IMG/VR virus record: IMGVR_UViG_3300043395_000447
Coordinates: 1-35,053 of that record
Direction: 5' to 3' (one strand)
Length of the DNA: 35,053 bases
Source of the DNA: a virus
In this document: positions 1-35,053 of the stretch, piece after piece
Layout: each line of letters starts with the position of its first letter
Numbering within the stretch: the first letter of the stretch is position 1
The notes under the pieces: model-generated
What the model saw: only the letters and a program-made list of their open reading frames with translations
Told to the model about the DNA's origin: nothing
Database searches by the model: none
Made by a program: the position numbers and the translations under genes

Positions 1-286
1 CTAATATTGCTGGTGCAGTGCCTAATACAGTCAATGTGCTGGCTGGAACGGGGATGTCCGGTGGTGGTGCGCTGACCGGCAACGTAACTCTAAACCTGGC
101 TAATACGGCAGTCACAGCGGCTACCTACGGCAATGCCTCAACCGTTGCTCAAGTCACTATTGACGCTCAAGGCCGGATAACTAACGCTGCCAACGTATCT
201 ATTTCTATTGCATCTGGGAATGTCACTGGCCTTGGCACGATGGCTACCCAGAACGCCAATGCGGTCACCATTACTGGCGGCAACAT
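1..286. repeat. Terminal overlap copy A (matches 34768-35053)
   Basis: This segment aligns gap-free to the last 286 bases of the window. Bases 160-286 (127 nt) are identical to 34927-35053. Bases 1-159 differ at 11 sites (26, 29, 38, 47, 53, 62, 89, 92, 137, 140, 159), of which only 159 changes an amino acid (Ile versus Val). It is best read as an assembly overlap at a strain-variant site rather than a biological terminal repeat. Confidence 0.9.
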
Positions 287-617
287 TAACTCAGTAGCGC
301 ATTCGGGCGGCACGTTTGCCAGCGCCAACATTACGTCAGTTGCTGCGACTTTCCCCAATAGTTACCTTGCCAACAGCACAATGACGCTTGGTAATGCGAC
401 ATTGACGCTGGGAAGCACTACAAGCACCGTCGGCAACCTTGCGCTTAACAATGCCACCATTAACAGCGGCACAATCGCTATCAATGTGGCGAACGTAACC
501 ACGACAACGGCTGCGTCTGCGACTTTTGCGACATCCTCGCTGCCGCTAGTTCCTGCTGGTTACATAAACGTCAATTTGAACGGAACAATAGTCAAAATTC
601 CTTATTACGGAGTGTAA
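1..617 (+). CDS. Tail fibre protein, 3' part (5' part lies at the other end of the window)
   Basis: The frame is open from the first base, so this is the C-terminal part of a longer protein; the GTG at 18 is internal, not a start. It carries repeat-rich fibre sequence (GTGMSGGGALTGN and GLGTMATQNANAVTITGG motifs, then LGNATLTLGSTTSTVGNL), and ends with GYINVNLNGTIVKIPYY, a C-terminal strand common in phage fibres. Bases 1-286 align without gaps to 34768-35053 in the same frame, so the true N-terminus is probably encoded from 34488 across the contig junction. The role would be host recognition at the tail. The fibre identity is secure at family level; the receptor is unknown. Confidence 0.85.
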   Translation, partial: NIAGAVPNTVNVLAGTGMSGGGALTGNVTLNLANTAVTAATYGNASTVAQVTIDAQGRITNAANVSISIASGNVTGLGTMATQNANAVTITGGNINSVAHSGGTFASANITSVAATFPNSYLANSTMTLGNATLTLGSTTSTVGNLALNNATINSGTIAINVANVTTTTAASATFATSSLPLVPAGYINVNLNGTIVKIPYYGV

Positions 618-630
618 ATTGGAAGGCCAA

Positions 631-843
631 ATGTTATTTAACATTGTTGTCGGGATAGCAGCATTTTTCGGTGGTTGGACGCTCAACCGCATTACCAAGA
701 TGCTTGACCGCATGGATGAAGACATCCGTGATTTGCCGCACGTTTACGCCGACAAAGACACTTACAAGTCCGACATCAATGAGATCAAAGGGATGTTGGG
801 CAAGATATTTGACAAGTTAGACGGTAAGGTAGACAAGGTATGA
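631..843 (+). CDS. Small N-terminally membrane-anchored protein with a charged helical tail
   Basis: The 70-residue protein has a hydrophobic N-terminus (about residues 2-16, FNIVVGIAAFFGGW) followed by a charged, probably coiled-coil region (KMLDRMDEDI, then KGMLGKIFDKLDGKVDK). A GGAAGG site four bases upstream supports the ATG at 631; an in-frame TTG at 619 is the alternative. It lies just after the fibre gene and its stop overlaps the next start (ATGA at 840). Similar small proteins occur beside tail genes in other podovirus-like phages. The topology would also allow a spanin-like or holin-accessory role, but there is no lipobox and nothing specific supports that. Confidence 0.75.
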   Translation: MLFNIVVGIAAFFGGWTLNRITKMLDRMDEDIRDLPHVYADKDTYKSDINEIKGMLGKIFDKLDGKVDKV

Positions 844-1184
844 ACTTTGACACCCTTAGTATTGTCAAGTTTGGCGATAAAGACTCGCTAGGGGAGTTTT
901 TGTTTGAAAATGGGCTGCAACACCGGCTTTTTCAGCAAACATTGATGGATGCGGGGGAATCCGTACCAATTTACCCCCTGATTGACGCAAATATCGACAA
1001 TCTGGATGATTGGCTACAAGCCCACCAGGTCGAACACCAGTATTACGCCGGTCTGCTGGGGCTGAATAACCCCTTCAATTTGCTTGATACAGATTGGAAT
1101 AAAGAGGAAGATTTTTACGATTGGGTAGCCAGCCATCTGTATATTCACGAACAGATAGCAGCTTCCCTTAACTTGTCGAGTTGA
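840..1184 (+). CDS. Conserved phage hypothetical protein, acidic, 114 aa
   Basis: The start ATG overlaps the upstream stop (ATGA), which indicates translational coupling. The protein is acidic and aromatic-rich, with the stretches DNLDDWLQAHQVEHQYY and LLDTDWNKEEDFYDWVASH; I recognise this type as a recurring protein next to tail genes in podovirus-like phages but know no function for it. No membrane segment or catalytic motif is visible. Its position between fibre and internal virion genes suggests a structural or assembly role, which is inference. Confidence 0.75.
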   Translation: MNFDTLSIVKFGDKDSLGEFLFENGLQHRLFQQTLMDAGESVPIYPLIDANIDNLDDWLQAHQVEHQYYAGLLGLNNPFNLLDTDWNKEEDFYDWVASHLYIHEQIAASLNLSS

Positions 1185-1188
1185 TTAT

Positions 1189-1521
1189 ATGGCTATTCCT
1201 CCCCAACAAAATCCTAATGTTGCGCCGCAACAAGACGCAGCAGTAATGCAAGCGATGAAACCTGCGACTTCGCCTATGGATAACCCACAGGTTCAGCAAG
1301 CAAAACAGGAGTTGTTGGCGTTGATGCAAGAAACGGGGTTGACACCGCCGCAGCTTAAAGACTTGGGGAAGGCTGCTGAGATGGCGATTCGTGACAAGCG
1401 TGGGTATCCTTTGTTTTTGAAGAAACTACGTCAAGCGGGTTTGGCTGATGCTGAAGACCTGCGTGGAGATATAGATTATCAGGCGCTTGCGACGTTTGCG
1501 ACTGCCGCCAGAATGATGTAA
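1189..1521 (+). CDS. Pro/Gln-rich hypothetical protein, probably virion-associated
   Basis: This 110-residue product has a low-complexity N-terminus rich in Pro, Gln and Ala (residues 1-45), then a compact helical region with LMQETGLTPPQLKDLGKAAEMAI. It starts 5 bases after the upstream stop and is followed 13 bases later by the internal virion genes. The composition resembles small proteins encoded beside ejection proteins in podovirus-like phages. No specific family is recognised. Confidence 0.7.
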   Translation: MAIPPQQNPNVAPQQDAAVMQAMKPATSPMDNPQVQQAKQELLALMQETGLTPPQLKDLGKAAEMAIRDKRGYPLFLKKLRQAGLADAEDLRGDIDYQALATFATAARMM

Positions 1522-1534
1522 GCGGGGGGAAGAT

Positions 1535-2308
1535 ATGGGCTGGTTCGTAAAGTTCAGAAAGTTTGTTCGCAAAGCAGCGCCGATTGTCGCGGCAGTGGTA
1601 GCTATTGTTTTCCCTGAAGTTTTGCCGATGATCGGTGAAGCAATGGGAGCATCTGGCGCATCAGCCTCGGTAGTGGGCGCGTCAACGCTTTCTGGTGGAA
1701 CAACAGCACTAGCGGGTGGTTCGCCTGAAGACATTGCTAAAGCAGCGGCGATTGCTGGTGGCACAACTTATCTTGGTCAGCAATTTTCTGCAAAGCCAGG
1801 CGCTGACGGAACCGTGCCTACGGCGGGTAAAACAATTTCAGAGGGTGTCCAAAAACTTGGGGGATCACCTGAATTGGGTGCGTCTGTTGCCCAGGGTACG
1901 GGAACATTTGTCGGACAAACAGCCGGTGGTCTTGCTTACGGATTAAGCCCTGAAGATGCCCTAAAACAAGGCGCTATTTCTGGTCTTGTGTCTGGCGCGG
2001 GTGAATACGCAGCACAGAAATATCCTGCTCTGCAAGAAACCTCATTAGGCCGATTAGGTCGTGCTGCTGGCGAAACTGCGTTGGGTTATGGCCTTGCCTC
2101 TCAGTTTCAACAAGACAGACCCGCTGGCACAACTTACGATGTCAGCATGACGGGTATGCCTAGCGGTGGGGCTGGAAGTCAGGCACTGTCACAGGCTTTG
2201 CGGCTCGGTGATCCTGGTGCGCCTTTATTTGGCACAGAAAAAGAAGGTCAGCGCAGAAATGTTTGGAACGTAGCGTCACTCAAAGTCAAGGATGAAACGG
2301 GAGCATAA
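1535..2308 (+). CDS. Internal virion (ejection-type) protein, Gly/Ala-rich, hydrophobic
   Basis: The 257-residue protein starts with a basic stretch (FVKFRKFVRKAAP) followed by a hydrophobic segment (about residues 15-35, PIVAAVVAIVFPEVLPMIGEA), then long Gly/Ala/Ser-rich amphipathic sequence. A GGGGG site sits 8 bases before the ATG. It opens a run of four genes without intergenic space that resembles the gp7/gp20/gp16 ejection-protein block of P22-like phages by position and composition. A role in forming a DNA channel through the host envelope is inferred from that context, not from a motif. Confidence 0.65.
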   Translation: MGWFVKFRKFVRKAAPIVAAVVAIVFPEVLPMIGEAMGASGASASVVGASTLSGGTTALAGGSPEDIAKAAAIAGGTTYLGQQFSAKPGADGTVPTAGKTISEGVQKLGGSPELGASVAQGTGTFVGQTAGGLAYGLSPEDALKQGAISGLVSGAGEYAAQKYPALQETSLGRLGRAAGETALGYGLASQFQQDRPAGTTYDVSMTGMPSGGAGSQALSQALRLGDPGAPLFGTEKEGQRRNVWNVASLKVKDETGA

Positions 2309-2309
2309 G

Positions 2310-3413
2310 ATGGCAAAGCAAATTGCGAAACTGCTAAAGTCAACGATTGGAGACACCAGTGATCTGAAACAGATTGCCAAGGATCTCGCAAAGAAAGGTC
2401 GTGGCGGCGATTCTATGCTTGCTCACATCACGCCGAAAGAAGCCGAACTTCTGAAGTCTGCCGGTGGCGCTGGAACAATCAATCCTGATACCGGACTGTT
2501 GGAGTTTTATGATGGCGAGGGTGGTGATTTCACGCCAAGCTATTCTTTTAGAGATCCTGACTTCTATGCTCCAACACCAAGCTCATATAGCTACGATGTA
2601 GAAACAAGACCATCTAGCAGTTATCAGCCATCCCAATATGGCACAGATCCATTTAAAGGCGGCTACACAACTACGCCGGTAGAAACATATACGCCGCCAC
2701 AATTCTTGCCTGGCTACGGCGTTCCAAGGTATCAATCGGCAGCAGAACGTGCCGGTATTGGTAGCGATATGCCTGGTGCTATAAATTTGACGGGATTGTC
2801 TGATTTGGCGGCTGGAAGATTGCCGACATCTGGAGTTGCGCCAACGCCAGTAACACCAGGCGTAGAAACTCCTGCTGCTGACCAAAGTTATTTTGAAAAA
2901 CTCAAAAACAAAATTACAAGTCCAGAAACTTTGGAAAGATTGGGTTTGGCAGGTATAGGCGCTCTCCCAGGAATATACGCTGCAAGACAAGCGGCAAAGC
3001 AAGGAAAAATGGCAAAGCAGGAGTTGCAACAATTAGCTGCGCCTTATCAAACAGAGGGCAAGCGACTGCTGGAACAAGCGCAACGTGGTGAGTTGACTGC
3101 CCCTGCCCAACAGCAGATTCAGGCTATGCAAGCCCGTGCAGCCCAAGGCGTTGCTGCTAGGGGCGGTGTGGGCGCAGAACAAGCAGCGGCGCAGGTGGAA
3201 GCCTTCCGTCAGCAGTTGTTAGCTAACCAATATGACTTGGGCTTGAAAGTATCTGGCATTGGTGACCAGATTGCTACGGGTGCTATTAGGGCTGGTTTGC
3301 AGTCAGACGCATATGTGAATGAATTGACTTCCAATTATTACGCTAATTTGTTCCGTGATATTGGTGGTTTAGGCCAGCCAGCAGTTCCAGCAACTCAACA
3401 GCCGCAGAGGTAA
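2310..3413 (+). CDS. Internal virion protein candidate, 367 aa
   Basis: I place the start at ATG 2310, one base after the previous stop and six bases after a GGGAG site; an upstream in-frame ATG at 2292 is less well placed. The N-terminus is basic (KQIAKLLKSTIGD). The middle (about residues 75-175) is Pro/Ser/Thr/Tyr-rich and probably disordered. The C-terminal half is Gln/Ala-rich and helical (KRLLEQAQRGELTAPAQQQ and following). This pattern of a disordered linker plus Ala/Gln helices is typical of podovirus internal proteins. The exact counterpart is not recognisable. Confidence 0.65.
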   Translation: MAKQIAKLLKSTIGDTSDLKQIAKDLAKKGRGGDSMLAHITPKEAELLKSAGGAGTINPDTGLLEFYDGEGGDFTPSYSFRDPDFYAPTPSSYSYDVETRPSSSYQPSQYGTDPFKGGYTTTPVETYTPPQFLPGYGVPRYQSAAERAGIGSDMPGAINLTGLSDLAAGRLPTSGVAPTPVTPGVETPAADQSYFEKLKNKITSPETLERLGLAGIGALPGIYAARQAAKQGKMAKQELQQLAAPYQTEGKRLLEQAQRGELTAPAQQQIQAMQARAAQGVAARGGVGAEQAAAQVEAFRQQLLANQYDLGLKVSGIGDQIATGAIRAGLQSDAYVNELTSNYYANLFRDIGGLGQPAVPATQQPQR

Positions 3414-3415
3414 TC

Positions 3416-5152
3416 ATGGCAGATCCAGCATTTTCTAGTGCGCTACAAGAACTTACAGGAATGCCAGATCCATTGGCTTTTAAAAAGGCTGCGCCGATTG
3501 CAGATCCATTCGTTCAAAAAACACCGCCATTGGTGCGTGGTGGCGGCATATTTAAAGAAGAACCTGTTGCAGCAGCACCAACAGATAAAACTTATGAGCC
3601 TCCCGTAGATATTCCTTTGCCGGAGTTGCCTGATTACGAAACAACAGTTGCACAACCAGCAAGACTGTTATCGCAAACCCAGCAAGAATATGAAACATTT
3701 TTGGGCGAAAAAGAAGCAGACAAAGCAAAGCGTGAAGCTAGCCAGGCACGGCGCAAATTAACGGCTGCGGATAGATACAGAACTGATTTGCAAGCAGAGC
3801 AGATCAGAAAAGAACGTGACGCTTTTGAATCTCAGTTGGCAAAACCTTTTGTGCCGACACAGCAGAACTTTACTGATCTAGCAACCATGTACAGCTTGAT
3901 CGGTGTGTTGGGTTTTGCTATTGGCGCGGGTGGTAAGGGCAATGCGATACAGGCCATGAGTGCCATGAATGGCATGGTTGAAGGCGCTCGTCAAGGTCGT
4001 GAAGACTTGTACGAAAAAGAGAAAGATGCGTTTGAATACAATGCAAAAGCACTGCAAACCAAAATCAATTCTCTTAACAGCAAAATAAAAGAAATTGCTG
4101 AGTTGGCAAAAGTTGATTATGAGAAGGCTGATTTGGAAGCAGACGTTATGTTTGCAGAAGAAGGCGCTGAGTTTCTTAAAAAGTACAAAGACAAGGTTGG
4201 TCTTGTTAACACAATAAAAATGCTGCAAGAACAGGTTAAGGCTGGCGAGAAGTTGTATGAACTTAGAACTAAAGAAATAACTCGCATTGAAGAAATAAAC
4301 AAAAAGGCAAGAGACAGGTTTGAAGAAAACATTAGAAACATAGAAGTAAAGAGAGAAATAGCTGAACAAACGGCTGAGTTAAGAACATGGCTGGCTACTC
4401 AATCTGATACTACTCGCAGAGAACTTGCTGATGCTCAAGAAACGTTGCGTAGAGATCTCGCGGCTAAAGACGAAGCTGCTCGAAAAGAACGTGATGCGGA
4501 AAACAATAGAGTTCGTCAAGAAATGCAAAGAGAAAGAATAGCGGCAGAAGAAAGATCAAAAGCAAGCGAAAGATCATTAAGGCTCCTTATAGCCCAAATG
4601 AATGATAGGAGAGCAAGAGACAAAGCTGACACTAAATTAGACAAGATTCCACAAAAAGACAGAGATGCTTACCAGCTAAGAGAAACAACTATTCCTGCCC
4701 TGGAATCTGGTTTGCAAACACTTGACCGCTTACAGAAAGAAGGTAAGTGGAAAAAGATGACGGGTTTGTTGGCTATTGATCCTCGGGCTGCTGAAGCTGC
4801 ATTTAGTAATGATCCAGAAGCATTAAGTCTTATCAGGACGTTTGCTCGATTCCGTAGCGCAGAGTTTGAAACCGCTGGTAAGGCGCTGACGAAGATGGAA
4901 GACAAAATCTTGTCTCCGCTTTACAGGTCTGATTTGCGTACATATGAAGCTACTAGAAACGCAATGGACGAAGGTTTGAAAGAAATGAAAAGGCAGAAGC
5001 AGGGATTGGAAAACCAGTTCCCAAGCCTGAAACGCAGAGCAGAGGGTGAAGTAGAACTGCCTACGCCCAAAAATCAAAAAGAGTTTGATGCGTTGAAAAA
5101 AGGCGATATGTACATTGATCCTGATGACGGTAGAGTTTATAGGAAGAAATAA
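3416..5152 (+). CDS. Coiled-coil internal virion protein, 578 aa
   Basis: After a Pro-rich N-terminus (residues 1-80), this protein is dominated by long Lys/Glu/Arg coiled coil (roughly 85-150 and 190-410). The coil is interrupted by a hydrophobic Gly-rich patch near 158-175 (MYSLIGVLGFAIGAGG) that could insert in a membrane. The C-terminal tail contains FDALKKGDMYIDPDDGRVYRKK-like sequence, a terminal module I associate with phage internal and ejection proteins. It follows the previous stop by two bases and precedes the next gene by two. The coding sequence is rich in AGA arginine codons, unlike the packaging genes. Ejection-protein status is inferred from order and composition. Confidence 0.65.
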   Translation: MADPAFSSALQELTGMPDPLAFKKAAPIADPFVQKTPPLVRGGGIFKEEPVAAAPTDKTYEPPVDIPLPELPDYETTVAQPARLLSQTQQEYETFLGEKEADKAKREASQARRKLTAADRYRTDLQAEQIRKERDAFESQLAKPFVPTQQNFTDLATMYSLIGVLGFAIGAGGKGNAIQAMSAMNGMVEGARQGREDLYEKEKDAFEYNAKALQTKINSLNSKIKEIAELAKVDYEKADLEADVMFAEEGAEFLKKYKDKVGLVNTIKMLQEQVKAGEKLYELRTKEITRIEEINKKARDRFEENIRNIEVKREIAEQTAELRTWLATQSDTTRRELADAQETLRRDLAAKDEAARKERDAENNRVRQEMQRERIAAEERSKASERSLRLLIAQMNDRRARDKADTKLDKIPQKDRDAYQLRETTIPALESGLQTLDRLQKEGKWKKMTGLLAIDPRAAEAAFSNDPEALSLIRTFARFRSAEFETAGKALTKMEDKILSPLYRSDLRTYEATRNAMDEGLKEMKRQKQGLENQFPSLKRRAEGEVELPTPKNQKEFDALKKGDMYIDPDDGRVYRKK

Positions 5153-5154
5153 TT

Positions 5155-7455
5155 ATGGGCGGCAGATTTGGCGGTGAACCCGTAGAAAAAGAAGCGAAGC
5201 CTAGATTTGGTGGCGAGGCTGTGGATGCGGCTCCTAAAGCCGAGTCTGCTCCTGCGCCATCACCAGCCGTTGCTGCGCCTCAAAGCGAAAAAGATCCTAT
5301 AAAAGAAATGCTTTACGCAACAGGTTTGGGCGGTTTGTTTGGATTGGCTACGCCTGAAGTTTCGATGGGTACGGGTAGGTTGTTACAAAGAGTTCCCTAT
5401 AAACCAGTGCAAATGGCTGGCAAAGCTATGGAGTTAGCAGTGCCATCTATGAGGGGCTTTGGACAAAGGACGCTTGGCGGTGCTTTGGGTGCTACTGGCG
5501 GCTTTACTGGAGAGGCTTCAGGACAGGTTGCAGAAGCCTTTGGCGCATCTCAACCCGTAGCAGAATCGGTCAGGATTGCTGGCGGCATTCTTCCACTTGA
5601 GTTGGCAGCACAGGCAGCAAAAGGCGGTTCTTCTCTTGCAAGATATGTGGCTTCCAAAATACCTGGATTTAACATTGTCCGTAGCGTTATGGATGATGTT
5701 GGCGCTGAACAATTAGTTGGTAAGCAAAAAGAATTAGTAAAACAGCGTATTCAAGAATTGCGTCAGTCTCAGTTCACGACAGATGACCAAAAGAAAATCT
5801 ATGACGTTCTTTTGGATGAAGTTAATAAAGCAAAAAGTCTTGCTGATTTAGAAGCAAATTGGTCAAGGCTTGCTGGTGAGCAGGTATCTAAAGAAGAAAG
5901 AAAGGCTGCTACTGGGTTTTCTGGCATGGCTGGAGAACTTCAGGAAACCAAAAAATCTATTCTGGAAAATGCTAAAGCGGCATTAAGAAATGTAGGCGAT
6001 TCCACTAGAGAACTGTCGCAAATAGGCACATCTTTGCGTGACAAGATTTTATCTAGGTTTGAAACTGGTTCCCTAGAAAGATCTGACGCTTACAAAAAAC
6101 AAAAACAAATTAGGGATTCTGTTGTTGCTGGGAAAGAAGGTCAGGGCATTTTGGTTGAGTCGATGCCAGAATATAAATCTCTTGTCCAAGATCTTCGCAA
6201 TAAGCTGTTGATCGGTAAAACAGCAAGAGAACAAAAGACAGCGCCGGTAACTGAGCCTGGTGTGCTGAAGGCTTATCAAAACATTTACGATGCTGTCACA
6301 GCAAGGCGTGTTCAGGTGGGCGTTAATGAAATGGGGAATCCTGTCTACAAGACTTTCCCGACTTCGTTTGATGCGCTGGATGATGTACGTCGTAGATTAG
6401 GTGATGCTGCTTTTGGTAAGGCTGCTGAAGGCTATGAGGCACTAGGTCAAAAGATTTCAGAAGAATATTACGCAAAGATCAGTAATCTCCAGTCTAAGTT
6501 TGCTGGTGAGGCGCATGACACACTGCAAAGTAACTATGAACTTGCTTCCCGTTTGCTAGAGAAGTTCCGTACCAAGGCTGGCGCTAAAGCTACGGCTATG
6601 GATCGTATTGATCCAACTCAGTTCAAGACAGACGCTAAGTCATTGCCAGCGACCCTGTTTAACAGCCAGCAGTCGGTTGCAGATGCTATTGCGCTAACGG
6701 GTGACAGAAACCTGGTTGTGCAAGAAGCAAAGAATTATGTTGCTAAAAACCTAGCCAACATGAATGCGTCACAGGCAAAGAACTGGCTGACCGGCAAAAC
6801 CAATTCCGATTGGCTGTCTGCTTTGCCTGAAGTCCGTCAAACTGCTGATGCCTATGTTGCAAACCTTGAGCGTGCTGAACAGCGTGCTATGGGTGCTGCC
6901 AAAGTAGAAACCCAAATGGGTTCTAGGGAGCGCCAGGCTTTGAAAGAATCTGGCAAGGCATTGGAAGCCGGAGAGAAAAAGGCAGTAGAGATCACAGACG
7001 CAGCGAGGAAGGACGCAGAAAGAATCCTTGGCACAAAAGAACCCGCAGCCCAAGTTTCCTCAATAATCTTGTCCGGTGACAGGACGTTGTGGGATCGTAT
7101 TGCTCCTGCTATTGCCGCATCACCAAAAGGACAGCAGGTGTTGGAATCGGCGGTTCGGCAAGTGATGGCAGACAAGGCTTCTCAGAGCATTTTTGGCGCA
7201 GAGAGATTCTGGCAGACCAGCCTGAAAGATTCCCTGGCTAGAACTGGCCTGATGTCTCCTGACAAGATTAACGAGATTAGTCAGCAGCTAAATGCTATTG
7301 CTACCTCAACTTTGCCGGAGCAGCAAAAGTTAACCTTTTTTGGCAGAACGCTGAAAAACATCATTATTACTTATGGTGCGCCAGGAACCCGCCGTGCATA
7401 CAATGTAATTACAGGCGCAGGACAGCCGACTTCTATGGAACCTGGGAAACGATGA
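5155..7455 (+). CDS. Large internal virion protein, 766 aa
   Basis: This is the second largest protein of the window. It opens with a duplicated short motif (RFGGEPV at 4-10 and RFGGEAV at 17-23), then a Gly/Ala-rich hydrophobic region (about 50-165, GLGGLFGLATPEVSMG and GALGATGGFTGEASGQ), then long charged helices to the end. No lytic transglycosylase motif is evident. It is the last of the four-gene internal protein block and overlaps the next gene by ATGA. A DNA-ejection role is probable by position only. Confidence 0.65.
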   Translation: MGGRFGGEPVEKEAKPRFGGEAVDAAPKAESAPAPSPAVAAPQSEKDPIKEMLYATGLGGLFGLATPEVSMGTGRLLQRVPYKPVQMAGKAMELAVPSMRGFGQRTLGGALGATGGFTGEASGQVAEAFGASQPVAESVRIAGGILPLELAAQAAKGGSSLARYVASKIPGFNIVRSVMDDVGAEQLVGKQKELVKQRIQELRQSQFTTDDQKKIYDVLLDEVNKAKSLADLEANWSRLAGEQVSKEERKAATGFSGMAGELQETKKSILENAKAALRNVGDSTRELSQIGTSLRDKILSRFETGSLERSDAYKKQKQIRDSVVAGKEGQGILVESMPEYKSLVQDLRNKLLIGKTAREQKTAPVTEPGVLKAYQNIYDAVTARRVQVGVNEMGNPVYKTFPTSFDALDDVRRRLGDAAFGKAAEGYEALGQKISEEYYAKISNLQSKFAGEAHDTLQSNYELASRLLEKFRTKAGAKATAMDRIDPTQFKTDAKSLPATLFNSQQSVADAIALTGDRNLVVQEAKNYVAKNLANMNASQAKNWLTGKTNSDWLSALPEVRQTADAYVANLERAEQRAMGAAKVETQMGSRERQALKESGKALEAGEKKAVEITDAARKDAERILGTKEPAAQVSSIILSGDRTLWDRIAPAIAASPKGQQVLESAVRQVMADKASQSIFGAERFWQTSLKDSLARTGLMSPDKINEISQQLNAIATSTLPEQQKLTFFGRTLKNIIITYGAPGTRRAYNVITGAGQPTSMEPGKR

Positions 7456-7652
7456 GCAAGAAAACTAAGGGGATAAATCCAGATCTGGAAAAGGCTATTT
7501 CAGATTTGCTAAAGGCTACGATGAGTGACCCGATGGCAAGTTTGACGGACAAAACCAAGATTCTGGATAGAGCGTTAAAACTTGAGCAACTAAAAGCCAG
7601 AATTTCCGATGATGATTGGGGCGCTGGTTTTGCTATTGATGATGATGAGTAG
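7452..7652 (+). CDS. Small acidic hypothetical protein, 66 aa
   Basis: The start overlaps the upstream stop (ATGA). The protein is charged and helical (PDLEKAISDLLKATMSD, then LTDKTKILDRALKLEQLKARI) with an acidic end (DDDWGAGFAIDDDE). Small proteins of this pattern recur in podovirus-like genomes, but no function is known to me. It is coupled to the internal virion block and could be a chaperone or minor virion component; this is a guess. Confidence 0.7.
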   Translation: MSKKTKGINPDLEKAISDLLKATMSDPMASLTDKTKILDRALKLEQLKARISDDDWGAGFAIDDDE

Positions 7653-7661
7653 TATTATATG

Positions 7662-7686
7662 AGTATCCATTTTAAAAGGGGATACT
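7662..7686 (+). promoter_or_regulatory. Stem-loop overlapping the ribosome binding site of the gene at 7690
   Basis: AGTATCC at 7662-7668 is perfectly complementary to GGATACT at 7680-7686, with an 11-base AT-rich loop. The downstream arm contains the last bases of the AAGGGG Shine-Dalgarno sequence for the ATG at 7690, so folding would partly hide that site. Regulation is inferred. Confidence 0.4.
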
Positions 7687-7689
7687 TGT

Positions 7690-7914
7690 ATGGATGCTAT
7701 TCAACTGGTACGGTTAGCTTTGAACGTCATCAGCGAGAGATTGCTGGTGATTTTTGCCCTACTCCTGAACTTCGCGGTAACGTGTTGGACAATGTGGGGT
7801 TTAATGTGGGAAAGATTGGTGGCAATGGCGGTGTTCGCTCTGTTCAGCTACCTTTTAATAAAGATGGAAAGGACTAAAAATGCGCGACCCGAAAGATCTG
7901 ACATACAAGAGTAA
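7690..7914 (+). CDS. Small membrane protein with two predicted transmembrane segments
   Basis: The 74-residue product has hydrophobic segments at about 18-36 (LLVIFALLLNFAVTCWTMW) and 44-58 (VAMAVFALFSYLLI), then a charged tail ending RSDIQE. An AAGGGGAT ribosome site lies seven bases upstream. The frame was preferred over an overlapping one from 7659, whose product has no family resemblance, because LVRLALNVISERLL followed by a hydrophobic CWTMW stretch is a recurring phage membrane-protein pattern. It lies upstream of the second tail cassette and the lysis genes, so a lysis-related role is possible. Confidence 0.75.
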   Translation: MDAIQLVRLALNVISERLLVIFALLLNFAVTCWTMWGLMWERLVAMAVFALFSYLLIKMERTKNARPERSDIQE

Positions 7915-8119
7915 AGTGCCTGGCGCTGAAGAACTGAACTGGAGCCAGAAATACGCCAAGGCTGTTCGTCCACAGAAACCGGCTGACGCTACCGAACGGT
8001 TCCAGAAATGGCAACCAGGTCAAGTGCCTATGGGTGGCTTCCGTTCTGTATTCTGCTTTGATGACAGCTACAACAGCAAGCAAAGCCCGACTTCAGGCGG
8101 CGGCAAGAAGGTGTACTAA
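7880..8119 (+). CDS. Hypothetical protein, 79 aa, Lys/Pro-rich
   Basis: It overlaps the upstream gene by 35 bases in another frame. Its ATG follows AGGA at a spacing of about six bases, and its stop overlaps the next ATG (TAATG at 8117-8121). The protein is hydrophilic, with QKYAKAVRPQKPADATERFQKW and a Gly/Lys tail (SGGGKKVY). I recognise no domain. The tight coupling at both ends argues it is translated. Confidence 0.65.
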   Translation: MRDPKDLTYKSKVPGAEELNWSQKYAKAVRPQKPADATERFQKWQPGQVPMGGFRSVFCFDDSYNSKQSPTSGGGKKVY

Positions 8120-8445
8120 TGGGTATCATGGCCTTTAGCCCAATGGGGAACACGGTAACGTTTACCGCTGCCGTATCCCCGCCTACGCCCGTTCAGGCAA
8201 CATCGACCATTATTGGCGCAACACAGTACCGGATTCACAATCAAGGCGCTGTGGTGGTTTACCTTGGTTTTGGCCCGACTGCTAGTGCCGCGACCACAAT
8301 GGCAAACACGACGGTCACAGGATCTACGCTGACCTTGATGCCCAATTCGGTGGAAGTCTTTACCCTGAACGCTAACCAATACTTTACTGGTGCAACTGCC
8401 AGCAGCACTGCTGTTGTCACGATTGTGTCGGGGGATGGACAGTAA
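8119..8445 (+). CDS. Small beta-rich tail-associated protein, paralogue of the protein at 34149
   Basis: The 108-residue protein aligns end to end with the 109-residue product at 34149-34478. Shared blocks include GNTVTFTAA, PTPVQ, QYRI, YFTG.TAS and the GDG near the C-terminus, and roughly half of residues match by eye. Composition (Thr/Ala/Val/Gly-rich, no charges in the core) predicts a beta sandwich typical of minor tail or decoration proteins. Both copies sit immediately before a gene for an adhesive tail protein, so the pair looks like a duplicated two-gene cassette. The exact virion position is unknown. Confidence 0.75.
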   Translation: MGIMAFSPMGNTVTFTAAVSPPTPVQATSTIIGATQYRIHNQGAVVVYLGFGPTASAATTMANTTVTGSTLTLMPNSVEVFTLNANQYFTGATASSTAVVTIVSGDGQ

Positions 8446-8966
8446 TGTTACGGACTGCTGGCGGCTTAACGATTAACAACACAACCACATTTGCGGGTAA
8501 GTACGGATCGTTTTACAGTTCTACAACGCAGTCCGATGGCGTAAATACTCCAACGCTTTTGTACTGCGAAAATACAGCAGACAATGATGGCGTAACAATG
8601 GAACTAGGAACTAGCGGCAAAAAGTCACGCATGACATTTGCCAATGCTGGAACCTATAACATCCAGTTTTCTGCCCAAGCGCATCACCAGGGCGGCGGTG
8701 GATCTGGCAGCACAATAAACATTTGGTTCCGACTAAATGGCGCAGATATTGCCAATTCAGATACAAAGATAACCATTGCTAGTAGCAGTCCATACCAGGT
8801 TGCCGCTTGGAACTTTATTGTGTCTGTTGCGGCAGGACAGTATGTTGAAATGGTTTATGCGTCAGACAATGCCAATGTTGAATTTTTGGCAGAAGCGTCA
8901 GCAACTAGCCCATTTGCTCATCCTGCCATTCCATCCATCATCATGACAGCACAGCAAATTAAGTGA
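8445..8966 (+). CDS. C1q/TNF-like jelly-roll tail protein, candidate receptor-binding protein
   Basis: The start overlaps the preceding stop (TAATG). The 173-residue protein has the strand pattern of C1q-like domains: KSRMTFANAGTYNIQFSAQAHH, then INIWFRLNGADIANSDTKITI, then AAWNFIVSVAAGQYVEMVYASDNANVEFLA and a final strand near PSIIMTAQQI. Such domains trimerise and act as receptor-binding tips in phage tails. Position after the paralogous small tail protein and before lysis fits. I infer a second adhesin beside the fibres at 30.5-35 kb and 1-617. Confidence 0.7.
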   Translation: MLRTAGGLTINNTTTFAGKYGSFYSSTTQSDGVNTPTLLYCENTADNDGVTMELGTSGKKSRMTFANAGTYNIQFSAQAHHQGGGGSGSTINIWFRLNGADIANSDTKITIASSSPYQVAAWNFIVSVAAGQYVEMVYASDNANVEFLAEASATSPFAHPAIPSIIMTAQQIK

Positions 8967-8974
8967 GGTGAATC

Positions 8975-9139
8975 ATGAAACAGTACATTCTTGACCGTGC
9001 AAAAGAACCGTCCACTTGGCGTGGCGCTATCCTCTTTCTGACTGCTATCGGTGTGCCTATTGCTCCGGCAATGGCTGAACACATCGTCACAGTTGGCCTG
9101 GGGATTGCTGGTTTGATCGGTATGACTACCAAGGGATGA
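8975..9139 (+). CDS. Holin (54 aa)
   Basis: The protein has a charged amphipathic start (KQYILDRAKEPSTWR), two hydrophobic segments (about 17-31 and 37-50) and a short basic tail (TTKG). This matches the small holin type found directly before endolysins in many proteobacterial phages. GAGGTG lies upstream of the ATG. The stop overlaps the endolysin start by ATGA, so the two are coupled. Holins permeabilise the inner membrane to set lysis timing. Confidence 0.8.
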   Translation: MKQYILDRAKEPSTWRGAILFLTAIGVPIAPAMAEHIVTVGLGIAGLIGMTTKG

Positions 9140-9555
9140 TTAACTCGCGCAGCTTAGATGACCTGCTGCCGCAAGTTAAATCCCGTGTTGAGGCGTTTAT
9201 TAAGGCGGCAGATGCGGCTAATATTGATCTGCTAGTCACCAGCACTTATAGGGATCATGAGAGCCAGAATGCCTTATACGCGCAGGGAAGGACAGCGCCA
9301 GGGAAGATCGTCACTAACGCAAAGGCTGGTCAATCGTTTCACAATTTCCGGTGCGCTGTTGATGTTGTTCCTATTGTCGCTGGTAAGCCCAGGTGGGATG
9401 TCAAAGACGATGTTTGGCAGAAGATTGGCGCGTTGGGAAAAGCAACAGGATTAGAATGGGCAGGTGATTGGAAGCGGTTTAAGGAGTATCCGCACTTCCA
9501 GTACACAGGGGGATTGACATTAGCGCAGCTTCAGCAGGGAGCGAAAATTGCCTAA
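9136..9555 (+). CDS. Endolysin, M15-family L-alanyl-D-glutamate-type peptidase
   Basis: The 139-residue protein shows the M15 (VanY-like) zinc peptidase pattern. TSTYRDHESQNALYAQGRT at 35-53 is followed by SFHNFRCAVD with zinc ligands His69 and Asp76, then GLEWAGDW at 105-112 and HF with His120. It cleaves peptide cross-bridges in peptidoglycan. Length equals the usual single-domain form, with no signal peptide, so export depends on the coupled holin just upstream. L-Ala-D-Glu versus D-Ala-D-Ala specificity cannot be settled by eye. Confidence 0.92.
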   Translation: MINSRSLDDLLPQVKSRVEAFIKAADAANIDLLVTSTYRDHESQNALYAQGRTAPGKIVTNAKAGQSFHNFRCAVDVVPIVAGKPRWDVKDDVWQKIGALGKATGLEWAGDWKRFKEYPHFQYTGGLTLAQLQQGAKIA

Positions 9556-9778
9556 GAACGTCAAGTTATCCGTCGGCAGGGGAGAGAAGCTACCAGCCTC
9601 ACAGGGTGCTGGCCTGACTGCTAAAGGCCGTGCCAAGCATAACCGTGCTACTGGTAGCAAACTCAAAGCGCCGACTAAAGATTCTTCCAATCCTCGCCAC
9701 AAGTCTTTTTGTGCGCGTAGCAAGAATTGGAAGGGAGAGCGCGGCAAGGCCGCTAGAAAACGTTGGGGGTGCAGATGA
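9548..9778 (+). CDS. Small basic conserved phage protein (TTG start), 76 aa
   Basis: Translation probably begins at TTG 9548, six bases after a GGGAG site and overlapping the end of the endolysin gene. The product is strongly basic, with the pattern GAGLTAKGRAKHNRATGSKLKAP followed by KSFCARSKNWKGERGKAARKRW. I know this as a widespread small phage protein, probably the DUF6321 type, of unknown function. Its charge suggests nucleic-acid binding. Its stop overlaps the next ATG (ATGA at 9775). Confidence 0.75.
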   Translation: MPKNVKLSVGRGEKLPASQGAGLTAKGRAKHNRATGSKLKAPTKDSSNPRHKSFCARSKNWKGERGKAARKRWGCR

Positions 9779-9930
9779 GTGATGGTCTATATGCAAACAT
9801 TCATGCCAAGCGTGAACGTATCCGCAAGGGTTCTGGAGAGAAGATGCGAAAGCCAGGGAGCAAGGGCGCTCCCACGGCTAGGGCATTTACTCAGAGTGCA
9901 AAAACCGCCAAGCGAAAAACAACACGATAA
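9775..9930 (+). CDS. Small basic conserved phage protein, 51 aa
   Basis: The ATG overlaps the upstream stop and follows a GGGGG ribosome site. The product begins MSDGLYANIHAKRERIRKGSGEKMRKPG, a pattern I recognise from many marine and freshwater phages, and ends in Lys/Arg/Thr-rich sequence. Function is unknown; nucleic-acid binding is plausible from charge. It is the last gene of the rightward block. Its final 44 bases overlap, tail to tail, the small leftward ORF at 9887-9982. Confidence 0.75.
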   Translation: MSDGLYANIHAKRERIRKGSGEKMRKPGSKGAPTARAFTQSAKTAKRKTTR

Positions 9931-9982
9931 ACAGCATCAGCCCCATCCCAATAAGCATCCCCGCGAGAAGGTCAAGGATCAT
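9887..9982 (-). CDS. Candidate 31-aa single-pass membrane peptide coupled to the XRE regulator
   Basis: The ATG (9982-9980) overlaps the stop of the XRE gene (9981-9979) as ATGA. The product (MILDLLAGMLIGMGLMLFIV at its start, ending FAWRFLHSE) is almost entirely hydrophobic up to residue 27, with a short charged end. There is no well-spaced Shine-Dalgarno sequence, so expression would depend on reinitiation after the regulator. The ORF runs antisense into the last 44 bases of the rightward gene. It may be a regulator-linked membrane peptide, or chance. Confidence 0.5.
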   Translation of the reverse strand: MILDLLAGMLIGMGLMLFIVLFFAWRFLHSE

Positions 9983-10221
9983 CCTTCCACCGAACTACCT
10001 GGCAGGTAGCCTCTGATCTTCTCAATACTCCAGCCAGAAGCGTCGTAGATCTTCAGGATATGGTTCGCGTTAATTGCCAGCTTGCCGTGCCGGATTTTGC
10101 TCAATACCGGCGGCGGCACACCTAATTCCTCTGCCAGAGCAGCATCATTCTTCAGATCTAGTTCGTCTTTCAAGATGTCCAGCAAGTCATTTTGCGGGAG
10201 CATTTCTCTCATTTCAGCCAT
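9979..10221 (-). CDS. XRE/Cro-type helix-turn-helix regulator, 80 aa
   Basis: The protein has a helix-turn-helix at about residues 27-46 (AALAEELGVPPPVLSKIRHG) with the order typical of XRE/Cro repressors, then an LKIYDASGWSIEKIRGYL tail. A full AAGGAGG site precedes the ATG. It is near the distal end of the long leftward operon, not next to a divergent promoter, so it is more likely a Cro-like or late-acting regulator than a lysogeny repressor. No integrase is present to suggest lysogeny. Confidence 0.85.
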   Translation of the reverse strand: MAEMREMLPQNDLLDILKDELDLKNDAALAEELGVPPPVLSKIRHGKLAINANHILKIYDASGWSIEKIRGYLPGSSVEG

Positions 10222-10230
10222 GTTTCCTCC

Positions 10231-10968
10231 TTAGGGTGTGGCAAGTAAAGCGCCTTCAAAGACATAGCTGCCAACGTGCGCTAAATGCGCCCAGGGAGCA
10301 GCAAAGATTTGCCCACCGGCTTCTCGCCAAATGCGGCAAAAGTGGTAATCCTCCGACAGCAGACGGTTCGTTCCTGGTTCAATACTGGTAGTAAAGTATT
10401 CTTTGATCTCATCGTTCTTGATGTTGCCAGACAAGTCGGTGACATCATTGGTGTAGGACGGAACCAAGTCAGCTAACTTCTCAAACACTTCCCGCTTAAT
10501 CAGCATGAAGCCTGTACCGCCATTCCAGATCTCCACAGGCTCATTAACCGGCACAGTAACCTCGCCAGCGTAGCCCACCAGGTTAACTACGAAACTGCCG
10601 GTATGCCACTTCAGTTCGTCGTTAGCAACGCCAGAATCCATAGCCCTCTTGACGCTGCCCCAGTTGATCTCTTTCTTGGGATAGATGCCGCAGATAATGT
10701 CCTTGTCGGCCTCAATCATCTTGAGAACGTCAGGAGCGTGGAACCGGATGTCAGCATCAATAAAGAACAGGTGAGTGCAGTCAGTCTTTAGGAACTGGTG
10801 TGCCATTGCGTTCCTGGCACGGGTAATCAGGCTTTCATTGAACATGAACGACATCATGCTGGTGATGTTGTTATCCCGCAGAATGTTATTCAGTTGCAGC
10901 AGGGATTGTGTATAGAAGCCAAAGCATTGACCTCCATACATCGGGGTAGAGATAAAAAGTTTAGTCAT
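10231..10968 (-). CDS. GT-A-fold glycosyltransferase-like protein
   Basis: The 245-residue protein starts LFISTPMYGGQ and has a DxD-type metal/nucleotide-sugar site, FFIDADIRF, with Asp71 and Asp73. This is followed by DIICGIYPKKEINW and a GGTGFMLIKREVFEKL acceptor-side element, then EDYHFCRIWREAGG. This is the layout of small phage glycosyltransferases (GT2-like). It could modify virion proteins, phage DNA or host surface glycans; context does not decide. The start ATG overlaps the upstream HTH gene stop. Confidence 0.8.
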   Translation of the reverse strand: MTKLFISTPMYGGQCFGFYTQSLLQLNNILRDNNITSMMSFMFNESLITRARNAMAHQFLKTDCTHLFFIDADIRFHAPDVLKMIEADKDIICGIYPKKEINWGSVKRAMDSGVANDELKWHTGSFVVNLVGYAGEVTVPVNEPVEIWNGGTGFMLIKREVFEKLADLVPSYTNDVTDLSGNIKNDEIKEYFTTSIEPGTNRLLSEDYHFCRIWREAGGQIFAAPWAHLAHVGSYVFEGALLATP

Positions 10969-11171
10969 TTCTTCATCCTATAAAACCATTTGTTAGCACG
11001 ACGCTGGCAGCTAATGTCATAGCCGTTAGCCCGCAGTTCACTGATAATGCTGTTGACCGCACAGACACCAGCCTTCTGGATGATCTCTAGTGTGGTGTAT
11101 TCCCCGCCTTTGGAAAGCAGTTTAAAAACTCTCTGCAAGCGATCTGAGTTGTCTAATGTTGCTGCATTCAT
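10965..11171 (-). CDS. Small winged-helix/HTH-like DNA-binding protein, 68 aa
   Basis: The product reads as a single HTH domain: DRLQRVFKLLSKGGEYTTLEIIQKAGVCAVNSIISELRANGYDI, with a C-terminal basic wing (CQRRANKWFYRMKK). Such proteins are common in phage early operons near recombination genes. It is coupled on both sides by ATGA overlaps (11168-11171 and 10965-10968). A transcriptional or replication-accessory role is possible. Confidence 0.75.
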   Translation of the reverse strand: MNAATLDNSDRLQRVFKLLSKGGEYTTLEIIQKAGVCAVNSIISELRANGYDISCQRRANKWFYRMKK

Positions 11172-11485
11172 GAAATATCCTCCACTCTCAAAACGTATCT
11201 GCCTTTAGTATTCTTGCGCCATCCGTGTACTTCAATTCTGATACCGGCATCTCGGACAAACGCAACCGTGGGTGAATCCTGAATCTTCTTAATCCGTTCT
11301 GCGACACCTGTGCTAGTCACTTGAACCGCTAACACTTCGTTCTTGCGAATAGCCAGGATGTCGCACCAGCCCCACAAGTCCTGTCGCTGCTTGGTAAAGC
11401 TATTCCACTTCTCCACTATCGCGCAGAAATAGCCCTGCTCCCGCAGATACTCAAGACTTCGTTGTGTAGGACTAGACTTAGCCAT
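11168..11485 (-). CDS. PD-(D/E)XK-like nuclease family protein, 105 aa
   Basis: The protein starts SPTQRSLEYLREQGY and carries DLWGWCDILAIRKNEVLAVQVTS, in which Asp42 and the Gln55-Val-Thr57 strand take the positions of the D and E-x-K of PD-(D/E)XK nucleases. It ends with VHGWRKNTKGRYVLRVEDI. I know this as a widespread phage protein. The lysine of the canonical motif is not present (QVT), so activity is uncertain. It lies within the RecT/exonuclease operon, where a junction or flap nuclease would make sense. Confidence 0.7.
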   Translation of the reverse strand: MAKSSPTQRSLEYLREQGYFCAIVEKWNSFTKQRQDLWGWCDILAIRKNEVLAVQVTSTGVAERIKKIQDSPTVAFVRDAGIRIEVHGWRKNTKGRYVLRVEDIS

Positions 11486-11781
11486 CAGAACGGCACTTCA
11501 TCATCTTTAAATGGATTGAACTCATTTGGCTTCTTGAGTGTGGCTTCTGGTGCTGGACGGTTAGCCTTCCAGTTAGGATCAGGAACCCAGTTATCCTGCG
11601 CCATAGAGATGAGTTCACCTACCCTTGTGGCCTTCTTCCAGGCGGCAATCTTGACCTGCTCACCGGCTTTAAAGTCACGATCCAAGGTAATCATGCCCTT
11701 GTAGTCAGGTTGACTTGGGGATGTCTTCTTGTCATTCTGGAACAGTACGCCTTTACCAGGCTCAGAGTTATGTGTCTTCAT
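11485..11781 (-). CDS. Candidate ssDNA-binding protein with an SSB-type C-terminal tip
   Basis: The 98-residue protein begins with GVLFQNDKKTSPSQPDYKGMITL, a pattern seen in a small phage family, followed by a short beta region (VKIAAWKKATRVGELISMAQ). After a Pro/Asn-rich linker it ends DDEVPF, closely resembling the acidic, phenylalanine-ended tip (DDDIPF) through which bacterial SSB recruits partner proteins. It sits directly downstream of RecT with a four-base overlap. GGAGAT precedes the ATG. I infer ssDNA binding or SSB mimicry; there is no standard SSB OB-fold length. Confidence 0.6.
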   Translation of the reverse strand: MKTHNSEPGKGVLFQNDKKTSPSQPDYKGMITLDRDFKAGEQVKIAAWKKATRVGELISMAQDNWVPDPNWKANRPAPEATLKKPNEFNPFKDDEVPF

Positions 11782-12587
11782 TTGATCTCCAATGTGTTTA
11801 CGGCTTCTAATACGGCTAATTTGCTTTCATTGCCCATGGTGTCGATGATCTGCTGATTGGCCTTTTTAAATGCCTTCAGCTTGTCGGCTTTGGTCTTGTC
11901 ATCCATCTTTCCTGCCTTGACGCGATTTATCATTGCGTAGAAGGATGTCTCCCAAGCGGACAAACTCTCCGCTGTATCGTATGGCTCCTCCTGACCTGGA
12001 ATGTAAAGCGGCAAAAAACCCTCACCTACTTCCTTGGCCTGTTTGATCTCCTCAACGATCTCTGCGGCTCCCATATCTTTGACCTTAGGTGATTCAGCCT
12101 TTGTCGGCTTATCGTCAAAGTCTTGGACTTCCTCAACGGAGTACGTTCCAACGACGCAGCCTGGATAGACAGCGCGTATTCCTTCTGAAATGCAACGCGA
12201 ACGGAGCATGGCTCTAGGGTATTTATGCCACCCGCTTCCAGGCTTAACGAGTCCAATTTGTTGCGCTTGCGATATTGTCCATCTAACAGTGATGCTGCCA
12301 CCGCTAGGATGACTAAACAGGCCAGCCACACATTCATCTGTGTACTCCTTCCATTCCACTTTGCCGCCAGCCGCCTGGAAACGCGCCAGCATTGCGTCAG
12401 CTTTCAGTGCCGGTCTGCCTTGGATAATGTGATAGTCACGCGCAGCAATAGCAGGATGCTGCCCTTCTGCCTGTGCTATCAGCATCAATGCCATAGCTTC
12501 ATCGGCGGTCTTGACTCCGAATAGGCCGGACTTGGCAACGGCTAATGCCATGCGCTCAATATCTTGAACAGGTACTAAGTTACTCAT
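11778..12587 (-). CDS. recT: RecT-family single-strand annealing protein
   Basis: The 269-residue protein shows the RecT core. EAMALMLIAQAEGQHPAIAARDYHIIQGRPALKADAMLARF lies at about 28-68, then GSGWHKYPRAMLRSRCISEGIRAVYPG near 136-163. RecT anneals complementary single strands at resected ends. It lies downstream of the YqaJ-type exonuclease and upstream of the SSB-tipped protein, the usual partners of a phage two-component recombination system. CAGGAGAT precedes the ATG, and the start overlaps the upstream stop. Function is confidently assigned at family level. Confidence 0.92.
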   Translation of the reverse strand: MSNLVPVQDIERMALAVAKSGLFGVKTADEAMALMLIAQAEGQHPAIAARDYHIIQGRPALKADAMLARFQAAGGKVEWKEYTDECVAGLFSHPSGGSITVRWTISQAQQIGLVKPGSGWHKYPRAMLRSRCISEGIRAVYPGCVVGTYSVEEVQDFDDKPTKAESPKVKDMGAAEIVEEIKQAKEVGEGFLPLYIPGQEEPYDTAESLSAWETSFYAMINRVKAGKMDDKTKADKLKAFKKANQQIIDTMGNESKLAVLEAVNTLEIK

Positions 12588-12883
12588 TTCTCATCTCCTG
12601 TTTTGTGCTTCTTAGAATGAATGCCGCAATACCAAACATCATTTACTTGCTCAGATGCCTTGCAATGACATTGGGCGTAAAAATAAAAAATTCCATAAAA
12701 ACGCTCTGCACCAACATTTATGCAACTTCTTTTAGTTAATACAGTGGCCTGACAACGCGGTTCACCAGATGCCATTTTGCTTGTGTGTTGATAGCAAGTA
12801 GGGCAAATGTCGTAGCTGTAAGTAACAGACCCCTCTATGTACGGATATAACGAAACATCTTCTTGCTTGTTCAATATGTGCAT
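12584..12883 (-). CDS. Cys/His-rich hypothetical protein between exonuclease and RecT, 99 aa
   Basis: The protein contains CPTCYQH, C at EPRCQA, C at KRSCIN, CHC and CGIHSKKH, enough ligands for one or two zinc sites. A GAGGT site precedes the ATG and its stop overlaps recT. The insertion between the exonuclease and RecT genes is unusual but the coupling is clean. DNA binding or an accessory role in recombination is possible; no family is recognised. The coding sequence is AT-richer than its neighbours, hinting at separate acquisition. Confidence 0.65.
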   Translation of the reverse strand: MHILNKQEDVSLYPYIEGSVTYSYDICPTCYQHTSKMASGEPRCQATVLTKRSCINVGAERFYGIFYFYAQCHCKASEQVNDVWYCGIHSKKHKTGDEK

Positions 12884-12890
12884 GGATACC

Positions 12891-13796
12891 TCACTTCAGC
12901 AAAAACCTACGGCTACCTGGCATCTCAACAACGAACTTCTCATAGATGTCAGGCATGGCTTGCTGGAACAGCTTTGCATCAAACTTGTGGGATGACTTGG
13001 CAGACTTCCAGGTAGCCAGTACCTTGCCGCCCAGATCAATCAAATTGGCTTTGTCTGCCATGAAATTACGGATGGCTAGTTCTATCTGCTCAGACTCAGA
13101 CTCCAGTTGATTTATGCGGGTTTTGTATTCGCGCAGGATTGCACAGGCTTTCTCTACGGATTCAGTAGCGGTCAGGGTTTGTCCGTTATCTGTTGGGTAG
13201 ATGATCTTGGCTGCGTCCAGGCTGTCGGGTTCTGGTGTGGTGTTGGTAGCGACATAAGACCAAAACTTCGCCATCTCCTGAATCAACTCATCTTTCATCT
13301 CTTGGGTGATGGTGAAATGGTAGGTACGGAACTTCTGTCCTCCAAACAAGACCGCAAGGTATACCGACTGAACGTTATGTACCGCTGCTTCGTGAATAAG
13401 TTGCGCCAGATCAGCAGCAGGAACCAGGTTTGTGTCTTCGTCGAACTTAGACATAACGCCCATGTTGTAATTCTTGCATTCAACGAGTGTGCGTCCATCT
13501 GCACTGATGTAGTCAAAGTGAGAGCGTAGCCACGGCTCAGTGGGATGTGACAGTGCATAGTCTGCGTCCTTGAGTTCTATCCGGTGTTTGTCTTGAAACA
13601 GTCTGGCAATGGTAGGTTCCATCACTTTACCCATCTGGACTTCCTCAATGCCAGATAGATCAGGTATGTCCTTCTTGCCCTGCTTTTCTAGGATAACGTC
13701 TGCTGCCTTGCCATTGGCGGCTTTACGGCTGTCACCTGACCACCAGGCAGAGCGCCGGACTTCGGGTGCAAAATCAGATTGATTAGGACTTGTCAT
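12891..13796 (-). CDS. YqaJ-type (lambda Exo-like) recombination exonuclease
   Basis: The 301-residue protein has the order of YqaJ viral recombinases: SAWWSGDSRKAANGKAAD near the start, GKVMEP with Glu60, HFDY with Asp95, VECKN with Glu107 and Lys109 (the PD-(D/E)XK centre), and the helix AAADLAQLIHEAAVH-like region with Gln132. It would resect double-strand ends to feed RecT. GGAG six bases before the ATG supports the start. A C-terminal helical part (EYKTRINQLESESEQIELAIRNF) is also common in this family. Confidence 0.9.
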   Translation of the reverse strand: MTSPNQSDFAPEVRRSAWWSGDSRKAANGKAADVILEKQGKKDIPDLSGIEEVQMGKVMEPTIARLFQDKHRIELKDADYALSHPTEPWLRSHFDYISADGRTLVECKNYNMGVMSKFDEDTNLVPAADLAQLIHEAAVHNVQSVYLAVLFGGQKFRTYHFTITQEMKDELIQEMAKFWSYVATNTTPEPDSLDAAKIIYPTDNGQTLTATESVEKACAILREYKTRINQLESESEQIELAIRNFMADKANLIDLGGKVLATWKSAKSSHKFDAKLFQQAMPDIYEKFVVEMPGSRRFLLK

Positions 13797-13808
13797 TATT
13801 TTCTCCAG

Positions 13809-14096
13809 TTATTTTTTACCATCGGTTTTGTAAGTCCAGCCTTCTTTGTCGTAGACCTTGACGGTATCTTTAAACTTCAAATGAATACGATCATTGCTAG
13901 TAGTCCAACAGCCATAGATTGCGTCCTGCTTTGATGTCTCTATGTAGCCAATGTAGAAACCTTTAGGACACCATTCAGCGACTTGGGTAGTCAGAATGAT
14001 TTTCCCGCCAGTAGTTGTCGGGGTTTCCCACCATTCATCGGCATAACAAAAATTCAGGTTTGCTAGCAAAACCCCAAAAATAATTGCTTTCTTCAT
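13809..14096 (-). CDS. Small exported protein with signal peptide, moron-like
   Basis: The 95-residue product has a clear Sec signal peptide (MKKAIIFGVLLANLNFCYA, cleavage before DEWW). The mature part is about 76 residues and has three cysteines (WCPKGF, IYGCWTT). No lipobox is seen. An AGGGGAA ribosome site precedes the ATG. A periplasmic protein inside an early phage operon is a typical moron; it could act in superinfection exclusion or envelope modification. Function is unknown. Confidence 0.75.
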   Translation of the reverse strand: MKKAIIFGVLLANLNFCYADEWWETPTTTGGKIILTTQVAEWCPKGFYIGYIETSKQDAIYGCWTTSNDRIHLKFKDTVKVYDKEGWTYKTDGKK

Positions 14097-14105
14097 GTAA
14101 TTCCC

Positions 14106-14228
14106 CTAAAGGATGCACAGAATGGCAACAAAGATTAGCCACCCAGAATGCTCTATATCAACCGTATAACCCCACATTCCTATCGCGCAGAAACCTACGG
14201 CTGCAATAGCTTTGCCGATGTATTTCAT
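14106..14228 (-). CDS. Small two-segment membrane protein, 40 aa
   Basis: The ATG (14228-14226) overlaps the preceding gene stop as ATGA. The product begins MKYIGKAIAAVGFCAIGMWG and ends SGWLIFVAILCIL. Two hydrophobic segments (about 6-20 and 29-40) flank a short acidic loop (DIEHS). Coupling and hydrophobic pattern argue it is real. Function is unknown. Confidence 0.65.
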   Translation of the reverse strand: MKYIGKAIAAVGFCAIGMWGYTVDIEHSGWLIFVAILCIL

Positions 14229-14449
14229 TGCAACCTGCCTTTCTGGATGTTCTTTAGGGAATCTGCGACTTCCTGAATATCGGCGTGAGCAATGTCACAG
14301 ATGATCGTCAGCAGCACCATAGTCACAGCTCCCCAGGCTCCCAGGTTATCCCCGCATTCATCCTCAAGAACGGCTGTCAGACGGTCTATAACGCGCTGGA
14401 GATCGTCCTGAGACTTCATCCCTTCAGGTAATTTAGATTGACGGGGCAT
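14225..14449 (-). CDS. Small helical hypothetical protein, 74 aa
   Basis: I choose ATG 14449, which follows GGAGG at a spacing of nine bases; a TTG at 14467 is an alternative in-frame start. The gene overlaps the upstream one by 17 bases. The product has a hydrophilic N-terminus (PRQSKLPEGMKSQDDLQRVIDRL) and one hydrophobic helix (WGAVTMVLLTIICDIAHA). No family is recognised. Confidence 0.65.
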   Translation of the reverse strand: MPRQSKLPEGMKSQDDLQRVIDRLTAVLEDECGDNLGAWGAVTMVLLTIICDIAHADIQEVADSLKNIQKGRLQ

Positions 14450-14711
14450 CGCGCATAGCCTCCTCAAACTCTTGGCGGCGTTTCTCGCGCTCTATGGCAG
14501 CTTCGTAATTCAAGATGAAATACTGTGCTTTACTGCCGCAGGAATCGTCAGAGATGCCTGTGCGCTCAGTAAATGCCAGTGGGTAGAGTTCCTGTCCATC
14601 AACGGGATGAATTATCGTTCTGGAAGGTTGTAGGCAACGATCACGCTGCCCTTGTGGTGTGCCAAAAAACTCGCAATCAATACAGAGTTTTATGTCTTTA
14701 AGGTAGGCCAT
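14433..14711 (-). CDS. Cys-containing conserved phage protein, 92 aa
   Basis: The product starts with DIKLCIDCEFFGTPQGQRDRC, in which Cys residues form a small zinc-site-like cluster; a further Cys lies in DDSCGSKA. The C-terminus is charged and helical (EREKRRQEFEEAMRD). Proteins with this N-terminal pattern recur in phage early regions. AAGGGGAT precedes the ATG. It is the first gene to the left of the candidate origin. Confidence 0.7.
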   Translation of the reverse strand: MAYLKDIKLCIDCEFFGTPQGQRDRCLQPSRTIIHPVDGQELYPLAFTERTGISDDSCGSKAQYFILNYEAAIEREKRRQEFEEAMRDAPSI

Positions 14712-14876
14712 ACGAATCCCCTTTCGGTTTCTAATCTTCCCTTTTAAGTTACAAGTCAGGGTCGAATAAGTTTACAACTCGTGCGAAATTGCACGGTAAC
14801 AACATTACTACAACGTCAAACTATTTCCAATGAATAATTACTATGGATTTCACAGAATCAATAGTTATCAAAATGT

Positions 14877-14900
14877 CTGTGGATAACTCTGTGGATAACT
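14877..14900 (-). promoter_or_regulatory. Two perfect DnaA boxes in a 12-bp tandem duplication
   Basis: The 12-mer CTGTGGATAACT occurs twice without a gap (14877-14888 and 14889-14900). Each copy contains TGTGGATAA, the reverse complement of the consensus DnaA box TTATCCACA. Both boxes point the same way with 12-bp spacing. Confidence 0.7.
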
Positions 14901-14974
14901 ATACCTGGCACGATTCTTGGTTATATAGAATATAGTAGGATTCTGTATTAGTACCACTATATGTAGTTATGCCT

Positions 14975-14995
14975 TAATACTACTGCGTAGTATTA
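14975..14995. repeat. Perfect 9-bp inverted repeat in the candidate origin region
   Basis: TAATACTAC at 14975-14983 is perfectly complementary to GTAGTATTA at 14987-14995 with a 3-base spacer (TGC). It could be an operator for a dimeric regulator or an extruded hairpin. There is no adjacent T run, so it is not an obvious terminator. Confidence 0.55.
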
Positions 14996-15040
14996 TCGTC
15001 TCTTTTATATTTTTTCTCCCATATAAAAACATATATTAGG

Positions 15041-15059
15041 CTGCTTAAAAATTAAGCAG
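15041..15059 (-). terminator. Possible weak terminator hairpin after the 15060 gene
   Basis: CTGCTTAA and TTAAGCAG form an 8-bp stem with a 3-base loop directly after the leftward stop codon. On the minus strand the following sequence is AT-rich but its T run starts only about 11 bases later, so termination would be weak. Confidence 0.4.
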
Positions 15060-15290
15060 TTACTTTCCGAATTGGGGTTTCTTGGGTTTTGGGGTTTTGA
15101 ATCCCATCGCTTTGAACTTGGCTCGGAGATCAGTTGCTGACGCACTGGTGTAGTTAAACCTGGCATCCAGAATGCTAGTCGGCTTTGGGTCAGGCGTGGG
15201 TTTAACGGTTTTGCTGCCAGCTTCGCCTTCTTGCTGACGCGCGCGCGTGGGAGAAAAATCGACTACAGATAACTTGTGTTTGTGGTTCAT
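15060..15290 (-). CDS. Small Lys/Pro-rich hypothetical protein, 76 aa
   Basis: The ATG follows a full AGGAGG site by seven bases. The product is basic and Pro/Thr/Lys-rich (KTVKPTPDPKPTSILDARF), ending AMGFKTPKPKKPQFGK. It contains a short helix-like part (SATDLRAKFKAMGF). The composition suggests a disordered nucleic-acid-binding protein; no family is recognised. It is the last leftward gene before the candidate origin and is followed by a hairpin. Confidence 0.65.
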   Translation of the reverse strand: MNHKHKLSVVDFSPTRARQQEGEAGSKTVKPTPDPKPTSILDARFNYTSASATDLRAKFKAMGFKTPKPKKPQFGK

Positions 15291-15349
15291 AGCTCATCCT
15301 CCTGGTGGCAATGCGGTTTAAACGTGTTTTAAAGGGTCTGGAAGGCCGC

Positions 15350-15387
15350 AAAAAAGGCCGGAGATGGAAAGATACCATCAGCGGCCT
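15350..15387 (-). terminator. Intrinsic terminator on the minus strand after the 57-aa gene
   Basis: Read on the minus strand, AGGCCG (15387-15382) pairs with CGGCCT (15360-15355) and an inner GATGG/CCATC stem closes a 7-base loop. The hairpin is followed by a run of T. It resembles the hairpin at 15620-15652. Confidence 0.7.
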
Positions 15388-15406
15388 GTAACGGCTTAAA
15401 ACGGCT

Positions 15407-15580
15407 TTAGCTGGCTAGCCACTCATCATAGGTTTTTAGCGGTTTGCCGTTCCTGGTAATGTCTCCGCCTTTTCCGTCATTAGCGCAAGCCAGATATATT
15501 TCATATTCCCTATCATTGTCTCCGCGATTCCTGGTTTGCCAGGTAGCCACTGGTAACAGCTTGTCATTATCTTGATTCAT
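15407..15580 (-). CDS. Small hypothetical protein, 57 aa
   Basis: The ATG (15580) follows AGGGGAT by a few bases. The product is hydrophilic, starts MNQDNDKLLPVATWQTRNRG and ends TRNGKPLKTYDEWLAS, with REYEIYLACANDGKGGD in between. It is flanked by terminator-like hairpins on both sides, like an independent small cassette. Codon use and a strong ribosome site favour a real gene. Function is unknown. Confidence 0.65.
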   Translation of the reverse strand: MNQDNDKLLPVATWQTRNRGDNDREYEIYLACANDGKGGDITRNGKPLKTYDEWLAS

Positions 15581-15604
15581 AACATCCCCTAGAATTGATT
15601 AAAA

Positions 15605-15652
15605 CGGCTTATAAGCCGGAAAAATAGGCCGATAGTAGGAAAGTACCGGCCT
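15605..15652 (-). terminator. Intrinsic terminator plus palindrome on the minus strand
   Basis: On the minus strand AGGCCG (15652-15647) pairs with CGGCCT (15631-15626), with an inner GTA/TAC pairing, followed by ATTTTT. Next comes a perfect 14-base palindrome, CGGCTTATAAGCCG (15605-15618), followed by TTTT. The arrangement can form one or two terminators. Confidence 0.65.
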
Positions 15653-15665
15653 GGTAAAAAACGGC

Positions 15666-15746
15666 TTAAAACGACAGCAAAACGTAAAGAAAAACGTAAA
15701 TGAAAAAGGCCGTGAAGATACCAGCGATATATTGAAGGATTGTCAT
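15666..15746 (-). CDS. Candidate 26-aa membrane peptide
   Basis: The ATG (15746) lies eight bases after GGAG (GGAGATAACACA leader). The whole product (MTILQYIAGIFTAFFIYVFL plus six more hydrophobic residues) is one hydrophobic helix. It is 15 bases after the stop of the 62-aa gene and is followed by terminator-like hairpins. Part of its coding sequence resembles the neighbouring terminator repeat (GGTATCTTCACGGCCTTTTT), so a repeat-derived ORF must be considered. Confidence 0.5.
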   Translation of the reverse strand: MTILQYIAGIFTAFFIYVFLYVLLSF

Positions 15747-15761
15747 TGTGTTATCTCCAGG

Positions 15762-15950
15762 TTAAATGCCGAATTCGGTTATATGCTCTGTTTTCGCGCC
15801 ATGCTCCGATAGAAACTTATTTGCTACATCAGAATCATTCGTGACAAATTGATAACCATTCGGCATAGTCACAAGGATATAAATGCCGTATTCATACAAT
15901 TCATGCTTTTCGCAAAATGCTTCTGTAACTGGATTCGTTAAGATACTCAT
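15762..15950 (-). CDS. Small hypothetical protein, 62 aa
   Basis: The ATG is preceded by GGAGATTAGACA, the same leader as the ArdC gene. The product contains EAFCEKHELYEYGIYILVTMPNG and FVTNDSDVANKFLSEHG, looking like a small compact alpha/beta domain. It is the first gene downstream of ardC, 50 bases away. No family is recognised; small proteins next to ArdC are candidates for anti-defence functions, which is inference only. Confidence 0.65.
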   Translation of the reverse strand: MSILTNPVTEAFCEKHELYEYGIYILVTMPNGYQFVTNDSDVANKFLSEHGAKTEHITEFGI

Positions 15951-16000
15951 TGTCTAATCTCCGAAAGTGGAATGCCTGGAACCGCCAGGCCGGTATTGCA

Positions 16001-16858
16001 TTAAGCCGCAAGCAATTCTGTTTCCTCTGATACCTTGCAATTCAGAACATAATCGGCGGCAGATTGTGCCAGGCCTGATGCCTTGAATATGGCCTTGTTA
16101 TCGTTTTTCAGTGCTTTGAGCCATGATTCGATATAACCGGCATGGCGCAAGTCACCGGCAATACCATGCGTTGAACATAGGAAAGCGGCCCCTAGTTCTG
16201 CTACCAGTTCCTCGAAAGCATAATCAGGATTGCCGAATCTACCCTTTGAAATGTCACGGTCACACCTAGTTTTCTCGCTAGTCCAATGTGTTAATTCATG
16301 GAAAGCAGTAGCATAGTAATGCTCTGAAGACTGGAAAGTCCCAATTTCAGGCATTCTGATAATGTCAGAACTAGGGATAAAGCAAGCGGTATCGCCGCCA
16401 TGGATGATTTTCGCTTCGGTGGCCTGGATAGTGGCTTCGCAATTCTGAATCTTTGCATTGTCGTTTTGCTTATCTTCGGAAACGATAATGTCAATGCCCT
16501 CGACTTGCTCGACATTGAAGACAAAGTACGCTTTGGCAAATGCGTATTCTTTGCTCTCGCCGGTTAGATTGTCTGTACTGGTAGCTTTAGACCAAAATAC
16601 GATTTTGGCGGCTTTTTCGCCTTTGCGGACTTGTCCGCCTAGCTGTTCCCATTGCTTATAGGTTCCCCAAGCCGGATTCGAGTAGCCTTTAATGCCGCCT
16701 ACCATTGCTAGCAATAGGCGATTGATACCGCGATACGGCTTTTGCGACACAATGTTCTTATCGGCTCCAGCGGGAGCATTCCATGGCTTTACCCAGGGAG
16801 CAGCGCCTTTTTCGAGTTCTGCAATGATTGAATCGGTTATTTCCTGATAGATATTCAT
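16001..16858 (-). CDS. ardC: ArdC-like antirestriction protein
   Basis: The 285-residue protein has the two-part ArdC architecture. An N-terminal ssDNA-binding ArdC domain (IYQEITDSIIAELEKGAAPWVKPW, then YRGINRLLL and GYSNPAWGTYKQWEQLGG) is followed by a zincin-like C-terminal domain. The metal site is HELTHW at 187-192, and FEELVAELGAAFL further on supplies the third ligand. ArdC proteins protect incoming DNA from restriction. Being near the start of the leftward block fits early expression. GGAGATTAGACA precedes the ATG. Confidence 0.9.
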   Translation of the reverse strand: MNIYQEITDSIIAELEKGAAPWVKPWNAPAGADKNIVSQKPYRGINRLLLAMVGGIKGYSNPAWGTYKQWEQLGGQVRKGEKAAKIVFWSKATSTDNLTGESKEYAFAKAYFVFNVEQVEGIDIIVSEDKQNDNAKIQNCEATIQATEAKIIHGGDTACFIPSSDIIRMPEIGTFQSSEHYYATAFHELTHWTSEKTRCDRDISKGRFGNPDYAFEELVAELGAAFLCSTHGIAGDLRHAGYIESWLKALKNDNKAIFKASGLAQSAADYVLNCKVSEETELLAA

Positions 16859-16890
16859 TTGTCTAATCTCCGGTCTAATGTAGGAAAAGC

Positions 16891-17052
16891 TTAGTTATCG
16901 TTTGCCAGGTTATAGAAGGCCAGGCCGAGCAAACCAGCGCCGAATAATGCCAGTGCCGCGCAGCCGCTTGTAGGCGCATTGATGATGACAGCCCAAATTG
17001 CCAGAACATTGAATGCGACTGAACTAAGGCCGAGTATGGTTGAATCTTTCAT
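16891..17052 (-). CDS. Small membrane protein, 53 aa, first gene of the leftward block
   Basis: I place the start at ATG 17052, which follows GAGAGATTAGAC, a variant of the leader used by the next genes; an upstream in-frame ATG at 17091 lacks this site. The product has two hydrophobic segments (about 5-25 and 31-49) separated by NAPTSGC and ends NLANDN. Its place as the first leftward gene suggests very early expression. Function is unknown. Confidence 0.65.
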   Translation of the reverse strand: MKDSTILGLSSVAFNVLAIWAVIINAPTSGCAALALFGAGLLGLAFYNLANDN

Positions 17053-17192
17053 GTCTAATCTCTCTCGAATGTCGCAGCGAATTAGCTGCATGAATAGTAT
17101 ATTAGACTATTAGATTATTATTGCAAGGAATATTTTCCTATATAGTTTTAATTGTCGATAGTATTTAACTATATCTATATATATATGTATAC

Positions 17193-17225
17193 ACATATCA
17201 TTCTATAAATACATATCATTCTATA
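17193..17225. repeat. Two 15-bp direct repeats, 18-bp period
   Basis: ACATATCATTCTATA occurs at 17193-17207 and exactly again at 17211-17225, with three bases between copies. They lie in the AT-rich half of the divergent region and could be operator sites or remnants of AT-rich slippage. Confidence 0.65.
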
Positions 17226-17583
17226 TACTTAATATACTGGTAATAATATATGATTAAGCGTAAGTAAGTAAGAAATTGGGGTCAGAGCACTGTTAAATCC
17301 CGCCCTCCCGCGATTTAACAATTCCTGGTAGCAATGGGCCATTCAGCGGTGTCAGTGCTTTGTAATGCCTGATGCGTTGCGTATACGCTCGCGTGATGCC
17401 TGATTCGGCATGGTATGACAGTCAATCAATAGGGAATCGGTAGCATTTGGACATCTATGGCAGTGATGCCAGGTTGATATGTGCAAGTTTGGCAAGTCGA
17501 TGGTCGAGGTGGGGGTGGAGTGGCGCGCCCCCCAACCAACTCCCCCCATAAAATTTTTCTACTTTTGTTGTATGCTGTTGTCA

Positions 17584-17652
17584 CAGCACCATTGCTGGCT
17601 CTCTGAAGCGAGAGCAACGTTTAGCCCCGCCCTTGTGCGGGGTTCTTTTTTG
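17584..17652 (+). ncRNA. Candidate structured small RNA or leader ending in an intrinsic terminator
   Basis: Three perfect hairpins follow one another: CAGCA/TGCTG (17584-17597), GCTCTC/GAGAGC (17598-17615) and CCCCGC/GCGGGG (17625-17642), the last followed by a T run. No rightward gene lies upstream for 7.6 kb, so the transcript being terminated would be a short RNA started within the divergent region. Its promoter is not clear. A 6S/tR'-like attenuated leader is the main alternative to a free-standing small RNA. Confidence 0.45.
17625..17652 (+). terminator. Strong intrinsic terminator before the first rightward gene
   Basis: CCCCGC (17625-17630) pairs with GCGGGG (17637-17642) around a 6-base loop, followed by TTCTTTTTT. 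It ends 31 bases before the ATG of the first rightward gene. Confidence 0.85.
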
Positions 17653-17683
17653 TCCTATCATGATTATGACGGGAGGACAGTAT

Positions 17684-17917
17684 ATGCAGACAGGAGTAGT
17701 TATGGGGATTAGGGTGGAGAGGGGGGTGGCTCTGCCATCGGAGAAGGTTGTTCGGAAGTATCCGCATGAGGATATGGAGGTCGGTGACAGCTTCTTTTTG
17801 GTGGGTGTGAGTATGCAGGTGGTGTTGAACGCGAACTGGAGGGCGGGTAAGCGCCTTGCCAGGCGGTTTACGGCTAGGAAGGAAGGGGATGGGATAAGGG
17901 TATGGAGGATGACATGA
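17684..17917 (+). CDS. Small conserved phage protein, 77 aa, first gene of the rightward block
   Basis: The ATG at 17684 follows GGAGG; a second in-frame ATG at 17702 also follows AGGAG and gives 71 residues. The product contains VRKYPHEDMEVGDSFFL, then a basic stretch (NWRAGKRLARRFTARKEGDGIRVWRM). I recognise this as a widespread small phage protein (DUF7303-like) whose KYPFADMEVGDSFFV-type core recurs in many phages, without a known role. The stop overlaps the next ATG. Confidence 0.75.
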   Translation: MQTGVVMGIRVERGVALPSEKVVRKYPHEDMEVGDSFFLVGVSMQVVLNANWRAGKRLARRFTARKEGDGIRVWRMT

Positions 17918-18114
17918 GTAAGGTTGTGCATTTGCATGATGACTATATGGACATGGCGCAGGATGATTACTGGGATGCGGTACGTCGCATGAACCATGCT
18001 GAGTTGATTATGGAGTTGCGGCGGCAGCAAGCCCGTTCTGCTGGCCTCTTGGCAGAGTGTTTGTCGGAGTTGTCGCGCATGAAGAAGGTCGTGGATGCCC
18101 ACACCTACGCCTGA
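17914..18114 (+). CDS. Small hypothetical protein, 66 aa
   Basis: The ATG at 17914 overlaps the upstream stop (ATGA) and follows GGAGG by five bases, making it better than the earlier in-frame ATG at 17902. The N-terminus is acidic (LHDDYMDMAQDDYWDAV) and the rest is helical (NHAELIMELRRQQARSAGLLAECLSEL). It overlaps the next gene by 20 bases. No family is recognised. Confidence 0.65.
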   Translation: MSKVVHLHDDYMDMAQDDYWDAVRRMNHAELIMELRRQQARSAGLLAECLSELSRMKKVVDAHTYA

Positions 18115-18355
18115 AGACAGGTATCAGGAGGAATTGTTGCTCTCACGCCGGATCTTGCGGGATGAGATGCGTCGTGCTATCAGAGCCATTCGTCCTGATG
18201 ACAAGCGTAACTTGGTTGCGGAATGGAAGACCCGTTACAGCCCTGTTTTGGCAAAAGAACTCTTGAAGGTGGCTAAGAACCCTGAAGCCAGGCGGCGTAT
18301 CTCTGAATGGAACTTAGAGGCATTTGATAAGGAGAGAAGGAATGCCAAGCGATAA
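18095..18355 (+). CDS. Small basic helical protein, 86 aa
   Basis: The product is Arg/Lys/Glu-rich and almost entirely helical (DRYQEELLLSRRILRDEMRRAIRAI, then ARRRISEWNLEAFDKERRNAKR). It overlaps both neighbours (20 and 14 bases). Its place ahead of the large terminase would suit a terminase small subunit, but no HTH is obvious, so I do not assign that. Confidence 0.65.
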   Translation: MPTPTPEDRYQEELLLSRRILRDEMRRAIRAIRPDDKRNLVAEWKTRYSPVLAKELLKVAKNPEARRRISEWNLEAFDKERRNAKR

Positions 18356-18773
18356 AGAAGTTATGGATTTGATGGAAGCGCAGAAGTACCAGAAGATGCG
18401 CGAGGCTTTGTTAAAGCGTAACCTGCAATACGCCAAACCGAATTGGAAGGTCACTACCCTGCCAGCAGAACAAGAGAAGGCATTTGCCGAGTGGGTGGCA
18501 AAGAACAAGGTTCCGTTCAATCCTAAAGACAAATACCCTGACTACGATATGCGCGGCTTCTACGCCGCCTTAATGAAGAAAGATCCTAAAGCAGCCTCCG
18601 GCATTAACCCTGCTACCGGCACACTGCACTACCCTGATTACTGGAAGACTCCGTACCACGAATCTTTCAGTTCCGAATCTCAGTGGGCGGCTAAAGGCGC
18701 TCCGTCCTGGAAGGACGATAAGTTAGTCAGCCCTAAAGGTGAAGTTGTCTTTGAAGATAAGCCAGGCAAATGA
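18342..18773 (+). CDS. Conserved phage protein upstream of terminase, 143 aa
   Basis: ATG 18342 follows GGAGAGAAGG and is preferred over a TTG at 18324. The protein contains DYDMRGFYAALMKKDP, then NPATGTLHYPDYWKTPYHESFSSES, a block I recognise as recurring in phage proteins near terminase or virion genes. It has no known enzymatic motif. Virion association or a packaging role is possible. Its stop overlaps the next ATG. Confidence 0.75.
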   Translation: MPSDKEVMDLMEAQKYQKMREALLKRNLQYAKPNWKVTTLPAEQEKAFAEWVAKNKVPFNPKDKYPDYDMRGFYAALMKKDPKAASGINPATGTLHYPDYWKTPYHESFSSESQWAAKGAPSWKDDKLVSPKGEVVFEDKPGK

Positions 18774-18952
18774 AACACCTTTTAATTTACATCTATGTAT
18801 CCATAGTAGGTCTGTTGTGTATCTACATGGCAGTGCTGACAATAGAAGCCAGACCTAAGGCTGAGTTGAATTGTTCGGTGGCTGAGATCAGTCCTGACTT
18901 TAGCTATGCCGACAAAGAGAAGTGCCGACTGATCCGTTCAAGGAAGTTATGA
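18770..18952 (+). CDS. Small single-pass membrane protein, 60 aa
   Basis: One N-terminal transmembrane segment (about 3-25) precedes a short tail with two cysteines (ELNCSVAEISPDFSYADKEKCRLIR). The CSVAEISPDF pattern recurs in small proteins beside terminase genes. It is coupled on both sides by ATGA overlaps (18770-18773 and 18949-18952). The two cysteines could form a periplasmic disulfide. Function is unknown. Confidence 0.7.
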   Translation: MKHLLIYIYVSIVGLLCIYMAVLTIEARPKAELNCSVAEISPDFSYADKEKCRLIRSRKL

Positions 18953-20715
18953 AATTTAATCTCGCGCAGTTTTACAAGTTCTGCTCCCAACTCAAGATTG
19001 AGACTAAAGAGCAGGGCTTGAAGAAGATGGATACGCTGCTTGGCACGCAGACCTATGTGATGGATGAAATATCCCAGGGCTTGCAGCAAGACATCCACTT
19101 CTTTGTAATCTTGAAGGGGCGGCAGTTGGGTATCACCACTATCTCCCTTGCCCTCGACCTTTACTGGCACTTTATACACAATGGACTCCAAGGCACGCTC
19201 ACCACAGACACAGAAGAAAACCGAGATATGTTCCGGTCAACCCTCTCCATGTACATGGAAGGTTTACCAAAAGAGTGGCGAATTCCGCTTATTGCCCACA
19301 ACCGGAATCAGCTTCAACTCAAGAATCGCAGCCGCCTCTTTTATCAAGTCGCTGGACTCAGGGCTAAAGGTAGCCTTGGTCGCGGTAAGGCCATCACGTT
19401 TCTACACGGAACTGAAACATCGTCGTGGGGCGATGAAGAAGGTCTAGCCTCACTGCTGGCCTCTCTCGCAGAGACTAACCCCAACCGTCTGTACATCTTT
19501 GAATCCACCGCCCGTGGATTTAATATGTTCCATGATATGTACGTCACTGCCAAGAAAGCCAAAACCCAACGGGCTATCTTCTGCGGCTGGTGGCGTAACC
19601 AGTTCTACTCCGTCGATGCTGACTCTCAGATCTACAAAGTCTACTGGGATGGCAAGCTGACTCCAGAGGAGAAGGAATGGACACGGGATATTAAGAAACT
19701 CTACAACGTAGAGATCAACAGCAGACAGATGGCCTGGTGGCGCTGGAAGCTACATGAAGGCATTAAGGACGATGCCTTGATGTATCAGGAGTTCCCGCCG
19801 ACTGAAGACTATGCGTTCATCATGACGGGTACTAGCTTCTTCTCTAACGCCCGTTGTACGGACATGATGAAGATAGCCAAGAAGATTGGCTGCGATTACT
19901 ACCGCTACGGTATGGGCGCAAACTTTGTAGACACCGATGTGCTGAAGTCCACAGAACGTCTGGCAACCTTGAAGGTGTGGGAGGAACCCGTTGATACGGC
20001 TTATTACGTCATTGGTGCAGATCCTGCTTATGGCAGTTCTGATTGGGCTGATCGTTTCTGCATACAAGTGTTCCGTTGCTACGCTGACGGTATGGAGCAG
20101 GTTGCGGAGTTTGCGACTTCTGAAATGAACACCTACCAGTTCGCGTGGGTCATTGCCCACCTAGCAGGTGCTTACAAGAACTCAACCCTTAACCTCGAAG
20201 TCAATGGCCCTGGTCAAGCGGTCATTAACGAACTGCGTAACTTGAAACGCCAGGCTTCTGCCCTCGCTGGTCAGATGGGCTACGACCTGATGAACGTACT
20301 GGGTAGCATGAGTAACTACATCTGGCGGCGTAACGATACCTTAGGCGGCATCTCTAACAGCATTGGTTGGTTGACTACTTCTGCAACCAAAGAACGTATG
20401 TTGTCCTACATGAAAGATTACTTTGAGCGCGGCATGATGGCAATTTATTCCGTTGACTTGATCGATGAGATGAAGACCATTGTGCGTGATGGCGGCAGTA
20501 TCGAGGCCAGCGGTCGTAACAAAGATGATCGGGTGATTGCCGCAGCCTTGGCTTGCGCTGCTTATGCAGAGCAGATACAGCCTCGCCTGATTGCTCAGAA
20601 GGTGACTAGAGAAGTTTCCCGCAAAACCGATGAGATGACACCGGAACAGGTGGCTGTCGGCAGGAACGTGTCGGATTATTTAAAGCGTATTGGGATTTAC
20701 GGGGGTCAGCAGTGA
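18949..20715 (+). CDS. terL: Terminase large subunit
   Basis: Start ATG 18949 overlaps the upstream stop and follows AAGGAAG; the product is 588 residues. The ATPase shows a deviant Walker A, GRQLGITT (57-64), and a Walker B region AITFLHGTETSSWGDEE (about 148-164). The RNase H-like nuclease shows IGADPAYGSSDWADRF with Asp358, Asp365 and Asp368, and a later acidic site in KDDRVIAAALA. TerL docks on the portal and pumps and cuts DNA. The circular closure would fit headful packaging, but the mode is not proven here. Confidence 0.95.
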   Translation: MKFNLAQFYKFCSQLKIETKEQGLKKMDTLLGTQTYVMDEISQGLQQDIHFFVILKGRQLGITTISLALDLYWHFIHNGLQGTLTTDTEENRDMFRSTLSMYMEGLPKEWRIPLIAHNRNQLQLKNRSRLFYQVAGLRAKGSLGRGKAITFLHGTETSSWGDEEGLASLLASLAETNPNRLYIFESTARGFNMFHDMYVTAKKAKTQRAIFCGWWRNQFYSVDADSQIYKVYWDGKLTPEEKEWTRDIKKLYNVEINSRQMAWWRWKLHEGIKDDALMYQEFPPTEDYAFIMTGTSFFSNARCTDMMKIAKKIGCDYYRYGMGANFVDTDVLKSTERLATLKVWEEPVDTAYYVIGADPAYGSSDWADRFCIQVFRCYADGMEQVAEFATSEMNTYQFAWVIAHLAGAYKNSTLNLEVNGPGQAVINELRNLKRQASALAGQMGYDLMNVLGSMSNYIWRRNDTLGGISNSIGWLTTSATKERMLSYMKDYFERGMMAIYSVDLIDEMKTIVRDGGSIEASGRNKDDRVIAAALACAAYAEQIQPRLIAQKVTREVSRKTDEMTPEQVAVGRNVSDYLKRIGIYGGQQ

Positions 20716-21443
20716 TAGAAGGCAAACAAGGTTTGAAGTATCAAGTAGCAAGTGAGCATGACTTGATTGCCAAGCATTTGCTAGCAAACGGAGAATATGA
20801 GCCAGAAGTCGTGCAGATTGCCGCTAATCTGATTGAACACAATCCTGGCTGCATCTTGGACATTGGTGCAAACATCGGAACATTTGTTATTCCCCTGGCT
20901 AACCAGTTTACTCATCGGCAGTTCTATGCGTATGAAGTGCAGCCTAAGATATTTGACTTGCTCTCAGAGAACATCAAGTTGAACAAGCTGACTAACGTGG
21001 TTGCCTATGACTATGGCTTTGCCGAACGCACTGAGCATCTGAAGATTACGGTTCCTGATTACAGCACTGAGGTCAACGTGGGCGCGTTCTCTTTGGACAA
21101 GCAAGTGCGGGAGACTGAGTACGAAGTCATTACCCAAGGCGAGGAAGCTGAGATCTACATTCGTCCTTTGGATACTTGTCACTTGCCGCCAGTTGGACTT
21201 ATTAAAGTCGATGTGGAAGGTTTGGAGTTGGCGGTCATTGCTGGTGGCTTGTTCACTTTGAGCAACAATAACTTTCCTCCGTTAATCTTTGAATGCTGGA
21301 CTTGGAAGCAGTGGTTTATGCCGAGGTTGTCGGCTTTGTTAGGCGCAGTGGAATCGTTGGGCTACAAGATCCAGCAGTGCAGCAATAACTTTATTGCCCA
21401 ACATCCTAGCCGCCCTGTTTATCTGGAGTTTCAATTTGATTGA
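20712..21443 (+). CDS. FkbM-family SAM-dependent methyltransferase
   Basis: The GTG start overlaps the terL stop (GTGA). The 243-residue product has motif I DIGANIGTFVIPL (50-62), an acidic ribose-binding position in AYEVQP (73-78) and the FkbM signature IKVDVEGLELAVI (164-176). Family members methylate sugars or small molecules at hydroxyls. Placement between terminase and portal genes is unusual for an enzyme and suggests an acquired accessory gene. The target is unknown; glycan or lipopolysaccharide modification is one idea, together with the glycosyltransferase at 10231. Confidence 0.85.
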   Translation: MIEGKQGLKYQVASEHDLIAKHLLANGEYEPEVVQIAANLIEHNPGCILDIGANIGTFVIPLANQFTHRQFYAYEVQPKIFDLLSENIKLNKLTNVVAYDYGFAERTEHLKITVPDYSTEVNVGAFSLDKQVRETEYEVITQGEEAEIYIRPLDTCHLPPVGLIKVDVEGLELAVIAGGLFTLSNNNFPPLIFECWTWKQWFMPRLSALLGAVESLGYKIQQCSNNFIAQHPSRPVYLEFQFD

Positions 21444-21828
21444 CGTTATTCCAAAGAAAGAACTGCTCCGCATTATTAAAGCATTTCTTGCGGATAAAAA
21501 GCGGGGTATCTCGATAGAGTTGTTTGCAGAACTCTGCGGCGTGGAAAAGCGAACGCTGCAATATGTTTTTATGGAAGAAAAGTACCCAATGACGGAACAC
21601 GTCCAGCGGCGGGTATCCAAGGGATACGATGCTTGGCGGGATGGGCATATTGCCGTGATGGAACGCTACGGCAAGAAATGGATCGAATGGCGTAAAGCGC
21701 CAAAGATGAGGATGGTCAAAGGCTATGGACTTACGGTCAAAGGTGGCGAGATTAAGCTGGACATTGGCATTAAGAATAGGCTTGATTATTCTGGTTATTC
21801 ACTTGATGATAAATTGAAGGGGATTTGA
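21436..21828 (+). CDS. HTH-containing conserved phage protein, 130 aa (TTG start)
   Basis: Translation likely starts at TTG 21436, overlapping the upstream stop, after GGAG about eight bases before. The N-terminal part has an HTH-like element (GISIELFAELCGVEKRTLQYVF, about 25-46). The C-terminal part (VMERYGKKWIEWRKAPKMRMVKGYGLTVKGGEIKLDIGIKNR) is a block known from proteins near phage portal genes. Given the neighbours, it is a candidate terminase small subunit, though such proteins are usually annotated only as HTH proteins. Confidence 0.7.
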   Translation: MIDVIPKKELLRIIKAFLADKKRGISIELFAELCGVEKRTLQYVFMEEKYPMTEHVQRRVSKGYDAWRDGHIAVMERYGKKWIEWRKAPKMRMVKGYGLTVKGGEIKLDIGIKNRLDYSGYSLDDKLKGI

Positions 21829-21830
21829 TT

Positions 21831-22313
21831 ATGGCAGTATTACATGATTATAAGTGTCCTAATCACGGGTACTTTGAATCGTTTGAGGCGAAATGCCCCA
21901 TGAAACAATGCGATGAAGAGGTCGCTTTGGTCTTCTTGCAGCCGGTGGGTTTGAAGTCGGACAAAACCAAACATAACGACAAAACCCTAAAACAACTGGC
22001 TATGGACTTTGACATGACGGACATCAAGTCGGTTCGTGAGGGCGAGAGCCAATCCGGTTACATGACGCGCAATAACAAAACCGATAAAGAGATTCCCCGT
22101 GAAGCCAGACCTGGTGATGCAGTGATGTGGGGCAATACTGCCGGTGGTCGCTGGCAGCTAGATAGCCTGGTGAAAGGCAACGGTTATAACTCTATTAACG
22201 GGGAGCCTGTGGGTATCAATCCAAAATCCCTTGGCAACTTGACAGCCCCTAAGACTGCGAGTTATATAGCAGACCATGACAACCTACAAATAAACCCCAA
22301 TGCGGATACCTAG
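21831..22313 (+). CDS. Zinc-ribbon-type hypothetical protein, 160 aa
   Basis: ATG 21831 follows AAGGGGAT. The N-terminus has Cys9, His12, Cys22 and Cys27 (YKCPNHGYF, AKCPMKQC), a likely zinc site. The rest is polar with LAMDFDMTDIKSVREGES and a Gly/Asn-rich end. It overlaps the portal gene by 14 bases. Related zinc-ribbon proteins next to portal genes are known in phages without a defined role. Confidence 0.7.
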   Translation: MAVLHDYKCPNHGYFESFEAKCPMKQCDEEVALVFLQPVGLKSDKTKHNDKTLKQLAMDFDMTDIKSVREGESQSGYMTRNNKTDKEIPREARPGDAVMWGNTAGGRWQLDSLVKGNGYNSINGEPVGINPKSLGNLTAPKTASYIADHDNLQINPNADT

Positions 22314-23943
22314 CGACCCAGTACACCGCGAGCAGTTCTATCTGGAATTGATCCAGAAGTGCTTTGTGTCGCGGGAAGAACGCAAGGCTGATTACGCCGC
22401 ACTCCGTTCTTACTATTTGTTTGGTGCAGCGCCGGAAGAATCACCGGCGCTTTTTAACAAGATTTTCCCGCACATTGACCAGTTAACGTCATTTCTCTAC
22501 TCAGCAGAAACGACACGCTTTACCATCAATGTCGGCGCTGAAGTCAACCCAATGGAGCATCGCAAGATCCCCACGTTGACGAACAAGCTGAACGACGAAT
22601 GGCTAAACAGTAACTGCGATCAAGTCTTCTCTACCGCCCTGACATGGGCGCTGGCCTACGGAACTACCTATCTCAAACTCATCGTTAATAACGGCATCCA
22701 TCCGTACATGGTGGAACCGGCTGCAATGGGCGTTTTGCGAGAAGATGTGCCGTACACTGACCGCCAAGAAGCTATTGCTCAAAAGTATTACATCACCAAG
22801 TCCGAACTCTATGCCCGTCTGTACTCGCATCCCAAGCGCGACAGCATCGTCAAAAGAGTGACTTCATCCTATCAGCCGCAGCAGATAGATATTCCCGAAG
22901 GTATTGACCGCATCATTATGTCGCAGAGCAATCCGACAATGGTGGGTACAGTCAATCTGGATCTCTCCGGCATGAACCGCTACAAGGCGCGAGTCTCTGA
23001 AGACACCGTAGAGATGACGGAATTGTGGGTTTGGAACGATGACATACTGGACTATCAAGTAGTTACCATTGCAGAACCAGATGTCATCATCTATGACCGC
23101 CCAGGTGAGCAAGTATTCCTGAAAGGTGAGTTGCCATTTGTTCAGCTTTGCCCTAACCCCATGTATGACTATTATTGGGGTCAGAGTGAAGTTCAGCGCC
23201 TAGTGTTCTTGCAAACCCTGCGGAACAAGCGCATGGAAGAAATCTTGGATCTGCTCTCTAAGCAGGTCGCGCCGCCAACAGCCATGATTGGCTTTACCGG
23301 CATCTTGGATGAAAAGAACTTTGCTTTGAACCGTGCGGGTGGTCTGCTGGCAACGGATATGCCCAATGCCAAAGTAGAAAAGCTGGCTCCGCAAATGCCA
23401 GGCGATCTTTTTGAGGTGATCCGTGAAGTGGATCAGATGTTCGCGGAAGCGTCAGGTATTACAAGCGTCCTCTCAGGCAGAGGCGAAACCGGCGTTCGCA
23501 GCCAAGGACACGCCAGCCAGCTTGCCCGACTTGGCGCATCCAGAGCGAAAAAACGCGCCCTCATCATTGAAGATAGTCTGGAAAAAGTTTCCACCTTGTT
23601 CTTGAAAGCAATTCAGGCTTACGACAATACCAAGCTAGTAGATTCAGAAGGCTTGAAATTTATCCCAGAACAGTTTACAAAGAACTATGTGGTGAAAGTG
23701 GACGCTCACTCCAACAGCCCCATCTTCACCGAAGACCTGCGTCAGTTAGCCTTCAATATGTTTAAGGCTGGGGCTATCGACAAAGAGTCTTTGATAGATT
23801 TGCTTGAACCTCCGATGAAGCAGTTGTTAAAAGAGAAACTGAAGCGCAATGAGGAAAAGCAAGCGCAGCAGCAAATGATGCAACCGCAACAACCGCAACA
23901 AAAACCGGAAGGCAAACCTGACTTGAAAGCGGTAGGTGAATAA
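22300..23943 (+). CDS. Portal protein
   Basis: The 547-residue protein has the long alpha/beta organisation of podovirus portals. HIDQLTSFLYSAETTRF lies near 60-76, EMTELWVWNDD around 240, and the stem and wing region contains QSEVQRLVFLQTLRNKRMEEIL. VRSQGHASQLARLGASRAKKRALIIEDSLE near 404-433 is a helix I recognise from portal proteins of this type. It ends in a Gln-rich tail (QQQMMQPQQPQQK). The portal forms the dodecameric entry of the head and the docking site of TerL. Confidence 0.88.
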   Translation: MRIPSDPVHREQFYLELIQKCFVSREERKADYAALRSYYLFGAAPEESPALFNKIFPHIDQLTSFLYSAETTRFTINVGAEVNPMEHRKIPTLTNKLNDEWLNSNCDQVFSTALTWALAYGTTYLKLIVNNGIHPYMVEPAAMGVLREDVPYTDRQEAIAQKYYITKSELYARLYSHPKRDSIVKRVTSSYQPQQIDIPEGIDRIIMSQSNPTMVGTVNLDLSGMNRYKARVSEDTVEMTELWVWNDDILDYQVVTIAEPDVIIYDRPGEQVFLKGELPFVQLCPNPMYDYYWGQSEVQRLVFLQTLRNKRMEEILDLLSKQVAPPTAMIGFTGILDEKNFALNRAGGLLATDMPNAKVEKLAPQMPGDLFEVIREVDQMFAEASGITSVLSGRGETGVRSQGHASQLARLGASRAKKRALIIEDSLEKVSTLFLKAIQAYDNTKLVDSEGLKFIPEQFTKNYVVKVDAHSNSPIFTEDLRQLAFNMFKAGAIDKESLIDLLEPPMKQLLKEKLKRNEEKQAQQQMMQPQQPQQKPEGKPDLKAVGE

Positions 23944-24110
23944 TGGCTAGAGGTGACATTAGACCCAAAGCAGATCAACCTCGCGCTGGTACAAACCAGC
24001 CGATGAAAGATTCGCCGCGAAGCCCTGACTTGCAATACAAAGTTCAAGGCATAAAGAATTTTGACCGTAGCCCCAGCATGAGGACTTACGGACGAACCGT
24101 TAGGGGATGA
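23943..24110 (+). CDS. Small basic protein after portal, 55 aa
   Basis: The ATG overlaps the portal stop (TAATG). The product is polar and basic (MARGDIRPKADQPRAGTNQP, ending SMRTYGRTVRG), without hydrophobic core, probably disordered. It begins a run of four very small basic proteins between portal and scaffold. A DNA-binding or head-filling role is inferred from charge and place. Confidence 0.65.
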   Translation: MARGDIRPKADQPRAGTNQPMKDSPRSPDLQYKVQGIKNFDRSPSMRTYGRTVRG

Positions 24111-24125
24111 GACTAGGAGAAAGCT

Positions 24126-24167
24126 ATGTACAAGAAGATGAAGCGTGGTCGTAAGACCCGTCGTTAA
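24126..24167 (+). CDS. 13-residue Lys/Arg-rich peptide MYKKMKRGRKTRR
   Basis: The mini-gene has a textbook AGGAG ribosome site six bases before the ATG. Nine of thirteen residues are Lys or Arg. It lies 15 bases after the previous stop. A second peptide of the same size and nature follows at 24241, which argues against chance. Possible roles are DNA condensation (as with the J peptides of microviruses), RNA binding, or leader-type regulation of the capsid genes. Confidence 0.6.
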   Translation: MYKKMKRGRKTRR

Positions 24168-24170
24168 TAG

Positions 24171-24188
24171 TTTCCCCGTCCAGGGAAA
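24171..24188 (+). promoter_or_regulatory. Hairpin between the two mini-genes
   Basis: TTTCCC (24171-24176) pairs with GGGAAA (24183-24188) around a 6-base loop. No T run follows. It may stabilise or insulate the mRNA between the two peptides. Confidence 0.4.
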
Positions 24189-24240
24189 GGGTTTGGCTGA
24201 CTTCCCTCTAAGTTGGCCGCTGCTATTTGGAGATACCATC

Positions 24241-24282
24241 ATGGCACGCAAAGCACGCAAAGGCCGTAAGGCACGCAAGTAA
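24241..24282 (+). CDS. 13-residue Lys/Arg-rich peptide MARKARKGRKARK
   Basis: A GGAGAT ribosome site lies eight bases upstream of the ATG. The peptide is a near-repeat of the ARK tripeptide with eight of thirteen residues Lys or Arg, built from GCACGCAA-type repeats. Its stop codon lies inside a strong hairpin. Same length as the peptide at 24126. It is either a real micro-protein pair or a translated leader upstream of the scaffold and coat genes. Confidence 0.6.
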   Translation: MARKARKGRKARK

Positions 24283-24297
24283 TCCGTGAGGATTACT
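24278..24297 (+). promoter_or_regulatory. 8-bp hairpin with GNRA-type loop at the mini-gene stop
   Basis: AGTAATCC (24278-24285) pairs perfectly with GGATTACT (24290-24297) around GTGA, a GNRA tetraloop. The stop codon is inside the left arm. With no T run after it, it looks like an mRNA stability or processing element rather than a terminator. Confidence 0.5.
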
Positions 24298-24337
24298 CCC
24301 TGGCGGGGCGGGGAAATTAAATATACGCCCCCACCTA

Positions 24338-24366
24338 TTGACAAAATTTATGGTTGCGAGTATTCC
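24338..24366 (+). promoter_or_regulatory. Possible sigma70-type promoter before the head-assembly genes
   Basis: A perfect TTGACA (24338-24343) is followed, after 17 bases, by TATTCC (24361-24366), which matches only three of six -10 positions. It lies 27 bases before the next gene start. The -10 is weak, so the call is tentative. Confidence 0.3.
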
Positions 24367-24392
24367 TATCGCAAAATTCTATCGGGGCTATT

Positions 24393-24836
24393 ATGAGCGT
24401 ACCACCGGATAAGTTAATGGAAATGATGAAGTCGCAGCGCGGCGCGGAACAACCATCGCCTATGGCTTCAGAAGCCTCCGCTACCGACCAGACCCCGCCA
24501 ATGTCTGCCCCGATGTCTACGCCAGAACCCAAAATGGGTAACAAGGAAGGCGCACTGGTCAACCTTGGTTTGGCAATCGATCTCATTGAACAATCACTTC
24601 CCGCAATCGGCAGTGCATCGCCTGAAGGCCAAAAGGTCTTGGCTGCGCTGCGTACTTTGACCGGCGTGATCGGCGGCAAAAAAGATTCCGTCAACGAACT
24701 CAAGCAATCTGAGATCCTTCAGATGTTACAAGCACTTCCACAGGCGGGTGGCGCAACGCCGGAAGGTAAATCATTGGCAGCAGCGCCAGCAATACCTGGT
24801 ATGCCTATGCCAGGCGCAACCCCTCAACCTATGTAA
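24393..24836 (+). CDS. Pro/Met-rich head-assembly-region protein, 147 aa
   Basis: I choose ATG 24393 (after GGGG) over an upstream TTG. The protein has a Pro/Ser/Met-rich N-terminus, a central helical domain (EGALVNLGLAIDLIEQSLPAIGSASPEGQKVLAALRTLTGVIG), and a Pro/Ala/Met tail ending PGATPQPM. The central domain is a type found in proteins between portal and coat genes in podovirus-like phages. A role in capsid assembly is inferred from place only. Confidence 0.65.
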   Translation: MSVPPDKLMEMMKSQRGAEQPSPMASEASATDQTPPMSAPMSTPEPKMGNKEGALVNLGLAIDLIEQSLPAIGSASPEGQKVLAALRTLTGVIGGKKDSVNELKQSEILQMLQALPQAGGATPEGKSLAAAPAIPGMPMPGATPQPM

Positions 24837-24846
24837 GGAGATTATT

Positions 24847-25032
24847 GTGGATCTTTTTAAACCTCGTGGCGCAGCCGCACCTCGCCGCCCAACCGACAAC
24901 AACCAGCAGAACGGTCAGATGATTAACACTCCACGTTTTTCGGAGTTTGGTGGTCTGAAGAACCCATCTGCTACCGGCAGCAAGAACAAGATGCAAGTTC
25001 AGAAGCCTGGTGACGGTAAGCGCGTTATCTAA
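24847..25032 (+). CDS. Small basic, Asn/Gln-rich protein, 61 aa (GTG start)
   Basis: GTG 24847 follows AAGGAG by six bases and the product begins VDLFKPRGAAAPRRPTDNNQ (first residue read as Met). It is disordered in appearance and basic at the end (SKNKMQVQKPGDGKRVI). It belongs to the small basic protein cluster between portal and coat. Function is unknown. Confidence 0.65.
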   Translation: MDLFKPRGAAAPRRPTDNNQQNGQMINTPRFSEFGGLKNPSATGSKNKMQVQKPGDGKRVI

Positions 25033-25049
25033 ACAACTAAGGGGATACC

Positions 25050-25580
25050 ATGTCACTAGAAGATCTTTCACCTGAAAGCCGCGACGAACTAGCAATGCTG
25101 GCTCGTCAACTGGCTGAAAATCCTGCTACTCGCAAGGATATGCTGCGTCTGACCAAGAAAATCAGACCAGATATGCCTATTCCAGAATTGGAAATCGAGG
25201 AATACACACACTCAGCGGTACAAAAAGCAAATGAACGTGTAGAGCAACTGGAAGCCAGATTACGCGAGAAAGATGCGATGGATGAGTTGAACTCCCGTCG
25301 TAACAAACTCAAGGCGAAAGGTCTGATTGACAAGGACGAAGATATTGATGAAGTGGAGAAAGTGATGCTGGACAAAGGTATTACTAACCACGAAGTAGCC
25401 GCAGAATATTGGCGCTGGATGCAGCAATCCGCTGCCCCAACACCTACCGGCTATAACCCGTCTGCTATCAACAAGTTCGACCTGTCGAAATACTGGAAGA
25501 ACCCGACTGCTGGCGCACGGGATGAAGCATCAAAAGCACTCAATGAGTTGCGGAAAAATCCGCGACCCATTGGTTTGTAA
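25050..25580 (+). CDS. Probable scaffolding protein, 176 aa
   Basis: The protein is charged and mostly helical with a central coiled coil (about 58-95, VQKANERVEQLEARLREKDAMDELN) and a basic C-terminus (ALNELRKNPRPIGL). It precedes the coat gene by 31 bases, the standard place of a scaffold. AAGGGGATACC precedes the ATG. There is no sequence signature that proves scaffolding function, but length, charge and order agree. Confidence 0.7.
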   Translation: MSLEDLSPESRDELAMLARQLAENPATRKDMLRLTKKIRPDMPIPELEIEEYTHSAVQKANERVEQLEARLREKDAMDELNSRRNKLKAKGLIDKDEDIDEVEKVMLDKGITNHEVAAEYWRWMQQSAAPTPTGYNPSAINKFDLSKYWKNPTAGARDEASKALNELRKNPRPIGL

Positions 25581-25611
25581 AACAGGGGATTCTTTGACTC
25601 GGAGATAAACT

Positions 25612-26613
25612 ATGCCTATTGGTGGCGGTATTCTTCCGGCAACGGGTAGTACGCAATTTACGGAACTTACATACGTAACCCGTAGGGCGTTTATTCCGAA
25701 GCTGGTCGTACAACTCTATAACTCAACACCGCTGATGGCGGCTCTGATTGCTAACTCGCAACAGGCTTCTGGTGGTGTTTCGTCCGTTACTGTTCCCGTC
25801 CAGGGTTCTCAGTTTGTAAATGCTCAGTGGTCGGATTACAGCGGCTCGTTCGCTCAACCATCCGTTCAGCAGGGTGCTTACAACGCTGACTTCAACCTAA
25901 AGCTGATGATTGCTCCAGTTCCGTTCCTCGGGATGGAAGGTGCAGTTCAGCAAGACGCAGCTATCATCCCTCTGATCGAAGCGCGTATGAACGACGCGAC
26001 TAACGTCATGATGGACGCGATGGCAACGGCTCTGTACAACAACACGACTAACACTCAGCAGTTCATCGGTCTGCCAGCCGCTGTGTCCTCGTCCGGCACT
26101 TACGGCAACATCGACCGTTCGACCTACACCTGGTGGCAGTCGAAGCAATACGCCGCTGGTTCGGTTAACCCAACCCGTCAAAACATTCTTCAGTACATTT
26201 CCGGTACTGTGAAGAATGGCGCTGAAGTGCCTAGCTTTGGTGTTTGCGGTTTTGGTACTTGGACTCTGCTGGCGCAAGACTTTGTTGGTCAAGAGCAGTA
26301 CATGATTACCCCAGGCAACGGTTTTGACGGTGATGCCAATGGCCCACAGGCTGCATTCCGTGCGCTGATGGTTGCTGGTGTACCCATCTATCCTGATCCC
26401 TACTGCCCCGAAGGTACTGTGTACTTCCTGAACAGCAACTACCTCTCGCTCTACATCCATGAGCAAGGTTCGTTTGTGTTCACGGGCTTTGAATCGACTC
26501 TCCCGAACTGGCAGATCGGCTACGTTGGCGCAGTGCTGACAATCGCTGAACTGGTTAATACCAAGCCGAAGTCGATGACCAAGGTGACGGGCTACAACTC
26601 TCTCACACTGTAA
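25612..26613 (+). CDS. Major capsid (coat) protein
   Basis: The 333-residue product lies between the scaffold-like gene and decoration and adaptor genes. It has an N-terminal arm (LTYVTRRAFIPKLVVQLYNSTPLMAAL), a spine-like helix (IIPLIEARMNDATNVMMDAMATALY) and a C-terminal A-domain-like region (LMVAGVPIYPDPYCPEGTVYFLN). This order matches HK97-fold coat proteins. GGAGATAAACT precedes the ATG. No protease gene is seen, so maturation is probably without cleavage, as in P22. Confidence 0.85.
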   Translation: MPIGGGILPATGSTQFTELTYVTRRAFIPKLVVQLYNSTPLMAALIANSQQASGGVSSVTVPVQGSQFVNAQWSDYSGSFAQPSVQQGAYNADFNLKLMIAPVPFLGMEGAVQQDAAIIPLIEARMNDATNVMMDAMATALYNNTTNTQQFIGLPAAVSSSGTYGNIDRSTYTWWQSKQYAAGSVNPTRQNILQYISGTVKNGAEVPSFGVCGFGTWTLLAQDFVGQEQYMITPGNGFDGDANGPQAAFRALMVAGVPIYPDPYCPEGTVYFLNSNYLSLYIHEQGSFVFTGFESTLPNWQIGYVGAVLTIAELVNTKPKSMTKVTGYNSLTL

Positions 26614-26625
26614 GGAGAAATAGTC

Positions 26626-26961
26626 ATGGCACTTGGTTTAAATAAAATTCTGGTTGCTGGATCGGCAACCAACGCAGCATCGTCTTATTTCACGGCTTAT
26701 GCCGCCGGTAATGCGACTGTTGTTCTTCCGGCTGGTACTTATTACATCACGCCAACAGCTAACGTCACTATTGAACTGAACAAGGACACTAGCGGCAATA
26801 TTAGCAATGCGTCTTGGGGTGTTGTAGTTGCTAACAACACTGGTGGCTTGTTTATCGCTGACGGTACTAACGTCCGTGCTAACGTGTTGTCCGGTACACC
26901 GACGATTACTCTGTTCACCGTCAATGGTGGTCAGAACGTCAGCAGCACTTACGCATCTTAA
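26626..26961 (+). CDS. Small beta-rich capsid-associated protein, 111 aa
   Basis: AAGGAG precedes the ATG, 12 bases after the coat stop. The product is Ala/Thr/Val/Asn-rich and beta-predicted (NATVVLPAGTYYITPTANVTIELN, then GLFIADGTNVRANVLSGTPTITLF). Position right after the coat gene fits a decoration protein. No family is recognised. Confidence 0.65.
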   Translation: MALGLNKILVAGSATNAASSYFTAYAAGNATVVLPAGTYYITPTANVTIELNKDTSGNISNASWGVVVANNTGGLFIADGTNVRANVLSGTPTITLFTVNGGQNVSSTYAS

Positions 26962-26970
26962 GGAGCCAAC

Positions 26971-27381
26971 ATGAATGCAAACCATGTAGGCTCACTCTAT
27001 CCTGACAGCTTTGGCAGCTTTGGCCTTGCTTCTGCGACCTCGGTTTCTTTGGGTTCGACCGGCAATGCAGTTGTCCAGTTGCCAGTGGTAGGTGGCAGCA
27101 CTTACATTGTTCGCAGGATTGTGGTTGCTAACGCAAGCGGCAATATTGCAACGGGGAACATTACCATCCTGACTTCTAACGATGGTAATGCTTCCAACGC
27201 TGTCAGTAATGCCGTTACCCTGTCTTCCGTTACTAGCAGCAGCACATTCCAAGACGTTGCTCTTGCAACTGCTGCCGCTACAACGGTTTACTCGGCTGGC
27301 TCACTGTATGTAAAGGTGGGTACTGCGGTATCGAGCGCAACTTGCGACATTACTGTTTATGGTGACATCGTAACGCTATGA
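26971..27381 (+). CDS. Beta-rich head-associated protein, 136 aa
   Basis: The start follows AAGGAG. The product is Ser/Thr/Ala/Val-rich, with VSLGSTGNAVVQLPVVGGSTYIVRRIVVANASGNIATGNITILT, resembling a beta sandwich. It shares character with the preceding gene, suggesting a second decoration or head-fibre protein. It overlaps the next gene by four bases (ATGA). Confidence 0.6.
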   Translation: MNANHVGSLYPDSFGSFGLASATSVSLGSTGNAVVQLPVVGGSTYIVRRIVVANASGNIATGNITILTSNDGNASNAVSNAVTLSSVTSSSTFQDVALATAAATTVYSAGSLYVKVGTAVSSATCDITVYGDIVTL

Positions 27382-27716
27382 CAACTGTATATGTGACCAA
27401 TCGGGGTGAGAAGCCTCTGATCGACGAATACGCTTACAAAACCTACAAGTTCCCTGTAAACGAACCTGTGGAAGTGGACGTTGCCGTTGCGCGTCACCTA
27501 TTCGGTTATGAGCAGGAAAATAAAGTTCCTGCGATGGTGAGAATTGGGTTGTGCATATCAACCAACGATATTGAAGATGCCCTCAAGAAGTTGGAGAAGT
27601 TTGAGATAACCCAAGACAAACCGAAACAAGATCGCTTTTTATCCCCTGGCGATGACTCAGTAACCCCCCTTGTGCCTAAAGCACAGCGGGGGAGAACAGT
27701 CGAAAAAGCCGCTTAA
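27378..27716 (+). CDS. Small hypothetical protein in the head-completion region, 112 aa
   Basis: The product opens with a compact beta domain (MTTVYVTNRGEKPLIDEYAY, then KFPVNEPVEVDVAVARHLFGY) and ends in a polar basic tail (SPGDDSVTPLVPKAQRGRTVEKAA). It lies between decoration-type genes and the adaptor gene. The N-terminal pattern is one seen in small head proteins, but no function is known to me. Confidence 0.65.
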   Translation: MTTVYVTNRGEKPLIDEYAYKTYKFPVNEPVEVDVAVARHLFGYEQENKVPAMVRIGLCISTNDIEDALKKLEKFEITQDKPKQDRFLSPGDDSVTPLVPKAQRGRTVEKAA

Positions 27717-27729
27717 ATATGGATATTAA

Positions 27730-28575
27730 ATGGCAACTCTCAATTCGTATATCACGGAGGTCAGAAGGCTTCTGCACGATGCGAATGGAAACTTCTATTC
27801 CGATTCTGAGTTAACTGACTACATTAACTCAGGGCGAGAACGTGTTGCCAGAGATACGGGTTGCCTCAGAAAACTTCAGGTTTCTCAAACGCCCATAGCC
27901 CCAGTAGGCTATACCGGCACTCCTGTTGCCTGGGCTGCTAATACCGCAGTTAATCTGAACGACCTGATCTTCTCTAACATCTTTACCTATGTGGTGACCA
28001 CGGCTGGAACCACAGGTGATGATCCTCCGCAGTATCCGTTAACAGGTGGCGTGTTTCCTCCGTCTACCCCGTTTACTAACGGAACCGCAGAATTTCAGTA
28101 TGCTGGTAATTGCGAGATTATTCCGTTTGCCAGTTTGCCAGACAGCACACAAACACTCGACATCCTGAACATTAACGTCTTTTGGGGGAACAGCCGCTAT
28201 CCGCTGTCTTACCTGCCTTGGACGCAGTTCAATGCTCAGTTGCGCTATTGGCAGAATTACATTGGCAGACCTGTGGCGTTTTCCGTATTTGGTCAAAGCC
28301 AGATTTACATTTCTCCCGTACCTGACCAGGCTTATACCATTGAGTTAGACACGACTGTCTTGCCTTTGCCTTTGGTAAATGGTGCGGAGGTGGATACCAT
28401 TATTGACCCATACACAACGCCCGTAGCGTATTACGCTGCTTACACAGCGAAATTTAAAGAGCAGTCTTATGGCGAATCTGAGATTTACTATCAGCAATAC
28501 GTCAATAAAGTGCGCTCTGTTCTCAACACGACATTTACACGGCGTTTACCTGATCCTTATAGCAATCCTTTCTAA
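27730..28575 (+). CDS. Head-tail adaptor protein (P22 gp4-like/DUF6682-type)
   Basis: The N-terminus YITEVRRLLHDANGNFYSDSELTDYINSGRERVARDTG is the helical adaptor pattern of podovirus head-completion proteins. It is followed by a beta-rich middle and a C-terminal helix rich in Tyr/Gln (KEQSYGESEIYYQQYVNKVRSVL). The protein would bind under the portal as in P22 gp4. It is located between coat and stabilisation genes, as in P22-like phages. No lysozyme-like catalytic site is seen. Confidence 0.75.
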   Translation: MATLNSYITEVRRLLHDANGNFYSDSELTDYINSGRERVARDTGCLRKLQVSQTPIAPVGYTGTPVAWAANTAVNLNDLIFSNIFTYVVTTAGTTGDDPPQYPLTGGVFPPSTPFTNGTAEFQYAGNCEIIPFASLPDSTQTLDILNINVFWGNSRYPLSYLPWTQFNAQLRYWQNYIGRPVAFSVFGQSQIYISPVPDQAYTIELDTTVLPLPLVNGAEVDTIIDPYTTPVAYYAAYTAKFKEQSYGESEIYYQQYVNKVRSVLNTTFTRRLPDPYSNPF

Positions 28576-28577
28576 TC

Positions 28578-30542
28578 ATGGCTGCGACAGAGCAAAAGAA
28601 AAGCTACGAAGTAGTCAAGAACTTCAAAGGTGTTAACACCAAGGCTAATCGCACGGCTATTGATAAGGATGAGTTTGCATGGCTGGAAAATGCCATGCCT
28701 ATTGGTTACGCTAACCTCAAGATCATGCCGACGTACAGCAACATCAGCGTTGCGTTCGGCAATACCGTTTCTACTCTTGCTGCTTGCAATCTGAATATTG
28801 TTGATTATGTTTTGGCATTTGAAGAAGATGGCAGGGCAGAATCGGTCAGGATAGATACCAATACCAAGGCAAATGTAGCAGTAGCTGGCACGTTTTCCAA
28901 CACGGGAATTAACATAACGCAGTGGAAAGACAACATTGTTCTTATCGGTGATCCCAACAACGGTGTTTATTCTTGGGATGGCACAAACCTGGTTTCTATT
29001 GGCTCTGTTGGCTCTATTGCGATTACCAATGGTGGCAGCGGTTATACCAGCACTCCTGCGGTGGTTATTTCAGCGCCTAACCAAACAGGCGGCATCCAGG
29101 CTACGGCTCAAGCGACGGTTACTGCTAATGCGGTATCGACTATCACGCTAACAGAAGCCGGATCTGGTTATACCTCCCCGCCGACTGTCACGATCACGGG
29201 CGGTGGCGGCACAAATGCTACGGCTATTGCCAGCCTGGTGACCTTTAAAAAAGGCACAGTTGCAGTCAATGTGACTAACGGCGGCACAGGTTATACCAAC
29301 GCAGCCAACACGGTAGTGACAATCTCCGGTGGTGGCGGTACAAATGCGGCAGGTACGGCAATCTTGTCAGGCGGTCAGATTTCTCGCGTCATCATGACTA
29401 ACCCTGGCACTGGCTATACCAATACCGCCAATATCACAGTAACGATCACAGGCGGGGGTGGTTCTAATGCGACAGCCAATGCGGTCATTACCACCGAATC
29501 AGTTTCCGGCATTCAGACGTTTTCTGGACGCAACTGGGTGGCTCAGGGAAGGACTGTGTATTACTCTGCTGCTGGCAGCTACAGCGACTTTACAAGCGTT
29601 TCTGCTGGTTCGATTACTCTGACCGATACAACGCTGCACAGCAATATTGTTCAGTTGTTGTCTGCCAATAACTTCCTGTACATCTTTGGTCAGGACAGTA
29701 TCAACGTCTTCTCTGATGTCAGGGTATCAACGGCTGGCACGACGTTATTCACAAATACCAACGTAAGCGCGTCAGTGGGTACTCGCTTACCTTATGCCAT
29801 CTTCCCGTATTTCCGTTCTGTGTTATTCATGAATGAGTACGGTGTGTACGCGCTTGTCGGTTCTACGACCTCCAAGTTATCGGATGCGCTGGATGGCGTA
29901 TTCCCCAATATTGACTTCACGACTGCCAAGGTAACGGCAGGTCAGGTGCTGCTAAACAATATCCTGTGTGCGGCGTTTAATATTCGCTACAACGACAGCG
30001 GAACGTATCGCTATATCCAGGCAGTCTTTTTTGAGAAGAAGTGGTTTTTCACAAACCAAGGATCTGATCTTGCCTTGCTGGTGTCTATCCCTACGGGCGG
30101 CAAAATTAAGATGTATGGCACGAACGGAACCAATTTCAACCTGCTGTACAACGATACGACTGCCGCAGTGCCTAGCATTATCCAAACGGCACTAGACCCA
30201 ATGACTGACCCCATCAGGACGAAGCAAGCCCTAAAGATTGGTATTGAAGCAACTATTGCTGGTGGTGGTTTGTTGGATACAACGATAGACAGCGAAACGG
30301 GTTCTAGCCCTGTCTACAATCTTGGCAATTATGTTAATTGGTTGAATAATTACGGAAGTGCTATTCCGTGGAAAAATAATGTCAACGCGACAATCCAATG
30401 GTATGGCGGTCAAGGATATGTGTTGTACAAGACTGACGCGCAACAATGGGGTAAATATCTCGGAATGACCGTAACGTCCAACTCAGCGGCGATGATTATT
30501 AACGGTTTTGAATACGAACACGAATTGAGAGTGAGGTTCTAA
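28578..30542 (+). CDS. P22 gp10-like tail-hub/DNA stabilisation protein with inserted GxGYT repeats
   Basis: The 654-residue protein starts VKNFKGVNTKANRTAIDKDEFAWLENAMP, the typical opening of gp10-like hub proteins, and continues with propeller-like strands (QWKDNIVLIGDPNNGVYSWDGT, SGRNWVAQGRTVYYSAAGSY). Between them, at about residues 148-305, four imperfect repeats carry GSGYT or GTGYT followed by TVTITGGGG. This insert is absent from P22 gp10 as I know it. It probably projects from the hub. The gene follows the adaptor by two bases. Confidence 0.75.
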   Translation: MAATEQKKSYEVVKNFKGVNTKANRTAIDKDEFAWLENAMPIGYANLKIMPTYSNISVAFGNTVSTLAACNLNIVDYVLAFEEDGRAESVRIDTNTKANVAVAGTFSNTGINITQWKDNIVLIGDPNNGVYSWDGTNLVSIGSVGSIAITNGGSGYTSTPAVVISAPNQTGGIQATAQATVTANAVSTITLTEAGSGYTSPPTVTITGGGGTNATAIASLVTFKKGTVAVNVTNGGTGYTNAANTVVTISGGGGTNAAGTAILSGGQISRVIMTNPGTGYTNTANITVTITGGGGSNATANAVITTESVSGIQTFSGRNWVAQGRTVYYSAAGSYSDFTSVSAGSITLTDTTLHSNIVQLLSANNFLYIFGQDSINVFSDVRVSTAGTTLFTNTNVSASVGTRLPYAIFPYFRSVLFMNEYGVYALVGSTTSKLSDALDGVFPNIDFTTAKVTAGQVLLNNILCAAFNIRYNDSGTYRYIQAVFFEKKWFFTNQGSDLALLVSIPTGGKIKMYGTNGTNFNLLYNDTTAAVPSIIQTALDPMTDPIRTKQALKIGIEATIAGGGLLDTTIDSETGSSPVYNLGNYVNWLNNYGSAIPWKNNVNATIQWYGGQGYVLYKTDAQQWGKYLGMTVTSNSAAMIINGFEYEHELRVRF

Positions 30543-31226
30543 ATGCCAGTACCTAATATATTTGCTAACGTCACAACGTCTATCCCGCTATCGCAACTGG
30601 ATAACAACTTTGCTACGCCGATAACGATTGGTAATACCTCTGTTCAGCTTGGTAATACGGTCACAACGCTAAACAACATGACGATGGCAAACGTGACCAT
30701 TAGCAGTGTTGCTACCGCGATTACGCCAGCCCAGGGTGGTACAGGTCTAACGGCAGTCGGCACTGCTGGCAATGTCCTGACCTCTAACGGTACTGCATGG
30801 GTGTCGCAAGCGGCGGGAAGTAGCGGATTCCCGATTACGCTAGGCAATACGTCGATTGCAGCCAGCAGCACGACAACCTCCGTCGGAAATTTGACACTTA
30901 CTTTGCCGACGGTGACCAACTATACGGAAACCCTGTATTCGGCTACCGGCAACACCAGCGTTAACTTGTCGAATGGCACACTGCAACTGATTACAACTAG
31001 CGGCTCGACTACCGTTACTTTGCCATCTTCTGTGTCGGGCAAGAGTTTTACGATTATTGTGAAGTACGCAAGTACAGATGCGTTGTCTTGGGCGGGTGGT
31101 TCTACGCTGAAATGGCCTAACGGCACAACGCCAACTGCAACCAGTGTTGCCAATAAGTTTGACATCTTCTCGTTCTTCCAAGACGGAACGAACACTTACG
31201 GCATCGTCAACGGGCAGAACTACTAA
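30543..31226 (+). CDS. Tail fibre protein, 227 aa
   Basis: The N-terminus (FANVTTSIPLSQLDNNFATPITI) is a module found at the start of many phage tail fibre proteins. It has LGNTS repeat motifs (GNTSVQLGNTVTTL and TLGNTSIAASSTTTSVGNL) and an SNGTAWVSQ loop. The C-terminal part is a beta domain (STTVTLPSSVSGKSFTIIVKYAS, then FDIFSFFQDGTNTYGIV). It starts directly after the hub gene. It probably links the tail hub to the larger fibre downstream. Confidence 0.75.
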   Translation: MPVPNIFANVTTSIPLSQLDNNFATPITIGNTSVQLGNTVTTLNNMTMANVTISSVATAITPAQGGTGLTAVGTAGNVLTSNGTAWVSQAAGSSGFPITLGNTSIAASSTTTSVGNLTLTLPTVTNYTETLYSATGNTSVNLSNGTLQLITTSGSTTVTLPSSVSGKSFTIIVKYASTDALSWAGGSTLKWPNGTTPTATSVANKFDIFSFFQDGTNTYGIVNGQNY

Positions 31227-33622
31227 TGTTTAGCGCATCTAAATCCGGTCAGTACCAGGGCTACCAGATCAGCCGTTCTGTGCGGCTGCGGTCTAGTGCG
31301 TCTGCGTATTTCAATAGAACGCTGACAACCCCAACAAATAACAGAATTTTTACTTGGAGTGGTTGGGTAAAAATTGGCGCGATTCCGTCATCGCGAGAAG
31401 GTATCTTTGTTGCGGTTAATGCCCCAGGAAACACTTTTTTCGGACTTGAATTTAATCCGTCTGCTGGATTAACGCTCTATGACTCAAATTCAAGTCCAAC
31501 ATCGGCACTTGTAACGACACAAGTATTTCGCGACCCGTCTTCGTGGTATCACATTGTTTTGGGTGTAGACACAACACAAGCTACCGCATCAAATAGATAT
31601 AAACTTTATGTAAACGGTTCTCAGATTACGTCATTTTCTACGACCGCATACGCCGCGCAAAACTCTACGCCGTATATGAACAGCGCAGTCGCGCACTCGA
31701 TTGGATCTTGGCAACCATCGGTTGGACTTTATTTTGACGGCTACATGACCGAGATTAACTTCATCGACGGTCAAGCACTGACTCCATCGTCGTTTGGTGC
31801 GTACAACGCTTATGGCGTATGGTCACCTTTGAAGTACAACGGTACTTATGGCACTAACGGTTTCTACCTGAACTTTTCTGATAACAGTGGTGCTACTGCC
31901 ACGACTATCGGTAAGGACAGCTCGGGTAACGGCAACAACTGGACACCTAACAACATCAGCGTGACTGCTGGTGTGACGTATGACTCGATGCTGGATGTGC
32001 CGACACAGTGGGGTGATGGCGGGAATAACAGGGGTAATTACGCAATTTTTAATCCGTTAGATAAAGGCGGGGATTTTACTTTATCAAATGCTAATTTGAC
32101 ATTTACCGGATCAGCTTCTGCTTCTGGATGGCGAGCTTGCAGAGCTTCGATTGGCATAACAAGTGGTAAATGGCGTTACAGCATATACGGAACTGTTGGA
32201 ACATCTGCGCGTGTAAACTTTGGCATTGGAAAATCAACTACAGATGTATCAAGTTATTTTTCATCACAAAACATAGGCATACAATATGCCCCGTATGACG
32301 CTTTAATTTATGTTGATGGAACAAGCTCTACTTTTCCAAGCGGAGGAACAACATATCGATCAACATACACATTTGATGTTCTTATTGATGCGGACAATAA
32401 AAAGATATGGTTTGCTGTTGATGGAACAGTATTAAATAGCGGCAATCCAGATACAGGGGCAAATCCAGCAGCCACATGGACACACACCGATCCAATCTTT
32501 CCTATTGCTCAAGTTTATGGGGGAACGTGGAGCGCAGATTTTGGTCAACAACCATTTACCAATACCATTTCGACGGCAACAAACTTTAAAGCACTGAACA
32601 CGTTTAACTTGCCGCAGCCTACAATCCCTAAAGGTAATTTGTATATGGATGCGACGTTATACACAGCAAATGCTTCATCGCAAACGATTAGCTCGCTTCA
32701 ATTTCAACCTGATTTTTTATGGATTAAATCACGCAGTGGTGCGTACAGCAACATCCTTCAGAACTCAGTTACAGGCCCGACTTACGAATTATTTTCAAAT
32801 TTGACTAACGCAGAATTCAACTCTGCGGATAGAGTATTGTCGTTTACTTCTAACGGCTGGACGATGGGCGCTGATGCCGCTTATGGGGTAAACGCTCCAA
32901 ACGGCTCAACACAAGTAGCATGGTCTTGGAAAGCAAGCGGCACAACTGTAACCAACACATCTGGTTCTATAACATCAACAGTAAGCGTTAATCCTACGGC
33001 TGGATTTAGCGTTGTGACGATGACATATTCATCTGTTGCAGGAACAGTTGGTCATGGTCTTGGTGTTGCTCCGCAAATGATTATTGTCAAGCGTAGAGAT
33101 TCAACAGGTGATTGGTATGTTGCTCATACTGGTCTAACCAATATGAGTGGCTATTACATAGTGCTCAACACAACAGCGGCACAGGGCGCTGCAAGTTGGG
33201 GAGGTTCACCAACATCAACCGTGTTTTACATGAGCAACAGCATTTTTGCTTCAGGCAATTATGTTGCCTACTGTTTTGCCCCTGTTGCAGGCTTCTCCAA
33301 GTTCGGCAGCTACACAGGTAATGGTTCTGCTGATGGGACTTTTGTGTTCACAGGGTTTAGGCCACGATATGTGATGGTTAAACGAACTGACTCGGCAGTT
33401 TCTTGGATAGTTATAGACACAGCTAGAAATCCATACAATGTTAGCAATTATTCGTTGTTGCCAAATAGTTCTGCCGCAGAAGTAACATCCTCAACAGAAA
33501 CAGATATTCTGTCCAATGGATTTAAGTTAAGAACAACTGATGTAAGTCTTAACGCATCAGGTGGCACATATATTTACGCCGTTTTTGCTGAAAATCCTTT
33601 CAAGTATTCACTAGCGAGGTAA
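31226..33622 (+). CDS. Large modular tail fibre, LamG-like + SPRY-like + DUF7483-like
   Basis: The 798-residue protein is modular. Residues about 30-190 form a concanavalin/LamG-like domain (RIFTWSGWVKIG, SSWYHIVLGVD, KLYVNGSQITSF). Residues about 270-450 form a SPRY-like domain (GITSGKWRYSIYG, DADNKKIWFAVDGTVLNSGNPDTG). Residues about 470-798 carry repeated blocks of the DUF7483 type (FQPDFLWIKSRSG, GTVGHGLGVAPQMIIVKRR, FVFTGFRPRYVMVKRTD). Such proteins are candidate receptor-binding proteins. Codon use changes in blocks along the gene, suggesting mosaic exchange. The start overlaps the upstream stop (TAATG). Confidence 0.8.
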   Translation: MFSASKSGQYQGYQISRSVRLRSSASAYFNRTLTTPTNNRIFTWSGWVKIGAIPSSREGIFVAVNAPGNTFFGLEFNPSAGLTLYDSNSSPTSALVTTQVFRDPSSWYHIVLGVDTTQATASNRYKLYVNGSQITSFSTTAYAAQNSTPYMNSAVAHSIGSWQPSVGLYFDGYMTEINFIDGQALTPSSFGAYNAYGVWSPLKYNGTYGTNGFYLNFSDNSGATATTIGKDSSGNGNNWTPNNISVTAGVTYDSMLDVPTQWGDGGNNRGNYAIFNPLDKGGDFTLSNANLTFTGSASASGWRACRASIGITSGKWRYSIYGTVGTSARVNFGIGKSTTDVSSYFSSQNIGIQYAPYDALIYVDGTSSTFPSGGTTYRSTYTFDVLIDADNKKIWFAVDGTVLNSGNPDTGANPAATWTHTDPIFPIAQVYGGTWSADFGQQPFTNTISTATNFKALNTFNLPQPTIPKGNLYMDATLYTANASSQTISSLQFQPDFLWIKSRSGAYSNILQNSVTGPTYELFSNLTNAEFNSADRVLSFTSNGWTMGADAAYGVNAPNGSTQVAWSWKASGTTVTNTSGSITSTVSVNPTAGFSVVTMTYSSVAGTVGHGLGVAPQMIIVKRRDSTGDWYVAHTGLTNMSGYYIVLNTTAAQGAASWGGSPTSTVFYMSNSIFASGNYVAYCFAPVAGFSKFGSYTGNGSADGTFVFTGFRPRYVMVKRTDSAVSWIVIDTARNPYNVSNYSLLPNSSAAEVTSSTETDILSNGFKLRTTDVSLNASGGTYIYAVFAENPFKYSLAR

Positions 33623-33625
33623 CCA

Positions 33626-34159
33626 ATGTTTGCAATAGTTCAAAATGGTCAGATTATGTTGCTAGTGCAAGCTGGCACACCTTTCACTTGGAATGGCGTA
33701 GATTATCCAGCCAACTGGTGCAACCTCTCCTCGCCTGAAGATAAAGCAGCTATCGGCATGGTAGATGTGGTTTACGGTCAGCAGCCTAGTGACCAATACT
33801 ACTGGGTGACAGAAGATGCGCCCGTCTACAACGCCAAGACTAACCAAGTAGACATCAACTTCACGGCAACGCCTAAAGACCTGACCAGCGTCAAAACCAA
33901 CGCTATCAACCAAATCAACGGCACAGCCTATTCCCTGCTATTCCCAACCGATTGGATGGTGGTCAAGGCGGTGGAAACTAGCACGACAGTTCCTGCGGCT
34001 TGGAATACCTGGCGGCAGTCTGTACGTAATACGGCAACAACGGCGGTCAATGCGGTAGAAGGCGCAACCAATGTGGATGGTGTGGCTGCGGCGGTATCTG
34101 CGATAGTCTGGCCTAAAGATCCTGACCAACTGGCTTTGGAGGCTGCAAATGGGGCTTAA
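33626..34159 (+). CDS. Tail-fibre-associated protein, 177 aa
   Basis: The product has an N-terminal beta part (MFAIVQNGQIMLLVQAGTPF, then TWNGVDYPANWCNLSSPEDK) and a C-terminal part SLLFPTDWMVVKAVETSTTVPAAWNTWRQSVRN followed by a helical region. The LLxxTDWMVxxxxE and WxxWRQxVR pattern recurs in phage fibre-assembly or fibre-tip proteins (DUF4376-like context). It overlaps the next gene by 11 bases. A fibre chaperone or a minor fibre component is plausible. Confidence 0.65.
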   Translation: MFAIVQNGQIMLLVQAGTPFTWNGVDYPANWCNLSSPEDKAAIGMVDVVYGQQPSDQYYWVTEDAPVYNAKTNQVDINFTATPKDLTSVKTNAINQINGTAYSLLFPTDWMVVKAVETSTTVPAAWNTWRQSVRNTATTAVNAVEGATNVDGVAAAVSAIVWPKDPDQLALEAANGA

Positions 34160-34478
34160 TGCTTTTACCAAGACGGGCAATACCGTCACCTTCACAGCGG
34201 CTGGAACGGCTCCTACGCCCGTCCAATGCGCTTCTACGACCTTGGGTGGCAACCAGTACCGGATCATCAATGCGGGTACGGTAACGGTGTTTCTGGGATA
34301 CGGCTCATCGGCTTCTGACGCAACCAACAATGCGGTTCAGGTTACCAGTAGCCAGACCGCTTTCCCGCTGTTGCCAAACACAGATGAGATTTTGACATTT
34401 GTACCGAATGCTTACTTTACTGGCGTAACAGCATCGGGCACGGCAGTAATTTACATCACGCCAGGCGATGGCCTCTAA
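34149..34478 (+). CDS. Small beta-rich tail-associated protein, paralogue of the protein at 8119
   Basis: The 109-residue product aligns end to end with the protein at 8119-8445 (GNTVTFTAA, PTPVQ, QYRI, YFTG.TASGTAV, GDG). It overlaps the preceding gene by 11 bases and precedes the tail fibre gene at 34488, as its paralogue precedes the C1q-like gene. It may be an attachment module for the adjacent adhesin. That role is inferred from the duplicated arrangement. Confidence 0.75.
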   Translation: MGLNAFTKTGNTVTFTAAGTAPTPVQCASTTLGGNQYRIINAGTVTVFLGYGSSASDATNNAVQVTSSQTAFPLLPNTDEILTFVPNAYFTGVTASGTAVIYITPGDGL

Positions 34479-34487
34479 GGAGTAATC

Positions 34488-35053
34488 ATGCTGAAGGTAG
34501 CGGGAAGTTCATTAGGCGGGGCTGGAGGGCTGGCTTACCAAGGCTCTTGGAACGCTAGCGCAAACCTGCCTCCGCTGGCCTCTGGCGTGGGTACAAACGG
34601 CTATTACTACGTTGTCAGCGTCGCTGGATCGACAAACCTAGATGGCATCACAGATTGGCAGGTAGGCGATTGGGCGATCTTTAACGGCACAGCATGGCAA
34701 AAGATTGACCAGACCAATACGGTCACCTCCGTCAACGGTCAGACCGGCGCAGTAGTCCTGACCGTCGCTAATATTGCTGGTGCAGTGCCTAACACGGTCA
34801 ATGTACTGGCTGGCACGGGTATGTCCGGCGGTGGTGCGCTGACCGGCAACGTAACCCTGAACCTGGCTAATACGGCAGTCACAGCGGCTACCTACGGCAA
34901 TGCTTCTACCGTTGCTCAAGTCACTGTTGACGCTCAAGGCCGGATAACTAACGCTGCCAACGTATCTATTTCTATTGCATCTGGGAATGTCACTGGCCTT
35001 GGCACGATGGCTACCCAGAACGCCAATGCGGTCACCATTACTGGCGGCAACAT
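34488..35053 (+). CDS. Tail fibre protein, 5' part (continues at base 287 across the junction)
   Basis: ATG 34488 follows AAGGAG. The product begins MLKVAGSSLGGAGGLAYQGS, then the common fibre N-terminal module TNGYYYVVSVAG, WQVGDWAIFNGTAWQKID and SVNGQTGAVVLT, then GTGMSGGGALTGN repeats. The frame is open at the window edge. If 35053 is joined to 287, it closes into one ORF of 298 codons plus stop, ending at 617. This in-frame closure is the main support for a circular genome. Confidence 0.88.
   Translation, partial: MLKVAGSSLGGAGGLAYQGSWNASANLPPLASGVGTNGYYYVVSVAGSTNLDGITDWQVGDWAIFNGTAWQKIDQTNTVTSVNGQTGAVVLTVANIAGAVPNTVNVLAGTGMSGGGALTGNVTLNLANTAVTAATYGNASTVAQVTVDAQGRITNAANVSISIASGNVTGLGTMATQNANAVTITGGN
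34768..35053. repeat. Terminal overlap copy B (matches 1-286)
   Basis: It is gap-free with bases 1-286. The last 127 bases are exact; the first 159 differ at 11 positions, 10 of them synonymous. The length of the exact part equals a commonly used assembly k-mer, which suggests an assembly-graph overlap. Confidence 0.9.

What the first reader, a model, noticed from the sequence alone, without database searches (positions are those of the whole stretch)
24126..24282. Twin 13-residue Lys/Arg peptides between portal and scaffold genes
Two mini-ORFs of exactly 13 codons, each with a good ribosome site, encode MYKKMKRGRKTRR and MARKARKGRKARK. Both are very basic and would be skipped by gene finders. 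They lie in a cluster of other small basic proteins (23943, 24847). They could be DNA-condensing peptides packaged with the genome, RNA binders, or translated leaders controlling the capsid genes.
Basis: partly seen in the sequence, partly recalled or inferred. Interest (0 to 1): 0.75.

Follow-up and report, generated by a model that had tools for sequence, protein, structure and literature searches.

The report
Conserved 13-residue basic phage peptide genes
A common family of uncultured lake phages carries two real but unannotated genes of only about 13 codons for very basic peptides, and the second sits behind a conserved RNA pseudoknot that probably controls its translation.

Summary
Both 13-codon ORFs exist and are the only 10-16-residue ATG ORFs in the window with at least 50% Lys/Arg. 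Across an abundant, uncultured freshwater tailed-phage family, 86 of 105 non-duplicate loci fetched without regard to them have both, and 97 have at least one. They vary mostly at third codon positions (pN/pS 0.2-0.3) and keep frame while spacers vary freely, so they are coding and under purifying selection. Neither is annotated in the two GenBank relatives. A second covarying pseudoknot (PK2) abuts a promoter-like site of the capsid operon. No Rfam family matches. A portal tree shows the two-ORF state throughout, with several apparent losses. Best reading: nucleic-acid-binding counter-ion peptides made late, with B under pseudoknot control, perhaps autogenous as in T4 gene 32. The capsid-leader idea is weakened. 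The peptides' target (virion DNA, RNA or a host factor) is not shown, and there are no expression data.

The parts
24115..24119 (+). Shine-Dalgarno AGGAG of mini-ORF A
   Evidence: sequence; conserved in relatives
24126..24167 (+). mini-ORF A, MYKKMKRGRKTRR
   Evidence: 92 peptide variants in relatives; third-position variation
24171..24188 (+). small hairpin after the A stop
   Evidence: predicted fold; a hairpin at this place is seen in many relatives; not tested for covariation
24188..24218 (+). PK1, H-type RNA pseudoknot: S1 24188-24191/24204-24207, S2 24195-24203/24210-24218
   Evidence: covariation; linkage to B; fixed distance to B start
24229..24232 (+). Shine-Dalgarno GGAG of mini-ORF B
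   Evidence: sequence; conserved in relatives
24241..24282 (+). mini-ORF B, MARKARKGRKARK
   Evidence: 46 peptide variants in relatives; third-position variation
24297..24331 (+). PK2, H-type RNA pseudoknot: S1 24297-24300/24311-24314, S2 24305-24310/24326-24331
24338..24366 (+). promoter-like site of the p147-capsid operon, TTGACA-N17-TATTCC
   Evidence: TTGAC[ATG] in the 95 nt before p147 in 220/234 loci against 134/1165 control windows; function inferred
23943..24110 (+). p55, conserved small basic protein upstream of A
   Evidence: homologues with ADQPR and LQYR-like motifs in nearly all members inspected
24393..24836 (+). p147, first gene of the capsid operon, no known family
   Evidence: used as the downstream landmark

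Best explanation
A and B are two genuine ultra-short genes. Each makes a soluble, probably unfolded peptide of about +8 charge that acts by binding nucleic acid late in infection, most likely as a counter-ion that neutralises or condenses phage DNA during head assembly and packaging. B has its own leader: a compact H-type RNA pseudoknot (PK1) ending about 21 nt before its start codon, at the edge of the ribosome footprint. PK1 most likely controls B translation, plausibly autogenously: once free B is no longer taken up by DNA it binds PK1 and stops its own synthesis, as T4 gp32 does on its leader pseudoknot. Shown by computation: coding constraint, conservation, PK1 and PK2, the PK1-B link, repeated loss. 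Inferred: translation level, nucleic-acid target, timing, autogenous control.
For: Coding: both ORFs in 86/105 unbiased non-duplicate loci, pN/pS 0.19-0.29, third-position excess with 25/20000 and 96/20000 permutations as large, in-frame length changes against spacers in all phases. Composition: 8 of 13 residues basic, no hydrophobic core. Position among head and packaging genes. PK1: 92.8% of cells paired against 38-70% slid, 43 both-side-changed cells against 8.8 in shuffles, covariation score 0/500. PK1 travels with B and not with A, 21.1±1.8 nt before the B start. Precedents: gp32 operator (PMC535899); J/VP8 packaging peptides (PMC11281519).
Against: No expression, binding or virion data. 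A clade lacks A, B and both pseudoknots and several lineages have only one peptide, so the function is dispensable in some backgrounds. R and K keep fixed positions, more than a pure counter-ion would need, which suits sequence-specific binding as well. PK1 could act without any peptide. dsDNA phages are not known to need packaged peptides (own knowledge).
Confidence: 0.42

Rival explanations
1. RNA-binding regulators: A and B are arginine-rich-motif peptides that recognise the phage's own structured RNAs (hairpins, PK1, PK2) and set expression of the packaging and capsid operons, with no structural role in the virion.
For: Two basic peptides lie next to two covarying pseudoknots. PK1 keeps sequence as well as shape, with a conserved tandem U-G/G-U core, as expected of a recognition site. 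R and K positions are fixed.
Against: A occurs with no pseudoknot (L015, L023, L024, L028), B occurs without PK2 (L029, L030), and PK2 occurs without B (L101, L105). PK2 varies freely in sequence, so one peptide would not read it by sequence.
Confidence: 0.27
2. Host-directed peptides: the basic peptides bind a host target such as polymerase, ribosome, nuclease or membrane to favour late infection; position among head genes is incidental.
For: Loss in some clades fits a host-dependent benefit; many phage small proteins act on host factors (PMC11323111).
Against: The locus is fixed among late head genes in all members seen; all 213 loci fetched by mini-ORF patterns belong to this family.
Confidence: 0.15
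3. Translated leaders: translation of A and B, rather than their products, controls the capsid genes by attenuation or coupling.
For: Short ORFs with strong ribosome sites next to RNA structures upstream of an operon.
Against: A promoter-like site lies between them and p147 and is kept in the clade lacking A, B and both pseudoknots. Each ORF is lost without the other. PK1-B persists without A. A-B spacing is in all phases, against recoding.
Confidence: 0.1
4. No peptide function: the ORFs are chance or a side effect of conserved RNA structure.
For: The region does contain conserved RNA structure.
Against: Third-position variation, 92 A and 46 B peptide variants, in-frame length changes, conserved ribosome sites, a few GTG starts; hairpin-like stretches inside A break in relatives while the peptide stays.
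Confidence: 0.02

Closest known systems
Microviridae J protein / VP8 (phiX174, SpV4)
   Same: Small Arg/Lys-rich viral peptide thought to neutralise DNA; encoded among capsid genes
   Different: J/VP8 is longer (38 aa in SpV4), has a hydrophobic C-terminal anchor buried in the capsid, and serves ssDNA phages; A and B end in R or K and belong to a tailed phage
T4 gene 32 autogenous operator
   Same: H-type pseudoknot 5' of a phage ribosome site, in front of a gene for a nucleic-acid-binding product
   Different: gp32 is a folded ssDNA-binding protein and its operator has a UUAAA-rich tract next to the pseudoknot; PK1 has none, and repression by B is untested
Lambda-type N peptides and boxB hairpins (own knowledge)
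   Same: Arginine-rich basic peptide near small hairpins, some with GNRA-like loops
   Different: Late structural position, peptide alone without the rest of N, no nut arrangement identified
Phage small-gene catalogues (Fremin 2022)
   Same: Small genes predicted by conservation in phage metagenomes
   Different: The paper was not held, so whether this 13-aa family is in it could not be checked

Membership tests
Microviridae J/VP8 | Very basic small peptide encoded among structural genes | tested here: met
   8 of 13 residues K/R; between portal and capsid genes
Microviridae J/VP8 | Hydrophobic C-terminal residue anchoring it in the capsid | tested here: not met
   Nearly all A and B variants end in R or K; SpV4 VP8 ends in Phe38 (PMC11281519)
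Microviridae J/VP8 | Present inside the virion | not testable with these tools
   Needs virion proteomics or cryo-EM
T4 gene 32 type autogenous operator | H-type pseudoknot just 5' of the ribosome-binding region | tested here: met
   PK1 covariation and 21.1±1.8 nt spacing to the B start
T4 gene 32 type autogenous operator | Adjacent UUAAA/UAAA repeats | tested here: not met
   No such repeats between PK1 and B in the window or in the listed intervals
T4 gene 32 type autogenous operator | The product binds the pseudoknot and represses translation | not testable with these tools
   Needs a gel shift and a reporter
Known structured RNA families | Match to an Rfam 15 model | tested here: not met
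   Nothing at gathering score; only chance-level hits at E 4.4-4.7
Translational bypassing (T4 gene 60 type) | Two ORFs joined across a gap into one product | tested here: not met
   Spacer occurs in all three phases; B has its own ribosome site; A and B occur singly
Attenuator leader peptide | Leader controls the downstream operon from the same transcript | tested here: inconclusive
   Promoter-like site after PK2 in 220/234 loci, kept when the leaders are absent; read-through transcripts not excluded
Type III toxin-antitoxin RNA | Tandem pseudoknot repeats with a ToxN-type nuclease gene | not tested
   Considered from memory only; no search for such a nuclease was made

The most novel reading that the evidence does not exclude
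A dsDNA tailed phage makes free protamine-like peptides of about 13 residues as counter-ions for its packaged genome and meters one of them with an autogenous RNA pseudoknot. They would be among the smallest structural gene products known, with an operator about as long as the gene.
Probability: 0.18. Interest if true: 0.88.

Novelty: new variant of a known kind. Interest (0 to 1): 0.68.

Why it matters
Genes this short are usually discarded by annotation, yet here the peptide sequences, ribosome sites and two covarying pseudoknots are conserved across a very common lake-phage family. If the peptides coat DNA, they would change the usual view that dsDNA phages neutralise packaged DNA with metal ions and polyamines. 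If they bind RNA, they are minimal natural peptide-pseudoknot pairs. Either way the locus is small and directly testable in a laboratory strain.

Tried and rejected
Rfam scan: nothing. PHROGs on the neighbouring small proteins: nothing. Nearest named phages by capsid protein (Mx8, Mx9, BUCT555, a TM7 phage) are under 30% identical and were not followed. Similar mini-ORFs in other phage families: all 213 new loci from two degenerate patterns belong to this family; one generalised polybasic pattern gave 3 hits, and the two opened were chance matches inside or at the start of longer reading frames. This is a narrow test of other families. Relocation elsewhere in four records of ORF-poor lineages: none beyond the known copy. 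Chance ORFs: rejected. Recoding or hopping between A and B: rejected, spacer in all phases. A conserved RNA hairpin inside A (GGTCGTAAGACC) as the cause of conservation: rejected by eye, since relatives break it while keeping the peptide. RNAalifold cannot draw pseudoknots and found one stem of each. PK2 as an intrinsic terminator: no T run follows in the window and most relatives; a few relatives have one, so left open. A link between p147 acidity and loss of B is confounded by ancestry. The first PK1 anchoring picked wrong bases in some rows and was replaced and the structure-blind.

Full report
Setting. The window is a 35-kb record of a tailed phage whose two ends repeat. Gene order on the + strand is terminase (18922), methyltransferase-like ORF, portal (22300-23943), p55 (23943-24110), A, B, p147 (24393-24836), p61 (24847-25032), a probable scaffold (25050-25580) and the major capsid protein (25612-26613). 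Terminase, portal and capsid proteins match PHROG head and packaging families; the small proteins match none. No near relative in the phage collection is cultured: two GenBank metagenome genomes (MW202825, MW202753) are 71-72% identical over this region. The only host hint is two lake betaproteobacterial MAG contigs carrying the capsid gene, which may be binning errors.

The observation. Both 13-codon ORFs are present as described, with AGGAG and GGAG ribosome sites. They are the only 10-16-residue ATG ORFs in the window with at least 50% Lys/Arg; shuffled windows gave 0.025 per strand with at least 60%, and none with a ribosome site.

Relatives. Loci L001-L162 were fetched by capsid and portal, or as GenBank relatives, so without regard to the mini-ORFs. 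Of 136 with a complete portal-p147 interval, 111 hold two such ORFs, 15 one and 9 none. Among 105 non-duplicates, 86 have both and 97 at least one. Further loci were fetched by mini-ORF patterns; they are biased and used only for diversity. In all, 92 A and 46 B peptides were seen. A is close to M-Y-K-x-x-K-R-G-R-K-x-R-R; B is close to M-(A)-R-K-x-R-K-x-R-K-x-R-K. Neither ORF is annotated in the two GenBank relatives, where antisense ORFs are called instead.

They are coding. Heterozygosity at codon positions 1, 2, 3 is 0.28, 0.21, 0.49 for A and 0.14, 0.15, 0.35 for B; permuting positions within the ORF reached this contrast in 25 and 96 of 20000 trials. The ratio of non-synonymous to synonymous proportions is 0.19-0.28 for A and 0.29 for B. 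Length changes keep the frame, whereas the A-B spacer (66-89 nt) occurs in all three phases. A few members start with GTG. Translation itself has not been measured.

Pseudoknot PK1. Between A and B the relatives share a stretch of the form GGG-TRT-GGCTGC-TT-CCC...GTGGCC, which reads as an H-type pseudoknot (window 24188-24218). On a MAFFT alignment of 52 sequences made without structure, 92.8% of cells pair, against 38-70% when the partner is slid and 84.9±0.6% when shuffled; 43 cells change on both sides against 8.8 in shuffles, and none of 500 shuffles reaches the covariation score. The outer two pairs of stem 2 pair in all 19 distinct combinations, with 8 and 7 both-sided changes (0 of 1000 shuffles). 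The centre keeps an unusual tandem U-G/G-U core, replaced by mismatches in one group. In L031 stem 2 appears rewritten yet still pairs, and in L250 the first pair reads A-U (by eye output).

PK1 belongs to B. B almost never occurs without it: exceptions are L031 and L250 (variant knots) and L211, L223 and L243, of which L211 and L223 show a different hairpin. PK1 stays where A is not found (L029, L030, L182, L216, L274), and A occurs without it (L015, L058, L101). The 3' end of PK1 lies 21.1±1.8 nt from the B start (n=172), tighter than its distance from the A stop, 18.7±2.9. Of 317 matches to the motif in all loci, 310 precede a mini-ORF, three more precede a B cut off by the contig end, and four look like chance.

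Pseudoknot PK2. Between B and p147 a second H-type knot (24297-24331), with an A-rich last loop in many relatives, scores 28.1 on average against 16.8±5.3 in shuffles over 65 sequences. In the TGTC subtype its second stem changes on both sides at all seven positions and is 90% paired against 58-68% slid. That set was extracted with anchors on stem 1, so the count leans towards the structure; the blind alignment still gives both-sided changes at 4 of 4 pairs. PK2 normally abuts TTGACA-N16/17-TA, a promoter-like site found before p147 in 220 of 234 loci against 134 of 1165 control windows. In six loci without that site PK2 ends 15-21 nt before the p147 start, much like PK1 before B. No Rfam family matches.

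History. On a portal tree of 74 rows the two-ORF state is spread throughout; all labels together need 8 changes, against 18.5 when shuffled. The clade with neither ORF is one well-supported group (100/100) next to a group with only A, which suggests stepwise loss, though the root is only a midpoint. The clade without A, B, PK1 and PK2 keeps the p147 promoter-like site. The peptides are therefore constrained but dispensable in some backgrounds.

Mechanism. Shown: two constrained protein-coding ORFs for basic peptides and a B-specific leader pseudoknot. Inferred: nucleic-acid binding (8 of 13 residues basic, no hydrophobic core), late action (position), translational control of B by PK1 (fixed spacing and linkage). 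T4 gp32 is a precedent for autogenous control by a leader pseudoknot (PMC535899), and the Microviridae J/VP8 peptides for small Arg/Lys-rich packaging proteins (PMC11281519). A and B are not members of either: the J-type hydrophobic anchor and the gp32 UUAAA tract were looked for and not found. RNA regulators and host-directed peptides stay open.

Limits. There are no expression data, and 1.5-kDa peptides are below the reach of domain searches and structure prediction here. The main survey of small phage genes (Fremin 2022) was not held, so this family may already sit in such a catalogue as an unnamed cluster.

Noticed in passing
24338-24392; same place in L047, L064 and others: In many relatives a palindrome (GTTTGTAA-GTGG-TTACAAAC) lies between the -35 and -10 of the p147 promoter-like site, as a repressor operator would; the window itself lacks a clear copy.
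   Followed up: partly
L081:4752-5012 minus; L082:4740-4877 and 4874-5038 minus: GenBank annotation calls antisense ORFs across the A/B region, probably spurious, and misses both mini-ORFs.
   Followed up: yes
L022:4733-5200: An HNH-type homing-endonuclease-like ORF is inserted between p147 and p61 in this relative (named by eye).
   Followed up: no
L211 and L282, interval before p147: A long GC-rich hairpin appears to replace PK2 just upstream of the promoter-like site.
   Followed up: partly
8119-8445 and 34149-34478: Two paralogous ORFs of about 108 aa (GNTVTFTAA...PTPVQ) lie in different parts of the genome.
   Followed up: no
9548-9778: Another small very basic ORF (76 aa, ending WKGERGKAARKRWGCR) with no family search done.
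   Followed up: no
L013-L026, p147 gene: p147 is more acidic (mean net charge -11) in members lacking A and B than in two-ORF members (-4.2); this may only reflect ancestry.
   Followed up: partly
23943-24110 and L013: The p55 C-terminus in the clade without A and B ends YGRMKR, resembling the start of some A peptides (MYGRKMKR...); A might have come from, or be replaced by, this tail.
   Followed up: no
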